A stretch of 64,000 nt of DNA, taken from the NCBI RefSeq assembly GCF_028768465.1, contig NZ_CP118225.1:2089001-2153000 (forward strand), read 5' to 3'. Position numbers and translations under genes: made by a program. This document shows, piece by piece, positions 1-64,000 of the stretch (its first letter is position 1; every line of letters starts with the position of its first letter). The notes below the pieces were generated by a model, which ran no database searches, was not told the origin of the DNA, and saw only the letters and a list, made by a program, of their open reading frames with translations. The DNA comes from Rhodopirellula sp. P2. Its GTDB lineage: Bacteria > Planctomycetota > Planctomycetia > Pirellulales > Pirellulaceae.

Positions 1-4
1 TTGG

Positions 5-520
5 GTGCGGTTCACCATTCCTGATCCGAATGCGTCGCAGACCTATTACCGCTCCGATGAGCTGCGTTTGGAACGCAACGACGAAGGCCAATTGGTGTGC
101 GCGTTTGGGAAGTTCAATCGCGAAGTCACGGGATTGATCAGTGATTTTGACGAGCTGGAGAGCTTGGTGGCGGAGGTGCTTCGTCGCTACATCAAACGTC
201 ACGCAGGGGAAGCCAAGCGGGCAAAAGTCCGCACGATGAAGTCCAAAGCGATCGTCGCTCGGGTCAAGGCACTGGCCAAGGAAGAACAATTTGACTTCGC
301 GACCAGCATGGACACGCAGAAATTGCGTCTGTTTGTGAAGTTGTCGAGCCAGCACATGATCGAGATCCACATCCCGTTCACACGATTCGAAAAGGTCTTG
401 CCTCAACTGCAAGAAACCATTCGCACGCTTCGGTCGCTGTACGAGGACGGGTTGCGATTCAAGATGATCGGATTCATGCAGGCCGATTGGCGAACGGAAT
501 GGATTCGGTACGAAGACTGA
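5..520 (+). CDS. hypothetical protein, first gene of a MoxR/VWA operon (5' end uncertain)
   Basis: I do not recognise this 171-residue protein. It is soluble, has no signal peptide or membrane segment, and its middle (about residues 65-95) is rich in Lys and Arg. The only start inside the window is a GTG at position 5. The frame stays open to the window edge, so the true start may lie further upstream. It ends 38 bp before a MoxR-type ATPase gene that is followed by a VWA protein, all on the same strand. A role with that pair is likely from context only. Confidence 0.6.
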   Translation: MRFTIPDPNASQTYYRSDELRLERNDEGQLVCAFGKFNREVTGLISDFDELESLVAEVLRRYIKRHAGEAKRAKVRTMKSKAIVARVKALAKEEQFDFATSMDTQKLRLFVKLSSQHMIEIHIPFTRFEKVLPQLQETIRTLRSLYEDGLRFKMIGFMQADWRTEWIRYED

Positions 521-558
521 TTTTTGATTTTGATTCCCACTTTGATTGAGACATTCCC

Positions 559-1653
559 TTGGCTGTTCGAGTTGATGTTCATGAGTTGATTCAGTTGCTC
601 GAAATCACTCCGCCGGACCAAAACATCATGTTGGTCGGGAAGCACGGGATCGGGAAATCGCAGATCATCGCGACGCATTTTTCGTCGCGTGGGATGAAAG
701 TCGTGCCGTTTTTCTTGGGGCAAATGAGTGACCCTGGCGATCTGATCGGTTTGCTGCACAAGGAGGAGGCCACCGGGAGAAGCGAGTTTTTGCCACCGTT
801 TTGGTGGCCGGTCGATGAGCAACCGATCGTGCTGTTCTTGGACGAACTCAATCGGGCTCGGCCGGAAATCCTGCAATCCGTGATGGAGTTGGCGCTGAAC
901 AAAACCCTGGCGGGCAAGCGGTTGCCGGCCGGCAGCGTGATCATCTCAGCGGTCAACGAAGGCGATGAATACCAGCTCACCGATTTGGATCCCGCACTCG
1001 TTTCGCGTTTCAATCTGTACCAGTTCGCCCCGACGGTGGACGATTGGTTGCTGTGGGCGGACCAACACAAGGTCGATGATCGTGTCACCGGGTTCGTGCA
1101 ACAGCAGCCTCAGTACCTGGACGGCGAAGGGATCGCACCCGCCGCCCAAGACGTGGATTCGATGTCAGGGCTGGTCAAAACTCCTGACCGCCGCGGTTGG
1201 GCTCGCGTGTCCGAGATTCTATGCGGCGTCGAAACGATCGAGCCGGTGCACGTCAAGCTGATTGCCGGGGTCGTGGGCTCGCCCGCCGCGATGGCATTCC
1301 GAAGAAGCCTCGCATCGCGGTTGCCGGTGACGCCGGATCAAGTGTTGTTGCACTTCACCAAGCACCGCAAAGCGATCGAGAAGATGGCGTTGGGAGAGCT
1401 GTTGATGTTGAACGAGCAGTTGCTGGTTCACTTGGTGGGCGATCCCTACGCCGACGCGGATCGAACCAAAGCTCTCAAGGGCATGCTGGGCTACTTGAAG
1501 CTGCTTCGCAAACGGAAACTGGATGAGGCGGTCGCTCACTTGGTTTCGATGACCGATCAACCGAAGTACGAACCTGCGATGGAGTTCTTTGCGGAGTCGA
1601 TGGAGCTGACGACTTTGTTGACCGAGTATGTCGAGGGGATCCGAATTCAGTGA
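559..1653 (+). CDS. MoxR-family AAA+ ATPase
   Basis: This 364-residue AAA+ ATPase has Walker A GKHGIGKS at residues 27-34 and a Walker B segment (LFLDELNRA) near residue 100. It is followed by sensor and arginine-finger-like stretches, as in the MoxR/AAA_5 group. MoxR ATPases work as chaperones with a VWA-domain partner to insert cofactors or remodel complexes. The next gene encodes such a partner and overlaps this stop codon, which supports the pairing. The start is a TTG at 559, since no ATG or GTG gives the complete N-terminal helix. The client complex cannot be told from the window. Confidence 0.85.
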   Translation: MAVRVDVHELIQLLEITPPDQNIMLVGKHGIGKSQIIATHFSSRGMKVVPFFLGQMSDPGDLIGLLHKEEATGRSEFLPPFWWPVDEQPIVLFLDELNRARPEILQSVMELALNKTLAGKRLPAGSVIISAVNEGDEYQLTDLDPALVSRFNLYQFAPTVDDWLLWADQHKVDDRVTGFVQQQPQYLDGEGIAPAAQDVDSMSGLVKTPDRRGWARVSEILCGVETIEPVHVKLIAGVVGSPAAMAFRRSLASRLPVTPDQVLLHFTKHRKAIEKMALGELLMLNEQLLVHLVGDPYADADRTKALKGMLGYLKLLRKRKLDEAVAHLVSMTDQPKYEPAMEFFAESMELTTLLTEYVEGIRIQ

Positions 1654-3125
1654 GCGGCATGGCTTCCGTGAGTAACACGCCTTCCTCCGGCGGACCGGAG
1701 TCGAAACGAGATGCGAAGGCGCGAGAGCGAATCACTCGCGTCGTCGAAAGTTGGTACCTCGTTGATCCATTGTTGTTTGTGGCTTGGACGTTGCACGAGG
1801 TGGTGCCCAAGCCTGAGATCGCAACGCTTCGAGTCGCTCATGGTCGTGTTGAATTCAATCCCGCGTTCATCTCGTCGCTCAAACGAGACGAGTTGGCGGA
1901 CGTGCTGCGGTTTGAGGCGATGCGAATCCTGTTGGGGCATCCGTACGCCAGGCGGCAACCCAAGACCGAGCTGTCGTATTCAGCCAGCAATCTGACGGTG
2001 CAAGAATGTCTGCGAAGCAAGCTGCCCATGCCGCGGCCACGTGAGGTGTGGGGCAGTGAGACGCACGACCATCAGTACTTTGAGTACTACTACCGACAGC
2101 TTGCAGAGCGGGAGGGCGACCAGGCCAACGAGTCTGAGGAGGCCGATCCCGAGCCGGATGAGTCGGAAGGTTCATCGCCCGGCGAGGGCGTGAAGGATGC
2201 CGACGAGAATCCCAGTGAGGACGTGAGTGAGTCAAGCGAAGCCGGGAGTGACGGGGCGGCCGGGCAAGAGGCTGACTCAGGTGATAAGTCGTCGGATCAG
2301 GAAGGGAGCGAGGCGGGGGAGTCCCCCGTGGAGTCCAGGGAGCCCGCGCTCGATTCGCCTCGCTCAGAAGAGGGCGCGGATTCCACGGTGGCCAGTGACT
2401 TGGGATCCTACATCGACCCCAGCCAAACCGGCGCTGAGAATGCGGATCAGTGGGACGCGGATGATCTGCTTCACGAAGAGATCAAGTCCGCGGTCGCCGC
2501 TGCGGCTGAGAACGGAGGTTGGGGGACGTTGCCTGGGCATGCGCAGGAGCGATTGCTTGCGACGCTCCGCCCGTCGCTGGATTACCGATCGATCTTGCGT
2601 CAGTTTCGGCAAAGCGTCCTGTCGGTCGATCGGCGACTGACTCGCATGCGGCCGAGTCGTCGTTATGGATTTGCCCAGATGGGAAGTCGGTACGATTTCA
2701 CCACCCGCTTGCTGTTCGCCGTGGATGTGTCGGGGTCGATGGGCCATCGCGATTTGCAGAACGGTTTCTCGATCATCAATCGGTTCTTCCAGTACGGAAT
2801 CCGCTCCATCGATGTCATTTGGTTTGACACCGAAGTCCGATGCGAGCCGTTGACGTTTCGATCGGCGCGGCGCGATGTCAGCGTGACCGGTCGAGGTGGC
2901 ACCCACCTCGGCTGTGTGACCCAGTTCATCGACGAGCGGCGTGGCTATGACGGCGTGGTCGTGTTCACCGATGGCGATTCGCCCTCCCCAAAATTTCCTC
3001 GCAATCGGCAGACGAGAATTCTGTGGTTGTTCAACACGCAGGCGGCGTTTCGGAAATCCGCCTCGGATTTGAAGCCTCTCGGCAGCGTTGCGTTTCTGAA
3101 ACCCTCACGGGCCAGTTTCGCCTGA
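1650..3125 (+). CDS. VWA domain protein with degenerate metallopeptidase-like N-terminus (CoxE/DUF2201-like)
   Basis: The 491-residue protein has three parts. The N-terminal region (about 1-150) resembles the DUF2201 putative metallopeptidase fold. A very acidic Glu/Asp/Ser linker spans about 150-275. A C-terminal VWA domain carries the MIDAS motif DVSGS starting at D359, with the later Thr (GGTHLG) and Asp (FTDGD). The N-terminal region has FEAMRILLGH where HExxH would be expected, so two zinc-binding His are missing. GTG at 1650 overlaps the TGA of the MoxR gene; ATG at 1659 is an alternative start. It is probably the partner of that ATPase. Confidence 0.8.
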   Translation: MSGMASVSNTPSSGGPESKRDAKARERITRVVESWYLVDPLLFVAWTLHEVVPKPEIATLRVAHGRVEFNPAFISSLKRDELADVLRFEAMRILLGHPYARRQPKTELSYSASNLTVQECLRSKLPMPRPREVWGSETHDHQYFEYYYRQLAEREGDQANESEEADPEPDESEGSSPGEGVKDADENPSEDVSESSEAGSDGAAGQEADSGDKSSDQEGSEAGESPVESREPALDSPRSEEGADSTVASDLGSYIDPSQTGAENADQWDADDLLHEEIKSAVAAAAENGGWGTLPGHAQERLLATLRPSLDYRSILRQFRQSVLSVDRRLTRMRPSRRYGFAQMGSRYDFTTRLLFAVDVSGSMGHRDLQNGFSIINRFFQYGIRSIDVIWFDTEVRCEPLTFRSARRDVSVTGRGGTHLGCVTQFIDERRGYDGVVVFTDGDSPSPKFPRNRQTRILWLFNTQAAFRKSASDLKPLGSVAFLKPSRASFA

Positions 3126-3127
3126 TC

Positions 3128-3547
3128 TCAGCTTTCGCACAGCGGCAGAATCGGGCTGGCGGAGTTGACCAGGTCGTCGATCGTGACCCCGCGGAAGGCT
3201 TCTTCTGTGGCCGCGTAGGCGCGATCGAGTTCCGCGTGCAGCGGGCAAAGTTCGGTATGCGATTTCAATCCCAGCGGGCACTTTCGGATGCGTTGGAGCG
3301 GAGCGACCGTGTTGATAACGTCGAGGATGGTGAGCGAGTCCGTCGGCACACACAGTTCGTATCCGCCTCCGGGGCCGGGCCGAGAGCTGACCAATCCGGC
3401 GGCCGCCAAGTCTTGCAGCACTCGCGTGAGATATCGTCGTGGGACCTTGGTTTGTTCGGCGAGGTGGTCTGCGGAGGCGGGTTTCCCGACCTGGCTGCCC
3501 ATGCAGGCGATGGCGCGAAGGGCGTATTCGGCAGTTTTGGAAAGCAT
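3128..3547 (-). CDS. Rrf2-family transcriptional regulator
   Basis: This 139-residue protein begins with the winged-helix sequence typical of Rrf2 regulators ([12 protein letters not shown]) and has the wing GPGGGYEL. Cys66, Cys90, Cys101 and Cys137 lie in the C-terminal half. Cys90 and Cys101 occur as CPLG and CPLH in the segment where Rrf2 proteins such as IscR and NsrR bind an Fe-S cluster, so redox, iron or NO sensing is plausible but not proven. It is transcribed divergently from a gene for an exported CxxCH protein. The 111-bp gap carries two inverted repeats that could be its operators. Its stop lies 2 bp from the end of the VWA gene, so the two converge. Confidence 0.87.
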
Positions 3548-3569
3548 GATCGTTTGTCGTGATTTTGAA

Positions 3570-3591
3570 ATCTACATGTTGAAATGCAGAT
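3570..3591. promoter_or_regulatory. imperfect inverted repeat, candidate Rrf2 operator 1
   Basis: The arms ATCTACAT and ATGCAGAT (one mismatch) are separated by six bases. The repeat lies 22 bp upstream of the Rrf2 start and 67 bp upstream of the divergent CxxCH gene. The length and symmetry suit a dimeric winged-helix regulator. No binding data exist here. Confidence 0.4.
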
Positions 3592-3594
3592 ATT

Positions 3595-3621
3595 GATTCT
3601 GTACAGTCAGGTGTACGAATC
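3595..3621. promoter_or_regulatory. imperfect inverted repeat, candidate Rrf2 operator 2
   Basis: The arms GATTCTGTAC and GTACGAATC pair with a single bulged T around an 8-nt centre. It sits beside the first inverted repeat in the same divergent intergenic gap, nearer to the CxxCH gene. It may be a second regulator site or part of that gene's promoter. Confidence 0.35.
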
Positions 3622-3658
3622 AGAGTTTAAGCTGGAACCCACTTACGAGCAATCTTGA

Positions 3659-4996
3659 ATGGTATCGCTTCATTTCAATGGTGCGGCTCAGCCGGGCCTC
3701 CATCTTCGCATTTCTGCCGGAAGCCAGCGATTGGTTGGTGGTGGACTGCTGTGTTTGTTTGCTTGGATGGCAGCCCCCGCCTGGGGGCAGCCCGATTTTG
3801 AGCGGCCTCCGATTGATTACCTCAACGCGGAGGTGAGCGATCCGGTTGCCGAGCTGGCCAAACGCATTGAGGCGGGCGAAGTGGCACTGCAGAGCGACCC
3901 AAAGTTCGGGTACTTGCCATCGGTGCTGGACGCCTTGGAGGTGCCGCTCAGTTCGCAAACGCTGGTGTTTTCGAAGACCAGTTTGCAACTGCACCGGATC
4001 TCGCCGCGGCGGCCCCGAGCGTTGTATTTCAATGACGAGGTCTACGTCGGTTATTGCCAGCATGGTGATGTCTTGGAATTTGCTTCCACGGATGCCAAGC
4101 AGGGCGCGATCTTTTACACGCTGTCTCAATCGATCAAGAAAGAGCCTGAGTTTGTGCGAGACCGAGGGGGGTGTTTGTCGTGCCATGCTTCGTCGCGAAC
4201 ACAGAATGTGCCGGGGTTTTTGGTCCGCAGTGTCTTCGCGGATGCCGCGGGGCGTCCCAAACTGGGCAGTGGGACATTCACCACCGATCACAGCAGCCCT
4301 TTTGATGAGCGCTGGGGTGGTTGGTACGTCACTGGTACCCATGGTTCCATGCGTCACATGGGCAACGTGATTTGCACGGATGAGGCTCACGAACTCGATC
4401 GTGAAAGTGGTGCGAATCAAGACGAGTTGGAGTCTTACTTTCGGACGGAATCGTATCTGACGCCGCACAGCGACATTGTGGCGTTGATGGTGTTGGAGCA
4501 TCAAACGCAGATGCACAACGCGATCACGGCGGCCAATTTCGAAACGCGGCAGGCGCTTCACCAGTCCTATCAAATGAACGAGTTGCTCGAACGCGAGCCT
4601 GGTTTCATCAGCGAGAGCGCCACGCGGCGGATTGAGTCGTCTGCGGACCGGGTGTTGAAGTACCTGTTGATGTGCGACGAGTTCCAGTTGACTGATTCGG
4701 TTGCTGGAACAACCGCCTTTGCCAAGGAATTCGCGTCGCTGGGCCCGCGTGATTCGAAGCAGCGGTCGCTGCGAGATTTCGATTTGGAATCGCGGCTGTT
4801 CCGGTATCCGTGCAGTTACCTGATTTACTCCGATTCCTTTGCGGAGCTGCCCGCTGAAGTGCGTTCACGGGTGCTGGAGAAGCTCAGGGGGATTCTGGAG
4901 GGCGAGGACCAGTCCGAGACCTATCAGCATCTGACCAGCACGATGCGACGGGAGATTCTGGAAATCCTGGAAGCGACGCATTCCGATTTTCAGTGA
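3659..4996 (+). CDS. exported protein with one CxxCH heme-binding motif
   Basis: The 445-residue protein has a hydrophobic segment at about 26-42 (GGGLLCLFAWMAAPAWG), which suits a signal peptide after an unusually long N-terminal region. A shorter start may therefore be used, but no in-frame internal ATG precedes that segment. A single c-type heme motif CLSCH lies at residues 172-176, followed by an HMGN segment that could supply the distal ligand. The rest matches no family I can name. Divergence from a putative Fe-S Rrf2 regulator suggests redox-controlled expression of a periplasmic c-type cytochrome. The heme assignment rests on the motif alone. Confidence 0.7.
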   Translation: MVSLHFNGAAQPGLHLRISAGSQRLVGGGLLCLFAWMAAPAWGQPDFERPPIDYLNAEVSDPVAELAKRIEAGEVALQSDPKFGYLPSVLDALEVPLSSQTLVFSKTSLQLHRISPRRPRALYFNDEVYVGYCQHGDVLEFASTDAKQGAIFYTLSQSIKKEPEFVRDRGGCLSCHASSRTQNVPGFLVRSVFADAAGRPKLGSGTFTTDHSSPFDERWGGWYVTGTHGSMRHMGNVICTDEAHELDRESGANQDELESYFRTESYLTPHSDIVALMVLEHQTQMHNAITAANFETRQALHQSYQMNELLEREPGFISESATRRIESSADRVLKYLLMCDEFQLTDSVAGTTAFAKEFASLGPRDSKQRSLRDFDLESRLFRYPCSYLIYSDSFAELPAEVRSRVLEKLRGILEGEDQSETYQHLTSTMRREILEILEATHSDFQ

Positions 4997-5049
4997 GCCA
5001 GTGGTGGGGCTCCGGTTTGGCGGTGTGGCCTCGATTCTGCTGACAAGCC

Positions 5050-5090
5050 AAAAAAATAAGCCGTTTGCCTTTTCAAGCAAACGACTTATT
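5050..5090 (-). terminator. intrinsic terminator of tRNA-Glu
   Basis: Read on the minus strand, a 14-bp stem with one mismatch (arms at 5077-5090 and 5055-5068) and an 8-nt loop is followed by seven U (5050-5056). It starts 4 nt after the tRNA 3' end. This is the clearest Rho-independent terminator in the window. Confidence 0.9.
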
Positions 5091-5093
5091 CAG

Positions 5094-5166
5094 TGACCCC
5101 TACGGGACTCGAACCCGTGTTACCGCCGTGAAAGGGCGATGTCCTAGACCGCTAGACGAAGGGGCC
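5094..5166 (-). tRNA. tRNA-Glu (anticodon TTC)
   Basis: The minus strand folds as a 73-nt cloverleaf. The acceptor stem pairs GGCCCCT with AGGGGTC, with one G-U pair and discriminator A. The T loop is GTTCGAGTC, the D arm contains TAGCGGTCTAGGA, and the anticodon loop CTTTCAC has TTC. CCA is not encoded. csrA lies upstream on the same strand. Confidence 0.96.
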
Positions 5167-5330
5167 GGTTGGTTTGCCAACAAAAGCTGGCGTGCCAACA
5201 AGGCGAGTATCAAACCAAGATCGCCTGAAGGCGTCAAGGGTTCCAGAGGCTCGTTTTGCCTGACGAGAACAAAAAACTTGTCAGGAGGCCGAATGTGCCT
5301 TCACGAGCGTCCAATGTGCGGGAGATCGAC

Positions 5331-5543
5331 CTAAGAAACGTCGTTGGAATCCGCTGGAGCGTTCGCATCGAACGCTTCGTTGTTCCGTTGGATCGCATCG
5401 TAGACTTCACGGCGGTGAACTGGCACTTCGCGGGGAGCTTCCACGCCGAGGCGGACTTTGTCTCCGCGGATTTCCACCACAACGATTTTAATATCGTTGT
5501 TGATGACGATGCTTTCGTTTTTCTTTCGCGAGAGTACCAACAT
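5331..5543 (-). CDS. csrA: carbon storage regulator CsrA
   Basis: The 70-residue protein starts with the CsrA signature [14 protein letters not shown] and contains the RNA-binding segments [10 protein letters not shown] and [16 protein letters not shown]. CsrA dimers bind GGA motifs in mRNA leaders to control translation and stability. The C-terminal 15 residues are a low-complexity tail. The start is the ATG 8 nt after an AGGA in AAGGAATGAGCC. It is followed by tRNA-Glu after 164 bp on the same strand, and I saw no convincing terminator between them. Confidence 0.96.
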
Positions 5544-5825
5544 GGCTCATTCCTTTTTGCGGCCGCCTGCCTCCTAGTAACAACTGCCTAGTCAACGACG
5601 AATAGTGGACAGGTTGTGGAAGGGAGTACGGACAGGGATCCTTGGTCCAACAACTCTAGGACAAAAAACGGTCCGGTCAAGGAAATCCGGGTTGACAAAC
5701 AGTGAAAAATCTTGTGTCCGTCGCCTCGTAGAGGGGTGGCGATTGCAAAAACACCGCATTTGCTTGCAAATACGAAGTGTCGCGTTCTCGATTCATCCCC
5801 TCCTCCTTTTGCGATTTTATTTGCG

Positions 5826-6215
5826 ATGGCTGCTGTTTTTTCATTCCAAGCGTACGTGTACGGCACCGACCGGGGGGCTTTTGACGTGTCCATGGAGACC
5901 GTCGCGGAGCGCTTCGAACACTTGGAAGGACTGTTTTTCGAGTGGGATGGTTCGTTCACCTGGGCCAATCAGTCCCAAGGTTGGCAAATCGATGGCACCG
6001 TTTACGACAACGGTCAGGCCATTCAGTACGTTGACCTGCATGGCCGTGGTTCAACCTTGGAAGGGCGCAAGATTCTGCTGGAACGTCTCCAGGCACTGTT
6101 TTCCACCTTCAGTGAACCTGAATCGATCTCGCTGATGCGTTTGCCCGAAAGGGCTTGGCAAGATTTACAAGCTTTTGAAAAAGATGTCTTCCAAACCGCC
6201 AGTGTTGATCAGTGA
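5826..6215 (+). CDS. conserved-type hypothetical protein, 129 aa
   Basis: I do not recognise a domain. The protein is acidic, with an alternating aromatic pattern (FFEWDGSFTWANQSQGW, then a YVDLHG segment) that suggests a compact alpha/beta fold. The frame is open from 5712, but ATG at 5826 is preferred because upstream codons give an arginine- and proline-rich sequence unlike the rest. It stands alone between csrA (divergent) and a small ORF. No signal peptide is seen: the first 15 residues are only mildly hydrophobic. Confidence 0.65.
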   Translation: MAAVFSFQAYVYGTDRGAFDVSMETVAERFEHLEGLFFEWDGSFTWANQSQGWQIDGTVYDNGQAIQYVDLHGRGSTLEGRKILLERLQALFSTFSEPESISLMRLPERAWQDLQAFEKDVFQTASVDQ

Positions 6216-6383
6216 AACTCCACGGTGCCCGGTTCCTGGGGAAAGAAACAGAAACCGGGGTTCTCGCTTTTTCCAGCGAAACAGGCGGAAATCGTTGGCT
6301 GTGGCCAGATTCGGTTGAATGAGTTGGAACGATTTTTCTGGTTTTCAGCGTTTTGGCATCCTGGTTGCATAACACTCCTGTCA

Positions 6384-6428
6384 GACGCCACTGCCTCGGA
6401 TGGAGGCAGACGAGTCGGTGCCGGCGTC
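6384..6428 (+). promoter_or_regulatory. structured leader candidate
   Basis: An outer stem GACGCC/GGCGTC (6384-6389 and 6423-6428) encloses a perfect hairpin CTGCCTC/GAGGCAG (6391-6397 and 6403-6409). It ends 48 nt upstream of the ATG of the small gene at 6477. It could be a cis-acting RNA, but it does not match any riboswitch class I know. Confidence 0.3.
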
Positions 6429-6476
6429 AGTGTGGTACCGAGACTAATGAAAAGCCCCGTTTCAGGAAGAACCGCT

Positions 6477-6692
6477 ATGTTGACCGAAACCATGCCAGCG
6501 CTCGAAAACGTCTCGATGATCTCAGCTGCGTCGCAAAATGAGACCTTGCCGTCGGACGCCGAGATCACTCGCCGCGTGATGAAGATCCGCAGCAGCTGGA
6601 GCGTTGCCGAGCGTTTGCGTCGTCGTCGTGAAGCAGATGATCGTTTCGCTGACCTGCTCGACACGCTGTCCTCTGATCACACCGCCGCCTGA
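6477..6692 (+). CDS. small hypothetical protein, 71 aa
   Basis: This small protein has a Thr/Glu/Ser-rich first third and a charged helical second half containing WSVAERLRRRREADDRF. ATG 6477 follows AGGAAGA with a spacing of about 6 nt, which favours this start over the open frame reaching back to 6225. No domain is recognised. The helical, Arg-rich C-terminus could bind nucleic acid or a partner, but this is a guess. Confidence 0.6.
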   Translation: MLTETMPALENVSMISAASQNETLPSDAEITRRVMKIRSSWSVAERLRRRREADDRFADLLDTLSSDHTAA

Positions 6693-6810
6693 GATCCTGT
6701 GAGAGTTGGGAGACCGACTCTCGCCCGATGCACGGATCCGAATGAACGGTATTCGAACTGGGCTCTTGCCCGGTAGAATGTCAACTTTGATTCTTCAAGG
6801 ATGACATTGG

Positions 6811-8553
6811 ATGATTGGACCTCACATGGCTTTCGTGATTGCTCACCTCCCAAAGACCGTTTGGGCCGGTGTGGTTGCGATTCTTTTGACCCCAGTCGTC
6901 GGGGGCTGCACCAGGCAACCTCCTGCTGAGTCAACTGAAAACGCCGATGCAACGGAAAATCCTGGGCTGACCGACAGCGGTCAGCTGACAGCGAACGCTC
7001 TGCCCACTGGTGATGCTCAGGCATCCGGTTCCCCGATGCCCAACGCCGGGCAAGGCGATGAGGTTGCGCCCCTCCACGAAGTGGCGCCGCGCAGTGAGGC
7101 TGCCGCGGCGAACAAGACCGCTCCCATCCAGGTCCCGCAAACGATCACGTCGGGGATGAACGGGCAAGGGAAGCAGTTGGCCCATGACCTGAGCCCGGAG
7201 AAACTGCGAACGTTTCTGTCCGAAGCGGACGTTGAGATGCGGATGATCGTCAGCGGGGAGTCAGGGATTGAGGACGAAGCCACTGCGATTGGCCAGTTGA
7301 AACGCATTGTCTCTCTGAAACGCGAGGCATCTCGGCGGTTGATCGAACATGCAGACTCGTCGCCCCGAGAGCGGTCGATTGGCCGACGAGGCGAATTGCA
7401 GTCGCTGTCTCATCTGGCTTCCATGGGAGATCTGAAATCGGCCGAGAGTCTGCAAGAATTAGCAGAAGAACTGCAAAACGATTCCGATCCGGACGTTCGT
7501 TCGGACAGCCAATTGGTGCTCATCGGTTTCGCGATCGAAAACCTGCGGAATGGAAAATCGGAGGCTGCCGCCAAGGTCGTCTCCCAGATCGACCGGCTGT
7601 TGCAATCCAGTGCTGCCCCCGACGCGGCAACGTTGATGGTGATGGGACAGGCAAGAGACGCGTTGATGCAGTTCGAGCATGTCGAGGAAGCATCTCGCGT
7701 GCGTTCCATGATCTTAGAAGAGTTCGTGGAGCCGATCGAAAATGGTGCTGATGAAGCGAGCGAGATGGTGGGACTCGCTGACATGGCGCGTCAGATTGCC
7801 GGTCCAAGTTTGCAGGTCAGCGAAGCGACGCGTCGCGTTCAACAACTGATGCAGCAATTCATCACGGAAGCGAACGAGAACACGACCGCGGCAGATTCAG
7901 CGGTCTCGCCCAGCGATTGGAAGGAAGCCGTCCAAACGTTGGCGGACGAACAACCCGACCTGTTGACCACTCAGTTTTTAGCCGGCGCAAGTTTGGAGGC
8001 GGAAACCGTCGGTCGGGAAGACTTGATGTCGGTGACCTACCAGGTTTTGGACGACAAGTTTGCTTCCCTGCAGGACGATCGCGGGCGTGAGGCTCGGGCC
8101 GCAATTCAGGCCCGGGACAATCGTCAGAAGATCATTGGCAAGGCATTCGATCCTGATCTGCCAAGCACGCAAGGCGAGGAGCTCTCGCTGGAGAGTTATC
8201 GCGGGAAGGTGGTCTTGATGCCGTTTTGGTCCGCCGCGTTCCCGGATTCGCTGCTGGTGGTCGACAACCTCCAAGAGATCGCTCGCCAGTACCCGGAGAA
8301 GGTTGCGATTGTAGGAATGAATCTGGATGTTCAGTCGACAGACGTTCCGGCCTTCGAGTCCCGCAACAAAATCTCGTTCCCGAGTTTTCGCAGTGTTTCC
8401 GACCCGGAGGCATCCGTCGCAAACTCGATTGCCTATCGGTTTGGGGCCGTTTCATTGCTGTTCGTGGCTGTGATTGACCAATCTGGCCAAGTGCACACCC
8501 TCGAATTTTCTGGGCGAGATTTGACGCCGGTTGTCGAAAATCTTCTGCGATGA
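6811..8553 (+). CDS. lipoprotein with C-terminal thioredoxin-like (TlpA-type) domain lacking the CxxC
   Basis: The 580-residue protein has a lipoprotein signal: a hydrophobic stretch ends in VVGGC with Cys33 as the likely lipidated residue. A Gln/Ala/Glu-rich region follows, then a long alpha-helical middle (about 125-440). The C-terminal domain (about 445-580) has redoxin/TlpA features: GEELSLESYRGKVVLMPFW, VAIVGMNLD and a late cis-Pro-like region. At the active site, where WxxxCxxC is expected, it reads WSAAFPDS, so neither redox Cys is present. It is probably membrane-anchored in the cell envelope, with a structural or binding role rather than a disulfide one. Confidence 0.75.
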   Translation: MIGPHMAFVIAHLPKTVWAGVVAILLTPVVGGCTRQPPAESTENADATENPGLTDSGQLTANALPTGDAQASGSPMPNAGQGDEVAPLHEVAPRSEAAAANKTAPIQVPQTITSGMNGQGKQLAHDLSPEKLRTFLSEADVEMRMIVSGESGIEDEATAIGQLKRIVSLKREASRRLIEHADSSPRERSIGRRGELQSLSHLASMGDLKSAESLQELAEELQNDSDPDVRSDSQLVLIGFAIENLRNGKSEAAAKVVSQIDRLLQSSAAPDAATLMVMGQARDALMQFEHVEEASRVRSMILEEFVEPIENGADEASEMVGLADMARQIAGPSLQVSEATRRVQQLMQQFITEANENTTAADSAVSPSDWKEAVQTLADEQPDLLTTQFLAGASLEAETVGREDLMSVTYQVLDDKFASLQDDRGREARAAIQARDNRQKIIGKAFDPDLPSTQGEELSLESYRGKVVLMPFWSAAFPDSLLVVDNLQEIARQYPEKVAIVGMNLDVQSTDVPAFESRNKISFPSFRSVSDPEASVANSIAYRFGAVSLLFVAVIDQSGQVHTLEFSGRDLTPVVENLLR

Positions 8554-8660
8554 ATTAAGCTGGTCGGTTGGACGAGCGCCAAGAGGCAAAGAGAAACTTC
8601 TCGTCTTTGTCGACTTGTTTGTGTCGGCTCGTCTTAGTCACTGTCTGCTAGGTTGCGATC

Positions 8661-8888
8661 ATGCAATTCATCGAACTCACCGGCAAATCGTTGTTGGATG
8701 TCATCAACGAAGGCGAAATAGATATGGGCCAGCTGCATGAGGCTGGCGTCAATGGCGACTCCATTCTGAGGATCAACAAGTTCGGTGAAATCGAGCTGAG
8801 AGACAAACAAGAATGGGTTTTGGTCGGCGGCCTGCTAGGGAATTTTGAGGACCGCCTGCGGAAGATCACGCAGTTGGATTGGCTGTAG
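8661..8888 (+). CDS. small hypothetical protein, 75 aa
   Basis: This compact 75-residue protein has no recognised domain. Its ATG at 8661 has only a weak upstream purine run. The composition is balanced and acidic, ending in a Leu/Trp-rich helix (EDRLRKITQLDWL), and no low-complexity or frame-shadow character is seen. It stands alone between the thioredoxin-like lipoprotein and the convergent rarA gene. Confidence 0.6.
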   Translation: MQFIELTGKSLLDVINEGEIDMGQLHEAGVNGDSILRINKFGEIELRDKQEWVLVGGLLGNFEDRLRKITQLDWL

Positions 8889-8990
8889 CTCAAGCTAGAT
8901 GTTCTGCATGCAGGAGCCGACCCAGAGCAAGTCGATGACGGCCATGCGTACGGTGTTCGGTTCACCCATGCTTGAGGTCGTTCACTCGAC

Positions 8991-10319
8991 TCACTCAGCG
9001 TCTCTTCCCAGCTGCTCGCGAATTTTCTGCAGTCGCGAGGCGAGTTCGGATTCAAAGCCGCGTTGGACCGGTTCGTAGTAGCGTCGATCGACACCGAGAT
9101 AATCCAATTCCGCCACGCCGGCTTCGGTGTTGTGTGCCGATTGGTAGCCATCGCCGTGGCCGAGTTCTTCGGCACCGGAGTAGTGTCCACACCGAAGCAT
9201 TTTCGGAACGGGGATGACTTGCCGATCTCGTACGTCGCGGCGGGCGGCGCTGATCGCCGTGGTCGCGGCGTTGCTCTTGGGAGCCAGGCTCAGGTAAGCG
9301 ACTGTTTGGCTTAAAGTGAGTTGGGCTTCGGGAAGACCGATCATCTCACAGGCCTGCATGGCACTGACCGCCATCATCAACGCTTGCGGGTCCGCGTTGC
9401 CGATGTCTTCGCTGGCCAAAATCACCAACCGTCGGCAGAGGAAGCGAATGTCTTCGCCGCCTTCCAGCATGCGAGCGAGCCAGTACAGGGAGGCGTCGAC
9501 GTCGCTGCCGCGGATGCTTTTGATGAGCGCGCTGGCGAGGTCGTAGTGATCGTCGCCGGTGGCATCGTAGCCCGCGATGCGGCCGGTCATGGATTCGGCA
9601 ACATCTTCCCGCGAAATGGTTGCCGCCGGATCCTCGTGGCTGTGCACCGCGACTTCGAGTGCCGTGAGTGCTTTGCGAGCGTCGCCGTCGGCGGCGGCAG
9701 CGAGGTATTCAATCGCATCCTCGGCAATCTTGACATTCTGGTTTCCCAGCCCGCATTCCCGATCGGTGACCGCCCGCTTCAGCAGCGTGCGCATGTCATC
9801 GACAGAAACGGGTTCCAGCCCGAACAGTTGGCTGCGGCTGATCAGGGCGGCGTTGACGGCGAAGTAGGGATTGCTGGTTGTGGCTCCGATCAGCGAGATG
9901 ATGCCTGATTCCACATCGGCCAGCAGAGCGTCTTGTTGGGATTTATTGAAGCGATGGATCTCATCGATGAACAGCAGCGGTCTGGGGTCACCTGCGGAGA
10001 CACGGTCGCGTGCTTTGGCGAGCACTTCACGAACATCTTTGACGCCGCTGCTGATTGCATTCAGGGTGACCAGTTCGCTGTTCTGCTCCGACGCGATCAG
10101 GTGAGCGAGCGTGGTTTTGCCGGTGCCCGGTGGACCGTGCAACAGGATCGAGCCGATGCGGCCGCTGGCGATCAGCCGCCGGAGCAGTTTCCCTTCGCCT
10201 AGGATGTGTTGTTGACCGACAAACTCGGATAGCTTCTTGGGACGCATTCGCGCCGCCAAGGGTTGGGCAGCGAACAGGTGGTCAGCTTCTTGATCGGCAA
10301 ACAGGTCCATGGTCGACAT
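8991..10319 (-). CDS. rarA: replication-associated recombination protein A (RarA/MgsA AAA+ ATPase)
   Basis: The 442-residue protein has the RarA architecture. The N-terminal MRPKKLSEFVGQQHIL box is followed by Walker A GPPGTGKT (62-69), Walker B LLFIDEIHRFNKSQQDALL, sensor I ATTSNPYF, and the C-terminal tetramerisation region. RarA acts at stalled replication forks and is related to clamp-loader ATPases and eukaryotic WRNIP1. The start ATG at 10319 is followed by a second in-frame ATG at 10310. The nearest divergent ATG (10309) overlaps this start, which argues that the neighbour begins further in, at 10375. Confidence 0.95.
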   Translation of the reverse strand: MSTMDLFADQEADHLFAAQPLAARMRPKKLSEFVGQQHILGEGKLLRRLIASGRIGSILLHGPPGTGKTTLAHLIASEQNSELVTLNAISSGVKDVREVLAKARDRVSAGDPRPLLFIDEIHRFNKSQQDALLADVESGIISLIGATTSNPYFAVNAALISRSQLFGLEPVSVDDMRTLLKRAVTDRECGLGNQNVKIAEDAIEYLAAAADGDARKALTALEVAVHSHEDPAATISREDVAESMTGRIAGYDATGDDHYDLASALIKSIRGSDVDASLYWLARMLEGGEDIRFLCRRLVILASEDIGNADPQALMMAVSAMQACEMIGLPEAQLTLSQTVAYLSLAPKSNAATTAISAARRDVRDRQVIPVPKMLRCGHYSGAEELGHGDGYQSAHNTEAGVAELDYLGVDRRYYEPVQRGFESELASRLQKIREQLGRDAE

Positions 10320-10374
10320 GACAATTCAAAGTGATCGGCGGGATGACCGCTCGCGGAAAAGAACGAGAAGAACA

Positions 10375-10842
10375 ATGACAGGAACGGTGATCGCTGGAGT
10401 GGTGACGTTGGCAATTGTCGCACGAGTCGTCACGCTCGTCGACGATTGGGGGCGAGATTGGACGAACAATCACGCCAACTGGGACGATTCCGCCACGGAT
10501 CCGAAAAAGCGACCGTTGCGTTTGTCGAAGCCAATCGCCGAAGTGCGTCGCGATTTAGAAACCTGGGTGGAGTCGGAACCGATCTGGCAAATCGAATCGA
10601 TCGCAGAGGAATCCGTTGACACACCGGTCGCCGGTCAGACGCAGGCGATCCATTTGACTCGTCGAACACGGTGGCTGCGGTTTGTCGACGACGTTCATGT
10701 GCAATTGACGGAGGAAGTGTCTCCCGCTGGCGACGTGGTCACACGGGTCGACGCGGAAAGCCAATCCCGCGTTGGCAAAGGGGACCTGGGGCAGAATCCC
10801 CGCAACCTCTTGCATCTCCGCGAAGCATTCTCAGCGGAGTGA
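10375..10842 (+). CDS. DUF1499 domain protein with N-terminal membrane anchor
   Basis: The 155-residue form begins with a hydrophobic helix (TVIAGVVTLAIVARVVTL) and then has the DUF1499 pattern, including LTRRTRWLRFVDDVHVQL and RVGKGDLGQNPRNLLHL near the C-terminus. The family has no established function. The frame is open from 10309, but that start would overlap the divergent rarA start codon. ATG 10375 has GAGAAG upstream at a proper distance and puts the membrane helix at the N-terminus. Its stop is 11 bp before the first REP fragment of the repeat island. Confidence 0.8.
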   Translation: MTGTVIAGVVTLAIVARVVTLVDDWGRDWTNNHANWDDSATDPKKRPLRLSKPIAEVRRDLETWVESEPIWQIESIAEESVDTPVAGQTQAIHLTRRTRWLRFVDDVHVQLTEEVSPAGDVVTRVDAESQSRVGKGDLGQNPRNLLHLREAFSAE

Positions 10843-10853
10843 CTGATTTGACC

Positions 10854-10898
10854 GTAGCGGAACTCGCCGTCGTAGCGGAACTCGCCAAGAGTTTCGGC
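10854..10898 (+). repeat. truncated REP (10854-10868) and complete REP (10872-10898)
   Basis: Two forward REP units lie directly after the DUF1499 gene. The first stops after GTAGCGGAACTCGCC. The second is a full 27-mer with stem AACTC, loop GCCAA and stem GAGTT. A third full unit follows exactly 33 bp later and opens the expanded BIME. Confidence 0.85.
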
Positions 10899-10904
10899 AA
10901 TGTC

Positions 10905-11227
10905 GTAGCGGAACTCGCCAAGAGTTTCGGCGTTCGGCGTTCGGCGTTCGGCGTTCGGCGTTCGGCGTTCGGCGTTCGGCGTTCGGCGTTCGGCGTTCGG
11001 CGTTCGGCGTTCGGGCGTTCGGGCGTTCGGGCGTTCGGGCGTTCGGGCGTTCGGGAGTTGGGAGTTGGGAGTTGGGAGTTGGGAGTTGGGAGTTGGGAGT
11101 TGGGAGTTGGGAGTTGGGAGTTGGCGATTGGCGATTGGGCGATTGGGCGATTGGGCGATTGGGCGATTGGGCGATTGGGCGATTGGGCGATTGGGAGTTG
11201 GCCGAAAGTCTTGGCGACTTCCGCTGC
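10905..11227. repeat. BIME with an expanded spacer
   Basis: The forward REP (10905-10931, stem AACTC/GAGTT) and the opposing REP (11201-11227, stem GTC/GAC type in reverse) have the same head-to-head arrangement as the other BIMEs here. The spacer is 269 bp instead of about 12-14 bp and consists wholly of short tandem arrays. A half REP follows at 11228-11248. Confidence 0.85.
10932..11200. repeat. serial 7-mer and 8-mer tandem arrays
   Basis: By direct count there are 11 copies of GTTCGGC (10932-11008), 5 of GTTCGGGC (11009-11048), one GTTCGGGA, 9 of GTTGGGA (11057-11119), two transition units, then 7 of GATTGGGC (11133-11188) and one GATTGGGA. Neighbouring arrays differ by one- or two-base changes, so each could have arisen from the one before. 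The arrays can be read through as repetitive peptides but show no coding features. Confidence 0.93.
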
Positions 11228-11301
11228 GGTCTTGGCGACTTCCGCTACGTTCCCTGTGGGTGAACGACGTTCCCTGCGGTTGGGGGTGATAGAATTTTGG
11301 G

Positions 11302-11895
11302 ATGGACAGGCAACACAAACAGCGGCTGAAACGTCTTGATCCGGAGTCCTATCGCGGGCTTGCTTGGGTCCACTGGACGATGACGATTGAAGGTCGTCGA
11401 ACAGGTTGGTTGGAACCACGTTTCTTGTACAAGTTCCGTGAAGTCCTCGCCCATGCAATGTTTCGTTACCAGTTCGCGTGCCCCATTTTCTGTTTGATGC
11501 CAGACCATGCCCATCTGTTGTGGTGCGGATTGAGTGAAAGTGCTGACCAACGTCTCGCGATGAAGACGGTTCGAAACGATTTGAACTCCTGCTTGAAGCG
11601 AATTGGTTTCGAGTTTCAGCGGCAGCCGTACGATCATGTGCTGCGTGAATCAGAGTGCGAGTGTTCGGCAATCGAAGACGTCGCGGAGTACATCGCTCGC
11701 AACCCCGAACGGAAAGGGCTTGCGCCGGTCGATGGATTTGCAGATTATATCTATACCGGATGCCTGATTCCTGGTTATCCCAACCTCCGATTGTTTGAGC
11801 TGGATAGTTGGGAGATCCTTTGGCGAACTCTCTCGTTTTTAAAACGAACCGAGTGTTTTCGCCGCAATGACCCAAAGTACGCACCGAAAACGTAG
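11302..11895 (+). CDS. REP-associated tyrosine transposase (RAYT, Y1_Tnp/IS200-like)
   Basis: The 197-residue protein has the Y1 HUH nuclease signature. PDHAHLL has His69 and His71, and the catalytic Tyr130 lies in the helix EYIARNPERKGL. Length and motifs match RAYT proteins, single-domain enzymes that nick REP hairpins as single-stranded DNA. The gene lies between a BIME with an expanded spacer upstream and a normal BIME downstream, so its likely substrates are beside it. The stop TAG (11893-11895) lies inside the downstream REP, so the REP supplies the end of the gene. The 3' end (11885-11895) is also included in the adjacent 291-bp duplication. It appears intact. Confidence 0.9.
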   Translation: MDRQHKQRLKRLDPESYRGLAWVHWTMTIEGRRTGWLEPRFLYKFREVLAHAMFRYQFACPIFCLMPDHAHLLWCGLSESADQRLAMKTVRNDLNSCLKRIGFEFQRQPYDHVLRESECECSAIEDVAEYIARNPERKGLAPVDGFADYIYTGCLIPGYPNLRLFELDSWEILWRTLSFLKRTECFRRNDPKYAPKT

Positions 11896-11957
11896 CGGAA
11901 CTCGCCAAGAGTTTCGGCGTTGGGGCTCCGGCCGAAAGTCTTGGCGACTTCCGCTAC
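11892..11957. repeat. BIME downstream of the RAYT gene
   Basis: The forward REP (11892-11918, AACTC-GCCAA-GAGTT) faces an opposing REP (11931-11957, which in REP orientation reads AAGTC-GCCAA-GACTT) across a 12-nt spacer GTTGGGGCTCCG. A half REP follows at 11960-11980. Confidence 0.9.
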
Positions 11958-12025
11958 ACGGTCTTGGCGACTTCCGCTACGGTCTTGGAGGCCCGTCAAG
12001 CGGAACGCTGGGACCAGCGACTTCC

Positions 12026-12175
12026 TCAGCGAGCCACGAATGCGCGGAAGGCTGCGTTCAGCTTTTGAGTCATCGGGCCGGGTTTGCCATCGCCGATGAC
12101 CCGGCCATCGAGCTTGACCGCGGGGATGACTTCGGCGGCGCTGCCGGTCAAGAAACATTCGTCGGCGACAAAGAT
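12026..12175 (-). pseudogene. duplicated 3' fragment of ilvE
   Basis: This minus-strand fragment encodes the last 50 or so residues of the aminotransferase (from FVADECFLTGSAAE to the stop) without the rest of the gene. It is part of the tandem duplication described above, with only two differences from the functional 3' end within the coding part. It has no start or promoter of its own and should be silent. Confidence 0.9.
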
Positions 12176-12182
12176 CGAAAAC

Positions 12183-12281
12183 GTAGCGGAACTCGCCAAG
12201 AGTTTCGGCGATGTCGTAGTGGAACTCGCCAAGAGTTTCGGCGTTGGGGCTCCGGCCGAAAGTCTTGGCGACTTCCGCTAC
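12183..12281. repeat. REP (12183-12209) plus BIME (12216-12281)
   Basis: Two forward REPs in tandem, the second with one change (GTAGTGG), face an opposing REP at 12255-12281 across the same 12-nt spacer as the upstream BIME. This array lies immediately after the ilvE stop codon and may act as its transcription end. Confidence 0.88.
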
Positions 12282-12349
12282 ACGGTCTTGGCGACTTCCG
12301 CTACGGTCTTGGAGGCCCGTCAAGCGGAACGATGGGACCAGCGACTTCC

Positions 12350-13207
12350 TCAGCGAGCCACGAATGCGCGGAAGGCTGCGTTGAGCTTTTGAGTCATCGG
12401 GCCGGGTTTGCCATCGCCGATGACCCGGCCATCGAGTTTGACCGCGGGGATGACTTCGGCGGCGCTGCCGGTCAAGAAACATTCGTCGGCGACAAAGATG
12501 TCGTGACGTGTCATGGCTTCCTCCGCCACTTCGATCCCATTTTCGCGAGCCAGGTCGATCACCGTGTTGCGGGTGATGCCTTCCAGGATTCCCGCGTCGA
12601 TGGGAGGCGTGATCAGGCGACCGCCGCGAACGATGAAGATGTTGTCGCCGGTGCACTCGGCGACTTCGCCTTTGGTGTTCAGCATCACGGCTTCGATGCA
12701 TCCCGCCCGGATGGCTTCGATTTTGGCCATGATGTTGTTGAGGTAGTTCAGCGACTTCACGCGAGGGCTGAGTGCGGCGGGGTGATTGCGGATTGTCGAG
12801 GCCGTGATCAGTTCCAATCCTTCGGTGTAGAATTTCTCGGGATACAGCGAGATTGTGTCCGCGATGATGATCACTTGCGGGTCTTCGCAGGAGAACGGAT
12901 TGAGCCCCAGTTGGTTGCCGCCGCGGGTGACGACCAAGCGAATGTAGCCTTCTGTCAGACCGTTCTTGGCAACGGTTTCGTTCACCGCCGTGGTCAAGGC
13001 ATCGATCTCGATGGGAATGTCCAGCATGATCGCCCGGGCGCTCTCGTAGAGCCGTGTCATGTGGTCCTCGAGGGCGAAGACTTTCCCTGAGTAGATCCGC
13101 ATGCCTTCGAACACGCCGTCACCGTACAGCAGCCCGTGATCGTAAACGCTGATCTTGGCGTCTTCGCGAGAGAAGTATTGCCCGTTGATGTAGATGGCTT
13201 GGGTCAT
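12350..13207 (-). CDS. ilvE: branched-chain amino acid aminotransferase (class IV PLP enzyme)
   Basis: The 285-residue fold-type IV PLP enzyme has the catalytic Lys151 in RVKSLNYLNN, the N-terminal motif VYDHGLLYGDGVFEGMR, and the cofactor-binding segment GEVAECTGDNIFIV followed by TGSAAEV. It interconverts branched-chain amino acids and their 2-oxo acids. D-amino acid and aminodeoxychorismate enzymes share the fold, but the sequence fits IlvE best. The start is the ATG at 13207; codons upstream in the open frame belong to another reading of the fabI region. Its 3' end has been copied into the neighbouring repeat island. fabI lies upstream on the same strand after 79 bp. Confidence 0.92.
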   Translation of the reverse strand: MTQAIYINGQYFSREDAKISVYDHGLLYGDGVFEGMRIYSGKVFALEDHMTRLYESARAIMLDIPIEIDALTTAVNETVAKNGLTEGYIRLVVTRGGNQLGLNPFSCEDPQVIIIADTISLYPEKFYTEGLELITASTIRNHPAALSPRVKSLNYLNNIMAKIEAIRAGCIEAVMLNTKGEVAECTGDNIFIVRGGRLITPPIDAGILEGITRNTVIDLARENGIEVAEEAMTRHDIFVADECFLTGSAAEVIPAVKLDGRVIGDGKPGPMTQKLNAAFRAFVAR

Positions 13208-13286
13208 GCCCGGAAACTCAAAGTTTAAAAGGTGCGATTGGTGTGAAGGCGGCGAATCAAGGGATGTTTCGTTTGCGAGATGGTTC

Positions 13287-14120
13287 TCAGTCGACGGAGG
13301 CGTTCGTGACCGCGCCGACCACTCCCGCATCAAAGTAGTTGATCGACATGCCCGCATCGACCACGATCGATTGAGCGGTGATGCCGCTGCTGCGTGGTGA
13401 CAACAAAAATGCCGCCGTGGACGCGACTTCGTTCGTCGTGACCGCTTCGCCGCGAGGGATGACTTTTTCAGCGTACAGGTACGAATCAACATAGCCGGGG
13501 ATGCCTGCTGAGGCACTGGTTTTTAGCAGGCCTGCCGCGACTGCGTTGAAGCGGACTTGGCTGAACCGGCTGAACGATTTGGTCAGAAAGGCCAGCGATG
13601 ATTCGAGGGCTGCCTTGATTGGTGCCATGAAGCCATAGCTTTCGCTGGCCATTCGCGTGGTGCTGATTCCGATCGTGACCACGCTGGCGTCACTCGCCAA
13701 TCGGTCTTTGATGGCGTTGCAAACCGCGACCAGTGAAAAGGCCGAGATGTCGATCGCTTGAAGGAATTGGCGGCGCGTCGTTTCGTGAAATGGCCGAATG
13801 CCATCGCTGTAATCCGCAAAGGCGATCGCGTGCACCAGTCCGGCGAGCGTCACATTGTCTCGCTCCAGTTCCGCGGCCATCGCGTCAATGTCGGCTTGTT
13901 GTTCGACGTCGCAAACGATCAGGCGGCGGCCAGACAGCAATTTGGCCAAGCTCTCGCGGCGAGCCTCGCTGCGGACGGCGTAAATCACCTCTCCGCCGGC
14001 CTGCTCGATTTGTTTGGCAATCGCAAATGCGACGCTCTTTTTGTTGGCGACGCCCATCACCAGGAAGGTCTTGCCGGTCATCCCCAAGAAGTCGAACCCG
14101 GCGGTGTTTTCGGTGCTCAC
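13287..14120 (-). CDS. fabI: enoyl-[acyl-carrier-protein] reductase (FabI-type SDR)
   Basis: The 277-residue SDR has the FabI-style nucleotide motif ([14 protein letters not shown]) and the catalytic pair Tyr162-x6-Lys169 (YGFMAPIK) followed by AALESS. FabI performs the last reduction of each fatty-acid elongation cycle, using NAD(P)H. The gene overlaps the fabZ stop by 4 bp, so two consecutive steps of the cycle are co-transcribed. The first active-site Tyr of classical FabI, about ten residues before the catalytic Tyr, is not present: the region reads [11 protein letters not shown]. It may be a divergent FabI. Confidence 0.88.
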
Positions 14121-14650
14121 GATTTCGGACCCGCGTCAGTGGATTGGGAGGGCTGCGCTGGCGTGATGCTGCACGCGAACTCGAGTCGCGTGGTGACTTT
14201 TCCGTTGAGCAGCATTTTGCCGGTCATGAAAAACGCGTTGGAAAGTCGCTCTTTCAGCGTCACGTGAATGTCGACGGTGTCGCCAGGACGCACCATGTTT
14301 TTGAACTTCACACTGTCCATGCGGGTCACCACGGGCACGAACTCACCGGGGGCGGGAGTGTGTTCGGACAGCAGAATCGCACCCGCTTGCAGGCAGCATT
14401 CACACTGAATCACGCCCGGAACCAGCGGGTAATCCGGGAAGTGTCCTTGCACGAAGAACTCCTCGGCCGAGAACGTTTTGCGGGCGTGAAGCGTGTTCTC
14501 GGTGATTTCCACCACCTCGTCCAGCAACAGCATGGGCGAGCGGTGGGGGATTTTGGCCTCGATTTCTTCGGGGCCAAGATGCCGAGCGTCGGTGGAGTCG
14601 TTGGGAGCGTTCATCCCCGTATCAAACGCCATTTTTGGGGCGATCGTCAA
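14117..14650 (-). CDS. fabZ: 3-hydroxyacyl-[acyl-carrier-protein] dehydratase FabZ
   Basis: The hot-dog fold dehydratase, 177 residues as drawn, has [11 protein letters not shown] at its start, catalytic His70 in [11 protein letters not shown] and Glu84 fourteen residues later (QCECCLQAG). It dehydrates 3-hydroxyacyl-ACP to trans-2-enoyl-ACP, the substrate of the FabI encoded next (4-bp overlap). Two N-terminal starts are possible: ATG 14650 or ATG 14614, with the shorter giving about 165 residues. The upstream 444 bp hold repeats and no obvious promoter. Confidence 0.92.
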
Positions 14651-14784
14651 GGCCGTCGAAAGAGGGTTTGTCCGCGTTCACCGAGGAACGTCCCCAGCGT
14701 GTGCGATGATCGGCAATATCGAGCCAATCGTGAATCGTGCTGACCGGGATACAAGTGCGAATTGTGCCGCGAAAGGTTCGCGTG

Positions 14785-15070
14785 CATCGCCCCGGATGGG
14801 GCCGTCTTCCGTAGCTCGGGGCGGAAGCCCCGAGATCCTGGGCGAAGAACAGGAGGTCGCCCCGGATGGGGCCGTCGCGGAGGAGGGGGAGCCTCGCTGA
14901 TGCTTCGGGTTTCCATTTCGACGGGCTTGGAAGCCCATCTTACGGAGAGACTTGCGTCGGATGACGTCATTGAAAAAGTTCAATTGACAAATGCAAAGTG
15001 CAAAGTGCTGTTGGGATGAACGGACCGCAAGCAATTTAAAATTTACAATTGTCAATTGAACCTTTTCAAT
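14785..15070. repeat. composite dispersed repeat, copy 1
   Basis: The block holds two CCCCGGATGGGG hairpin modules, a perfect hairpin CTCGGGGC-GGAA-GCCCCGAG (14815-14834), a GTTTCCATTTCGACGGGCTT segment and a terminal 102-bp inverted-repeat unit. A related block of almost equal length is at 25616-25904. It fills most of the 444-bp gap between fabZ and the flippase; the rest shows nothing recognisable. Confidence 0.8.
14969..15070. repeat. 102-bp inverted-repeat unit (MITE-like), copy 1
   Basis: 22-bp arms (14969-14990 and 15049-15070) match except for one base, with the inner ends reading CAATTGACAA and TTGTCAATTG. No coding capacity is present. A second unit of exactly the same length lies at 25803-25904 with weaker arms. 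It ends 24 bp from the flippase stop. Confidence 0.7.
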
Positions 15071-15094
15071 CGAATCGCAGCAAAGCTTTTAGGC

Positions 15095-16684
15095 TCAACC
15101 CAGCGGCATCAGCTTCGAGCGAACCTTGTCTGGCAGGCTTTCCAGCCAGCGTTGACGCGTCGCGTCGTCGTTCCAAACCATCAGGCCAATGGCGAGGGCG
15201 AAAAGCATCGCGACATAAGGTGAAAACAGCAGGCTGACCGGCAGCAGGGACAGCACCACCAAAGTCAGGTCGACTTGGTAACCGCAGCCGATCATGGCCA
15301 ACCAGACCCCGAGCATCACCACCCCGTGAGAGCAAAGCGTCGCAATCACCGCTCCTTGCAAACCGAACATTGGCAGCAACCACGCGTTCAGTGCCAGGTT
15401 GGTGGTCAGTCCCGCCGCCATCGCCACGGGGATCCACTTCCCTTTTTCGACGGTCCAAAGGTAGTTCTGCCCGACGGTCACCAGCGCCGCCCAGGTGCAG
15501 AAGCACAGTGCCATGGGCATCAGTGTCATCCCGTCGGTGTAGCGGCCTTGCAGCAGAACGTTGAAAATCCATGGCCCCAGCAGGATGGCCATGGCACTGC
15601 CGCTGGTGAACACAATCGAAACCGCCAGCAACGCATCTCGCAATCGAGTCTGAACCGCTTCGAAGCGTTTGGCTTCCCAGTCCGCCGACAGGTACGGCAG
15701 CATCACACCGCCGATCATCGTTCCCAGACTGAGCAACAGCATCGGGATGATTCGGCCCGAGTGGTACTGTCCCACCGCGGCTTGTCCTGCGATCTCTGCC
15801 GACAACGTCTCGGTCGCCGGGATGAAGTGCAGGATCATGTAGCGATCAGAGAGCTCAAACAGGTTGCCAATCAAGTTCATCAACCAGAGCGCCGTTGCGT
15901 ACGGTGCCAGTCGGCGGATCATGTCCCACAAACCAAAGGGCAGATCATTGTCTGGTGATTGAGCTTCGGTGTCTTCAGAAAGATTGGTGGTTGAGTTGTC
16001 GGAGTCCGAGATCTGCTGGGCCGATTCCCAGGAACGAATCAGAGACCACAGGCCAGGGATCGATGCGATCAAGCAGGATGCGGCGAACATCCACACGACA
16101 CCCGTGAACGATCCGCCGGAGATCAACCAAGCGACGCTCAATAGCGTGAAGCCAACGCCCTGCATGAACTGCATGCACGAGACCATGCGGACTTGTCGCA
16201 AGGAACCGTTGAGGTCGCTGACAAAGTTGTAAGCGATCATTCCCACCACGGCTCCGGCGACACCGTAGATCAGCCGGTTGTCTTGCGGTTGCAAGAAAAC
16301 GATCCAGCCAAACCAGTCGGGAAGCCACAACATGGTTGTGACGAAAATCGTGGTGCACGCCAGGGTCCCGGTCGCGATCCGGCGTACGAATGGTGTGAGT
16401 GATCGTTTGAGACGGAAATGTTCCGTGAATCGCGGCAGTACTCCGGGGATCCCCAGCAACATCACCGGGGTGATCAGCGTGATGAATCCGAACGCCATCG
16501 ACCAGCGTCCCACATCGGTGTCGTCCATCAAGCGGCAGAACGCCATCCCGCGAATGAAGCCGATGCCCCGGCCGAGCACTGTCATCGCCAGCATCACGAC
16601 CATGCCGATCGCCAGCGAATCGACTCGAAAGGCCGAACGGGTTGAGGTGGGTTGAGTGGCTGAGTCGGCGGTCGACATCGACAA
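15095..16684 (-). CDS. polysaccharide flippase, MOP/Wzx-like membrane protein
   Basis: The 529-residue integral membrane protein has at least twelve hydrophobic segments. It begins with an SLAIGMVVMLAMTVLGRGIGFIRGMAF helix typical of the oligosaccharide flippase/MATE superfamily. A soluble Ser/Asp-rich loop of about 40 residues sits in the middle. Such proteins move lipid-linked saccharides across the cytoplasmic membrane. No glycosyltransferases are adjacent, so the substrate is unknown; a MurJ-like role is an alternative. The start is the ATG at 16684, although a second ATG two codons on is equally good. Confidence 0.8.
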   Translation of the reverse strand: MSMSTADSATQPTSTRSAFRVDSLAIGMVVMLAMTVLGRGIGFIRGMAFCRLMDDTDVGRWSMAFGFITLITPVMLLGIPGVLPRFTEHFRLKRSLTPFVRRIATGTLACTTIFVTTMLWLPDWFGWIVFLQPQDNRLIYGVAGAVVGMIAYNFVSDLNGSLRQVRMVSCMQFMQGVGFTLLSVAWLISGGSFTGVVWMFAASCLIASIPGLWSLIRSWESAQQISDSDNSTTNLSEDTEAQSPDNDLPFGLWDMIRRLAPYATALWLMNLIGNLFELSDRYMILHFIPATETLSAEIAGQAAVGQYHSGRIIPMLLLSLGTMIGGVMLPYLSADWEAKRFEAVQTRLRDALLAVSIVFTSGSAMAILLGPWIFNVLLQGRYTDGMTLMPMALCFCTWAALVTVGQNYLWTVEKGKWIPVAMAAGLTTNLALNAWLLPMFGLQGAVIATLCSHGVVMLGVWLAMIGCGYQVDLTLVVLSLLPVSLLFSPYVAMLFALAIGLMVWNDDATRQRWLESLPDKVRSKLMPLG

Positions 16685-16894
16685 TTGGCTTCGGTAATCA
16701 GTTGGACGAATTCAGGCGACGCGAGCGGAGCAGATTCGCGTGGACGCTGACTTGGCAGACGAGGTTTTGAAAGAGTGGCTCGTTGATGGGTGGCACCCTG
16801 TTCACTTCGTTGGTCAACGAGCAAGTTCGACGGATCTCGCGATCCTGAAGTGCGGTTGCGACGGTCGTATCGGTTTTTTTGCCGAAAATCATTG

Positions 16895-16938
16895 ACCGAA
16901 CCTCTTGGTGTGCTATCGTGATAGCACACAGGTTCGGT
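16895..16938. promoter_or_regulatory. bipartite inverted-repeat operator upstream of the GntR gene
   Basis: An inner perfect palindrome TGTGCTATC/GATAGCACA with a GT centre (16909-16928) is nested in an outer pair ACCGAACCT (16895-16903) and AGGTTCGGT (16930-16938). The centres are offset by a few bases. It ends 40 bp before the GntR start and is probably an autoregulatory site. The remaining part of the 294-bp gap shows nothing else clear. Confidence 0.65.
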
Positions 16939-16978
16939 GCATCGTCTGCTGCCTCGAACTCCTTCTCAGGAGACGCCC

Positions 16979-17434
16979 ATGTTCTTTTCCATTGATGCGG
17001 CCAGCGACGTGCCGATCTACGAGCAGATTGTTCGTCAGGTCAAGCTCGCCGTTGCCGATGGCACGTTGGTGGGAGGCCAAATGCTTCCCAGCGTGCGTCA
17101 GCTTTCTCGCGACATCGCGCTGAATCCCAACACGATCGCGCGGGCCTATCGCGAGCTGCAGGCCCAAGAAATTCTCAAGCCGCTGCGTGGTCGCGGGATG
17201 GTGGTCCGCCGCGATGCGATGGAGGCCTGCACATCCGCCCGTGATGACTTGGTCGGGGATGGTGTGCGCCGAGCTCTGGCAGATGCCATTGCCGGTGGCA
17301 TGTCACCGGATCAGTTGCGGTCACTTTTTGAGTCGGAGCTGGCGCGATTGAGTGCAGCCTCCACGAAGTCCAACTCGGACGAATCAAGCCTTGAATCTGT
17401 TCCCTCCTCCAACAACGAGCCGAGCCATGAATGA
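16979..17434 (+). CDS. GntR-family regulator, YtrA subfamily
   Basis: The 151-residue protein has an N-terminal GntR winged helix with PIYEQIVRQVKLAVADG and the helix-turn-helix LPSVRQLSRDIALNPNTIARAYREL, then the wing LRGRGMVV. The short helical tail, with no large ligand domain, marks the YtrA group, which usually represses an adjacent ABC transporter. The ABC genes follow with an 8-bp overlap. ATG 16979 has CAGGAGA about 7 nt upstream, which fixes the start. The palindrome just upstream is the probable operator. Confidence 0.92.
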   Translation: MFFSIDAASDVPIYEQIVRQVKLAVADGTLVGGQMLPSVRQLSRDIALNPNTIARAYRELQAQEILKPLRGRGMVVRRDAMEACTSARDDLVGDGVRRALADAIAGGMSPDQLRSLFESELARLSAASTKSNSDESSLESVPSSNNEPSHE

Positions 17435-18479
17435 ATTGGATTCTGTCGGGCGTGAGCCAACGACACGGGAAGCTTCTGGCATTGCCTCGAATCGCCCTGC
17501 GTATGATTCGCACCAAGTTCGGCCGAATGTCGAACCAGGAGGCATCATTCAAGTCAATCAAGTGAGCAAGCGGTTTCGAAACACGGTTGCTTTGGACAAC
17601 GTCAGCTTGCACGTTCCGGCGGGGACGGTGTTCGCCTTGCTCGGTGAGAACGGAGCGGGCAAGACAACGTTGATTCGGATCTTGACCGGCTTTCAAAAAC
17701 CGGATTCCGGCGCCGCATCGATTCTGGGGCATGACTGCGGCGAGAACTCGGAAGAGATTCGCCGGAAAATCGGATACGTGTCCGACTCGCCGGCACTTTA
17801 CGAGTGGATGACTCCGCCTGAAATCGGATGGTTCGTCAGTGCGTTCTACGACGATGGCTTCATCGCACGCTATCGCGAGTTGATCGAAGAGTTTCAGGTT
17901 CCGCCGGCGACGAAGATCAAATCGATGAGCAAAGGCCAACGAGCCAAAGTGGCTCTGGCGCTCGCGACGGCTCACGACCCTGAACTGTTGATCTTGGATG
18001 AACCGACCAGTGGGTTGGATCCGATGGTCCGCCGTCAGTTCTTGGAATCGATGGTCGACCGTGCCGCTGCGGGGCGAACGGTGTTGCTGTCGAGTCACCA
18101 CATCAACGAAGTCGAACGAGTCGCGGACATGGTGGCGATGATTCATGGCGGCCAAGTCAAGTTGGTCCAGTCGATGAACGACTTGAAGCAGCACACTCGA
18201 ATCGTGACAGCGACGATGGATGACGCTCATGTCGAATCACCCGATTTGCCGGGGCGAGTGTTGAGCGAAACGAGCAACGGTCGTCAAAGACGTTGGGTGA
18301 TCACGGATTGGAACGACGCCGGGGATCTGCACTGGGGACCCGATGATGGTGTGCGCCAATTCCATGTCAGCGTGCCAACGCTGGAAGAAGTCTTCATTGC
18401 GGTTTGCGGTCAACCCCTGCGGGATGAACCGTCGTCCTTCGATCGTCGCCAGGAGGTGAATGATGGCCACTTCGCTTGA
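17427..18479 (+). CDS. ABC transporter ATP-binding protein (YtrB-like)
   Basis: The 350-residue ABC ATPase has Walker A GENGAGKT, a signature segment MSKGQRAKVALA (SKGQR replacing LSGGQ, as in YtrB-type exporters), Walker B LLILDEPTSGLDP and the H-loop SSHHINEVERVAD. About 35 extra N-terminal residues precede the first beta strand. A C-terminal domain of about 110 residues follows. ATG 17427 overlaps the regulator stop by 8 bp. With the following permease it should form a drug, peptide or stress exporter under GntR control. Confidence 0.9.
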   Translation: MNELDSVGREPTTREASGIASNRPAYDSHQVRPNVEPGGIIQVNQVSKRFRNTVALDNVSLHVPAGTVFALLGENGAGKTTLIRILTGFQKPDSGAASILGHDCGENSEEIRRKIGYVSDSPALYEWMTPPEIGWFVSAFYDDGFIARYRELIEEFQVPPATKIKSMSKGQRAKVALALATAHDPELLILDEPTSGLDPMVRRQFLESMVDRAAAGRTVLLSSHHINEVERVADMVAMIHGGQVKLVQSMNDLKQHTRIVTATMDDAHVESPDLPGRVLSETSNGRQRRWVITDWNDAGDLHWGPDDGVRQFHVSVPTLEEVFIAVCGQPLRDEPSSFDRRQEVNDGHFA

Positions 18480-21162
18480 AGCGTTCGCATACCCAGCGGT
18501 TTCGCGTCCTCGATCAGCATTTCAGCATTTGGTTTGGAAAGACTTTCGGATGCTGCAACCGCTGTTGTTGGCGGGGGTGATTGGCACGGCAGCCTTGTTT
18601 TTGTTGGCGGTCCTTCGTGCCGCGATCGATCCTGTCTCGGATCCGAGCCTGACGACACTTTCCGTGTTGTGGGTGTTGCTGCCGAACTTGGTGGCACTCG
18701 GGATTCCACCGATCTCGCTGGGCACGGAGAACGAAGAGCGAACCCTGGATTGGCTGCGGACGTTGCCGGTGACTTGGTGGCAAGTGTTGCTGTCCAAGTT
18801 GTTGGTCGGGTTCGCCGCCTGGGCGTTGGCGGTCTTGATCGCCACAGCCTGCGTTGTACTTTCTTGGGTCGTGTTGCGGGGCGAGTGGGACTGGGGCGAC
18901 ATCGGACGGATCTCCGGTTCGGAATCGATCTTTGAGCTGATGGTTTACGGAGTGGGCCTGCTGATCTGTGGCTGGATCGCGGCGTTGATCGTTCGCAATC
19001 CGGTCGGTTCGGTGATGTTGGTGATCCCGTTGATCGTGGGACTGACCTTGTTGTGGAACTACTCGATCGCCGGATTGGTCAGCACGCATTTCCATCATGG
19101 CGTCACGTTTTTGGAAGCGACCGCTGGTCAGCGTGTTGCCATGCTGTGTTTTGCTGTGGTTTGTCTCGTTGCACTGGGTTCCGCGATCGCCGGTTTGGCT
19201 CGCCATCGTCTGGCCGGTGCGAGTGATCACCGTTGGCAGGCTCCAGCGGTGGCCTCGACTTCGGCTTGGCAACCAAGCGTGGTTCAAGTGGCTTGGCATG
19301 CCAAACCACGTCCGTTTCGTGCATTGCTTTGGCAACAGGTTCGGCAGACTCGTTTGGTCATTGGTGTCGCTTGCTCTCTCTCGATGTTCGCAGTGGTTTG
19401 GGGCCTGGTGGGAGGAGATTCTGGTATCCAGAGAGCGTTGATTGTCTTGGGATGGCCGGCGGCACAGCTGATGCTGGGAGTCGCCACGTTCCATGGGGAT
19501 CGACGGGGAATGCGGCAGGGTTTCTTCGCGGACCGTGGGTGGTCACCCAGCCTGATTTGGTTGACCCGGTTGATCCCCACCGCCTTGGCGTCGCTATTCC
19601 TGATGATGGTGTTCCCGTTTGCTTCGGGCCTCGATTTGTATTTCGGGATGCAGTATGGAGCTGCAACCTCGTTGCAAGCCTTTGGGTTCAGCGTGGTTGT
19701 GCAAACCGTGCAGTTCTTGATCGGCGTTCTAACCGGGCAGTGGGGCCGCCGGCCCTCCCTGGCATTTTTTGGCGCACCCGTGGTTGCTCTGCTTTGGATG
19801 TTGCCTGCGTTTGGGCTGCTCGCGTTCTACGGAGGCTACACCAGTCTGTTGTGGCTGGCGGCCGGCGTGTTGCTGTTCGCAACTCGGCGTTTAACGCCTT
19901 TTGTGATGGAAGGTGTGTCCTCCGCTGCTGTGTGGGGACGAGGGCTGGCCTATTGCCTACTGGCTTTGGGGGTGATGTGTCTGTGTCTGTTCACTCATCG
20001 CTGGTGGACGACCCCGTCGGAAATGCCGCAGTGGCGCAAAGAAATGCTGGCAATCGTTCAGGAACCCATTGAGCCTGAAGTCATCGAGTCCACGATTGGT
20101 GTGTTGCCGGCGACTCGGGATGTGGTGCTCCACTGTGATGCCTATCCGATCGGTCGGTACGATCCGGACATGAAGCAAGCGATGCTGGTGACTGAGTTCC
20201 CGGGTGCGAGATCCGAGACGGTCGCCAGGATTCGATACACGGTCCGCTTGTTCCCGATCAGGTATTCGACGAATCAGGTCATCGAAGTGCTTTACCTAGG
20301 CCCTGGCGAAAGGCTTCGGCGATTGGAACTTGGTTTGGACCAGGAACTCGGTCCCGTCAAAATGCTGGGGGAGTCGATCTCACAATCCGAGTTGTATGAT
20401 TTGTGTGTGAAAACGCCGATCTCGTTGAAGTCTTACACGGCGGGAGGGATTCGGAATGAACCGTATCGCCGTGTGGCTCAGTATCAAGACATCACGTGGC
20501 GTCCCCTGCGTCGCAAAGCCTTGGAGGTCGCTGCCAAGTGGTCAAGAATTTCTCGGGAGCAATCACTTGTGTTTGGTGAGTTGGGCGAATTGCTCCACAA
20601 CGCCGAGTCCAACGAATGGATCGTGATCGCTGGTTTGAGGCAGATTGCTTACGAGCAAAACCTGTTCAGCGGTCAGGCTCTTCCGCAGTCCGAAGAGGAT
20701 CGATTGGATCGTGAGGTGTTTGTGCAAGTGGTCGATCAATTGGCCAGCAAGGACTTGCGACGTGAGAGTCGCCAACGATGCCTGATCGCCGAGTGGCAAC
20801 GTTTTCAAACGCGAGATTGGAGTGGCCAGTTCGACGAAGAGTGGGGGAACGAGAAGTCGTTCTTGGAGGCTCGGTTGTCGGACCCGTTGTATCGGTTGGG
20901 GATCGAGCAAACGCGGTTCGAACGGAAACTGGATGTCGCGGTTCGCAACACCCTGGATCAGCTGGAAGATGGCTTGCCCAAGTGGGACGATCCCGAGCTG
21001 GCCGAACAGCGGCTGCTGTGGGGCGAGCTGCTGAGGGACCGTCGTAACAGTGTCGGTCACCAGGAAGTCACATCACCACCTCGAACTCCCGTTTTCTATC
21101 GCGAGCAAGACCTGCTGATTGATGAGCTTCGTCAAATGGCAGACCGCTTGCGTGCACCGTAG
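18460..21162 (+). CDS. ABC transporter permease, ABC-2-like, very long
   Basis: The 900-residue protein has two blocks of hydrophobic helices (about 25-250 and 290-530), typical of ABC-2 type permeases. A hydrophilic C-terminal region of roughly 370 residues follows, rich in Glu, Arg and Leu, with no domain I recognise. AGGAGG (18451-18456) precedes two adjacent ATGs; the second (18463) has the better spacing. The gene overlaps the ATPase end by 20 bp. The soluble tail, which is absent in simple YtrC-type permeases, may be extracytoplasmic. Confidence 0.82.
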   Translation: MMATSLEAFAYPAVSRPRSAFQHLVWKDFRMLQPLLLAGVIGTAALFLLAVLRAAIDPVSDPSLTTLSVLWVLLPNLVALGIPPISLGTENEERTLDWLRTLPVTWWQVLLSKLLVGFAAWALAVLIATACVVLSWVVLRGEWDWGDIGRISGSESIFELMVYGVGLLICGWIAALIVRNPVGSVMLVIPLIVGLTLLWNYSIAGLVSTHFHHGVTFLEATAGQRVAMLCFAVVCLVALGSAIAGLARHRLAGASDHRWQAPAVASTSAWQPSVVQVAWHAKPRPFRALLWQQVRQTRLVIGVACSLSMFAVVWGLVGGDSGIQRALIVLGWPAAQLMLGVATFHGDRRGMRQGFFADRGWSPSLIWLTRLIPTALASLFLMMVFPFASGLDLYFGMQYGAATSLQAFGFSVVVQTVQFLIGVLTGQWGRRPSLAFFGAPVVALLWMLPAFGLLAFYGGYTSLLWLAAGVLLFATRRLTPFVMEGVSSAAVWGRGLAYCLLALGVMCLCLFTHRWWTTPSEMPQWRKEMLAIVQEPIEPEVIESTIGVLPATRDVVLHCDAYPIGRYDPDMKQAMLVTEFPGARSETVARIRYTVRLFPIRYSTNQVIEVLYLGPGERLRRLELGLDQELGPVKMLGESISQSELYDLCVKTPISLKSYTAGGIRNEPYRRVAQYQDITWRPLRRKALEVAAKWSRISREQSLVFGELGELLHNAESNEWIVIAGLRQIAYEQNLFSGQALPQSEEDRLDREVFVQVVDQLASKDLRRESRQRCLIAEWQRFQTRDWSGQFDEEWGNEKSFLEARLSDPLYRLGIEQTRFERKLDVAVRNTLDQLEDGLPKWDDPELAEQRLLWGELLRDRRNSVGHQEVTSPPRTPVFYREQDLLIDELRQMADRLRAP

Positions 21163-21170
21163 CGAAGCAA

Positions 21171-21295
21171 CGTAGGCCAGGTTTCACCTGGCACTCGAAC
21201 CGATGCTTTGTCACAAAGCGAGGCGAGTCACAATTTGGTTCTCGAGTTCGAACGAGTACCGTCCAATCACCCCGCCAGGTAGGACCTGGCCTACG
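21171..21295. repeat. inverted-repeat element between converging genes
   Basis: Outer arms CGTAGGCCAGGT (21171-21182) and ACCTGGCCTACG (21284-21295) are perfect complements. Each arm also contains a smaller self-complementary CCAGGT/ACCTGG. It lies between two convergent genes and may end transcription on both strands. Confidence 0.7.
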
Positions 21296-21329
21296 GGGGA
21301 GAGGAGTCTGCCGAGAATGGCGGCGACGA

Positions 21330-22277
21330 TCAGCGTTGGCTCCTTTTCTTTGATGCGACCGAGGTGGAGCTGTCTTCGGGCAGCAGTTCCTCGGACATCT
21401 TGGCGCGGTATTCCATCATGCTGCCAGGGCCTTGGAAGCCGACGACGGACTCGTCCCAGTTCAATTCTTTGCTGAGCAGGTAGCCGTTGTCGACATCGAA
21501 ACGCAGTGTTCCGTTGCTGAGTTGCTGGATGACTTGTGCCCGCAAGGATTCTTCTTCGATCGGGGTGAGCGTTTCGCTTTTGACGCTCAGCGTTGCCACG
21601 CCGGCTTTGACCTTCTTCAGCGTGTAGAGCTGGCGGATTTTGATTTGCTTGACAAATCCGTCTTCCGTGCGAGCTTGGATCTCGGACGGGACGGCCCAAG
21701 ATTCGCCAATCTTGACGGGTTTGTCAGGCAGTGCCAGTGCCAGCGTTCCCATGCCCAGCGAGGACTTGGAACCGGCATGATCTTCGCGGCGAACTTCTTG
21801 GCCCTGTTGATTGATCGTCACGGTGGCCAGCGGGGTCCCGATTTGCGAGGCGACCACGCTGAAAATTTTCGGTGGTTTTTCGCCGCTGGTGCTGTCCCAC
21901 TGAACTTCTTCGGCTTCGCCGTTTTGTTGGGTCATGGCAACGGATTCGATCGAGTGATCGAACGTCATTTCGGAATCGTTGGCTTCCGCGACGGTCCAGG
22001 CTCGGTTGCTGGTCGTGTGGACATTTGCGATTTCTTCGGAACCGTTGATCCGAGTCTTCGTTTTCGCGATGTGCGTGACTTGGTATCGCAGCGTCTGTCC
22101 GGGCTGAAGGGAGTGTTTCAGCGTGTAGGTTTCGCCGGACGCGTCTTCGGATTGCTCGAGAACCGATGATTCCTTTGCATTTCCGACCGAGTGGGGGACC
22201 AGAACGCTCTGTGTTCCCAGGCAGGCCAGTCCAATCAAAGCGAGACGACGGGACGTGGGAGGGATTCGCAGCAACAT
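21330..22277 (-). CDS. secreted hypothetical protein, 315 aa
   Basis: The N-terminus reads as a signal peptide (RRLALIGLACLGTQSVLV). The mature part is beta-rich, with segments such as LQPGQTLRYQVTHIAKTKTRI and QGQEVRREDHAGSKSSLGMGTLALALPDKPVKIGESWAVP. It resembles planctomycete exported proteins of the DUF6263 kind that I recall only vaguely, so I do not assign a function. Its end faces the ABC permease and the inverted-repeat element between them. It is separated by 117 bp from the photolyase gene on the same strand. Confidence 0.65.
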   Translation of the reverse strand: MLLRIPPTSRRLALIGLACLGTQSVLVPHSVGNAKESSVLEQSEDASGETYTLKHSLQPGQTLRYQVTHIAKTKTRINGSEEIANVHTTSNRAWTVAEANDSEMTFDHSIESVAMTQQNGEAEEVQWDSTSGEKPPKIFSVVASQIGTPLATVTINQQGQEVRREDHAGSKSSLGMGTLALALPDKPVKIGESWAVPSEIQARTEDGFVKQIKIRQLYTLKKVKAGVATLSVKSETLTPIEEESLRAQVIQQLSNGTLRFDVDNGYLLSKELNWDESVVGFQGPGSMMEYRAKMSEELLPEDSSTSVASKKRSQR

Positions 22278-22394
22278 TGTGGTGGGCTCCAGTCAGAGAG
22301 TATTCGGTGGGAAGGGACCATCATTGATCGCCGATACCAAATGCCGGGGGGCACCGCCAGAGGAATGTTCTGTGATCGATCGGGGCGTTGTCCA

Positions 22395-23966
22395 TCAATC
22401 GCGTTGCAGATCAATCTGGCCGCTGCGGATTGCTGTGGCGCGAGCCCGAATGTCGGTCCATTCCGATTGGCTTTTACGATCGAGGTTCTTCAGTTGCAGC
22501 GTCATCCGAGTGTTGCCTTCCAGTTGTGTTTGATGGCGATCGAGAAAGTCCCAGTACAGCGTCGTGAACGGGCACGCGTCATCGCCGGCCGATTTGGCGG
22601 GATCGTAGCGACAATTTTTACAGTGGTTGCCCATTCGGTTGATGTACTTGCCGGTCGCGCAGTACGGTTTGGTCGCCATCAGGCCGCCGTCGCCGTACTG
22701 GCTCATTCCCAGGGCATTGGGCAGGCTCACCCAATCGATCGCGTCGGCGTACATCGCCATGTGCCAATGGTGAAAACTCAGCGGATGGGTTCCGTAGAGC
22801 TGTGCGAATAAGCCGAGCACCATCAATCGTTGAATGTGATGAGCGTAGGCTGTGTCGACCAGCAGTCGCATCGCATCAGCGACGCAGGCCATGTCCGTGT
22901 TTCCATCCCAGAAGAATGGCGGGACGTCCTGGTCAGGATCGCAGTGAAGGGAGTTGCTCTCTTCGTAGTTGGGCATCCGGTTCCAGTAGACACCACGCAC
23001 ATACTCTCGCCATCCAAGGATTTGTCGGATGAATCCTTCGCTGCAGTTCAGTGGCGCGTTGCCGTCTTTGTAGGCCTTCACTGCAGCGTCCACGACTTCC
23101 TTGGGGGAGAGAAGGTGCAAGTTGATCGCATGCGATAGCCGCGAGTGATAAAGGAAGGTTTGATCCTCCCACATGGCGTCTTGGTAGGTGCCAAAAAGAG
23201 GCAGCCTGTGTTCGATGAAGTCGTTGAGCGATGCCACAGCATCGTGGCGGCAAACCGGCAAATCAAAATCGTCCACGTTGCCGGGATGATCTTCGAATCG
23301 GTCTTTCACCATCGCAATCACCTCGCGTGTGATCGCGTCGGGGGCAAACGAAGGCACGGTCGGGATTTCGCTCGGGCCGGCTTTTTTGAATGTCTTGCGG
23401 TTGTCGTGGTCGAAGTTCCACTGCCCACCTTCGGGGCCACCTTGCTCATCGAGAAGGACGCCGTGCTCTTTTCGCATCGTTCGGTAGAACTGTTCCATCA
23501 CCATCGATTTGCGACCCGATGCCCACTCGTCAAATCGTTCAGGGGAACAGTAAAAGTGGTTGTCGCTGAGAAACTCGAGCGGCACGTCTTCCTGTTCGGC
23601 GGTTGCCTTGAGTTGTTCACGGACTCGGTAGTCGCCTGGGGCGACAAGCACGATTTTTTCGACGGAGTGGTCCGAGAGCGTTTTTCGCAGAACGCTGGCA
23701 AAAGAACTTTCGCGAGCCTTTCGCCGATCGCCGGACAGTTCGTGGTAGATCACATCGAATCCACGCTGGATCAATTCGTCTCGGAAGTGCCGCATGGGGC
23801 TGAAAAAGCCAACCAGACGGGTTTGATGGGACCAGACGTGAGTGGCTTCTTCGTCATTTTCTGCCATCCAAACTCGATCGGAAATGGGATCGAAGTCCGT
23901 GAATGCATCGGAGTCGTGGTTGAGTTGATCGCCCAACACAAGCACGAGATGGCGAATTTTTGTCAT
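22395..23966 (-). CDS. cryptochrome/photolyase family protein, Fe-S (6-4) photolyase type (PhrB-like)
   Basis: The 523-residue protein belongs to the deoxyribodipyrimidine photolyase-related group (FeS-BCP, as in Agrobacterium PhrB). It starts with a Rossmann-like domain (RHLVLVLGDQLNHDSDA). The FAD-binding C-terminal half has ILGWREYVRGVYW and SFHHWHMAMY. Four Cys at 361, 449, 452 and 465 have the spacing of the PhrB [4Fe-4S] ligands. The usual role is light-driven repair of (6-4) photoproducts. I chose ATG 23966 because the 81 codons upstream are in poor composition and overlap the divergent hisA region. Confidence 0.88.
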   Translation of the reverse strand: MTKIRHLVLVLGDQLNHDSDAFTDFDPISDRVWMAENDEEATHVWSHQTRLVGFFSPMRHFRDELIQRGFDVIYHELSGDRRKARESSFASVLRKTLSDHSVEKIVLVAPGDYRVREQLKATAEQEDVPLEFLSDNHFYCSPERFDEWASGRKSMVMEQFYRTMRKEHGVLLDEQGGPEGGQWNFDHDNRKTFKKAGPSEIPTVPSFAPDAITREVIAMVKDRFEDHPGNVDDFDLPVCRHDAVASLNDFIEHRLPLFGTYQDAMWEDQTFLYHSRLSHAINLHLLSPKEVVDAAVKAYKDGNAPLNCSEGFIRQILGWREYVRGVYWNRMPNYEESNSLHCDPDQDVPPFFWDGNTDMACVADAMRLLVDTAYAHHIQRLMVLGLFAQLYGTHPLSFHHWHMAMYADAIDWVSLPNALGMSQYGDGGLMATKPYCATGKYINRMGNHCKNCRYDPAKSAGDDACPFTTLYWDFLDRHQTQLEGNTRMTLQLKNLDRKSQSEWTDIRARATAIRSGQIDLQRD

Positions 23967-24100
23967 GACGGGTCCAGTAAACGACGGTCTCGAATTATCC
24001 TCACGCGTATTCACGGTAGTGCCGATGCAACCCTGCCCTGCTCTGCCCTGCCCCAAACTCGCAATTTTCTTCCTCGAAGACGCTTGGAAACGAACCACGC

Positions 24101-24829
24101 ATGGAAATTTGGCCCGCCATTGATTTGCGTCACGGAAAACCGGTTCGTCTTCGCCAAGGAGACTACGACCAACAAACCACGTTTGGGGATGACCCGGTCG
24201 AGTTTGCAAAACGCTGGCAAGAATCCGGTGCCCGACGACTGCATTTGGTCGATTTGGACGCCGCTCGCGGTGACAGTCCCGATGCCAATCGGGACGCGGT
24301 CCAACGGATCATTGAGGCGACCGGGTTGCCTTGCCAAATGGGAGGTGGGGTGCGTGACGAAGCCACGATCGAATCGTTGTTGAAAGTCGGAGTCTCTCGA
24401 TTGGTCGTCGGCTCGCGGGCGCTGAAAGACCCGGACTGGTTCGTCGAAATGTGTGACAAGTACCCCGGCAAGTTGGTCGCGGGCATCGACGCACGAGATG
24501 GCAAGGTCGCCACGCAGGGATGGCTCGAAACCAGCGACGTCTCGGCGTTTGAGTTTGCGACCAAGTTGAGAGCTCGCACAGAGAACATCGCTGCGATCGT
24601 TTACACCGACATCGCGAAGGATGGCATGATGCAAGGTCCCAATTTTGAAGGGTTGGCGGAGATGGCCGCGGCAAGCGACATCCCCTTGGTCGCCAGCGGT
24701 GGCGTCACGACCTATGACGACATCCAGCAGCTGGTTGCGATGAACATGCCCGCCGCGATTGTGGGTCGGTCTCTCTACGACGGCGTGATGGAACTGGGTG
24801 AGGTCGTGCGACTGGCCGGCGACGTTTGA
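24101..24829 (+). CDS. hisA: phosphoribosylformimino-5-aminoimidazole carboxamide ribotide isomerase HisA
   Basis: The 242-residue TIM barrel has both catalytic Asp: AIDLRHGKPVRL near the start and IVYTDIAKDGM at about residue 170. Phosphate-binding loops GGGVRD and ASGGV mark the two half-barrels. It performs the fourth step of histidine synthesis. No other his genes are in the window, so the pathway is dispersed. Downstream begins a 1.1-kb repeat region with no genes. Confidence 0.95.
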   Translation: MEIWPAIDLRHGKPVRLRQGDYDQQTTFGDDPVEFAKRWQESGARRLHLVDLDAARGDSPDANRDAVQRIIEATGLPCQMGGGVRDEATIESLLKVGVSRLVVGSRALKDPDWFVEMCDKYPGKLVAGIDARDGKVATQGWLETSDVSAFEFATKLRARTENIAAIVYTDIAKDGMMQGPNFEGLAEMAAASDIPLVASGGVTTYDDIQQLVAMNMPAAIVGRSLYDGVMELGEVVRLAGDV

Positions 24830-24873
24830 ACGTCGTGCTTCGGCGCGGTGTCGTCGTCCGCATTCGCTCGGAG

Positions 24874-25670
24874 AATTGGTAGCGAAAGTCGTCAAGACTT
24901 TCGGCGAATGGTTGTGCAGGCCGAAACTCTTGACGAGTTTCGCTACTGGAGCCTTGAGCTGTCGCGGAATAGGAGTTGAGGGTTGGCTCGATACCGGTGC
25001 GCGTGGCCTCCCCCGGAAATCTCGCTGAACGCTCGCTTTCCGACCCCTCCCGTTTCACGGGCGGGGTTCGCGCGCATCGCCCCGGATGGGGCCGCCGCCA
25101 GTAGCTCGGGGCGGAAGCCCCGAGACTTCTTGGATTTGAGGTGCGATTGGTAGCGAAAGTCGTCAAGACTTTCGATGAACCGTCGTGCAGGCCGAAACTC
25201 TTGACGAGTTTCGCTACTGGAGCCTTGGGCTGTCGCGGAATAGGAGTTGAGGGTTGGTTCGATACCGGTGCGCGTGCCCTCCCCCGGAAATCTCGCTGAA
25301 CGCTCGCTTTCCGACCCCTCCCGTTTCACGGGTGGGGTTCGCGCGCATCGCCCCCAATGGGGCCGCCGCCAGTAGCTCGGGGCGGAAGCCCCGAGACTTC
25401 TTGGATTTGAGGTGCGATTGGTAGCGAAAGTCGTCAAGACTTTCGATGAACCGTCGTGCAAGTCGAAACTCTTGACGAGTTTCGCTACTGGAGACTTGGG
25501 CTGTCGCGGAATACGAGTTGCGGGTTGGCTAGACACCGGTGCGCGTGCCCTCCCCCGGAAATCTCGCTGAACGCTCGCTTTCCGACCCCTCCCGTTTCAC
25601 GGGCGGGGTTCATTGCATCGCCCCGGATGGGGCCGTCGTCAGTAGCTCGGGGCGGAAGCCCCGAGACTGT
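24874..25670. repeat. 271-bp tandem triplication of BIME-containing units
   Basis: Units start at 24874, 25145 and 25416, exactly 271 bp apart; the third diverges after about 255 bp. Each holds a BIME (24879-24946, 25150-25217, 25421-25488), a segment with TCGCTGAACGCTCGCTTTCC, a CCCC-loop-GGGG hairpin and a CTCGGGGC/GCCCCGAG hairpin. In unit 2 the first hairpin loop is CAAT instead of GGAT while its stem is kept. The surrounding 1.09 kb has no credible gene. Confidence 0.92.
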
Positions 25671-25904
25671 TGACGGCGAGCAGGAGGTCGCCCCGGATGG
25701 GGCCGTCGTGGGGATGAGGGATGGAGCCTTGCTCACGCGTCGGGTTTCTATTCGACGGGCTTGGAAGCCGATCGTACGGCGGCGCTCACGTCGGATGGCG
25801 TCATTGAGAAAGTTCCATTGACAATTGACAATTTGAAATGGGTTAGGAGACGTTCGCCCCAGTCGCATTTTTCACTTTGCAGTTGTCGATTTCACTTTTT
25901 CAAT
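25616..25904. repeat. composite dispersed repeat, copy 2
   Basis: This has the same order of modules as 14785-15070: hairpins CCCCGGATGGGG, CTCGGGGC/GCCCCGAG, a second CCCCGGATGGGG, a CTATTCGACGGGCTTGGAAG segment, then the 102-bp inverted-repeat unit (25803-25904). It overlaps the end of the 271-bp triplication, so the two repeat families share modules. It ends 16 bp from the sulfatase stop. Confidence 0.78.
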
Positions 25905-25920
25905 GGTTGAGAACGCAAGG

Positions 25921-27444
25921 CTAGCGAGAACCTTTCCAGGTCAGTTGAGGCTCGTCGTCCGTGAGCTTTCCGGGGCCGCGGATCTCGGTGCCGGTGACCT
26001 TTTGAAGTCGGTCGCCGAGTTGTTGGCGATAGACTTTCGCGGCTGCCTGCAGTTGTTGGACGACTTCGGGATGGTCGTCGATCACATTGGTGGTCTCTGA
26101 AACGTCGGCGTCCAAGTCGTACAGTTCCAAACCCGACTTGGTCATCGCGTAGCCATCGGGCATGCCGTCCTTTCCTGGTTCGCGATCTCCCAACGTTCGA
26201 TAGGCGTGCGGGAAAATCAATTTGAAACGCTCGTTGCGGATGGTTTGCAGTTGTCCGCCGCCGTAGTAGCCGACGAAGGATTCGTGAGGCGATTTCGCAC
26301 CGGGAACATCGAGCATCAGGTCAAGGATGGAGTGGCCATCGATCTTTTGCTGGGGAGCTTCGCCACCGGTCAACTCCACGATTGTTGGCAGCACATCGAT
26401 GGTCGAGCAGAACGTGTCGCAGGTGGTGCCCGCAGGAATGGTGTCGGGCCACCACATGATCGTGGGTTCCCGAACGCCGCCTTCCCACTGGGTGCCTTTG
26501 CCTTCGCGAAGTGGCGCGGCACTGCCAGCGTGGTTGCCGTAGGAAAGCCAAGGTCCGTTGTCGCTGGTGAAGATTACGAGCGTGTTCTTTTGCTGGTCGA
26601 TGGATTCAATTGCGGAAAGGATTTGGCCGACTGACCAATCGACTTCCATCATCACGTCGCCGAACAGCCCTGCCCCGCTCTTGCCGCGAAAGCGCTCGGA
26701 CACATACAGCGGAACGTGAACCATCGGATGAGGCAGGTACAGCAAGAACGGTTGGTCGCTGGAGGGGTCTTGGATGAACTTGACGCTGCGGCGAGTGAGT
26801 TCCACCGTCATTTGTTCTTGATCCGCCGGTTGAACGTTGTCGTTGACGATTCGAGGTGACTGGCCCGCGATGGATTCGATGATCGGCAGCGGTGGCCAAT
26901 TGCCGGGGTCGCTGGGATCTTTCTGTTGACGGCGGATCGTGTCCGGGTGCAGCGGCCACATGTCGTTGCTGTAGGGGATGCCGTAGAACTGGTCAAAACC
27001 TTGGTTGGTGGGCAGGAATTTGGGGTGATGTCCCAGGTGCCATTTGCCATAGCAAGCGGTTCGATAGCCCGCCGATCGGCAGACTTCTGCAAAGGTGGTT
27101 TCAGAGGCCGCGAGGCCGATCTTGGCTTGGGGGCCGAGGGCACCTGACAGCCCGAGACGGCGGTGGTAGCAACCGGTGAGAAGAGCCGAGCGTGACGCGG
27201 AGCAGACGGCGGACGAAACGCTGAAGTCGGTGAATTTGCGGCCTTCGCTGGCCATCCGTTCCAGGTTCGGCGTGGAGTAGCCCTTGGCACCAAAGGGGCC
27301 AATGTCGGCGTACGCCATGTCGTCCATGTAAATCACGACGATGTTCGGTCGTGATCCCGCGACATCCTCTGGCGTGCTGGCGGAGGCGGGGAGTGTGCTG
27401 AAAAAGGCGGGGAGGCAAATTGCCAGGAGGTGGGGGAATCTCAT
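25921..27444 (-). CDS. secreted sulfatase (type I, formylglycine-dependent)
   Basis: The 507-residue protein has a signal peptide (FPHLLAICLPAFFSTLPASASTP), the metal-binding DDMAYADIG and the sulfatase signature CSASRSALLTG, with Cys81 to be converted to formylglycine. GKWHLGH supplies the conserved Lys/His. It hydrolyses sulfate esters, probably of marine polysaccharides, in the periplasm or outside the cell. ATG 27444 is chosen; a TTG at 27456 in the same frame overlaps the upstream stop. Close linkage to the peptidase gene (stop 27453) suggests one transcript. No maturase gene is in the window. Confidence 0.92.
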   Translation of the reverse strand: MRFPHLLAICLPAFFSTLPASASTPEDVAGSRPNIVVIYMDDMAYADIGPFGAKGYSTPNLERMASEGRKFTDFSVSSAVCSASRSALLTGCYHRRLGLSGALGPQAKIGLAASETTFAEVCRSAGYRTACYGKWHLGHHPKFLPTNQGFDQFYGIPYSNDMWPLHPDTIRRQQKDPSDPGNWPPLPIIESIAGQSPRIVNDNVQPADQEQMTVELTRRSVKFIQDPSSDQPFLLYLPHPMVHVPLYVSERFRGKSGAGLFGDVMMEVDWSVGQILSAIESIDQQKNTLVIFTSDNGPWLSYGNHAGSAAPLREGKGTQWEGGVREPTIMWWPDTIPAGTTCDTFCSTIDVLPTIVELTGGEAPQQKIDGHSILDLMLDVPGAKSPHESFVGYYGGGQLQTIRNERFKLIFPHAYRTLGDREPGKDGMPDGYAMTKSGLELYDLDADVSETTNVIDDHPEVVQQLQAAAKVYRQQLGDRLQKVTGTEIRGPGKLTDDEPQLTWKGSR

Positions 27445-27452
27445 GAGGTGGG

Positions 27453-29108
27453 TCAATCAGGGAGGAAGGTTCTTTGGGCCGCGCTGGCCCACCCTGTTTT
27501 ACCATGAACAAAACCTCGAATGACCACCGGGCCCGATTCTCCAAGCGGAAGCTGGAGCGTTTGCAGGATGCGTTTGCCAGCGGAAACCTCGATTTGGTGT
27601 TCCGTGATGGTGGTTCCGTGAGCGTCGTGGTCGCTGGTTGAATCGGTGGGGGTTTGGGTGATCGCGGTCAATGGCCGTTCGATGGCGACGATCAGCGTGC
27701 CAGCGATCGGGCTGGTCACAGCGATGCTGAGCGAACGTGGCGCGGGCCCGCTGCTGGAATCGTTGGTTTGCAATTCCGCTTTGTCGGCGGGCTCAATGGA
27801 AAGGGCCAACGGTTGCGGTGGATGCAAACGCAAGGTTGGGTCGCCGAGCAATTGATAGAGGGCCGCGTGTTCCAAGCGTTCTTGTTGCAGATCCGTTCCG
27901 GCGGGAGAGATCATCGAGGCGAGGGTGTCGACCATGACCCGCATGGTCGATTGTTTACCCTGTTGTTTGGATTGCAGGCTGCGAGCGGCATGCAGCATCG
28001 CGTCACCGATACGGTCGCAGCCGGTGTTTTGTTGACCGCCTGAGTAAACCGATTCCAGCAGTCCGAGCCCCATGCAGGCGTTGCCATACGGCATCGACAA
28101 GCGAGACGAAGCGATCACGGCGATCGGGCCTCCGTCAGCGAGCACCATTCGTTCGGCCAAGCAGTCTCCCGGGGCGTCGTAGGCACCGGCGAAGCAGGCC
28201 AGCAACACGGCGATGGTTGCGCCGTCGGGAGCTCGTTTGAGTTGCGTCGTGTTTTGATTGTCGAGCAAGGATTCCACCGACCATTGCTGGCGAGCGGCTG
28301 GCGTGCCATCTGCCGCGGTTGTCTGCAGCAGTTCGAGTCGATCAATTTGTCCGTGACCCGCATACACCCAAAAGCGAGCGCCCGTGCGATAGCGATTCAG
28401 GACCGCATCGGTGAACGATTCACCGGGAGGACAAAACGGATGGTTCGGGCTGGCGTAGGCAATCTGTGGTTTTGTGTCGGCCGGCAGCACCGTGGTGATC
28501 ACGCCTCGAGTGACCGATTCGATGGCGGTGTCGACCATCGCCCCGAAGCCGCCGACCCCGCCGGTTAGTTGAAACGATCGTCGCCAGAGGCCGAAGTCGT
28601 CGGAGTTTTCATACGCTTCGATACGCTGAATGACGCTGGCCAGTTGTCCAGCTGAGCGAACTGGCAAGCGACCAATGGCTGCGTCGCTGACCCGGTCGCC
28701 GTCGCGGTCGCCATAAGGCAGATCGGTGGGCAGCGTGGATGTGGATCCGAACCGCGAGGTGACCGGGGCCGGAATCATCCAAGTAGGAATTTGATGCGGT
28801 TGGTTGCGACGCGTGTCGTAATCGGGGGTGTCGCCAACGAGAACGATGTAACGTGTCGCGGCTCCACCGGCATTCCAGATTTGTTGGTGGGTGAGCGTCG
28901 CGGTGTCGGCTGGCCGAACGGTCGTGATTCGAAGTCCTTCCTGGGATCGCATGTGGATCCAGGGCTGCAGGGCTGCGTCCAGTTCGGGCGAAGCCACGAC
29001 GATCACATCCACGTCATCGGCAGAATTCGCGGTGGCCGAGAAGCTGACCGCCAGGATCGCTAGCAGAGCCAGCGAGCATGAGCCGAGAGAAAAGGGGCGA
29101 CGATTCAT
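27453..29108 (-). CDS. secreted C25-like (gingipain-type) cysteine peptidase
   Basis: The 551-residue protein has a signal peptide (LALLAILAVSFSATANSA) and a caspase-fold clan CD arrangement: His252 in YAGHG and Cys305 in LLACFAGAYD, as in family C25. Short insertions and a beta-sandwich-like C-terminus follow. Proteolysis of extracellular protein is the likely role, though many planctomycete C25-like proteins are untested. The ATG at 29108 is chosen over the 28 codons upstream, which look unlike a signal sequence. Its stop abuts the sulfatase start, so the two may be co-transcribed. Confidence 0.82.
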   Translation of the reverse strand: MNRRPFSLGSCSLALLAILAVSFSATANSADDVDVIVVASPELDAALQPWIHMRSQEGLRITTVRPADTATLTHQQIWNAGGAATRYIVLVGDTPDYDTRRNQPHQIPTWMIPAPVTSRFGSTSTLPTDLPYGDRDGDRVSDAAIGRLPVRSAGQLASVIQRIEAYENSDDFGLWRRSFQLTGGVGGFGAMVDTAIESVTRGVITTVLPADTKPQIAYASPNHPFCPPGESFTDAVLNRYRTGARFWVYAGHGQIDRLELLQTTAADGTPAARQQWSVESLLDNQNTTQLKRAPDGATIAVLLACFAGAYDAPGDCLAERMVLADGGPIAVIASSRLSMPYGNACMGLGLLESVYSGGQQNTGCDRIGDAMLHAARSLQSKQQGKQSTMRVMVDTLASMISPAGTDLQQERLEHAALYQLLGDPTLRLHPPQPLALSIEPADKAELQTNDSSSGPAPRSLSIAVTSPIAGTLIVAIERPLTAITQTPTDSTSDHDAHGTTITEHQIEVSAGKRILQTLQLPLGESGPVVIRGFVHGKTGWASAAQRTFLPD

Positions 29109-29188
29109 TGCGATCCATCTCTGCGAAAGGTTTTGAGTTCGTCCAGCGACAACGTTGACTCCGTCAAAACACGGAACGTTCGGTTCCA

Positions 29189-29710
29189 TCATGCATCATC
29201 GAGCGAATCATCGGAAGTTGAATCTTCCAGGCAATGCCCGGCAAGTTCGCCGCGGTAACGGCAGGATTCCAGGAATGATTCCAGCAATACCTGCGCGGCG
29301 ACGGCATCGACGCGCTGTTTGGTTTTCTTGCGAGTGGTTTTTCCCTGCCGGATTTTCGCGGTGGCGGCGACCGTCGTGAAACGCTCGTCGAAGAGACGAG
29401 TGGGCAGTCCGGTGGTTTCCTTCAGCCAGGCCGCGAATTTTCGGCTTTCTTTGCTTTTATCGCTTTCGCCGCCGTCGCAGTGGATGGGCAAACCGACGAC
29501 CCAGGCGGCAATTCGTTCTGACTTGACGAGGTCAATGAAGTACTGAGCGTCCTTTTCGGGCGTGCTGACCGGGTGGGTTTCCAGGGGGCTAGCCAGGATC
29601 CAGTCCGGATCGCAAATCGCGACTCCGATGCGGACCGTTCCGTAGTCCACCGATGCCAATCGCCCGGTGGATGGAAACCCGTCATCGGGCGTGTGGGTGG
29701 GCGTAGACAT
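29189..29710 (-). CDS. ruvX: putative pre-16S rRNA nuclease/Holliday junction resolvase RuvX (YqgF)
   Basis: The 173-residue RNase H-fold protein has the first acidic motif VDYGTVRIGVA, the second in FDERFTT and the last Asp in VDAVAAQVLLE. GLPIHCDGGES and the basic KTTRKKTK are standard for the family. It is thought to process the 5' end of 16S rRNA or act at recombination junctions. The C-terminal tail of about 15 acidic residues is extra. The peptidase gene follows on the same strand after 80 bp. Confidence 0.9.
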   Translation of the reverse strand: MSTPTHTPDDGFPSTGRLASVDYGTVRIGVAICDPDWILASPLETHPVSTPEKDAQYFIDLVKSERIAAWVVGLPIHCDGGESDKSKESRKFAAWLKETTGLPTRLFDERFTTVAATAKIRQGKTTRKKTKQRVDAVAAQVLLESFLESCRYRGELAGHCLEDSTSDDSLDDA

Positions 29711-29944
29711 TCGAACGTTGGGCGAAAAGGAAGCGGAATCAAAAAAGAATCACTCGCAGGACGATGGCTCGTCCGGCAAGTGATCCCGTTGATTCTATCG
29801 TGCTGGGTCGCAGGAGAGGACTCCAAAGAGCACGGCAACTCGTTGCCCACTTCGTCGAACGAGGCCTGGTGGCCATGACCTCGAGAACATTGATGGAGAC
29901 CACAATGCCGCCCCGGATGGGGCCGTCGAATAGAAGCGGCTTGC

Positions 29945-32047
29945 TCACTGCTTCTTTGTCTTTTGTCGTGGGACGGTGCCGACGTCGTGACATGGTAAAG
30001 GTGGAAGTGCGCTGAGGAAGAGTCGGCCGTAAGGTTTGGATCGAATTCGCGGGTCCAAGACCACGACCATCCCCGAGTCATCCCGGGTGCGGATCAGACG
30101 TCCAAAGCCCTGCCGGAATTTGATCACGGCTTCGGGCAATTGGTAGTCGGGGAATGGATGGCCGCCGCGGGCACGGATGGTTTCCAGCCGTGCTTCGAGT
30201 AGCGGATGGTCGGGAACGGAGAACGGCAGTTTCGTGATCACGACGTTGGTGAGAGCATCGCCAGGCACATCGACTCCTTGCCAGAAGCTGTCGGTTCCAA
30301 GCAGCACGCCACGTGGATCTTTGCGGAATGAATCGAGCAGTTGTGTTCGGTTTTGATCGCCCGCTTGGCTGTACAAGTGCAGGTCACGTTCGATGCACCA
30401 CGGCGTGATCGCTTCGGCGCATTTGCGAAGCAACGAGTAACTCGTGAAGAGCACAAACGCGTGGCCATCGGTGTGTCCGACAAAGCGTTTGATTTGTTCG
30501 GGCAATGCCGCTTCGAATTCCTCTCGTTTAGCAGAGGGATCGGGCAGTCCGCGAACGATGATCAGCTTGGCTTGCTTCTCGTAGTCGAAGGGGCTGCCGA
30601 CTTGGAGTGAGCGACCCGTCGTCAGTCCAATGCGGCTGCGGAAAAATTTGAACTTGTCCTGTTCGCCGGTCGCCAGCGTGGCACTGGTCATGATGACCGA
30701 GCCGATTTCCTCGTTCTGGAACACTTCTTCGCGAAGCGTTTGGCCGATATCGATTGGGGAGGCGGATAAAGAGACTCGGTCCATTCCTCGACGACTGCCG
30801 GAGGTTTCAACCCAATAGACCGATTCTTGTTTGAGCGATTGGTCGAGCCATTCGCGAAGGCCACCGGCCAAGGCGAGAAGTCGATCGTGGGCGGATTGAA
30901 AGTCTTGCCGATCGGAGTCGTTGTCTTGTGCGTCGGCGTGAGCACGCAGGCGTCGAGCGAGGATCTCCATCGGTTCGCTGAGCGGGTTGGGCACCACTTC
31001 GGGATGATGCACCCGGCCGTTGCGAGATCGCGATTCTTGCATCCAATCCAGCACACCGGCAAACATTTCGCTGGCCGCAAACCGGCATCGGTCGACCATC
31101 TTCTGCAACGCGTCCAGGTTGTGCGCGACGAGCAATCCCTTTTGCTGGCGGTCGTTGTAAAGGCGATCGAACAGGTAATCAAATTGGCCGCTGGTCAGTC
31201 GAATGCCGAGGTGGTCACCGGCGACGGATTCGATGGTGTGGCATTCGTCGAGGATGATTGCGTCGTAATCAGGCAGCAGTGAAACACCCTGCCGTCGCAT
31301 CGCGATGTCGGTGAACAGCATCGCGTGATTGACGATCAACAGTTGCGCGTTCTGGGCGCGGCGTCGGGCTTGGAAGTAAAAGCAGTCTTTGAAGTTCGGG
31401 CATTTGTTGCGAAGGCAATTGCCGGTGTCACTGCGGACCTCGTCCCAAACCTGACCGTCGGGTTTGATCGGCAATGTTGAGAGCGAGCCGTCAGGAGTGT
31501 TGTCGGACCACTTGCGAATTTCGCGAAGCTGCTGCATTTGGAAATCGTTGGCCATCAACGACACGGATTTTTCAACGGCCCGTCCCATCCGTCGTAGCGA
31601 CAAGTAGTTGTTGCGTCCCTTCACCAGCACTGCGGAGAATTCGCGGGGGATAACACTGTTGAGAAGCGGGATGTCTTTGCCAATCAGTTGTTCTTGCAGG
31701 CTGATCGTGTGGGTTGAAATCAGGACGCGTTTGGGACGCTCAGGTTTTTCCTTTTGTTCGCCAGCGGGCGGGATGCGGTCGTCGACCGAGTCCAGCGACG
31801 GGCTTGGTTTTTTGCCTCCCGATTCGGTTTGGTCGGAAGTCGCGTGCAGAATCGCGGCGGCCAGGTAGGCGAAGCTCTTCCCCGTTCCCGTGCCTGCTTC
31901 GACGACCAAGTGTTCTCGATCGGTCAGTGCCGAGGAGACTGCACGGGCCATCTCAAGTTGCTGTTCGCGCGGTTCATAGCGTGGCAGTCGGCGGCTGATG
32001 CTGCCGCCAGGTCCGAGAATCGAATCGATCGAAATGGGGTCGCTCAC
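29945..32047 (-). CDS. dinG: ATP-dependent DNA helicase, DinG/XPD-like with Fe-S cluster
   Basis: The 700-residue SF2 helicase has Walker A AGTGTGKS, a DECH box (ILDECHTIE) and motif VI (QGFGRLIRTRDD). Four Cys in a segment around NCLRNKCPNFKDC suit the Fe-S domain of XPD/DinG. These enzymes unwind DNA 5'-3', including R-loops and G-quadruplexes. The start is a GTG at 32047 that overlaps the acyltransferase stop as GTGA. The 234-bp gap upstream of ruvX, at its 3' side, holds a solitary CCCCGGATGGGG repeat (29911-29922) and no gene. Confidence 0.9.
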   Translation of the reverse strand: MSDPISIDSILGPGGSISRRLPRYEPREQQLEMARAVSSALTDREHLVVEAGTGTGKSFAYLAAAILHATSDQTESGGKKPSPSLDSVDDRIPPAGEQKEKPERPKRVLISTHTISLQEQLIGKDIPLLNSVIPREFSAVLVKGRNNYLSLRRMGRAVEKSVSLMANDFQMQQLREIRKWSDNTPDGSLSTLPIKPDGQVWDEVRSDTGNCLRNKCPNFKDCFYFQARRRAQNAQLLIVNHAMLFTDIAMRRQGVSLLPDYDAIILDECHTIESVAGDHLGIRLTSGQFDYLFDRLYNDRQQKGLLVAHNLDALQKMVDRCRFAASEMFAGVLDWMQESRSRNGRVHHPEVVPNPLSEPMEILARRLRAHADAQDNDSDRQDFQSAHDRLLALAGGLREWLDQSLKQESVYWVETSGSRRGMDRVSLSASPIDIGQTLREEVFQNEEIGSVIMTSATLATGEQDKFKFFRSRIGLTTGRSLQVGSPFDYEKQAKLIIVRGLPDPSAKREEFEAALPEQIKRFVGHTDGHAFVLFTSYSLLRKCAEAITPWCIERDLHLYSQAGDQNRTQLLDSFRKDPRGVLLGTDSFWQGVDVPGDALTNVVITKLPFSVPDHPLLEARLETIRARGGHPFPDYQLPEAVIKFRQGFGRLIRTRDDSGMVVVLDPRIRSKPYGRLFLSALPPLPCHDVGTVPRQKTKKQ

Positions 32048-33198
32048 GTGGAAGCCTGCTCCGGTTCGGGAGTCAACGATCGGTCGTAGATGCGGTGGGT
32101 TTTGCTGCGGGTGGCTCCACCGCGTTCGATCGTTCCTCGCGAAAGTTGGTTGCTTTCGAGGACCCAGGAGAATTCGCCCATTTCAATCCCGAAGTCGATC
32201 GCTTCTGGCAAAATTTTGTAGAGCGTGACCAAGCCCAGGCCCCACTTTTGATATTCGGGCAACACGTTGGCGCTGACCAAACGAAGTCGCTTGAGTTTCT
32301 TGCGGCCGAGCAACAGTTTCAACCAACCGAACGGAAACAGTTTGCCGCCGATTTGTTTGATCAGCGGGTTGTAGTCGAGCAAGCCGAAGCCAGCTCCAAC
32401 GGGTTTGCCGTCGATTTCGGCGATGCTGGTGAGTTTGGGGAGCAACAGGTTTTTCAAGCCTTTGCTTTGCTCGTCCACTTCCGATTCGCTCATCGGGACA
32501 TAGCCCCAGGTGCGCTGCAGCGATTGGTTGTAGATGTCCAGAAAAACGCGGACGTCGGAGTGGAAGTTCTTGGGGTCGATCGTGCGACATTCGGCTTTGA
32601 ACCGCCGAGTCGATTCTTCGATCACAAACAGCAACTTGGGATCGAGCGTTTCCAGGATGTCGATCGAGGCTTCGTAGCTGTAGAGGTCTTGAGACTTTTC
32701 GAAGCCGGCGGCTTGGATCAGCCGTTCGTAATACGGATGGTTGTAGGGGATCAGGAATGTCGGCGGTGTGTCAAAGCCATCGACCAGCAACCCAACTTCG
32801 TAATTCAGGCTGGGGTGTACCGGGCCGCGGACGCCGGTCATCCCGCGTTCTTTCAGCCAATCGCCGGCGGTGTTGAGAAGCTTGATGGCGGCTTCTTCAT
32901 CGTCTTCACATTCGAAGAACCCAAAGAACCCGCGGGTTTCCTCGTGGTATCGATTGTGGGCGTGATTGACGACCGCCAAGACGCGTCCCACCACTCGGTC
33001 GCCACGCCGCACCAGGAACGTCTGTCCTTCGGCGTCGTCGTAGAACGGGTGGTGCTTGAAACCCAGCAATTTGACTCGTTCGCTCCACAGTGGCGGGACC
33101 CAGTTGGGATCGTCTCGGTAGAGGCGTTTTTCCAAATCGAGAAATGCCTTTTGGTCTTTGCGTCCGGAAACGGGTTGGCACAACACATTTTCGGACAT
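32044..33198 (-). CDS. GNAT-fold acyltransferase-like protein (YghO-like)
   Basis: The 384-residue protein resembles the YghO-type group of acyl-CoA N-acyltransferase-fold proteins, with GGKLFPFGWLKLLLGRKKLKRLRLVSANVLPEYQKWGLG near the C-terminus as the CoA-binding region. PFYDDAEGQTFLVRRGDRVVGRV belongs to the first half. The substrate is unknown. ATG 33198 is preferred, since the 15 codons before it (from 33243) have no supporting ribosome site. Its stop overlaps the helicase GTG by 4 bp, so the two are co-transcribed. Divergent from the methyltransferase gene. Confidence 0.72.
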   Translation of the reverse strand: MSENVLCQPVSGRKDQKAFLDLEKRLYRDDPNWVPPLWSERVKLLGFKHHPFYDDAEGQTFLVRRGDRVVGRVLAVVNHAHNRYHEETRGFFGFFECEDDEEAAIKLLNTAGDWLKERGMTGVRGPVHPSLNYEVGLLVDGFDTPPTFLIPYNHPYYERLIQAAGFEKSQDLYSYEASIDILETLDPKLLFVIEESTRRFKAECRTIDPKNFHSDVRVFLDIYNQSLQRTWGYVPMSESEVDEQSKGLKNLLLPKLTSIAEIDGKPVGAGFGLLDYNPLIKQIGGKLFPFGWLKLLLGRKKLKRLRLVSANVLPEYQKWGLGLVTLYKILPEAIDFGIEMGEFSWVLESNQLSRGTIERGGATRSKTHRIYDRSLTPEPEQAST

Positions 33199-33286
33199 TC
33201 GAGGGGCCGTGAGTTGGGGGCAGAGAAGGTGTTTGGAAAACATTCAAAGATAGCAGACTCGGGTTGGTTATCCCATTGAAGCGAAT

Positions 33287-34126
33287 ATGCAAAAGTGTGG
33301 CCCCATGGAAACCATCCGAAGTTTGCAAAATGCTGCCGTCCGCCGAATCGTTTCGCTGCGCCGTTCTCGGAAACGACGTGCTGCGGGCGTTGTCTTGGTG
33401 GACGGGCCCCGAGAATCGTTGCGGGCGATCGAGGCTGGGTTGAAGCTGGTCGCTTTTTACGAGATCGAACCGAAGCCATCGGATTCGTCGCAGAAATCAG
33501 AAATGCCAGAGCAGGCGGTCGTTCGTCGCCAGGCGATCGATTCGGGCGTGCATCGTTGGTTGACGCCTGAGGTGTTCCGCAAAATCGCCTACACAGCGTC
33601 GACGGATCGCTGTGTGGCGGAGTTTGTGGCTCCGGATGATTCGCTCGGCCAGCTCACAGCTCATCCAGCCTGGAACGAGGGATTGGTGTTGGTGCTCGAT
33701 CAGGTTGAAAAACCGGGCAATTTGGGCGCCGTGTTTCGGTCGGCCGATGCGGCGGGCGTGTCCGCTGTCTTGTTGTCGGATTGCCCCTCGGATCGATTCA
33801 ACCCGAATGCCATTCGTGGTTCGTTGGGGGCGGTGTTCACGGTCCCTTCCGCATCTGGCAGCGAGTCGGAGATCGCTGGTTTTTTGAAGGCTCAGGGGTA
33901 TCGAGTCGCTGCCATGCGCGTCGAAGGCTCGCGGCCGCTGTTCGAATCGGACTTGCGCGGCAAGTTGGCGGTCGTGCTGGGCAGCGAAGCGGATGGTTTG
34001 GCGGATCGCTGGTCGGCTGAGTGGGTCGAACCCGTGGCGTTGCCGATGGCGGGCCACGTGGACAGCTTGAATGTGTCGGTCAGCGCCGCGATTGTCGCCT
34101 ACGAAGCGATGCGGCAGCGAGGTTGA
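33287..34126 (+). CDS. TrmH/SpoU-family RNA 2'-O-methyltransferase
   Basis: The 279-residue SPOUT methyltransferase has an N-terminal substrate-binding domain (GVVLVDGPRESLRAIEAGLKL) and the SpoU motifs: LDQVEKPGNLGAVFRSADAAGVSAVLL, then VVLGSEADGLAD and LPMAGHVDSLNVSVSAAIVAYEA. It should transfer a methyl group from SAM to a ribose in rRNA or tRNA; the target site cannot be named. An internal ATG at 33305 gives a start closer to the domain. It stands alone, divergent from the acyltransferase gene. Confidence 0.9.
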   Translation: MQKCGPMETIRSLQNAAVRRIVSLRRSRKRRAAGVVLVDGPRESLRAIEAGLKLVAFYEIEPKPSDSSQKSEMPEQAVVRRQAIDSGVHRWLTPEVFRKIAYTASTDRCVAEFVAPDDSLGQLTAHPAWNEGLVLVLDQVEKPGNLGAVFRSADAAGVSAVLLSDCPSDRFNPNAIRGSLGAVFTVPSASGSESEIAGFLKAQGYRVAAMRVEGSRPLFESDLRGKLAVVLGSEADGLADRWSAEWVEPVALPMAGHVDSLNVSVSAAIVAYEAMRQRG

Positions 34127-34514
34127 GGCCCGGCAACTCCGGCACGCAATGTTGGAGACAGCCATCTTCGCTGGGTGGCTCGGCGTGTTCCGTGCAGCGT
34201 GTTTCCTCGTGAAACCATTGGCCGAGTCGATTCGCTGTGAATCAAGCGACCTGACTTGAACCACATCGACCGAGCTGGAAATGGGGGGTCCGTCCCCGTT
34301 CGAGTGGGTTTGACAGGTTCAATCCGCATGGGTGTCAAGATCGATTCAACAGAACCAAGCGTTCGATCTGTCAAAATCGTTAATGCCGGAACCACCCGGC
34401 GACGATACAGATGGTGTTCGGAGGTCCGGCGATCAATTTCGTCTGACCAAAGACATGGAGAATGTGCCGGGGGGGTACAGGATCCCATAAAGATCGTGAG
34501 CGTAAGGATCCGCC

Positions 34515-36269
34515 ATGCTGATTGGCAAAACAATGAACCCGATGGGCTCGAACCCAATGGTTAGCCGCCGCAAACGCGAACGGCTCGCTCGTTGGTTGAC
34601 CCAAGCCGTTGTTTGGGGAGGTTGCATTGCCGCGAGCCAAGTCGCCGGAAACACGGCGTTGGCGGACGAGACTGCAACTGCGAAGCTGCCACCGATTCGT
34701 CTGGTTTCGGGGAGCATGCACAGCAACCCATTTGTGAAGCGTTCGGCTTCCCAGACGACCGTTGGTCCGATTCTGGCAACCAATGTCAACGACCAGGCGG
34801 CTGCGAGCAACGTGAACTTGCTCCAGAACCATGGCAGCGTCGCACCGGGCGGTCAGACGATGCTGTACCCGATCCGTCAGACATCCGACCAGGCGATGTC
34901 GGAGATCAAGCTGAAGTCGATCGGCACCGCCGTTGGTCTGTTGCCGATTGGTGCTCCGGTTTCGGAAAAAACACCCTTGGTCGTGGAGCCGCCTCGTGCT
35001 CCTCGGACAAGAATCAACCCGCATGCCCAACCGGATTACGATCGAGCGGAGTCCGGTGGCATCGTTGAGCTGCAGCCTGCTCCACTTTCGCCCCCACTGG
35101 GGACGACGCAATCGCTCGCAGCTCCCTCTGAATTGCAGTGGACTCAGCCGCAGATCGCTCGCCAAACCATGCCTTTGGTGAAGCAGGAAATCGTGGCCGA
35201 AGAAGTCATTGCTGAGTCACCTGTCGTCGAAGCCACCATCCCGACGCAGTCGTCTGAGCCTGAGAAGGTCACAGCCGTCGTTGCTGAGGAAGCCGACCTG
35301 GCGATCGTCGAAGAGTCGGAGCCCATTGAGTTTTCGCTCAACGACGCGATGGATTCAATGAACGCGGAATCCGTCTCCCTCAGCTTTTCGGATACCGGTC
35401 TCGCTGACTTGGATGCATCGGAAAGCAGGGACGAAGAATCGATCTCGATTCCCGAGCCACTGAAAATTGCAGCACCGCTGCAAGAGACGGTTGCACCATC
35501 GTCGTTGCCGCAGTTGCCACAGCCGGTGCAAGTCCATTTGCCAAGCGAGATGGTGGTTCAACAACACCGCCACCTGCCTGTGAAAATTGACGCTCCAGCT
35601 CACTTCGACCGTGTCGATTCGGAACGCATGCATGATGCTCCGGTTCGGCACCGTGCCGCGGTCGCTGTTGAAGCACCACCGATGGTCGCCGTTGCCAAGC
35701 CGTCTCAGGACGCTCCGACGGAGGCACGGGTCAGTGCGGCACTGATTGTGCCCGCAGCCTTGGCTGGCCATCGGGGGCAATCACGGCAGCATTCGATGAA
35801 CGGTTCGGGATCCACGTTGTTGGTCCAGGATGCGATCGTGTGCGACCCAGACGATGTCACTTCGTTGACCGTCGATGGCATCATCGAGGCCGTCCGTGTT
35901 GAAGACGATTCCGTGGCACGAGTCATCAGCAGCACTTCCCGTCACTTGCGATTGATGGGGGTTCGCCCCGGCAAGACGCGAGTGTTGGTGCAGCAGAAAG
36001 TGGCGGGCCAAGCAGGTTCGCTTCGTGAGATTTATGAATTGCACGTCGCTGAGTCCAGCAACGTTCGTGGTGGTGAGAGCCAGCAAGAGCGATCGTTGAT
36101 GGAACTGATCGAGCAAAAGTTTCGCACCGCATCGGTGCAAGTCACGCGTCAAGGTGACCGCATTGTCGTTCAAGGTGAATGCGATGACTCCAAAGACGCA
36201 AAAGAAATCGTTCGTTTGATTCGAAAGACATTCCTGGTGCCAGTGGAAGATCAGCTGATCCTTCGCTAG
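34515..36269 (+). CDS. secreted protein with T2SS/T3SS pilus-formation N-terminal domain (CpaC N-domain-like)
   Basis: The 584-residue protein has a signal peptide-like stretch (about 28-50), then a long Pro/Val/Glu-rich spacer (about 55-400) with no predicted fold. The domain at about 420-500 (LVQDAIVCDPDDVTSLTV...GKTRVLVQ) is the Pil_N module found before secretins. A final BON-like alpha/beta region follows (QGDRIVVQGECDDSKDAKEIVRLIRKT). The secretin barrel itself is missing. It may be an anchoring or assembly factor. BBP7 follows after 80 bp on the same strand. The 388-bp gap upstream shows no gene. Confidence 0.72.
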   Translation: MLIGKTMNPMGSNPMVSRRKRERLARWLTQAVVWGGCIAASQVAGNTALADETATAKLPPIRLVSGSMHSNPFVKRSASQTTVGPILATNVNDQAAASNVNLLQNHGSVAPGGQTMLYPIRQTSDQAMSEIKLKSIGTAVGLLPIGAPVSEKTPLVVEPPRAPRTRINPHAQPDYDRAESGGIVELQPAPLSPPLGTTQSLAAPSELQWTQPQIARQTMPLVKQEIVAEEVIAESPVVEATIPTQSSEPEKVTAVVAEEADLAIVEESEPIEFSLNDAMDSMNAESVSLSFSDTGLADLDASESRDEESISIPEPLKIAAPLQETVAPSSLPQLPQPVQVHLPSEMVVQQHRHLPVKIDAPAHFDRVDSERMHDAPVRHRAAVAVEAPPMVAVAKPSQDAPTEARVSAALIVPAALAGHRGQSRQHSMNGSGSTLLVQDAIVCDPDDVTSLTVDGIIEAVRVEDDSVARVISSTSRHLRLMGVRPGKTRVLVQQKVAGQAGSLREIYELHVAESSNVRGGESQQERSLMELIEQKFRTASVQVTRQGDRIVVQGECDDSKDAKEIVRLIRKTFLVPVEDQLILR

Positions 36270-36349
36270 CTCCTGTCCCGTTCGTCCAACCTACCACTAC
36301 CCAGCCACCGTCGGTCACCGTGCCGCTTTGTTCGTCCTGAGGTTCAATT

Positions 36350-37630
36350 ATGAACAACAACTGGTTTCCTCGATTCGCCGCACGATTGTTCGGCACCCTT
36401 GCCGCGGTTGGTTTGGCTTGGTCGGGTTTGGGCACCGCTGCCACGCATGCTCAGCAATTTGGCGGTCCGGCACCCAACAACACACTGATGCATGAGGGCC
36501 AAGCGTTCCGTGTCGTGCAGGCTTCTGATCCGGCATCCGCTGGTTGGGACTTGAGTGCGATGCAGTCGGCCGTTGACGCCTCGTCGTCATCGTTCGGCAA
36601 CGAAATCGCTCAGGTCGGCCACCATCATCGAGCTCAGTCTCAATCGTGTGGCAGTTGCGGAACCCAGTGCGGCGGAGCTTGCGGTTCGACCGGTTACGGT
36701 TCAGCTGGCTACGGGGCGGCCGGATATGGTGGCGGGATGGCCTGCCCCACCTGCGATCCTTATCGCTATGCCAGCGTCGAAGCGTTGTACATGCGTCGCG
36801 AAGGAGTCGACAACTTCACCGTCGCTCGTGACTTTGCTCTGGATGACGTGGACTTCGAGATTGCTCCACGGATCACCGTGGGAATGGTGCCTGACTGCGT
36901 CAACGGCATGGAAGTGAGCTTCACCGGTGTCCTGGATTGGGACTCGGATATCTCGGTTGCTGACAACGACAATCTATCAACCTTGTTGATCGAAGATCCT
37001 TTGCAGCCCGGTACCCTGGGCACCTTTGGTTTTGATGCCTTGGATGAAGCCGACGCACAACGCCAGATCTACGAATCCCGTCTCTGGTCGGTTGAAATGA
37101 GCCGAACCATGATGGCGTGGGACGTGGCCAAGTTGCTGATCGGTGGCCGCTACATCGATTTCGAAGAGGACTTCAACTATTCGACCGTCAACGGTGCTGA
37201 CCCGGTGGCCGACACTGGTTTGCTGCGAAACAACGCGACCAACCGGATGATTGGTTTGCAGGTCGGAGCGGACATCTACAATCCGATCGGACGTTTTTCG
37301 TCGAGCTACGTTCGGGCCCGTGCAGGCGGTTACTTGAACCTGGCTGAATCCGACATCCTGGTTCGCAATGGCGCCGACATTCTGGCCAATGGCTCCGATA
37401 ATTCATCCGAACTCGCCGGCATGTTCGAATTCGGAACGGGGGTTCGCTATCAGGTTGGCGAGATGATGGCCGTCCGCGGTGGCTTTGAGGCCTGGTACTT
37501 GACCGGCGTGGCAACGTCGGAAGAGCAAATCAGCTCCGCCACCGTCACCCCGACCTTCGGTCGATCTTTGATTGCCGACGATGATGTGTTCTTCATCGGT
37601 TTGACCGTCGGTGCGGAACTGAAGTATTGA
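36350..37630 (+). CDS. BBP7-family outer membrane beta-barrel protein
   Basis: The 426-residue exported protein has a signal peptide (FGTLAAVGLAWSGLGTAATHA) and a Gly/Cys/Tyr-rich segment (CGSCGTQCGGACGSTGYG). A beta-barrel region then follows with alternating hydrophobic strands and a C-terminal VGAELKY ending in an aromatic residue, as outer-membrane barrels do. BBP7 proteins are planctomycete-specific and probably porin- or adhesin-like. The Cys-rich patch may form disulfides. The Pil_N protein upstream is the only neighbour on this strand. Confidence 0.82.
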   Translation: MNNNWFPRFAARLFGTLAAVGLAWSGLGTAATHAQQFGGPAPNNTLMHEGQAFRVVQASDPASAGWDLSAMQSAVDASSSSFGNEIAQVGHHHRAQSQSCGSCGTQCGGACGSTGYGSAGYGAAGYGGGMACPTCDPYRYASVEALYMRREGVDNFTVARDFALDDVDFEIAPRITVGMVPDCVNGMEVSFTGVLDWDSDISVADNDNLSTLLIEDPLQPGTLGTFGFDALDEADAQRQIYESRLWSVEMSRTMMAWDVAKLLIGGRYIDFEEDFNYSTVNGADPVADTGLLRNNATNRMIGLQVGADIYNPIGRFSSSYVRARAGGYLNLAESDILVRNGADILANGSDNSSELAGMFEFGTGVRYQVGEMMAVRGGFEAWYLTGVATSEEQISSATVTPTFGRSLIADDDVFFIGLTVGAELKY

Positions 37631-37759
37631 TTTCAGCTCCGCGGTGGCAGAGGACACCGCTCGATATCCAAGAGCGGTTCTGATCACCAGCGACTGACCA
37701 AAAACGGCGAGACAATTCATGCCATCGACGAGACCCTCCGGGGATTCTCTTCGGTGGCA

Positions 37760-38149
37760 TTATTTTTTGTCGCGTCGTATTTTCTTTTGCAGCCAACGTT
37801 TGGCGGAATCGCTGGGGCCGGTCGTGGGAGTGTTCGACGACCGTTTTTCTTGACCGACGCTGTGTTCAATGATGCGTGTTTTGGTTCGCTCGAGGTCTTT
37901 GCCGCATTCAGGGCAGATGGTCGGCGGTTGTCCCACGCGAACGTTGCACTGGGGGCAGTAGTGTTCGATGCTGGGCCGGCGAGCCGCCTCAAACAGACCG
38001 CCGACCTGGGAGGCCGTGAACCAATTGGAATCGTCCTTGCGAATCCTGGTTTCCGCCACCACGGATCCGTCACGTACCAAAGCCAATAATTCGGCGGGCT
38101 TGTACGGGCCGAGTTGTTCATCGCCTTTCTGAACAAACCAAACGGACAT
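37760..38149 (-). CDS. GYF_2-domain protein with zinc ribbon
   Basis: The 129-residue protein starts with a GYF_2 domain (WFVQKGDEQLGPYKPAELLALVRDG) and then has a zinc ribbon with CPQC and CPEC. A basic tail ends KKIRRDKK. The GYF_2 module binds peptides or other proteins in bacteria, but its partner is unknown. Its start is only 2 bp from the stop of the PH-domain gene, so both are co-transcribed. No signal peptide is present. Confidence 0.78.
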   Translation of the reverse strand: MSVWFVQKGDEQLGPYKPAELLALVRDGSVVAETRIRKDDSNWFTASQVGGLFEAARRPSIEHYCPQCNVRVGQPPTICPECGKDLERTKTRIIEHSVGQEKRSSNTPTTGPSDSAKRWLQKKIRRDKK

Positions 38150-38151
38150 GC

Positions 38152-38850
38152 TTAATTTTGCTCGATGTGAATGCTGCGCCGTCGTCGTTCGGCACGTCGA
38201 ATGTCGTCGATCAAACCGGCCACTTCACCGACGTTGTTGATGCCAACCAATTCCAGCGTTGGATCGCTCTTGTCGGTGCTGATGATGGAGATGGAACCGA
38301 CTTTGAACATCCGCTCGATCGGGCCCTGTTCGTAGCTTACGTCGCTGATGTCGATCACTTCAATGCGATCGGTGCGGCGAGTCAAGATGCCGGTCCTGTG
38401 AATGAATCTTTGACTGGTCAGTTCGTATTGCACGCCCAGTCGTTTCGCGGCGTAGTTCAGGCCGACCAAGATCCAAAGCACAGCGATCACAATCAGCGCG
38501 ATGCCGAAGGTGAATTGTTCGATGAATCCGGCTGCGACCAACAACACGACGCTGAGGATGGTCAGCCCAATCCAGGAACCGACCATCGCTTTGGGGCTGT
38601 AGCCGCCTTCCCAGAGAGATTCCTCCGGTTCGTGGCTGTCGGGCGATTGCTTCCTGGCGATTTCTTCCAGGAAGCGTTCCCGAGGCGTGCCAGCCGACTT
38701 GGGGGATGGATCACGGGGTGAGGCTGAGCCACCGGCATCAGGGGTGGGGGTGGAAGAAACGCCCGCCGAATGCGGATCGTTGACCGAATCCGTTCGCGTG
38801 TCAGCTTGGGAAGGGGCGTTTTCGTCGGTTGGATTGCCTGGAGTGGTCAT
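38152..38850 (-). CDS. membrane protein with bacterial PH domain (YdbS/YdbT-like)
   Basis: The 232-residue protein has a Pro/Ser/Asp-rich soluble N-terminus (about 1-75), two hydrophobic helices at about 88-130, and then a bPH2 domain (RFIHRTGILTRRTDRIEVIDISDVSYEQGPIERMFKVGSISI). This is typical of YdbS/YdbT-type membrane proteins of unknown role. The downstream GYF_2 gene starts 2 bp after this stop. The 326-bp gap to nrdR, transcribed in the other direction, has no visible gene. Confidence 0.82.
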   Translation of the reverse strand: MTTPGNPTDENAPSQADTRTDSVNDPHSAGVSSTPTPDAGGSASPRDPSPKSAGTPRERFLEEIARKQSPDSHEPEESLWEGGYSPKAMVGSWIGLTILSVVLLVAAGFIEQFTFGIALIVIAVLWILVGLNYAAKRLGVQYELTSQRFIHRTGILTRRTDRIEVIDISDVSYEQGPIERMFKVGSISIISTDKSDPTLELVGINNVGEVAGLIDDIRRAERRRRSIHIEQN

Positions 38851-39176
38851 CGTTGAGTCGTTCCTGTTGATTCAATTCGAGGGTTGGTTCACGAGTGGTA
38901 CCACTCCAAAAAACATGCCAAAGTCAGCATGTCGGCGCAGAACCGCACAATTCTCGTGGGCCAAAAACATTGACCTTCTTGGCCGAAAACCCTGGGTTCT
39001 GGGGCGCTACACTGTGATGGCTCGGTCCGTGATTGCCGGACCAGACACCTCGCATCCGAAGACGTTCTGGACGATCATAGCACACCTTCGAAAGACTCGT
39101 GAATCATGCTTGCCAGGTCCAGTGGGCTGGAGCGTTTGAAATCCGGGGCTGTTTTCCATCTTGAATTTGACCGCCA

Positions 39177-39647
39177 ATGCGTTGCCCGTTCTGTCATTCC
39201 GATAACGACAAAGTCCAAGATTCACGGACGGCGGAGGCCGGGTACGTGGTTCGGCGGAAACGGTTGTGCCAAACGTGTCAGCGGCGTTTCACGACTTTGG
39301 AACAAATCGATGCTCTGAACGTTCGCGTGGTTAAAAGTGACGAAACGCGAGAACCGTTTGATCGAGAAAAAATCAAACGCGGGATTGAGCGGGCGTGCTC
39401 CAAACGGGCCGTCACCAGCGATGAAATCGAAAAGACGGTCCAGAAAATCGAAGAGGCGATTTACGCCGAATTTGACATGGAGATACCCACCGCGACGATT
39501 GGCGAAGTGGTGTTGCGGAAACTCGCGACGCTGGACGAAGTGGCTTACATTCGGTTTGCTAGCGTCTACCGAGATTTTGACGACGCGAAAGATTTTTTGC
39601 AGATCGTTTCCAACCTTCAGCGTGACGCTCAGTTGGACGGTCGCTGA
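39177..39647 (+). CDS. nrdR: transcriptional repressor NrdR
   Basis: The 156-residue protein begins with a zinc ribbon (CPFCHSDND...CQTCQRRFTT) and continues with an ATP-cone domain. This is the NrdR pattern, a nucleotide-sensing repressor of ribonucleotide reductase genes. Length and both domains are standard. Its stop overlaps the next ATG by 1 bp (TGATG), so a DevC-like permease is translated with it. No ribonucleotide reductase gene lies in the window, and I could not point to a reliable NrdR box. Confidence 0.95.
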   Translation: MRCPFCHSDNDKVQDSRTAEAGYVVRRKRLCQTCQRRFTTLEQIDALNVRVVKSDETREPFDREKIKRGIERACSKRAVTSDEIEKTVQKIEEAIYAEFDMEIPTATIGEVVLRKLATLDEVAYIRFASVYRDFDDAKDFLQIVSNLQRDAQLDGR

Positions 39648-40852
39648 TGAGTCGAAGCACCCCCTTGGCCTGGAAGAATCTGGTCGGCAACCCCGCGCGT
39701 CTGTGCGTGGCGGCGGCGGGGGTGGGGTTTGCGGCGGTGTTGATGTTCACGCAGAACGGATTCCGCAACGCGTTGTTGGACAGTCCCGTGCGACTGATCG
39801 AGGTGGTGGATTGCGAATTGGTCGCGATCAGTCCGGCGCGGTACATGCTGCCGGTTGATGAGCGATTCCCGCGGTCTTTGCTTCGCCGTGTGAAAGCGGA
39901 TCCTGCGGTCGCGGACGTGCAAGCCTTGTTGATCGAACGGACGATGGCGCGGGTGCGAGTCGAGGGCAGCCCTGCGCGACCCATCCGAGTGATCTCGGTT
40001 CCGGACTCCAGCTTGTATCCTGCGGCCACGTCCGAGGACGCGTCGCGACCGTGGTTGAACCTCCCGGGCCTCGATGAACACCGTGACCAACTCCGGCGAC
40101 GAGAGACGGCACTGGTCGATCGCAAGACCCGGTCGGAGTACGGGTTTCAATTCAAGGCCTCGGGGCAACCGGCCGAGCAAAGAATCGAACTGTCGAAGCG
40201 ATCGATCGAACTGGTCGGTTCCTTCACCTTGGGGACCGACTTCGCCAATGAAGGCTCGTTGTTGATCGCAGAGTCTTCGTTTGCGAACTATTTTCCTCAA
40301 CGCGGTTATGGCAAGCCGCTCGAGACCGTGGATCTGGGGTTGATCCGCTTGCATGACGGTGCTTCGCCGGAACAAACAGCTCAACGATTGACGCAAATGG
40401 CCGAGGGCCAGTGGGAAGTCCTCACGCGGCAACAAATCCGAGCTCGCGAGCAAACATTCTGGAGCGAGCAAACACCGATTGGGATGATCTTCTTGATCGG
40501 CACGCTGATGGGATTCGCGGTCGGAGTCATCATTTGCTACCAAATTCTGTTCACCAATTTGCAAGACGCGATGTCGGAATACGCCACGCTGAAGGCGATG
40601 GGGTATCCCAATCGGTTTTTTGTGGGGTTGGTGGTCCGGCAGTCCGTTTATTTGTCGGTGCTGGGATTCATTCCCGCGGTGCTGATCGCGTTGGCATTGT
40701 TTCAGGGACTGGAGTCACTGACGGGGCTGCCAATGGCGTTGACGCTGACTCGGGCGGGTTCCGTGCTGGCCCTGACCACCTTGATGTGTCTGATCAGCGG
40801 GTTGCTGGCACTGCGGAAATTGGTGCGAGCGGATCCGGCCAGCCTGTTTTGA
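39647..40852 (+). CDS. ABC transporter permease, DevC-like (FtsX/MacB superfamily)
   Basis: The 401-residue permease has an N-terminal helix (LAWKNLVGNPARLCVAAAGVGFAAVLMFTQNGFRNALLD), a periplasmic domain of about 200 residues and three C-terminal helices (about 265-400). This is the DevC/MacB-type layout. DevC usually works with a DevB membrane-fusion protein and a DevA ATPase. Neither is next to it, so it may pair with genes elsewhere. It starts inside the nrdR stop, so coupling to a ribonucleotide-reductase regulator is unexplained. Confidence 0.85.
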   Translation: MSRSTPLAWKNLVGNPARLCVAAAGVGFAAVLMFTQNGFRNALLDSPVRLIEVVDCELVAISPARYMLPVDERFPRSLLRRVKADPAVADVQALLIERTMARVRVEGSPARPIRVISVPDSSLYPAATSEDASRPWLNLPGLDEHRDQLRRRETALVDRKTRSEYGFQFKASGQPAEQRIELSKRSIELVGSFTLGTDFANEGSLLIAESSFANYFPQRGYGKPLETVDLGLIRLHDGASPEQTAQRLTQMAEGQWEVLTRQQIRAREQTFWSEQTPIGMIFLIGTLMGFAVGVIICYQILFTNLQDAMSEYATLKAMGYPNRFFVGLVVRQSVYLSVLGFIPAVLIALALFQGLESLTGLPMALTLTRAGSVLALTTLMCLISGLLALRKLVRADPASLF

Positions 40853-40931
40853 TGGGGGAAGCCGTTTTCGGGCTGAGAACGTCCATTCCATTTTTGAATT
40901 GGCAGGGCTGAAGTCAAAGGGCGACTTCCCG

Positions 40932-40968
40932 TCACCTCTCCCCCAGAATTCGTTGGGGGGAGAGGTGA
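40932..40968. repeat. hairpin, possible terminator
   Basis: The arms TCACCTCTCCCCCA and TGGGGGGAGAGGTGA pair over about 14 bp with one bulged G around a short AT-rich loop. It lies 80 bp after the permease stop. There is no U-run, so it may be a repeat element rather than an intrinsic terminator. Confidence 0.55.
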
Positions 40969-41135
40969 TTCGGTGCAGCAGATGAGACTGGTTCACGAAC
41001 AACCTGGGGCGATACAATGAGATCGCGTTGTCGAGTCCCGCGCGAGTAACGTGCGTTTGTTCAATAGTTTGTTTTCAATCGGTTTGTGTAGTGAATTCCC
41101 ACGCCAATCTTCGTCTCGATGCCAAGGTTTCCTGG

Positions 41136-44100
41136 ATGACTCGCTCGACAATGGCGGCGGTGATCTTCGCCGGATTGCTGTTTGCCACTCCCGGGGCATC
41201 GAAAATCGCCCTCGCTCAAGGCTTGTTTGATTCGCGGATGCAGATGGGGGATGCCGAGTTCCTGCCGCCCCCGCGAAGCATGCGACAAATCATTCGTGAT
41301 GCCGAAGAGGCGATCGAGCAAGAACGCTACAGCGACGCGGTCGTTCGATTGGGAGATCTGCTGCTGCGGTCCAGCGACGATCCTGCTTCAGAAATGATGC
41401 AGGATTACTACGCTCCGATCGCGGCGGAGGCCGAGGATGAAGTCGACGATCAAGGTGTGCAGCCAGGGCAACCGCTTGGCAACCGAGAGGGCCTGCTGGA
41501 TCGCAATGGGCGACCGTTGGATGACGAGGCTGCTCAAGCGGAGGAACTGGCGCGGTTGCAACGTCAATTGCCTCGTAGCCTGCTGGACCATGTCCGTGAC
41601 TTGATCGGTGGTCTTCCGAAAGAAGGCTTGGAGATTTATGAACTGCGTTACGGGCCTTTGGCTGGCAAACTGTTGGAAGAAGCCGGCCCGAAACGCGACT
41701 GGAAAACGGTCCAGCGGGTCCGACGCGAGACCTTCCACACCCAAGCCGGCTACAAAGCGTCCGTCCTGTTGGCGGTTCGTGAGTGGATGCTTGGAAACCC
41801 GTTGGCCTGTTCGCTGTTGTTGGATGATTTGGTCAGTCAGCAACGCATCGTGGATCAAGTGGGCGAGTCGGTGGTGACTTTGCATGCGATTGCGTGTGCA
41901 CGTGCCAATCGATCGATCCCGACGCCGGCGAAGTATCCCCAAGCCTTCACTGCGTTGTTTCCTGTCGGCGAACCCGTTGATGAGATTGCCTGGAAGGAAT
42001 GGGTGCTGGCGCAGAGTGAATCGGAATTGGTGACCGCGGATTCTCTGGCGGAGAACTACCCGTTGTTGGGCGGCGCGGTGGATCGCAATGGTTCTGGTGC
42101 CGGACAAATGCCGCTCAGCAATCCACGTTGGATGGTGGAGTCGTCCGCCAGTCCGCGGCAGGAGCGGATGATTCAGGAAAAGACTCAACAGCTCAAAGCC
42201 ACCGGGCAGTTGCCGCCTCCATCTTGGACGCCACTGCGAGTCGGCGATCAGTTGCTGATGCGAACCACTCAGCGATTGTTGGGGGTCGACTTTCGGACGG
42301 GCAAACGAGTTTGGCAGTATCCCTGGTTCGCACCGCCGGAAACCTCGTTGACGCCGGACCTCGCCGATCCAATGGAGGAGGAAGAAGACCCGGTTGATAT
42401 TCTCGTTCAACGTGTTTGGAACGACGTTCCGTTTGGGCAGATCTCCAGTGATGGTCAGCGAGTCTTCATGATCGATGATCTGAGTAAAATCGAAATTGAA
42501 CGGTTCAGCCCGTTTGCCAGTCGCGGCATGTCGTCGCTGGCGAACACATTGGTCGCGTTGGATCTCAAAACCCAAGGCAAGTTGCTGTGGCGACTGGGGA
42601 AGTCAGAGTCCACCCCGTCCGCCTTGGCCGAAGCGTTTTTCCTCGGACCGCCACTTCCCTTTCGAGGTGACCTGTACGTGATCGCTGAGATCGCGGGTGA
42701 AGTGGTGCTGCTGTGCTTGGATCCCGCGGACGGATCCGTTCAATGGCAGCAGGTGTTGGTGGCCGTGGAATCGGGTGGGATTGGTGCCGATCCCGTCCGC
42801 CGAGTCGCCGGCGCGATGCCCACCTATCACAACGGAATGTTGATCTGCCCCACGGGAGCTGGCGCCACGGTCGCAGTCAATCTGATCGACCGAACCATTC
42901 GTTGGGGGAATCAGATTCCACGAAATCAGGAATTTGTTCATAGCATCTATCGGCCCAACACCCGGGTTTCTTCGAATCAATTGAGCCGCCGTTGGACGCA
43001 CTCGCTGGCGATCGCCGAAGGCACTTCGGTGGTCCTCACTCCGATTGAGTGCGATCGCTTGCAGGTTCTCGACGTGCTCACTGGACGCAATCGTTTCACG
43101 CCCCGAAATCGCATTCGCCTGGCTTACGTTGCGGGGGTCCAAGACGGCCTCTTCTTCGTTGTCGGTGCCGATGAAGTCTCGGCATGTTCGTTGCAAGATG
43201 GTACGGAGGTCTGGTCGACACCTCCTGATTTGGTTCGACCGGGGCAACGCATTTCAGGCCGTGGTGTGTTTGGCAGCGATCGCTATTACTTGCCCACCAC
43301 GACGGATGAGCTGATCGAGATTTCGCTGCAAAACGGTGAAGTGTTGCAGCGCCGGACGGTCCGTTTTCCGCTGGGGAACCTGATCGCAATCGATGGCGAG
43401 TTGATCTCCCAATCCGCCACGATGGTGGCGGTCGCTTATGGTGAACAATCGCTGCAACCGCGTGTCGATGCCTTGCTTCAAGAGGACCCGGACAATTTCT
43501 TTGCCCTGGTTCGCAAAGCTGAATTGTTGATCGAACAGGAGCAACGTCCCCGAGCGCTGGACCTGCTTCAAAGAGCTCGGGAATTGGATCCTGACAACGA
43601 TGAAGTGATCATGTTGTCGGTGGAAGCCATGCTGGGAAGTCTGCGTGAAAATCCGAGCGATGCCAATGTCGACTTGGATGCCTTGATGGAGTTGATTGAC
43701 CAACCCGAGCAACGGGCAGAACTGTTGGTTCTGCAGATCAAAGGGGCGGTCGCGAAACCCGTTCAACAGATCGAGCACACGAAGGCGATGGGACTGTTGC
43801 TGGATTTGTCAGAGTTGGTGTTGCGTCATCCGACGCTCAATCGTGACATGGACGCCGTCTTTCCCAATGCGGCTCGTCAGTTCACGGTTGATGATTGGAT
43901 CAGTGCTCGGGTGTCGCAGTTGGTTTCCACTGCCACCCCGGAAGACATGGTCGCAATGACGCAAGCCGTGGAGTCATTGGTTTCGACGCGAGGGAACATG
44001 GACGGGCCCACGTTGATGCGGACGCTGCAGCATTTCTCACCGGTCGTCGATGCGACGCGAGATTTACGGCGCGACATGGCCACGCGGGCTTTGTTGATGG

Positions 44101-45941
44101 AAGACGGGTTCCTGGCCGAGCGGTTGATTTGGGCGGACACCATGACGACGGATGATGCCTTGGAGTCGTTGAGCAACGATCGTCTGTTGATGCTCTCGAA
44201 ACTGTACAGCAAAGAGTCCTGGAACCTGGATCGATTGGCGGTGGGAGAGCTGTTGGGCCAACGATTGAGCGAAACGGAGCCCACTGGCGCGGACACCTTC
44301 ATTGAGGACGCGCTGCAAGCCAACCCTGTTCGCGGTCGTGACTACGAGATGGGCGAACAGTGGCCTCGAAACGTCAACTTGGAATGGCAATCGATGCGAA
44401 TGCCGCGGTCCAGCATGATGATGAACGACCGGCGTTACGCGAAGACGACTCATCTGATGGGGCGTCAACTGCGTGGTTGGAATGCGATGAGCGACAACAT
44501 GAACTCCTTGGCGCTGATCAATCCTTACGGGATTCATCGGGCGATCCCGGTCGAGGGTTTCTCGGGGATGCGTTCGTTTGGAAAAGAATTGACCTACAGC
44601 GGCAGCCTGATGTTGTTGCTGACTCAATCGGAATTGATCGCAATTGATTTGTTTCGAACCTTGGGAGCCACTGGCGAGGACCCCATTCGTTGGCGACGAA
44701 CGCTGGGGACCGATGGCCAACCGGTTGCCAAGCGGCGGAGCGCGGCAACACCGTTTGGAAATCAGATCTATCGAAACATGATGGTTTCCGCGACGGCGGA
44801 CAACGGGGATGCTCAGTTGATTCTGGGGCCGGTTTTGGGGGATCGATTGTTTCTGTTGCAGGGAACGGAACTGATTTGCTTGGACACTGTGACGGGGGAA
44901 GAGCGCTGGCGGACGACCACCGAAGCCGTTGGGACCGCGATCGTGCATGCGGATGATCGCGTGATGGTCGTCAGTCGGTCACAGAACCAAATCGAAAGCT
45001 ATGACATCCACGATGGCGGGTTGTTGGAGACCCAAAAGCGGTCGATGGGATCGGTGATCTCGTCGCTGGGGTCACATCTGTTGACGGTGACACAGGTGAA
45101 CAAAGACGCCAATTTGCCTGCCGATGTGAGCGAAGAAATGCGAGCCAGCCTGGAGGCGGCCAAAGACATGCTTGACCCTCAGTTGGTCGAACTGATCGAC
45201 ATGAGAACGGGGGAAACGGTCCAGTTTCGAGTCGCGGACACTCAAAACGTGAATGAAACCGCGGCTTACGCGGAAATGACCGACGGTCGTTACTTCACGT
45301 TGTTGGATCACACCGGCCGGACAACGATTTGGGATTTGCTTTCAGGACGTGAAATCGCGGATGTGACGGTCCCTGCTCGCCAGGGGCTGTACGGGGTTTC
45401 GGTGATGTCAATCCAAGATCAAATGTTGATTCTGCCCCGACACCGAAAACCCAATCGCGATTTGGCTGCGACGCGTTCGGTGGCGGTTTCGGGTGGTGCG
45501 GCGGTTCAGCCCATCACCGCGATGCATGCGATCTCAACGGTGGATGGATCGCTGCGTTGGAGTCGCTCGTTTGACGATGCTTGGGGATGCACGGTCGAGC
45601 AACCTTGGGTCACTCCGATGCTGCTGATGGCTCGGGCTCATCTCACGGTGCCTGGCAACGGCGTGCGTCGTCGGCAGATGGATGTGATGGGGATCAGCGT
45701 TGTTGATGGAAAGACGTTGCACGAGATCGAACGCAAGGAAACGAACAGCAACACCAATGTGATTGAGAGTCGCGTGAAGCTGATTCCGCATCGCAACACG
45801 ATGCTGGCAGAGATCCAATTGGAATTGTTGACCTACACCTTCAGCGCAGAGGGGACCGACGACGAAGTGACTCCTGAGCCCATCCCACAAACCGATCGTG
45901 ATGACGACGCGAGCGATGAAGTGGATGACACGCCGGAGTGA
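41136..45941 (+). CDS. large exported PQQ-like beta-propeller protein with TPR-like centre
   Basis: The 1601-residue protein has a signal peptide (MAAVIFAGLLFATPGASKIALAQG) and two halves containing PQQ-like propeller repeats (for example FRTGKRVWQYPWF and LTGRNRFTPRNRIRLAYVAG). An alpha-helical stretch between them (about 780-860) includes TPR-like ALVRKAELLIEQEQRPRALDLLQRARELDPDN. No catalytic residues are visible. It may be a periplasmic scaffold or a cofactor-independent propeller. The frame is open from 41028, but ATG 41136 places the signal peptide properly. It converges with the 5-oxoprolinase gene. Confidence 0.78.
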   Translation: MTRSTMAAVIFAGLLFATPGASKIALAQGLFDSRMQMGDAEFLPPPRSMRQIIRDAEEAIEQERYSDAVVRLGDLLLRSSDDPASEMMQDYYAPIAAEAEDEVDDQGVQPGQPLGNREGLLDRNGRPLDDEAAQAEELARLQRQLPRSLLDHVRDLIGGLPKEGLEIYELRYGPLAGKLLEEAGPKRDWKTVQRVRRETFHTQAGYKASVLLAVREWMLGNPLACSLLLDDLVSQQRIVDQVGESVVTLHAIACARANRSIPTPAKYPQAFTALFPVGEPVDEIAWKEWVLAQSESELVTADSLAENYPLLGGAVDRNGSGAGQMPLSNPRWMVESSASPRQERMIQEKTQQLKATGQLPPPSWTPLRVGDQLLMRTTQRLLGVDFRTGKRVWQYPWFAPPETSLTPDLADPMEEEEDPVDILVQRVWNDVPFGQISSDGQRVFMIDDLSKIEIERFSPFASRGMSSLANTLVALDLKTQGKLLWRLGKSESTPSALAEAFFLGPPLPFRGDLYVIAEIAGEVVLLCLDPADGSVQWQQVLVAVESGGIGADPVRRVAGAMPTYHNGMLICPTGAGATVAVNLIDRTIRWGNQIPRNQEFVHSIYRPNTRVSSNQLSRRWTHSLAIAEGTSVVLTPIECDRLQVLDVLTGRNRFTPRNRIRLAYVAGVQDGLFFVVGADEVSACSLQDGTEVWSTPPDLVRPGQRISGRGVFGSDRYYLPTTTDELIEISLQNGEVLQRRTVRFPLGNLIAIDGELISQSATMVAVAYGEQSLQPRVDALLQEDPDNFFALVRKAELLIEQEQRPRALDLLQRARELDPDNDEVIMLSVEAMLGSLRENPSDANVDLDALMELIDQPEQRAELLVLQIKGAVAKPVQQIEHTKAMGLLLDLSELVLRHPTLNRDMDAVFPNAARQFTVDDWISARVSQLVSTATPEDMVAMTQAVESLVSTRGNMDGPTLMRTLQHFSPVVDATRDLRRDMATRALLMEDGFLAERLIWADTMTTDDALESLSNDRLLMLSKLYSKESWNLDRLAVGELLGQRLSETEPTGADTFIEDALQANPVRGRDYEMGEQWPRNVNLEWQSMRMPRSSMMMNDRRYAKTTHLMGRQLRGWNAMSDNMNSLALINPYGIHRAIPVEGFSGMRSFGKELTYSGSLMLLLTQSELIAIDLFRTLGATGEDPIRWRRTLGTDGQPVAKRRSAATPFGNQIYRNMMVSATADNGDAQLILGPVLGDRLFLLQGTELICLDTVTGEERWRTTTEAVGTAIVHADDRVMVVSRSQNQIESYDIHDGGLLETQKRSMGSVISSLGSHLLTVTQVNKDANLPADVSEEMRASLEAAKDMLDPQLVELIDMRTGETVQFRVADTQNVNETAAYAEMTDGRYFTLLDHTGRTTIWDLLSGREIADVTVPARQGLYGVSVMSIQDQMLILPRHRKPNRDLAATRSVAVSGGAAVQPITAMHAISTVDGSLRWSRSFDDAWGCTVEQPWVTPMLLMARAHLTVPGNGVRRRQMDVMGISVVDGKTLHEIERKETNSNTNVIESRVKLIPHRNTMLAEIQLELLTYTFSAEGTDDEVTPEPIPQTDRDDDASDEVDDTPE

Positions 45942-46094
45942 TCCGTTTCGAAGTTGTCCTGAAACCACTTCGGTAGCTGGGCTCATCAGGGTTCAGGGAT
46001 CGCTGCAGAAACCGAATGCTGGCGATTCCAGCGACAAGCAAATCGAAAAGGTGACTCGGCACGGTTGCTGTTTGCCGGACACTGGTTCGTTGTT

Positions 46095-49000
46095 TCATTC
46101 GGCGGGGCGTTCTTTGCCATAGCCGCCACCGCCGGGCGTTTCCATGATCAGTCGATCGCCAACGTTGACTTCTCGGCTGGTCGCGAAGGGGAGTTCTGTT
46201 CGTTGGGATGGATGCACCAGGGTTTGTCGGCCGGGTTGGCCTGGTTGCCCGCCTTGAATCCCGTAGGCACGCGTTGTTCGCCGGGAGGTGATGAGAGACA
46301 GTGTCAAAGGACGAAGGAATTCCATTTCGCGAATCATTCCGTCACCTCCTCGGTTTTGCCCTGCTCCGCCACTGCCACGACGGATGGCGAACCGCCACAG
46401 GCGAATTGGCAAACGTGATTCCAAGATTTCAGGGTCGGTGATTCGAGTGTTGGTCATGTGAGTGTGAACCGCGTCAGCACCCGCTTGTGTCGCCGTCGCG
46501 CCGGCACCTCCGCCGATGGTTTCGTAGTAACCGAAGGTCTCATCGCCAAGCAGCAGGTTGTTCATCGTGCCTTGGGATGCGGCGGCGACGCCCAACGCGC
46601 CGAGCAAGACATCCACCACGCGATTGCTGGTTTCAACGTTGCCTGCGACCACTGCTGGACTGTTCTCGGGGGTGTCGCCGGCAGGCGGCGCGAGCAAGCC
46701 CGTTGGGATGACCAGTTCAATGCGTTTGAGCACCCCGTCACACAACGGCAGCTCGCCGGGCACGACGCACCGGAGCACATACAGCACGGCCGCGGTCACG
46801 ATCGATGGTGTGGCATTGAACCCATTGGGATGGACCGGACCTGTTCCGGTGAAATCGATTCGCAGTCGTCCGGCGGATTGGTCCGGCTGCAAGGTGACTC
46901 GCAGGGGCGTGCCGTCATCGAGTGAATCTTCAAAGACGCGTGCCTCGGTTCCCAGCGTGGCAATCCAGGTCGCCGTGGCTTCCCCCGCGACATTCAGCAG
47001 CTGCTTCAACAGATCCATCAGGCGAGACTTGGTCATCGAATCAGCCAAGGCCTGAATTCGATTCGCACCGGCCTGCCCTGCCGCTTCGGCCGCCGCGATG
47101 TCGGCCATGTTTTCTTCCACATTTCGCGAAGGATATGTGGCGTTGGAAAGCAGTTCGCGAATTCTTGGGTGGTGAGATTGCCCGCCGCGGACCAAGCATT
47201 CGTTGTGCAGGACCACGCCTTCTTCAGCCAAACAGGTGGCTGCGGGGGCCATGGATCCCGGAACCATGCCACCGATTTCGGCGTGATGGCAGCGTGAGGC
47301 GACAAAGAAGTCGCAGGGCCAACCCGGGGGCCGCGACGAACCGGATGCATTTTCGGCGCAGAAAACGGGAGTCACCACGGTGATGTCAGGCAGGTGTGAA
47401 CCACCGGCGTAGGGATCGTTGCTGAGGTACGAGTCACCTGGTGACATCTCCGGGTAGTCTTCGATCAAACTGCGAACCGTGTGACTCATCGCCCCCAAGT
47501 GAACAGGCACGTGGGGTGCGTTGGCGACCAAGGATCCATCGCCCAGGAACACGGCGCAACTGTAGTCGCGGCGTTCTTTGACATTCACGCTGACACTGGT
47601 TCGGCGGATGACTTCGCCCATCGATTCGGCAATCCCTTGCACGCGTCTCGCGGCGATCTCCATCGCGATGGTGTCATTCAGCTTGGCAACGGCCGGAGTC
47701 ACTGCGGCACGTGTGGACGTGGCTTTGTGGATCTCCAGAATCCCTTCGGCGGACAGGGTGGCGGTCCAGTCCGATTCCACCACCAAGACCGAATAAGGAC
47801 CCGTCACCACCGCTGGGCCGATGATGGTGTGGCCGGTGTTCAACGCCTCGCGGTCCCAGAGGTCGACATTTCGATAGGCACCCTGGACCCACATCGAGAT
47901 CGTTTCTGGTTTCGTCTGAGTTGCCGAGGCGACGGGCGAGTTGTCGGAGTCGCCCTGTGTGCCGAGACGACTGGTCTGGTTGGCTTCTCGTTCCAGGGTG
48001 GCTTCGCAGCGAACGGTGACCACTTCGAGCGGCATGGAATCCCGGCGGTAACCAAACGTGGCTTGGTGTTTGGCATCGAACCGAGCCGGCAGGGTGTCCA
48101 ACGGAAACAGATCGACTGGCAAGGTCGACTGAGTTCCTCTTGGACGTGCATCGCATTGATGGACAATTTGCAGGGGCGTGTCCAGCGAGACGTTTTCTTC
48201 TTCGCGAAGTTGAGTTTGGCACTGAAGCAGCGTGTCGTTCGCGGCCGATTCCAGTGGCGAGATCGCGTCCTGGCTCAACGCTCGGTTGGAGAGTGGATTC
48301 GCCTGGTCTGACACGGCAGATGCGACCGTGAGTTGCAAGGACCGGGATGCGATGCGTCCAATCGGTGCCGCACCCATTCCGACTGCTGAGAGCAACCCTG
48401 AATCGGGATGGTCGATCACGTGGGACATTTCCAATGAGTCAGCGACCTGGCAAAGGTGGCCGCCCGCAGCACCGCCAAATCCGACCAGCGCCATTTGCCT
48501 CGCGTCGCTTCCTGCGGCGGTGGTGACGACTCGAACGGCCTCGGCCATTTGGGTGACGGCCAACTGCAGGAATCCATCTGCGAGCTGTTCGGGGCTCAGC
48601 GTGCTGTCGCTGGGCAATTGTTGGTGGGTTTGCTGCAATGCATTTTGTGCAGCATTCAAGTTCAGTGGGAACGGGAAACGATCGATTGGTAGTCGACCCA
48701 ACAAGACATTGACATCGGTGATCGTCAAAGGTCCACCGTGCCCGTAGCACGCCGGTCCGGGGAAGGCTCCGGCGCTGTCGGGGCCGACCGTCAAGCGTCC
48801 CTCGCGGATCGCACAGACTGACCCGCCACCGGATGCGATCGTGTGGATGTCCATCATCGGAGTCAGCACGCGGATGCCACCGATCATACTTTCTTGTCGT
48901 CGTCCAACCGTTCCTTCAAAGCGACTGACATCGGTGCTGGTGCCGCCCATGTCCAGTCCAACGGCACCGGCGACGCCACACTGCTTGGCGACTTCGCCGA

Positions 49001-50057
49001 GTGCCACGACACCGCCGGCGGGGCCCGACAGCACGCTGTCCTTGCCGCGGAAACCAGCGGAGGCGACCAGATTGCCTCCGCTCGTCATCCAACGCAGATG
49101 GCAGTTTGCTTCGCCACCGAATTGCTTCGACACTCGCGCCACGTAGGCTTCTAAAATCGGCAACAAGTAGGCGTCGAGCGTCGTGGTTTCGGCTCGCGGA
49201 ACGATTCGAGGCAGAGCGGCGACCTCGGTCGAGCGAATCACATCCGTGAACCCAACCTCCTTCGCGATTCGCTGAACGGTCCGCTCGTGAGTGTCATTGC
49301 GGTGGGAGTGCAGCAAGCAGATGGCCAGCACCAAATCCTCGGGGCCGGATGCTCTGAGCTCTTGCAAGCAAGAGCGGAGATGAGATTCGTCGAGCGGAAT
49401 CAGCTCATCTCCATGGGCATCCAACCGACCGCGGATTTCCAACGTTTGAGTTGCCAAAGGTTCCGGTTTGACGATGTCCAAAGCGAACAGATCGGGGCGG
49501 TCTTGGGTTCCGATCTGCAGCAGGTTCGCGAATCCTTCGGTGATCAACAGAGCGGTCGGGGCACCGTTGCGAGTGAGCAGCGCATTGGTGCCTCGCGTGG
49601 TGCCCATGCGAATGGAGAGCGGGGGGAGCGGCTGCGGCAAGGGGCACGCCAACAAGACTCGCGTCGCCAAAATCGGGGATTCGATTCCGGCATCGAGCAC
49701 CCAGTTTTGATCGCGGCGAATTTGGTTGACCGGTTGGTTGAATTGCAGTCCAACCGTGTTGGCGGATTGACGCTGGCAACCCAGCACGGTGAACGATTCA
49801 CCCTCGATCGCTGATTCACCTTGCTCACACAGTTTGGCGGATTCCCAGAAACCGTCGATCGCAAATGGTGGTGGAAGCTCGACATCAACTTGAGTGAAGT
49901 CGTCGCTGTGGTCCACCACTCGAACCGACACCAATCCACTGCTGAGGACTTTGATGGCGTCGCGATGGCGATGTCCGTTTGGATTGGTTCGTTGGATCAA
50001 GCAATCCGTGAAGGTGCCGCCGACATCAACCCAGACTTCGATCCGTTCAGTGTTCAT
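46095..50057 (-). CDS. 5-oxoprolinase, fused HyuA-HyuB type
   Basis: The 1320-residue protein has the hydantoinase A/oxoprolinase architecture. An N-terminal WVDVGGTFTDC segment and an RMGTTRGTNALLTR segment lead into the ATP-binding HyuA part. A HyuB-like half of about 550 residues (ETSNRVVDVLLGALGVAAASQGTMNN) follows in one chain. Such enzymes hydrolyse 5-oxo-L-proline to glutamate with ATP, though hydantoinase or acetophenone-carboxylase-like activities are possible relatives. It follows serB after 61 bp on the same strand. Length is typical of the fused form. Confidence 0.9.
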   Translation of the reverse strand: MNTERIEVWVDVGGTFTDCLIQRTNPNGHRHRDAIKVLSSGLVSVRVVDHSDDFTQVDVELPPPFAIDGFWESAKLCEQGESAIEGESFTVLGCQRQSANTVGLQFNQPVNQIRRDQNWVLDAGIESPILATRVLLACPLPQPLPPLSIRMGTTRGTNALLTRNGAPTALLITEGFANLLQIGTQDRPDLFALDIVKPEPLATQTLEIRGRLDAHGDELIPLDESHLRSCLQELRASGPEDLVLAICLLHSHRNDTHERTVQRIAKEVGFTDVIRSTEVAALPRIVPRAETTTLDAYLLPILEAYVARVSKQFGGEANCHLRWMTSGGNLVASAGFRGKDSVLSGPAGGVVALGEVAKQCGVAGAVGLDMGGTSTDVSRFEGTVGRRQESMIGGIRVLTPMMDIHTIASGGGSVCAIREGRLTVGPDSAGAFPGPACYGHGGPLTITDVNVLLGRLPIDRFPFPLNLNAAQNALQQTHQQLPSDSTLSPEQLADGFLQLAVTQMAEAVRVVTTAAGSDARQMALVGFGGAAGGHLCQVADSLEMSHVIDHPDSGLLSAVGMGAAPIGRIASRSLQLTVASAVSDQANPLSNRALSQDAISPLESAANDTLLQCQTQLREEENVSLDTPLQIVHQCDARPRGTQSTLPVDLFPLDTLPARFDAKHQATFGYRRDSMPLEVVTVRCEATLEREANQTSRLGTQGDSDNSPVASATQTKPETISMWVQGAYRNVDLWDREALNTGHTIIGPAVVTGPYSVLVVESDWTATLSAEGILEIHKATSTRAAVTPAVAKLNDTIAMEIAARRVQGIAESMGEVIRRTSVSVNVKERRDYSCAVFLGDGSLVANAPHVPVHLGAMSHTVRSLIEDYPEMSPGDSYLSNDPYAGGSHLPDITVVTPVFCAENASGSSRPPGWPCDFFVASRCHHAEIGGMVPGSMAPAATCLAEEGVVLHNECLVRGGQSHHPRIRELLSNATYPSRNVEENMADIAAAEAAGQAGANRIQALADSMTKSRLMDLLKQLLNVAGEATATWIATLGTEARVFEDSLDDGTPLRVTLQPDQSAGRLRIDFTGTGPVHPNGFNATPSIVTAAVLYVLRCVVPGELPLCDGVLKRIELVIPTGLLAPPAGDTPENSPAVVAGNVETSNRVVDVLLGALGVAAASQGTMNNLLLGDETFGYYETIGGGAGATATQAGADAVHTHMTNTRITDPEILESRLPIRLWRFAIRRGSGGAGQNRGGDGMIREMEFLRPLTLSLITSRRTTRAYGIQGGQPGQPGRQTLVHPSQRTELPFATSREVNVGDRLIMETPGGGGYGKERPAE

Positions 50058-50118
50058 GGAGAGTCATTTGGAGTTCGAAAAGCCAGTCATCGGCATGTCA
50101 CCGATCGCGACCGCACGG

Positions 50119-51432
50119 TTACTCAACCAAGTCGCGGTCTCTGACGCCAAGCAGGTAGAGAACAGCGTCCAGACCCAAGGTGGACATTCGGTGTTCAGCA
50201 GATTCCCGCACGATGGGTTTGGCGTGAAAGGCGATTCCCAGGCCGGCGCGGGAGAGCATGGGCAGATCATTGGCACCATCACCGATCGCGATCATCTGTT
50301 TGCGGTCCACGCCTTCGTTGGCCGCGAGTTGTTCCAAAAGCAATGCCTTGCGTTCGGCGTTGACGATGGGACCGAGGACCCGTCCCGTCAGTTTTCCGTC
50401 GATGATTTCCAGTTGGTTGGCATGCACATGGTCGATGCCCAACAGCTTTTGAAGGTGTTCGCCAAAGTAGGTGAAGCCACCACTCAAAATGGCGGTGGTG
50501 TAGCCAAACCGACGAAGGTTCGAAAGCAATCGTTCGGCACCTTCGGTCAACTGCAATCGCTCCGCGACTTTGGGGAGAACGCTCTCGGGCAATCCTTCCA
50601 GGGATTGCACGCGTTGGCGAAGCGACTCGTCGAAGTCGATTTCGCCTCGCATCGCTGCTTCGGTGATCGCACTGACTTTTTCTCCGGCCCCGGCTTCCTT
50701 GGCCAGTTCGTCGATCACTTCGGCTTGCAGCAGGGTCGAATCCATGTCGAGCGCGACGATCCGTCGATTGCGGCGGAAGGCGTCGTCTCGCTGCCATGCC
50801 AGGTCCAAATTCAAACGGTTGGACAGATCCAACAGGCTGGCTTTGAGAGCGTTGGCGTCAGTTGGATCGCCTCGCAAAGAGAACTCCACGCAGGCGCGAG
50901 TCAGTTCGTCGCCAGGATCCCGCTCGGGGCGTCCGGACAATCGCGTGATCACGTCGATGTTCAGTCCCTGGTCGGAGACCAACCGACTGACCGCGGCAAA
51001 TTGCTCGGCGGTAACCGAACGGGAAAGCAGCGTCAGAATGAAACGCGATTTGCCTTGGCGTTTGACCCACGCGTCATAGTCCGCGTCGCAAACGATTTTT
51101 GCTTTGCATTTCAGCCCCAGTTTGCGACTTTTTCGCCGCATCTTTCGAATCAGTCGATCGGGATCTTCGCTGCCGGGAATCTGGACCAGCATGCCCAGTA
51201 GCAGTGATCGGTGGATCACGGCTTGATTGACGTCGATGACTCGGCAATTGAATCGGTGCAGCCGTTCCGAGATTGACGCGGTCAAACCGGGGCGATCCTC
51301 GCCGGTGAATCGCAACAGGACGATGGTCGGTGGACCCATTGCGATTGGGGCGGGGGTGTGCGGGGATGGCAAAGTGGAATCGTTCACAACAGCGTGGGGG
51401 TTGGACTCAGGAGCGTTCTTAGTGGCGGGCAC
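50119..51432 (-). CDS. serB: phosphoserine phosphatase with N-terminal ACT domains
   Basis: The 437-residue protein has two N-terminal ACT-like domains (first: IVLLRFTGEDRPGLTASISERLHRF) and a C-terminal HAD phosphatase with DMDSTLLQAEVIDELA, SGGFTYFGEHLQ and GDGANDLPML. SerB makes L-serine from phosphoserine, and the ACT domains suggest serine feedback. The start is the ATG at 51432. Only 2 bp separate it from the trkA stop, so it is co-transcribed with trkA and, downstream, the 5-oxoprolinase. Confidence 0.93.
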   Translation of the reverse strand: MPATKNAPESNPHAVVNDSTLPSPHTPAPIAMGPPTIVLLRFTGEDRPGLTASISERLHRFNCRVIDVNQAVIHRSLLLGMLVQIPGSEDPDRLIRKMRRKSRKLGLKCKAKIVCDADYDAWVKRQGKSRFILTLLSRSVTAEQFAAVSRLVSDQGLNIDVITRLSGRPERDPGDELTRACVEFSLRGDPTDANALKASLLDLSNRLNLDLAWQRDDAFRRNRRIVALDMDSTLLQAEVIDELAKEAGAGEKVSAITEAAMRGEIDFDESLRQRVQSLEGLPESVLPKVAERLQLTEGAERLLSNLRRFGYTTAILSGGFTYFGEHLQKLLGIDHVHANQLEIIDGKLTGRVLGPIVNAERKALLLEQLAANEGVDRKQMIAIGDGANDLPMLSRAGLGIAFHAKPIVRESAEHRMSTLGLDAVLYLLGVRDRDLVE

Positions 51433-51434
51433 AA

Positions 51435-52781
51435 TCAGTCGCTGTGAAAGAGTGAAAGGACTTCGTCGGCATCGGACAAATCGATCAGGGCAACGATGAT
51501 GTCGTTGACTTCCAGGACATCGTCAGCGGTTGGCACACGCACGAATCCGTCGCGTTGAATCGCGGCAATCAAGCAGCGGCCTGCCAGCGGAAGGTTGGCC
51601 AGCGATGCTTGTGTGACAGCGGAGCCTTCCAGGATTTCCAGTTCGTAAACGCCGATTGAACCGTTGGGCAATTTGCTTTGGCTGATGATGGCTCCTTCGT
51701 TGAGGAACCCCAGGATTTGTCGAGCGACGACGTCCCGTTCACTGACGGCCAAGTCGATGCCCAGTTTTCCGACCACGTTGGCGTAGTCCGGTCGCCCCAC
51801 CACGCACATCACGCGAGAGGCACCCAGTTCACGGGCCTCGACGCCGGCCATGATATTGTTTTCGTCGTTTCCAGTGCAGCCAACGAAGTAGTCCACCGTG
51901 CCGCCGCCTTCGTCTTCTAGGACGCTGCGTCGGTTGGCGTTGGCGTGCACCACCGTGACGTCGGGCAGCAATTTAGCCAATTGCTCGCAACGTTTCGCGT
52001 CTTGTTCCAGCAGCACGGTGCGAAAGTCTTCGCGGCCCAGCAGTCCGGCCAAGTGGTAGCCGGTTTCTCCGCCGCCCGCGATCATGACCTTGGATTGTTT
52101 GCGACGTCGTTTTTCGCCGCCAAAGATTTGCCGAGCCACACTGACGGCGTCCGGCATCCCGACCAAGCTGACTCGGTCACCGGCGCGTGTTTCGTCGGCA
52201 CCGCTGGCGATCCACATGCGGCCTTCTCGGGCCAGGGATCCCACTCGGACCCTGGGCGGAAGTTGCAGTTCCATGAGCTTCTTGCCTGCGGCAGCGGATC
52301 CGACTGCCACGTCCATTTCGTAGACCTGCAATTGGCCACGCGCGAAGTGTTCCAGTGGAATCGCGTCGGGGTTGCGAATCGCGCGAGCCAGTTCCGAAGC
52401 GGAAAGTTGTTCGAGCGAAAGCAGACTGTCGATTTGAAAGTGACGCTGATAGTCAAACGTCGAAAGGTCACGAAAGGCGGGGGCGTAGACACGCGCAATC
52501 GCGCGACGAGCACCCAGTGCTTTGGCCATGCTGGCGGCAACGATGTTGACCTCGTCGTCTCCGGTGACCGCCAGGCACAAGTCGGCGCTGAGCACGTCGG
52601 CGGAGAACAGCACGGTGCTCTGAGAGGCATTGCCCTCGATCGCACGCACGTCCAATTCGCTGTTGATGGATCGCACGATTTCAGGATCGCTGTCGATCAG
52701 CGTGACGCTGTGCCGGCGTCTGCACAGCATGTCGGCGATCCAGCGTCCAACGGTGCCGCCACCGAGAGTCAGAATCCTCAT
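51435..52781 (-). CDS. trkA: Trk system potassium uptake protein TrkA
   Basis: The 448-residue protein is a duplicate of an RCK unit. Each half has a TrkA_N Rossmann domain (LGGGTVGRWIADML at the start, IAGGGETGYHLAGLL at about 233) and a TrkA_C domain. It is the NAD(H)-binding regulator of the TrkH or TrkG potassium channel. No TrkH gene is nearby. A 63-residue membrane protein ends 4 bp upstream, and serB starts 2 bp after it. The pairing with serB is unusual. Confidence 0.93.
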   Translation of the reverse strand: MRILTLGGGTVGRWIADMLCRRRHSVTLIDSDPEIVRSINSELDVRAIEGNASQSTVLFSADVLSADLCLAVTGDDEVNIVAASMAKALGARRAIARVYAPAFRDLSTFDYQRHFQIDSLLSLEQLSASELARAIRNPDAIPLEHFARGQLQVYEMDVAVGSAAAGKKLMELQLPPRVRVGSLAREGRMWIASGADETRAGDRVSLVGMPDAVSVARQIFGGEKRRRKQSKVMIAGGGETGYHLAGLLGREDFRTVLLEQDAKRCEQLAKLLPDVTVVHANANRRSVLEDEGGGTVDYFVGCTGNDENNIMAGVEARELGASRVMCVVGRPDYANVVGKLGIDLAVSERDVVARQILGFLNEGAIISQSKLPNGSIGVYELEILEGSAVTQASLANLPLAGRCLIAAIQRDGFVRVPTADDVLEVNDIIVALIDLSDADEVLSLFHSD

Positions 52782-52785
52782 CGGC

Positions 52786-52977
52786 TCAGACCATCCAGTC
52801 CAAGACGAGAACCAAGGCGAAAACGACCGCCATGAAGCCGGTGATCCAACGGGCGGTGTGGAAGGCGTGTCGCAGGATCAACGACAAATCCTCGTGCCGA
52901 GTCGCACCAAATACCAACGAGATCGCAATGATCAGTGGCAGGTAGTACAGCAAATAGGTAGGCGAAATTGAAAGCAC
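52786..52977 (-). CDS. small membrane protein, 63 aa, upstream of trkA
   Basis: This short protein has two predicted membrane helices (LLYYLPLIIAISLVFGA and ITGFMAVVFALVLVLDWMV) joined by a charged loop with RHEDLSLILRH. It ends 4 bp before the trkA start on the same strand, so the two are almost certainly co-transcribed. It is far too short to be TrkH. Function is unknown; a role with TrkA or the membrane is inferred from position. A different overlapping frame (52778-53011) is also open, but lacks membrane character. Confidence 0.62.
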   Translation of the reverse strand: MLSISPTYLLYYLPLIIAISLVFGATRHEDLSLILRHAFHTARWITGFMAVVFALVLVLDWMV

Positions 52978-53053
52978 GGCGGATTCCAGGAAAGGTTTGA
53001 AGCACCTGCATCCTAGATCAAACCACCGCGAATCGGCAATGTCATGGGAGGAG

Positions 53054-53194
53054 AGCTCCTAGCTCCTAAGCAGGTCGGCTGGAATGATCGGGCACAACCA
53101 TGTGAGCCGTTTGGGCGTTAGCCCCGGTTGCGTGTGAAAACCGTGGCTAACGCCAACGGCTCACATACCCGATGACACCTGCGTACCTGCTTAG
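53054..53194. repeat. palindromic intergenic repeat, uninterrupted copy
   Basis: This element appears, in reverse orientation, also at 57581-58043 where it is split by a 319-329-bp insertion. Its core is an inverted repeat with arms ATGTGAGCCGT (53100-53110) and ACGGCTCACAT (53155-53165) around GGCGTTAGCC/GGCTAACGCC. A short GGAGCTA-type repeat is at its outer end. It fills most of the 316-bp gap before the lactonase. Confidence 0.85.
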
Positions 53195-53293
53195 CCCCTG
53201 TGCCCTGCCCCACTTTCCTCCCTCGCCACGCCTACTGGGGTATGATGCCCCCTTCGGCGAGTTTTTCTCGCCAAACAGGCAAGAATTGCATCC

Positions 53294-54502
53294 ATGATCG
53301 GAGAGACGCAGATGAGCAGCGGATTGAGCGGCAACGAGCAAGTGGCAACGCGAACGAGGTGGGGGGCGAAACGGGTCCTGGTGGCCGTGGTTGCCTGCGT
53401 GGCTTTGCAAGGGAATTTGGCGATGGCGGAAACACTGAACGTTTGGTTTGGAACCACCACCCCTCGGGGAGGTGCCAGTGAAGGGATCTACCATGCCACC
53501 TTCGACACCGAATCGGGCAAGCTGAGTCCGGCGTCCTTGGCGGTGGAGGCCCAGCAACCTGGGTTCTTGGCGATGCATCCGAGCAAGCCCGTGCTGTACG
53601 CCTCCAGCGGAAGTGGCGTCACGGCTTACCGTGTGCAAGCTGATTCCAAGGACGCGAAGTTGGTTGAAATGGGCGCGGTCGAGAGCGGTGATGGGGGAGT
53701 CGCTCACTTGGCGACCGATCGCACGGGAACCGTGCTGCTCTCGGCACAATACGGCGGTGGCTCGACGACGCTGTATGAATTGGCCGAAGACGGTGCGGTC
53801 GCACGTCGCGTGGAGGTCTATGAACACAATGACCTGTTGTCCCCGGCGGGATCAGGCGTGGTCGGAAACCGCCAGGATGCACCGCATGCACACTGGGTTG
53901 GGACCTCGCCAGACAACCGATTCGCGTTCACTCCGGATTTGGGAATGGACAAGGTCGTGATTTGGAAATTGGATCCAAGCGGTCCCTCGCTCACCCATCA
54001 TGGTTTTGGCGAAGGGATTCCCGGTGGTGGCCCACGTCACATGAAGTTCAGCCCGGATGGAAAACGCATTTACCTGCTCAACGAATTGGCTCTTTCCGTC
54101 ACGGTGTTCGACTACGACGCCAAGGCGGGCACCATGGCGGCTGGACAAACCATCCCCGCCCTGTCGGAAGAGACCAAAGCGAAAGAACGTTTCAACAGTT
54201 CGTCTGAGATTCGAGTGCATCCCTCCGGCAAGTTTGTTTACTCGGCGAACCGAGGTCACGACAGCATCTCCGTTTTTCGTCTCGATGAGTCTGGTAAAAT
54301 GGAACTGGTGGAGGTCGAAGCCATTCGTGGCGGTTGGCCTCGCAACTTCAATCTCGATCCCAGCGGTCGTTGGTTGATCGCTGCGGGCAGAGACAGCCAC
54401 ACCGCCACGGTCTTTGAAGTCGACGGGGACACTGGCGAACTGACCTTCACACGTCAAACCCAACCGGTTCCCACTCCCATCTGCGTGCTGTTCAGCAAGT
54501 AG
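53294..54502 (+). CDS. exported lactonase-family beta-propeller (6-phosphogluconolactonase-like)
   Basis: The 402-residue protein has a signal peptide after a charged N-terminus (RVLVAVVACVALQGNLAMA). The remainder is a seven-bladed propeller of the lactonase PF10282 type, with repeats such as PGFLAMHPSKPVLYASSGSGVTAY, MKFSPDGKRIYLLNELALSVTVFDY and IRVHPSGKFVYSANRGHDSISVFRL. The cytosolic members hydrolyse 6-phosphogluconolactone. Since this one is exported, its natural substrate may differ. It is followed after 72 bp by another propeller gene on the same strand. Confidence 0.88.
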   Translation: MIGETQMSSGLSGNEQVATRTRWGAKRVLVAVVACVALQGNLAMAETLNVWFGTTTPRGGASEGIYHATFDTESGKLSPASLAVEAQQPGFLAMHPSKPVLYASSGSGVTAYRVQADSKDAKLVEMGAVESGDGGVAHLATDRTGTVLLSAQYGGGSTTLYELAEDGAVARRVEVYEHNDLLSPAGSGVVGNRQDAPHAHWVGTSPDNRFAFTPDLGMDKVVIWKLDPSGPSLTHHGFGEGIPGGGPRHMKFSPDGKRIYLLNELALSVTVFDYDAKAGTMAAGQTIPALSEETKAKERFNSSSEIRVHPSGKFVYSANRGHDSISVFRLDESGKMELVEVEAIRGGWPRNFNLDPSGRWLIAAGRDSHTATVFEVDGDTGELTFTRQTQPVPTPICVLFSK

Positions 54503-54574
54503 CTGGAATCAACTGATCGAGGGCTCAAGCGGGTCGGAGCCCTCGGTCGAACCACGTCACCGACAGAGGGTGCA

Positions 54575-56668
54575 ATGATGAGACTTCCGAGTTGTTTTGG
54601 AGGGCTTTTGGTTTCGCCCTGCCTGTTCATGTTCATCGTCCTTTTGGTCGGCATGTCAGATGTCGGTTTCGCAGACGACACTCCCGGTGAAAGCGTCTCC
54701 AGCGGGGACGCTTCTGGATCGGCCGAGTGGCGGGAACCGGTGGAGTTCACTCGCCGAAGTCTTGAACTGCCGGGGTACGTGCAGCCGGCTTTGGGAGCCG
54801 CAGACGACAAAGCGGTCATCGCAGTCGCCTTCTCGCAAGATTCAAAATGGATGGCCACCGGCAACGCCGCAGGCCAAGTCTTGCTGCGCCGCACCGGCGA
54901 ACCCGAAGTGCAGCACGAGATGATCGGTGAACACCACACGATTGTCCGCGGTCTTCAATTTCTCAGTGGAGGGAAATTTCTGGCGTCCCTGGATGTCGAA
55001 GGTCGTTTGCTTCTGTGGTCCACCAGCACCGGCAAACGGATTCAAGAGTTGGCGCCCATTGATCAGGTGCTTGCGATGGGTGTGGGGAGCGATGACGGTC
55101 GGCTCATCGGGCTCTCCGAGGGAACCACGTTGCAGATTTGGGAGCAGGGAGATGATCGGTGGGATGAGACGCAGGATGTCTCGCTGGAGATGCCCTGTTC
55201 CTTGTTGTCAGTCAGTCGGGATGCCAACGTGGCAGTGGTTGTTTCGCAAAACAACAGCTGGCAGGTTCACCGATTGCCGGCGATCGGTGCTGGACGAGCA
55301 GAGGAAAACGAGACGCGTGACATCGTCAGCGAAGAGCCATTCACGGCCAATCCAAACGGTCTGAACACCATCAGTGCTGTCCGTGTGTCGGCGGACGGTG
55401 GGCGGGTGGCATTGGGGTGGGACGATGGATCCGTCAGCGTTCACTTGACCGAAGACGGCAGTGAAAAATTTCGCTGGAAAAAACATCCCAACCGAGTCAC
55501 CAATCTCTGCTTTTCAAAAACGGGCAAGACGTTGTTGAGCGGATGTTTTCGGGACCGCATTCGTGTCTGGGACCTTGCCAGTGGTCAGCACATCAATGAT
55601 CGAGATGTGGGATTGGAATTGGTCGCGGCGATGGAGTTGACGGACGACCCGCAACGCTTGGTGGTTGCGGGAGCCGGGCCGGATGTTGTTGTGTTGGATG
55701 TGCAGGTCCCCGCGGATCGATTCGTTCCGGCGTTTGCCCGGCCGCGAGCCTGGAACAACAAAGCCGTCCACGGGGTGCGGTTTGTTCCAGGAAAAGACGA
55801 AATCGCGGTGGTCTCGAAACTGGGCACGATTGAACGCGTGAATCTGCAGGGGAAACGTCTCCAGAAGGGAACGTTGCTCGAGCCAGGTCGCGACAAACTG
55901 GTCACCGCCATGGTTTCTCCTGATGGCCAGTTCAGTGCGCGAGGTTATGCGTCGGGGGAGGTCCTGGTTCATCGTCAGGGAAATGGAAACCCGCTCTGGA
56001 AGTCGAACCTGGGGAGTCGAGTCAATGCGCTGGATATCTCCCATGATTCCAAGTGGTTGGCGGTCGCCAGCGGTCGGAATTCCGTTTTGCGAGTCGTGGA
56101 TCTTCCGACCGGACGGGAGGTTTCTCGCACGGTGAATTTAGATCAAGACATTCGCCGGGTGCGTTTTGATCCAGACGGAGCAACCCTGCTTTCGAACGGG
56201 CATCAAGGTCGACTCTCCGATCATATCGGCGTGTTGACGCGATGGTCCGTCAAGGATGCGGCGCAGCTCAATCGAGTCCAAACGCCCGACATCTACAGTT
56301 GTGTGGAAATCAGCCCCGACGGATCCCGGATTGTCACTGGTGGCATGACCGGCGTGGTGCAATTGTTCGATGATCAATTGCGATTGCTAAAAACGTATGA
56401 AGTGGGTGGGCGTGGTGGAATTCACGTGCTGCGTTTGTTTGATTCAAAGCGTTTGTTTGTCGGGACCTACAAAGGCAATGTGCTGTGCATCGACTTGGAG
56501 ACGGGGGTGGAGCTTGCCAGGTTCGAAGCATTGCCGGAACACTTGTTGATGCCAGTGCGAGACATCGACTACGACCCTGAAACAGAAACGCTGGTCGCGG
56601 TGGGCGGCTACGACGGGCAAGAATCCATGCGTCTCTATTCGCTCCAAGATGTGTTTCCCAGTAAGTGA
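54575..56668 (+). CDS. exported WD40-repeat protein
   Basis: The 697-residue protein has a signal peptide (GGLLVSPCLFMFIVLLVGM) and two or more sets of WD40-like repeats, for example VAFSQDSKWMATGNAAGQVLLRR, LCFSKTGKTLLSGCFRDRIRVWDLASG and LDISHDSKWLAVASGRNSVLRVVDL. No enzymatic motif is present; a scaffold or binding role outside the cytoplasm is likely. Two ATGs (54575 and 54578) are equal start choices. It follows the lactonase gene. Confidence 0.83.
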   Translation: MMRLPSCFGGLLVSPCLFMFIVLLVGMSDVGFADDTPGESVSSGDASGSAEWREPVEFTRRSLELPGYVQPALGAADDKAVIAVAFSQDSKWMATGNAAGQVLLRRTGEPEVQHEMIGEHHTIVRGLQFLSGGKFLASLDVEGRLLLWSTSTGKRIQELAPIDQVLAMGVGSDDGRLIGLSEGTTLQIWEQGDDRWDETQDVSLEMPCSLLSVSRDANVAVVVSQNNSWQVHRLPAIGAGRAEENETRDIVSEEPFTANPNGLNTISAVRVSADGGRVALGWDDGSVSVHLTEDGSEKFRWKKHPNRVTNLCFSKTGKTLLSGCFRDRIRVWDLASGQHINDRDVGLELVAAMELTDDPQRLVVAGAGPDVVVLDVQVPADRFVPAFARPRAWNNKAVHGVRFVPGKDEIAVVSKLGTIERVNLQGKRLQKGTLLEPGRDKLVTAMVSPDGQFSARGYASGEVLVHRQGNGNPLWKSNLGSRVNALDISHDSKWLAVASGRNSVLRVVDLPTGREVSRTVNLDQDIRRVRFDPDGATLLSNGHQGRLSDHIGVLTRWSVKDAAQLNRVQTPDIYSCVEISPDGSRIVTGGMTGVVQLFDDQLRLLKTYEVGGRGGIHVLRLFDSKRLFVGTYKGNVLCIDLETGVELARFEALPEHLLMPVRDIDYDPETETLVAVGGYDGQESMRLYSLQDVFPSK

Positions 56669-56813
56669 CAACGTGGTGGACCCCGTGCTGGCGACACCAC
56701 CTCGCCTCCATCAGTGATCTTGGATCGGGATTTCGTGGCGTTCCTGCTCGATGGATGATCATTGCTGATTTGAACGCACAGCTACATCAAGAACGCAAAC
56801 AGGAGTCCTTTGA

Positions 56814-57551
56814 ATGAACAAGGCGAATCAGGTTGCCATTGTCACCGGCGGGGCGCGTGGGATCGGTGCGGCGATTGCCGAACGATTGGCGAGCGACGGA
56901 TTTTCGGTGGTGGTCAACTACGCAAACAGTTCCAAGGCGGCCGATGAACTGACCCAACAAATCATAAAAGCGGGTGGTTCCGCACTGTCATTTCAAGCCG
57001 ATGTGAGTGACTCGGACGCGGTCGAGAAACTCTTTGATTTCGCGACGGAGTCGTTTGGCGGGGTGGACGTGTTGGTCAACAACGCTGGCGTTCTGAAGAT
57101 GCAACCGCTTGCAGAGACCTCGGACGAGGATTTTGCTCGGCTGGTCGATGTCAACCTGAAGGGGTGTTTCCACACGATGCGAGAAGCGTCTCGCCGACTT
57201 CGTGATGGTGGCCGGGTGATCAATCTGTCGTCCAGCGTCATCGGATTGCGAATGCCCAACTACGGTGTTTACTCCGCAACAAAAGCGGCTGTGGAGGCCA
57301 TGTCGTCTGTGCTGGCGAACGAATTGAGGGGACGACAGATCACAGTCAACTCCGTCGCACCTGGGCCAACCGCGACCAAGCTTTTCCTGGATGACAAGTC
57401 AGATGAGTTGATCGATCGGTTAACGAACATGTCGCCGCTGGAACGTCTGGGACAACCCGATGACATCGCATCCGTGGTGTCCTTTTTGGCCGGTCCGGAT
57501 GGGGCTTGGGTGAATGGCCAAACGCTGCGGGCCAATGGTGGGGTTGTTTGA
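56814..57551 (+). CDS. SDR-family oxidoreductase
   Basis: The 245-residue classical short-chain dehydrogenase has the cofactor motif TGGARGIGAAIAE, NNAG in VDVLVNNAGVLKM, catalytic Ser (NLSSSVIG) and Tyr-x3-Lys (YSATKAAVEA). It resembles 3-oxoacyl-ACP reductases, but the substrate cannot be told from sequence. ATG 56814 follows a GGAG at AGGAGTCCTTTGA about 8 nt upstream. A repeat-rich gap of 517 bp separates it from the convergent kinase gene. Confidence 0.9.
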   Translation: MNKANQVAIVTGGARGIGAAIAERLASDGFSVVVNYANSSKAADELTQQIIKAGGSALSFQADVSDSDAVEKLFDFATESFGGVDVLVNNAGVLKMQPLAETSDEDFARLVDVNLKGCFHTMREASRRLRDGGRVINLSSSVIGLRMPNYGVYSATKAAVEAMSSVLANELRGRQITVNSVAPGPTATKLFLDDKSDELIDRLTNMSPLERLGQPDDIASVVSFLAGPDGAWVNGQTLRANGGVV

Positions 57552-57580
57552 GAGTGGAAAGAGCCACAGAGCCACAGGGA

Positions 57581-58064
57581 GCTAAGCAGGTGTCATCGGG
57601 TATGTGAGCCGTTGGCGTTAGCCACGGTTTTCACGCGCAACCGGGGCTAACGCTGGACTGTCAAAAGGTTGGTATTGACATGGGAAATGCGACGTTGATT
57701 TTTATTCTGTCCTACGCCCCAACGGGGCAGCTCTAAGATAGCCCCAGGCATCGCCTGGGGTTTCGTTACGGAGATTCCGACACCAGCCCCAACGGGGCGG
57801 CCCTAAGAAAGACTCCCCAAAACCCGCTAGGACCGCCCCCGTTGGGGCTTTGTAATCTTGGTCCCGCCACAACCCAGGGCGTTGCCCTGGGCTGGCATAG
57901 GGCTGCCCCGTTGGGGCGAAGTCGAGGAACGAAACCTGCGCAGTCCAAAGCGGTGTCAATACCAACCTTTTGACAGCCCAGGCGAACGCCCTTCGGCTCA
58001 CATGGTTGTGCCCGATCATTCCAGCCGACCTGCTTAGGAGCTAGGAGCTAGGAGCTAGGAGCTA
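57581..58064. repeat. palindromic intergenic repeat, split by a nested insertion
   Basis: The parts 57581-57652 and 57982-58064 correspond in reverse to the element at 53054-53194. Its end shows four GGAGCTA units in tandem (58037-58064), against about two in the other copy. The insertion between them is described separately. The gap holds nothing that looks like a gene. Confidence 0.85.
57653..57981. mobile_element. MITE-like element with 28-bp terminal inverted repeats
   Basis: The inner 23 bp of the ends (57658-57680, starting CTGTCAAAAGG, and 57954-57976) are perfect complements, and the match extends to 28 bp with one mismatch (57653-57680 and 57954-57981). The 329-bp body has no ORF but several GCCCCAACGGGGC-like palindromes. 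No clear target duplication was found. The size and ends suggest a non-autonomous element moved by a transposase encoded elsewhere. Confidence 0.8.
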
Positions 58065-58068
58065 GGAA

Positions 58069-59820
58069 TCAGCGGATGTTGGCTTGCTCGATTTCGGTGA
58101 GCTCTCGCTGGGCATTGGTGACACTTCGGCCGCCTAGTTTTTGACGCCAGTGTTCTGATTTCATTGCCATCGCGTACAACCCGCATGAGACAGCGAGTCC
58201 GATCACGCCCACGATCAGCGATGGATAAAGTGAGTTGGGGTGCAGCACGGGATCGAATCCAGCAGCGACGACGACGGGGATCCAAATCAACCACCATGCG
58301 AAACCGATGATCGGCCCGACCCGCAGTGAAAAGTTTCTGACTCCATTGAGCCTCTCACGGATATCGGTGATCGGTTGGGAGGTGTCGATGCGTTTGACGC
58401 GAACCAACACGTTGGCGGCGGAAATGATCAAGAACAACCCGTAGACGTGCACGATCACGCCACTGACCAGTCGATGTGGCACATGCGTGTTGGGCGCCCA
58501 GCAGTAGGCTCCCAAGGCGATGAGTGCCACACCGAAGAGGATTTGAAGCACCTGTCCGGCGAACAGAGGCCGCAGCGATGACTCGACCCGCTCCATGAGT
58601 TGGCGACGGGTCAACAACAATCGGCCCGCCAGTTCTTGGTCTTGAATTCCCATGGACGTGTGACCGCGGTCGCGTGGAGAGTCTGTGCCCATCAGCTGAG
58701 TCGGGGCCAGAGCGGCACCGTCACCCGAGGCAATGGACTGCATGTCGGATTTGATTTGGCTGGCTCGCTGATACCGACGCTGCGGCTCCTTCTCGAGCGT
58801 TCTCAAAACAACATCATCCAAACGAACATCGATCTCGACCTTTTTCGAAGGCGCGGCAAAACGACCGATCGGAAGTTCTCCCGTCAGCATTTCGTAGAAG
58901 ACCACGCCCAGCGAATAGATGTCGGCGCGGTGGTCGACTCCGTGTGCACCTTCGAGTTGTTCCGGAGCCATGTACCTGGGGGTTCCCATGATCTGGTGTG
59001 TTCCGGTGAGTGCTGACGGTTGATTTTGATCACCAAGAAGTCGGGAAAGTCCGAAGTCGGCGATCTTCACCGAACCATCCCTGGCGATCAGGATGTTTTC
59101 CGGTTTGATGTCGCGATGAATGACGCCGTTGTCATGAGCGTACTGAAGTGCGTCGCAAAGATGCGGCACGATCGTGAGCGCATGAGCGGGAGCGAGCTGG
59201 CCGGCCGCGACCACATCCCGCAGCGTGGATCCGTCGACGTATTCCATCAAGAAATAGTAGGTGTCGTCAACGTGTCCGAACTCATAGACCGACACGATGT
59301 TGGGATGGTTCAATTTTGCCAGCGTGCGAGCTTCACGAGTGAACCGCAATGCAAACTTGACGTCGTGTCCAAATTCTTCTGGCAGGATTTTGAGTGCAAC
59401 AACTCGATCCAAACCTTCCTGGCGTGCTTTGTAGACGGCTCCCATCCCTCCTGCGCCCAGCAACTCGGTGATCTTCAAAGTGGGGAATCGATTTCCCAGT
59501 TGCTCCACCGTTGGCGGATGGAAGGCGCGCGTGGGTTGGCCGTTCCCGCGGAGAGCGTCACGGATCACTTGGTCCTTGTCGGGGAAACGATCCAGGTAGT
59601 CTTGCTCGGTGGGCTGCTCGGAGCGTCGCCGCCGATAGTCGACATCCAACACAATCAGTTCGGCCAGCAGGACGTCTCGTTCGTCCGGTGGAATGTCCTC
59701 GGTCAGATAGGAGTCAATGCTGGGCGATTGATCGGTTTGCCATTTGTGCTCGAAGTCCGCGCACAGGTCGTCAATTCGTTCCAAGGTCGCGATCGGTAGT
59801 TTTTTCTGGCGGATGCTCAT
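58069..59820 (-). CDS. membrane-anchored Ser/Thr protein kinase (Hanks type)
   Basis: The 583-residue protein has an N-terminal region of about 115 residues, then a full kinase domain: GAGGMG at 122-127, Lys144 in VALKILP, HRD at 235-237 and DFG at 255-257. A C-terminal set of three to four hydrophobic helices follows. It should phosphorylate Ser/Thr in response to an unknown signal. ATG 59820 (MSIRQKK) overlaps the sigma-factor gene by about 50 bp; an ATG further upstream is less likely. The ECF sigma factor just upstream is the probable partner. Confidence 0.9.
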   Translation of the reverse strand: MSIRQKKLPIATLERIDDLCADFEHKWQTDQSPSIDSYLTEDIPPDERDVLLAELIVLDVDYRRRRSEQPTEQDYLDRFPDKDQVIRDALRGNGQPTRAFHPPTVEQLGNRFPTLKITELLGAGGMGAVYKARQEGLDRVVALKILPEEFGHDVKFALRFTREARTLAKLNHPNIVSVYEFGHVDDTYYFLMEYVDGSTLRDVVAAGQLAPAHALTIVPHLCDALQYAHDNGVIHRDIKPENILIARDGSVKIADFGLSRLLGDQNQPSALTGTHQIMGTPRYMAPEQLEGAHGVDHRADIYSLGVVFYEMLTGELPIGRFAAPSKKVEIDVRLDDVVLRTLEKEPQRRYQRASQIKSDMQSIASGDGAALAPTQLMGTDSPRDRGHTSMGIQDQELAGRLLLTRRQLMERVESSLRPLFAGQVLQILFGVALIALGAYCWAPNTHVPHRLVSGVIVHVYGLFLIISAANVLVRVKRIDTSQPITDIRERLNGVRNFSLRVGPIIGFAWWLIWIPVVVAAGFDPVLHPNSLYPSLIVGVIGLAVSCGLYAMAMKSEHWRQKLGGRSVTNAQRELTEIEQANIR

Positions 59821-60412
59821 CGAACAATTCCTGGTGACATTTTTCGCGGATGAGGTGCAGACGACGCTCAATCGTCCGTTCGGAGCATCCAAATCGTGCG
59901 GCAAGTTCCGCGTTGGAATACCCTTCTAACTTGGCACCCGCTAAATCTCGCAATTGCCCGACACCCAAATGAGAAAAAAATTGCTGCACGGATTCCTGCA
60001 TCATCAATACCATCTCGGGTGATGGCTCGTCGCCGATGGCTTCGATGAAGTTCTCGTTGTCGTCACGTTTGTCCAGGGAATGAAGCTGAACATCCCCGCC
60101 CCGCCGCTGGCGATGGTCACGACGTTTTTTGTCGACCACTTTTCGGGCGGACATCTTCAGCAGCAAACGCCACAAATCGTCTCGGTCGGACAGATCCGGA
60201 AAACGGCCTTTTTGAGCGGCCGAATAAAAACTGTCGAAGACGCTCAGAACAATGTCTTCTTCGTCGGAGACGGCGCGGTTTTGGCCGAAGAGTTTGTTTC
60301 GAACCGATCGCACCAGCCGATCATAGTAGTGCTGCCAAATCTGGTTGGCGGCGATGGAATCGCCGTTTTTGACTTGGTCGATCCAGTGGCTGACATTTTG
60401 AGGTTCCGACAT
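59771..60412 (-). CDS. ECF-type sigma factor
   Basis: The protein is 213 residues from ATG 60412, or slightly longer from 60430. It is a planctomycete-type ECF sigma factor with region 2 (AANQIWQHYYDRLVRSVRNKL) and a region 4 helix-turn-helix (LEGYSNAELAARFGCSERTIERRLHLIREK). It directs RNA polymerase to its own promoter set, and there is no anti-sigma gene beside it. The kinase overlapping its 3' end may be its regulator. No promoter could be assigned. Confidence 0.88.
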   Translation of the reverse strand: MSEPQNVSHWIDQVKNGDSIAANQIWQHYYDRLVRSVRNKLFGQNRAVSDEEDIVLSVFDSFYSAAQKGRFPDLSDRDDLWRLLLKMSARKVVDKKRRDHRQRRGGDVQLHSLDKRDDNENFIEAIGDEPSPEMVLMMQESVQQFFSHLGVGQLRDLAGAKLEGYSNAELAARFGCSERTIERRLHLIREKCHQELFDEHPPEKTTDRDLGTN

Positions 60413-60565
60413 GGAAGACAACTGTTGCATCGCGGGACACCTGTGACAACACCACGTTGATGTCGCTTTCAATCGTGGCTGAGCGAGGTTCCCGACAGCA
60501 CGGTGAATCAGTCGACAGCAAGTGAGTTGGCGGTTCTGGTTTTGCGATGGCCCGGCCCGAGCGGG

Positions 60566-61867
60566 TTAGGTGATCGCTCCAATCGCAGGCAGCCTTTGCA
60601 GCAGGCTTTGCAAGCGGTCCGAGATTTGGTGGACAAATGCGACCTCTTGTTCATGGGCGATGATGTAAAGCACGAACAAGGTGTACATGGCGAGCAAGGC
60701 GAAGGCCTTGCCTCGTTTCATTTCGACGGTTTGGGTCCCATCCGCGGCGACACCTCGTTTGCCGATGTAGTAGATCAAGAAGCCGATGATGGTCAGGATG
60801 AAGAGGAACAATCGAAGTTCACCGCTTTGCGCTGCGATCTCAGGTTCCATTTGGATCGGGCCGTGAACCAAGGTGAACAGAAACAGCGGAAATCCAAGTG
60901 CAAAGCAGATGTCAAAGATGTTGCTGCCCAACGCGTTGGCCACCGCGTCGTCGTAGTCACCGTCCCGAGCATCGCGAATGGACATGACCGTGTCCGGAAC
61001 GCTGGTTGCCATCGAAGCAAAGATGACCGCGACGAACATCGCAGGCATGCCCAGCCCTTGGAAGGTTTGCCCGAACAATTCGTAGGAAGGGTTCTCGAGG
61101 TTGGCCGGGCCGCTGCCAAGCCACTCGCAGGCCAACACCAACGCCCAGCAGGCAACGGCAATGACCCCCGTGCTGGTCAGAAGCAATCCCCAGCCGTTCC
61201 AGGTCTCTTGCTTCATCTGTTCGCGGTGATGGTCTTTGACAAACCATCGTTCCAGATCCAGCAACGGTCCTCCGGAGACCCAGTAGAACAAGGTGGCGAA
61301 CAGGCTGCGGGGAGCATCCTCCTCCTGCTCTTCGTCATCATCGTCTGGTTGTTCGTCGTTGGAGGACAGTTCGGAAGGCTTCATCGTTGTCAGCATGTAC
61401 ACCAGGTAGGCCCCGTACATCAGCATCAGAATCAGACCTTGCCACCAATGAAGTTGTTCCCCGTTGATCAGCAGGATCAGAATGAACTCGCAGAGAATCA
61501 ACGAGAGGCCATCTCGCAGCAGAACGCGGGTGGAAACGTTGACCGAAGTGACGCGGACTCCCATCACGACAAAGCCCACCACGCTGAGAATGCAGACGGC
61601 CGGGATGATCATCCCGTTGAACAACGCGCTGCCTGCTGTGGTGCCGATTCCAATCGAAAAACCATCGCGATCGGAAAGCACAAACAGGGCGATCAGGGTC
61701 GTGAAGAGTTCCGGGATGGAACTGGAGATGGCATTGATCGTGCCGCCGCGAACGCCTTCAGAAAGGTTGCGGCCGATGTACTCACTCGCGATTTCGAAAC
61801 CGTCGCAAGCTCGCCAGATGACCAAGCAAGTGAGGAAGATCAGAACGAGTGGGATGACGATGCCCAT
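60566..61867 (-). CDS. CaCA-family cation antiporter (Na+/Ca2+ exchanger-like)
   Basis: The 433-residue membrane protein has two inverted alpha-repeats: GGTINAISSSIPELFTTL near 41-58 and ASMATSVPDTVMSIRDARDGDYDDAVANALGSNIFD in the second half. These are the ion-binding motifs of the Ca2+/cation antiporter family. The acidic loop between helices (DEQPDDDDEEQEEDA) is typical. In the second repeat Asp replaces the usual Glu (VPDT). The exported ion cannot be told. ATG 61867 is preferred to 27 extra N-terminal codons. The 424-bp gap upstream to the DUF1571 gene has no clear gene. Confidence 0.85.
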   Translation of the reverse strand: MGIVIPLVLIFLTCLVIWRACDGFEIASEYIGRNLSEGVRGGTINAISSSIPELFTTLIALFVLSDRDGFSIGIGTTAGSALFNGMIIPAVCILSVVGFVVMGVRVTSVNVSTRVLLRDGLSLILCEFILILLINGEQLHWWQGLILMLMYGAYLVYMLTTMKPSELSSNDEQPDDDDEEQEEDAPRSLFATLFYWVSGGPLLDLERWFVKDHHREQMKQETWNGWGLLLTSTGVIAVACWALVLACEWLGSGPANLENPSYELFGQTFQGLGMPAMFVAVIFASMATSVPDTVMSIRDARDGDYDDAVANALGSNIFDICFALGFPLFLFTLVHGPIQMEPEIAAQSGELRLFLFILTIIGFLIYYIGKRGVAADGTQTVEMKRGKAFALLAMYTLFVLYIIAHEQEVAFVHQISDRLQSLLQRLPAIGAIT

Positions 61868-62372
61868 GGAAGCCTTTGACGACGGAAAGAGGAAGTTCGG
61901 TTCGTTGAATGCTCGCGACCCCAAAGAATGACATCGCGACGGTAACAATTACAAGTGGCGGATCAACTTTGCCAGTGCCCCGGATGGTGTTCGGGTTCCA
62001 CAATTGGTTTCACGAGGGTGTCTCAGAATGCAATGGATGCATGTCAAAATGAATGCAGCATGCTCTGAGATGACTCGGCGGTTGCTGGATGAGGAGACTC
62101 CCCTGCCCCGTGAAACATCCCGCGAGGCGCGTTTTGCGGGACTTCAGACGCGGAAGGCTATGCCGATTTTGACGACGGTCCAGGCGCCCGCACTTTCGTT
62201 CCAGTCCAGATTGGTCCTTTTCAGTTGTTTCGACTCGGGACGCCGCTAGTCTGAAACTTTGACTTTTGCAGACAATCGGCACGCTTCGTGCACCAACGGA
62301 CATCGCCGCCTGGGCCGAACGAGCACCACCGGAAACAAACGGACTTTTGACCGCCATTTGGAGCCACCTTCC

Positions 62373-63569
62373 ATGCCGACCCCATCGCTGACTCACCGCC
62401 TTCGACTGAAAAGCCTTTTTGCGTCCTCACTGGCACTGTCGTGTGTCGCGTTGGGATCGCTGTCTGGCCCGCAAGAGGTTTGTGCTGACGAAAGTACTTC
62501 AGCGTCCCAGCAGACTGCCCACGTTGGCAATTTTGATGATGGACGAGTGTCGGTGCAGAAGATTGCTGTGGAAGACGCCACTGACCAGTTGGCCAAGCAG
62601 GCAATCGCCGAGCTGGGATTGGACGATTCAAACGTCATCCAGCAAGTGTCGGCCACATCGCCGGTGACATCGCCGGTGACATCGTTCTCCGCGAAAGAGA
62701 CCTTGGTTCCGTTGATGGACGCGAAGGGCACCGCCGGCAATCCGGATGATCATCGATCAACCCCACCAATCGCCGATCATCCTTTGGGTTGGGCGCTCGG
62801 GTTTGCCCAGGCCCATGCTGACCACATTCGTCAACACGTCAGCGACTACAGTTGCAAGCTGATCAAACGCGAACGGATTGATGGCGTTTTGCAGACGCCT
62901 CAAATCATGGACGTGGCGGTTCGAGTGGAACAAGCCAACGAGCAAGGTGATGTCTCGCCGATGTCGGTGTTTCTGCAGTACCAGTCACCACGCACCCTTC
63001 GTGATCGTCGTGTGCTCTACATCGAGGGCGAGAACGAAGGCAAAGCCCGGGTTCGAAAAGGCGGTGGAGCACTGAGCTACCTCGTGTTGTCGATTGATCC
63101 ACATGGTCGGCAAGCCAAAGAACAAAGCAACTACCCGATCACGGACATTGGATTTGACAAGATCATGAACCGTTTGATCGGGTTGATCGAATTCGACATG
63201 GAGAATGATCCCAGCGGTGACAACACCGAAGTGACCTACTTTCGCAACGCCCGGGTGATGGGCCGTCCAGCCACGCACATTCAAATCGTTCATCCAACCC
63301 AGGAAGGCGGGGTCACATTCCATCGTGCCAACGCGTTCATCGACGACGAACTGCACGTGCCGATTCGTTTGGAGGTCTACGATTGGCCAGCTTCGGAAGG
63401 TGATTCACCTGAGTTGAAGGAAGAGTACACCTACGCGGATCTGAAGCTGAACGTCGGTTTGGCGGATGCCACGTTTGCATCGACTCGCTTGAAAGGCAAA
63501 CTGAACGGCCACGTTGGTCTGACCGAAGCCGATTCGAAAGTCAGTCCCAACGCCGTTGCCAAAGACTGA
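62373..63569 (+). CDS. exported DUF1571 protein
   Basis: The 398-residue protein starts with a signal peptide (LKSLFASSLALSCVALGSLSG) and has the DUF1571 pattern in its second half: YSCKLIKRERIDGVLQTPQIMDVAVRVE, then MSVFLQYQSPRTLRDRRVLYIEGENEGKARV and FHRANAFIDDELHVPIRLEVYDW. DUF1571 is common in planctomycetes and has no known function. A short in-frame repeat (SPVTSPVTS) lies in the linker at about residue 95. ATG 62373 gives the signal peptide; the frame is open further upstream. Confidence 0.85.
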   Translation: MPTPSLTHRLRLKSLFASSLALSCVALGSLSGPQEVCADESTSASQQTAHVGNFDDGRVSVQKIAVEDATDQLAKQAIAELGLDDSNVIQQVSATSPVTSPVTSFSAKETLVPLMDAKGTAGNPDDHRSTPPIADHPLGWALGFAQAHADHIRQHVSDYSCKLIKRERIDGVLQTPQIMDVAVRVEQANEQGDVSPMSVFLQYQSPRTLRDRRVLYIEGENEGKARVRKGGGALSYLVLSIDPHGRQAKEQSNYPITDIGFDKIMNRLIGLIEFDMENDPSGDNTEVTYFRNARVMGRPATHIQIVHPTQEGGVTFHRANAFIDDELHVPIRLEVYDWPASEGDSPELKEEYTYADLKLNVGLADATFASTRLKGKLNGHVGLTEADSKVSPNAVAKD

Positions 63570-63617
63570 TGTTCCTGGCAGCTTTGTCGGGGACACACGG
63601 GACACAAGCTGATTTCG

Positions 63618-64000
63618 TCACTTCTCGGTTCCTGTCGCTGCCTCGGGTGGTGCCAGTTGGTTGAGACTCTTCAGGTAAGCGACCACATCGGCGAGTTCGG
63701 ATTCAGACAATGTTTTGTCCAAATCGCTGGGCATGGTCGAGACGATGCTCGGGACCATTTCTTCAATGTCGTCATGAGCAATCGCAACTGGTTCACCGGT
63801 TTGTTGCTGCAGGTGCAATGCGTCGCTGGTTTCGCGTGCAATGAGTCCCGTGAGAACACGCCCGTCAACGGTCAAGACTGAGTACGTTTCGTAATCACGC
63901 ACGATTGTCGCCGACGGAAACACGATCGATTCCAGCAGGTCACGGTCGGCACGATTCGCTCCAATTGTCGTCAGGTCGGGACCGATTTGACCGCCCTTGC
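63618..64000 (-). CDS. PVC-type heme-binding domain protein, C-terminal part
   Basis: The reading frame runs off the right edge. Its visible 127 residues include GGQIGPDLTTIGANRADRDLLESIVFPSATIVRDYETYSV, which is the conserved region after the heme site in the Pirellula/Verrucomicrobium-type heme-binding domain. It ends in SDLDKTLSESELADVVAYLKSLNQL, the usual last helix. The CxxCH lies beyond the window. Full-length members are large membrane or periplasmic dehydrogenase-like proteins. The gene converges with the DUF1571 gene. Confidence 0.88.
   Translation of the reverse strand, partial: KGGQIGPDLTTIGANRADRDLLESIVFPSATIVRDYETYSVLTVDGRVLTGLIARETSDALHLQQQTGEPVAIAHDDIEEMVPSIVSTMPSDLDKTLSESELADVVAYLKSLNQLAPPEAATGTEK

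Follow-up and report, generated by a model that had tools for sequence, protein, structure and literature searches.

The stretch of Rhodopirellula sp. P2 DNA analysed here (the window, 64,000 nucleotides) covers positions 2,089,001-2,153,000 of a single 7,291,416-bp contig; coordinates below 64,000 are window positions. On its plus strand, at 11302-11895, lies a gene for a RAYT of 197 amino acids, recognised by a match to NCBIfam NF047646 (E 4.8e-10) and by an alignment of ten RAYTs. The score of this match, 39.5 bits, is below the curated family's cut-off of 80, and the protein had no Pfam match and no match in a search of PDB sequences. H69, H71 and Y130 are invariant across the ten aligned RAYTs, the window RAYT included; we take H69 and H71 to be its HUH pair and Y130 to be the catalytic tyrosine of the Y1 family. 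The gene's neighbours are a DUF1499 gene and a class IV aminotransferase gene (12350-13516, with an Aminotran_4 match), and both flanks of the locus match the sides of RAYT loci in the relatives G003 and G004. A search of the genome_contigs collection for RAYT relatives gave two; the P2 genome has three RAYTs.

REPs lie on both sides of the gene (10854-12304). Those of the 11-12 kb set consist of GTAG followed by CGGAAxTC, the loop GCCAA and GAxTTTCG, with C-type REPs (stem AACTC/GAGTT) on the plus strand and G-type REPs (AAGTC/GACTT) on the minus strand. The intact REPs below were located by pattern search and in the sequence, the truncated ones in the sequence. Upstream of the RAYT gene, a truncated C-type REP (GTAG and half a hairpin; 10854-10868) and a C-type REP with GTAG, an 8-bp stem and the loop GCCAA (10872-10896) precede pair 1, whose C-type half (loop GCCAA) is at 10905-10929 and whose G-type half, with the head GCAG, is at 11203-11227; 7-bp tandem repeats fill the spacer (10929-11201; 37.1 copies by TRF), and a truncated G-type REP follows on the minus strand (11224-11248). 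Downstream, pair 2 joins a C-type REP at 11892-11916 to a G-type REP at 11933-11957, both with the loop GCCAA, next to a truncated G-type REP on the minus strand (11956-11980). Beyond an extra C-type REP on the plus strand (12183-12207), pair 3 joins a C-type REP beginning GTAGTG (12216-12240) to a G-type REP with the loop GCCAA (12257-12281), again next to a truncated minus-strand G-type REP (12280-12304). A 324-bp tandem duplication (11891-12499; TRF, 98% matches) contains the BIME together with sequence from the aminotransferase gene's 3' end. REPs with the GCCAA loop are also dispersed, for example at 1004218, 1697818 and 5287397 of the genome. The 25 kb set has the loop GTCAA, with G-type REPs on the plus strand and C-type REPs on the minus strand, at 24879-24903 and 24922-24946 (pair 4), 25150-25174 and 25193-25217 (pair 5), and 25421-25445 and 25464-25488 (pair 6); these three pairs form one array with a period of 271 bp.

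With up to three mismatches allowed, the window has 21 C-type and 31 G-type matches, where 5.25 and 5.26 are expected and none of 100 shuffles reaches either number; each of the two search patterns also matches the other type at two mismatches. According to the original prediction, the two facing REPs of all six BIMEs in the window are heterotypic, a C:G to G:C exchange keeps both hairpins, and the loops are GCCAA at 11-12 kb and GTCAA at 25 kb. Rereading the sequence bears this out: all six facing pairs of GTAG-REPs join a C-type to a G-type stem, every hairpin remains base-paired, and both loops are found as described. The number six stands for unlike facing pairs, but these amount to about three independent cases, because pairs 2 and 3 lie in the 324-bp duplication and pairs 4-6 in one tandem array, and pair 1 (10905/11203) is not compact, having about 270 bp of 7-bp repeats in its spacer.

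The repeats belong to the GTAG-REP superfamily, as an unpaired GTAG (or near) head stands directly 5' of a short palindrome present in high copy number, and they form REPINs or BIMEs, in which two inverted REPs and a short spacer make up a repeated unit. By exact facing arms, 59 of the 60 facing pairs in the whole genome are unlike. This rules out random mixing of stem types, which, like frequent homotypic pairs, would have told against the predicted rule. The sixtieth pair, at 245094, sets C against C and adjoins RAYT2. The census of pairs is complete, since all 60 genome-wide matches fall inside the 60 stretches that we fetched. Exact cores in these stretches number 67 for the G type, which is also the genome-wide figure, and 77 for the C type; clusters of C-type REPs lacking a G-type partner may be missing from the latter.

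A 25-base REP model gave 197 hits in the fetched stretches, 122 of them with zero mismatches; when each stretch was shuffled once by mononucleotides, the model gave none. Ten of the hits (class TA, RAYT3 family) were excluded from the count of facing pairs. The resulting 79 pairs, classed by their two variable letters, comprise 68 C/G, four C against CAC|GTG, one C/C that lies beside RAYT2 and contains a T:G pair, and six with a damaged half. Start-to-start distances are 39-47 in 78 of the 79, mainly 43 or 41, and most REPINs of this genome have a spacer of 14-18 nt. Seen from the 77 exact C seeds, the facing element is a clean G-type half in 54 cases, a damaged G-type half in four, an ambiguous half in one, CAC|GTG in four, CTT|GAG in one and nothing in 13; the 67 exact G seeds face 53 clean and seven damaged C-type halves, and seven face nothing. 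None of these 77 C and 67 G seeds lies opposite a clean half of the type to which it belongs. Arrays in which one half is tandemly multiplied (at 1817, 2037 and 5235 kb) end in a single partner of the other type. A search for stem variants in this genome, covering pairs 6 and 7 of the stem, found other letters at 11 and 17 places, respectively (0 and 8 in reversed controls); apart from the CAC|GTG array at 243-244 kb, we read most of these as chance matches or as degenerate REPs, and reject further dispersed stem types at these two pairs. From the 79 pairs we drew 55 units (spacing of at most 60; six arrays contributed a single unit each). Support for a complete MITE surrounding these pairs is only partial: 15 of the 55 left flanks fit TGGTSYGTNAMAGCT with at most three mismatches, against 0 of 55 shuffled, the motif having been taken from these same flanks, and a matching arm on the opposite side (at least 11 of 15 pairs) is present in four of the 55 units, a number reached by 50 of 2000 permutations.

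To relatives we applied the pattern CAAGASTT-N(5-35)-AASTCTTG, with its reversed form as control, in 60 genomes. The pattern occurs at 329 places in 24 of the 60 genomes, 301 of them unlike, against 15 places for the control, which rules out an artefact confined to the window; genomes with one to four places may contain chance matches only. In the 12 genomes that were searched for like pairs, 279 of 297 places are unlike. We examined 17 of the 18 like-armed places (all except G012:C446): at five, both hairpins are intact and their stems identical, one is the pair near RAYT2 of the P2 genome itself (G000), and the remaining 11 either include a damaged half or do not consist of REPs. Three of the five intact like pairs are at RAYT2 of G009, where all three pairs are like; the other two, both with the same G-type stems, are in G004, and one of these differs in a loop letter. 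Unlike pairs are also found in genomes with no RAYT match at E 1e-10 (8/8 in G001, 25/25 in G010 and 11/11 in G018). The unlike pairing of REPs is real, strict and widespread in the lineage, though not universal.

We surveyed 55 RAYT loci, 44 in a first set and 11 held out; RAYTs on plasmids, sought as an outside sample, gave no match. By our tally, 35 loci have unlike facing REPs, ten have like ones and ten have no facing GTAG hairpins, leaving 45 with facing REPs. At 33 of the 35 the partners differ by stem and at two by loop, a few of them only across the gene, and at least three (L028, L037 and L168) also carry a like or nearly like pair. The ten like loci among the 45, seven of which fall in the TGGATCT stem group, rule out strict universality. 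Unlike pairs are not all made in the same way. RAYT1 REP partners differ at stem pair 6 and those of RAYT2 at stem pair 7; RAYT3 partners have a common stem and differ in loop length (GCCAA vs GCCA). The first 44 loci yielded 25 pair designs, 22 with different stems and one in which the loops differ in length. A tree of 33 RAYTs, with L041 left out and the designs labelled by hand, has no fewer than 19 changes of pair design and no fewer than three of the like or unlike state; at L145, a C-to-G swap at pair 6 stands inside a mostly like-paired stem group.

The site of the difference is not spread evenly over the stem. In the 25 designs, the two 5' arms differ by six letters in pairs 1-4 and by 34 in pairs 5-8 (1, 2, 0, 3, 9, 16, 5 and 4 at pairs 1 to 8), the commonest site being pair 6 with 16 of the 40 letters. 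Between designs, the corresponding numbers are 1075 and 997; the contrast with the within-pair split has p 1.7e-6, for designs that are not independent. Partners thus have in common a basal stem, which itself varies from family to family, and are unlike near the loop. With the swap at pair 6, the longest uninterrupted REP:iREP duplex is 9 out of 25, the minimum attainable with one swap; a single swap at pair 5, 7, 8 or 1 leaves 11, 10, 11 or 19, respectively. For the 22 stem-unlike designs (the 25 without the two like designs and RAYT3), the mean longest run is 8.55, shorter than the 10.26 of random placement (p 0.0015), and in a reduced set of 17 designs it is 8.47 against 9.86 (p 0.017), with the caveats that the designs share ancestry and that we had noticed the pair-6 peak before testing it. 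For the 11 held-out loci, taken after the prediction had been written, we expected mostly unlike pairs that differ near the loop. Six of them have GTAG hairpins, and three of the five with facing REPs are unlike, namely L165 (across the gene, by eye), L167 and L168 (where the like pair is also found), so that 'mostly unlike' barely holds; the stems of L166 and L175 are alike apart from wobble, and L174 is one-stranded. Five of the seven differing letters (the other two are at pair 4) and all five full pair changes are near the loop, a weaker agreement than in the first set.

We considered what the swap does to a single strand. The long REP:iREP foldback open to that strand then contains two mismatches. 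In a folding model with DNA parameters at 25 °C and no G:T pairs, applied to 43 units (like the 49 used below for conservation, a subset of the 55 chosen by spacer length and exact type letters), the two local hairpins are unaffected by the swap, and natural units have a mean energy of -23.5 kcal/mol as a long hairpin versus -14.2 kcal/mol otherwise. The long hairpin is therefore favoured by 9.3 kcal/mol in natural units and by 17.5 kcal/mol in like pairs made in silico; the swap roughly halves the bias towards the long hairpin and does not abolish it. The modelled penalty is alike at all pairs 1-8 (7.0-9.4 kcal/mol) and does not single out pair 6, ruling out equilibrium thermodynamics as the cause of the preference for that pair. 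The position rule, if real, would point instead to the length of the duplex run, that is, to kinetics or enzymes, as the penalty is similar at every pair.

The repeats can be understood as REPINs of a RAYT system, each made of two GTAG-REPs with the heads outward. The two REPs have in common the GTAG head, the base of the stem and, in most cases, the loop, parts that the same RAYT presumably must read on either strand. Exact inverted copies on one strand could zip up into a long hairpin in which GTAG is paired to CTAC. With a compensatory swap near the loop, each half keeps its own hairpin and the long foldback acquires its two mismatches, which would lower the chance that a single-stranded REPIN zips into one long hairpin and buries GTAG. 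The two-hairpin 'clover', which RAYT could bind and cut, might then stay accessible for longer, and palindrome nucleases should attack it less readily; unlike pairs would be those that spread and persist. Such a clover fold has been proposed as the recognised or mobile form, the long hairpin being less likely to be recognised (PMC3116915), and RAYT is described as binding and processing the folded REP and not the iREP (PMC8266576). We consider it the most likely explanation that unlike stems hinder foldback and so leave both hairpins, with their GTAG heads, available to RAYT, with a chance just short of even; foldback avoidance would be the selective cause, and RAYT the agent that mobilises the units. 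A bolder form we put forward tentatively: unlike pairing would be a recurrently evolved and selected 'anti-zipper' of RAYT-mobilised REPINs, with the base left common for recognition and a compensatory difference set near the stem tip, at the point of greatest disruption to the REP:iREP duplex, and a one-base-pair switch would set both the fold (clover or hairpin) and mobility. Several observations count against the foldback reading: the like pairs at 10 of the 45 RAYT loci with facing REPs and those read in G009 and G004, the like or nearly like pairs at three or more of the 35 unlike loci, the preference of equilibrium folding for the long hairpin, an energy penalty that does not favour pair 6, and the RAYT3 partners, whose difference of one loop base should be hardly any hindrance to foldback. 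The position rule, in addition, was tested after it had been seen, on related designs, and held less well by letters in the held-out loci.

The main rival is drift of a stem tip that RAYT does not read. Each family would descend from one unlike founder pair copied whole, RAYT would read head, base and loop, the unlikeness would have no function, and the compensatory change would serve only to retain the hairpin. Spacer families and partly common flanks do point to copying of whole units, as do tandem arrays that copy a pair (3753, 1410 and 1907 kb); like pairs are tolerated beside RAYT genes, and the near-tip location would follow if the tip is not read. A free tip should vary, however, and it does not: among 49 units, the type-defining bases are 96-98% identical, comparable to the GTAG head (90-100%), and identity between copies is 90-93% in C halves and 90-94% in G halves but 48% in spacers and 29-35% in outer flanks, values that are too high in absolute terms because the seeds favoured intact REPs, the partner halves not having been chosen by type. 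Between families, pairs 5-6 are about as variable as basal pairs 2-4. Unlike designs also reappear, differently made, across the RAYT tree, and the duplex run is shorter than under random placement within pairs 5-8 alone (0 of 20000; p 0.0003), some real designs using basal pairs as well. We consider inheritance with a tolerated tip somewhat unlikely.

Less likely still are fixed end roles, in which the two tips are distinct signals and RAYT treats C-type and G-type ends differently. IS200/IS605 transposases treat their two ends differently. The units are indeed oriented, with spacer and flanks asymmetric relative to C and G, and in 19 of the 23 loci scored, those with unlike pairs on both sides, the order is the same on the two sides of the RAYT gene; three of the four reversed loci hinge on a damaged, near-like or mis-called hairpin. 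This conserved polarity fits an oriented unit and also tandem copying. Relative to the RAYT gene, however, the order of types flips between relatives (C-type first at L027, L029, L126 and L127, G-type first at L025 and L031), and RAYT loci with like pairs exist. Since the order flips between related RAYTs and other families differ at another pair or in loop length only, what is maintained is the difference itself rather than a fixed left or right identity. Moreover, REP and iREP occupy opposite strands and the reported action of RAYT is on the REP only (PMC8266576), so that one strand would offer RAYT a single end at a time. We consider distinct end signals improbable. A host function in RNA, in which two separate hairpins in the transcript would be better than one long endoribonuclease substrate, is very improbable, as the GTAG head, superfluous for a transcript hairpin, is as conserved as the stem, although Di Nocera et al. 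(2013, PMC3733652) mention RNA cleavage as something that might underlie homo- and heterodimers.

Unlike REP pairing as a phenomenon is already known in other bacteria. REP 'heterodimers' with unlike stems were reported in 2013, with 'no obvious explanation' and a suggested protection from enzymatic degradation; they are described as forming preferentially in most REP families, and R. baltica is named as a host of more than one REP family (PMC3733652). The Rhodopirellula pairs resemble these heterodimers of the GTAG-REP superfamily in their GTAG head, short stem and loop, heads-out arrangement and, as in several families there, different-stem partners (PMC3733652); partners that differ in stem and/or loop are what we find in 59 of 60 pairs of the P2 genome and in the survey of RAYT loci. 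This comparison is with the text description in that source rather than with consensus sequences. Beyond it, we find the facing REPs unlike at 35 of 45 RAYT loci, the difference lying at various base pairs or in loop length, with the same base and a different tip; what is added here is this rule, the fact that it recurs from one RAYT family to the next, and the argument from duplex runs. In Stenotrophomonas BIMEs, modified REPs with their palindromes kept have been described as 'suggesting selection for complementary mutations' (PMC2817692). Titles and abstract openings of the open-licence literature yielded no planctomycete REP pair rule.

Like the REPINs of Pseudomonas fluorescens SBW25 (Bertels and Rainey 2011, PMC3116915), the Rhodopirellula units are two inverted REPs around a less conserved spacer, described there as a replicating unit tied to a RAYT. 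The SBW25 GI REPINs, however, are described as symmetric (palindromic), forming one long hairpin (PMC3116915), whereas the Rhodopirellula ends are unlike by compensatory change and the long hairpin is weakened, though in the model still the favoured fold on average. E. coli BIMEs are likewise a mosaic of two REP types (y with z1 or z2; PMC8266576), but E. coli REPs have bulged stems and are of unequal length (y 35, z1 29 and z2 37 nt), whereas the Rhodopirellula stems are regular and distinguished by one base pair. Similar in form are the group 3 TnpAREP/REP systems (S. maltophilia Sm and Marinomonas Mb; PMC8266576), which have a perfect-palindrome REP, GTAG and a small loop.

Why most REP dimers have unlike partners is a question left from 2013 (PMC3733652), and the mechanism of REP dissemination is called still to be elucidated (PMC8266576). 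The same-base, different-tip rule makes both testable, since one swap would turn an unlike pair into a like pair that differs mainly in its foldback. Natural controls exist in the stem group with like pairs and in RAYT2, near-identical genes of which stand beside C/CAC pairs in one genome (G000) and beside C/C pairs in another (G009).

Pairs of facing REPs with different hairpins (unlike pairs) were present in three related genomes, G010, G001 and G018, at 25, 8 and 11 copies, respectively. No match to the RAYT was found in any of the three at E 1e-10. The presence of unlike pairs together with the absence of a RAYT match at this threshold suggests that the REP pairs of these genomes are relic families. 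Pairs with like stems were seen in a further related genome, G004, where two pairs with G-type stems alike (L157 and L161, at positions 237931 and 239080 of contig C9) lie with 1.1 kb between them; a tblastn search of the surrounding 3 kb with the protein of the window RAYT (P0001) gave a best hit of only E 1.2.

REPs of a second family, whose stems are CCGGATTC, occur at L043 and L039 (both RAYT3 loci), as well as at L095, L098 and L104. In this family, at the RAYT3 loci of Rhodopirellula sp. P2 and of G003, a gccaa loop stood opposite a gcca loop in all nine of the close pairs.

In the window, the REP pair upstream of the RAYT has an expanded spacer (10929-11201), made up of 7-8 bp units that drift in sequence and number about 37. 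A 324-bp tandem duplication (11891-12499) copies not only the BIME but also sequence from the 3′ end of the neighbouring aminotransferase gene, and a tandemly repeated 271-bp unit (24879-25700) carries all three 25 kb REP pairs, as well as other short palindromes, such as GCTCGGGGCGGAAGCCCCGAG.

In the P2 genome, a longer repeat encloses about 15 of the 55 REPIN units analysed (for example, L102, around 6427417, and L097, around 5287397). This repeat starts with TGGTSYGT, about 25 bp ahead of the first GTAG, and in several units CTAG lies outside it. In L102 the end of the repeat, TGACGCACCA-ctag, matches its own start, TGGTGCGTCA, and in this match it resembles a MITE with terminal inverted repeats. 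Among the matches listed, REP clusters on the P2 contig look dense in two regions, one at about 0.6-2.3 Mb and the other around 5.2-5.4 Mb, and the rest of the contig looks sparse.
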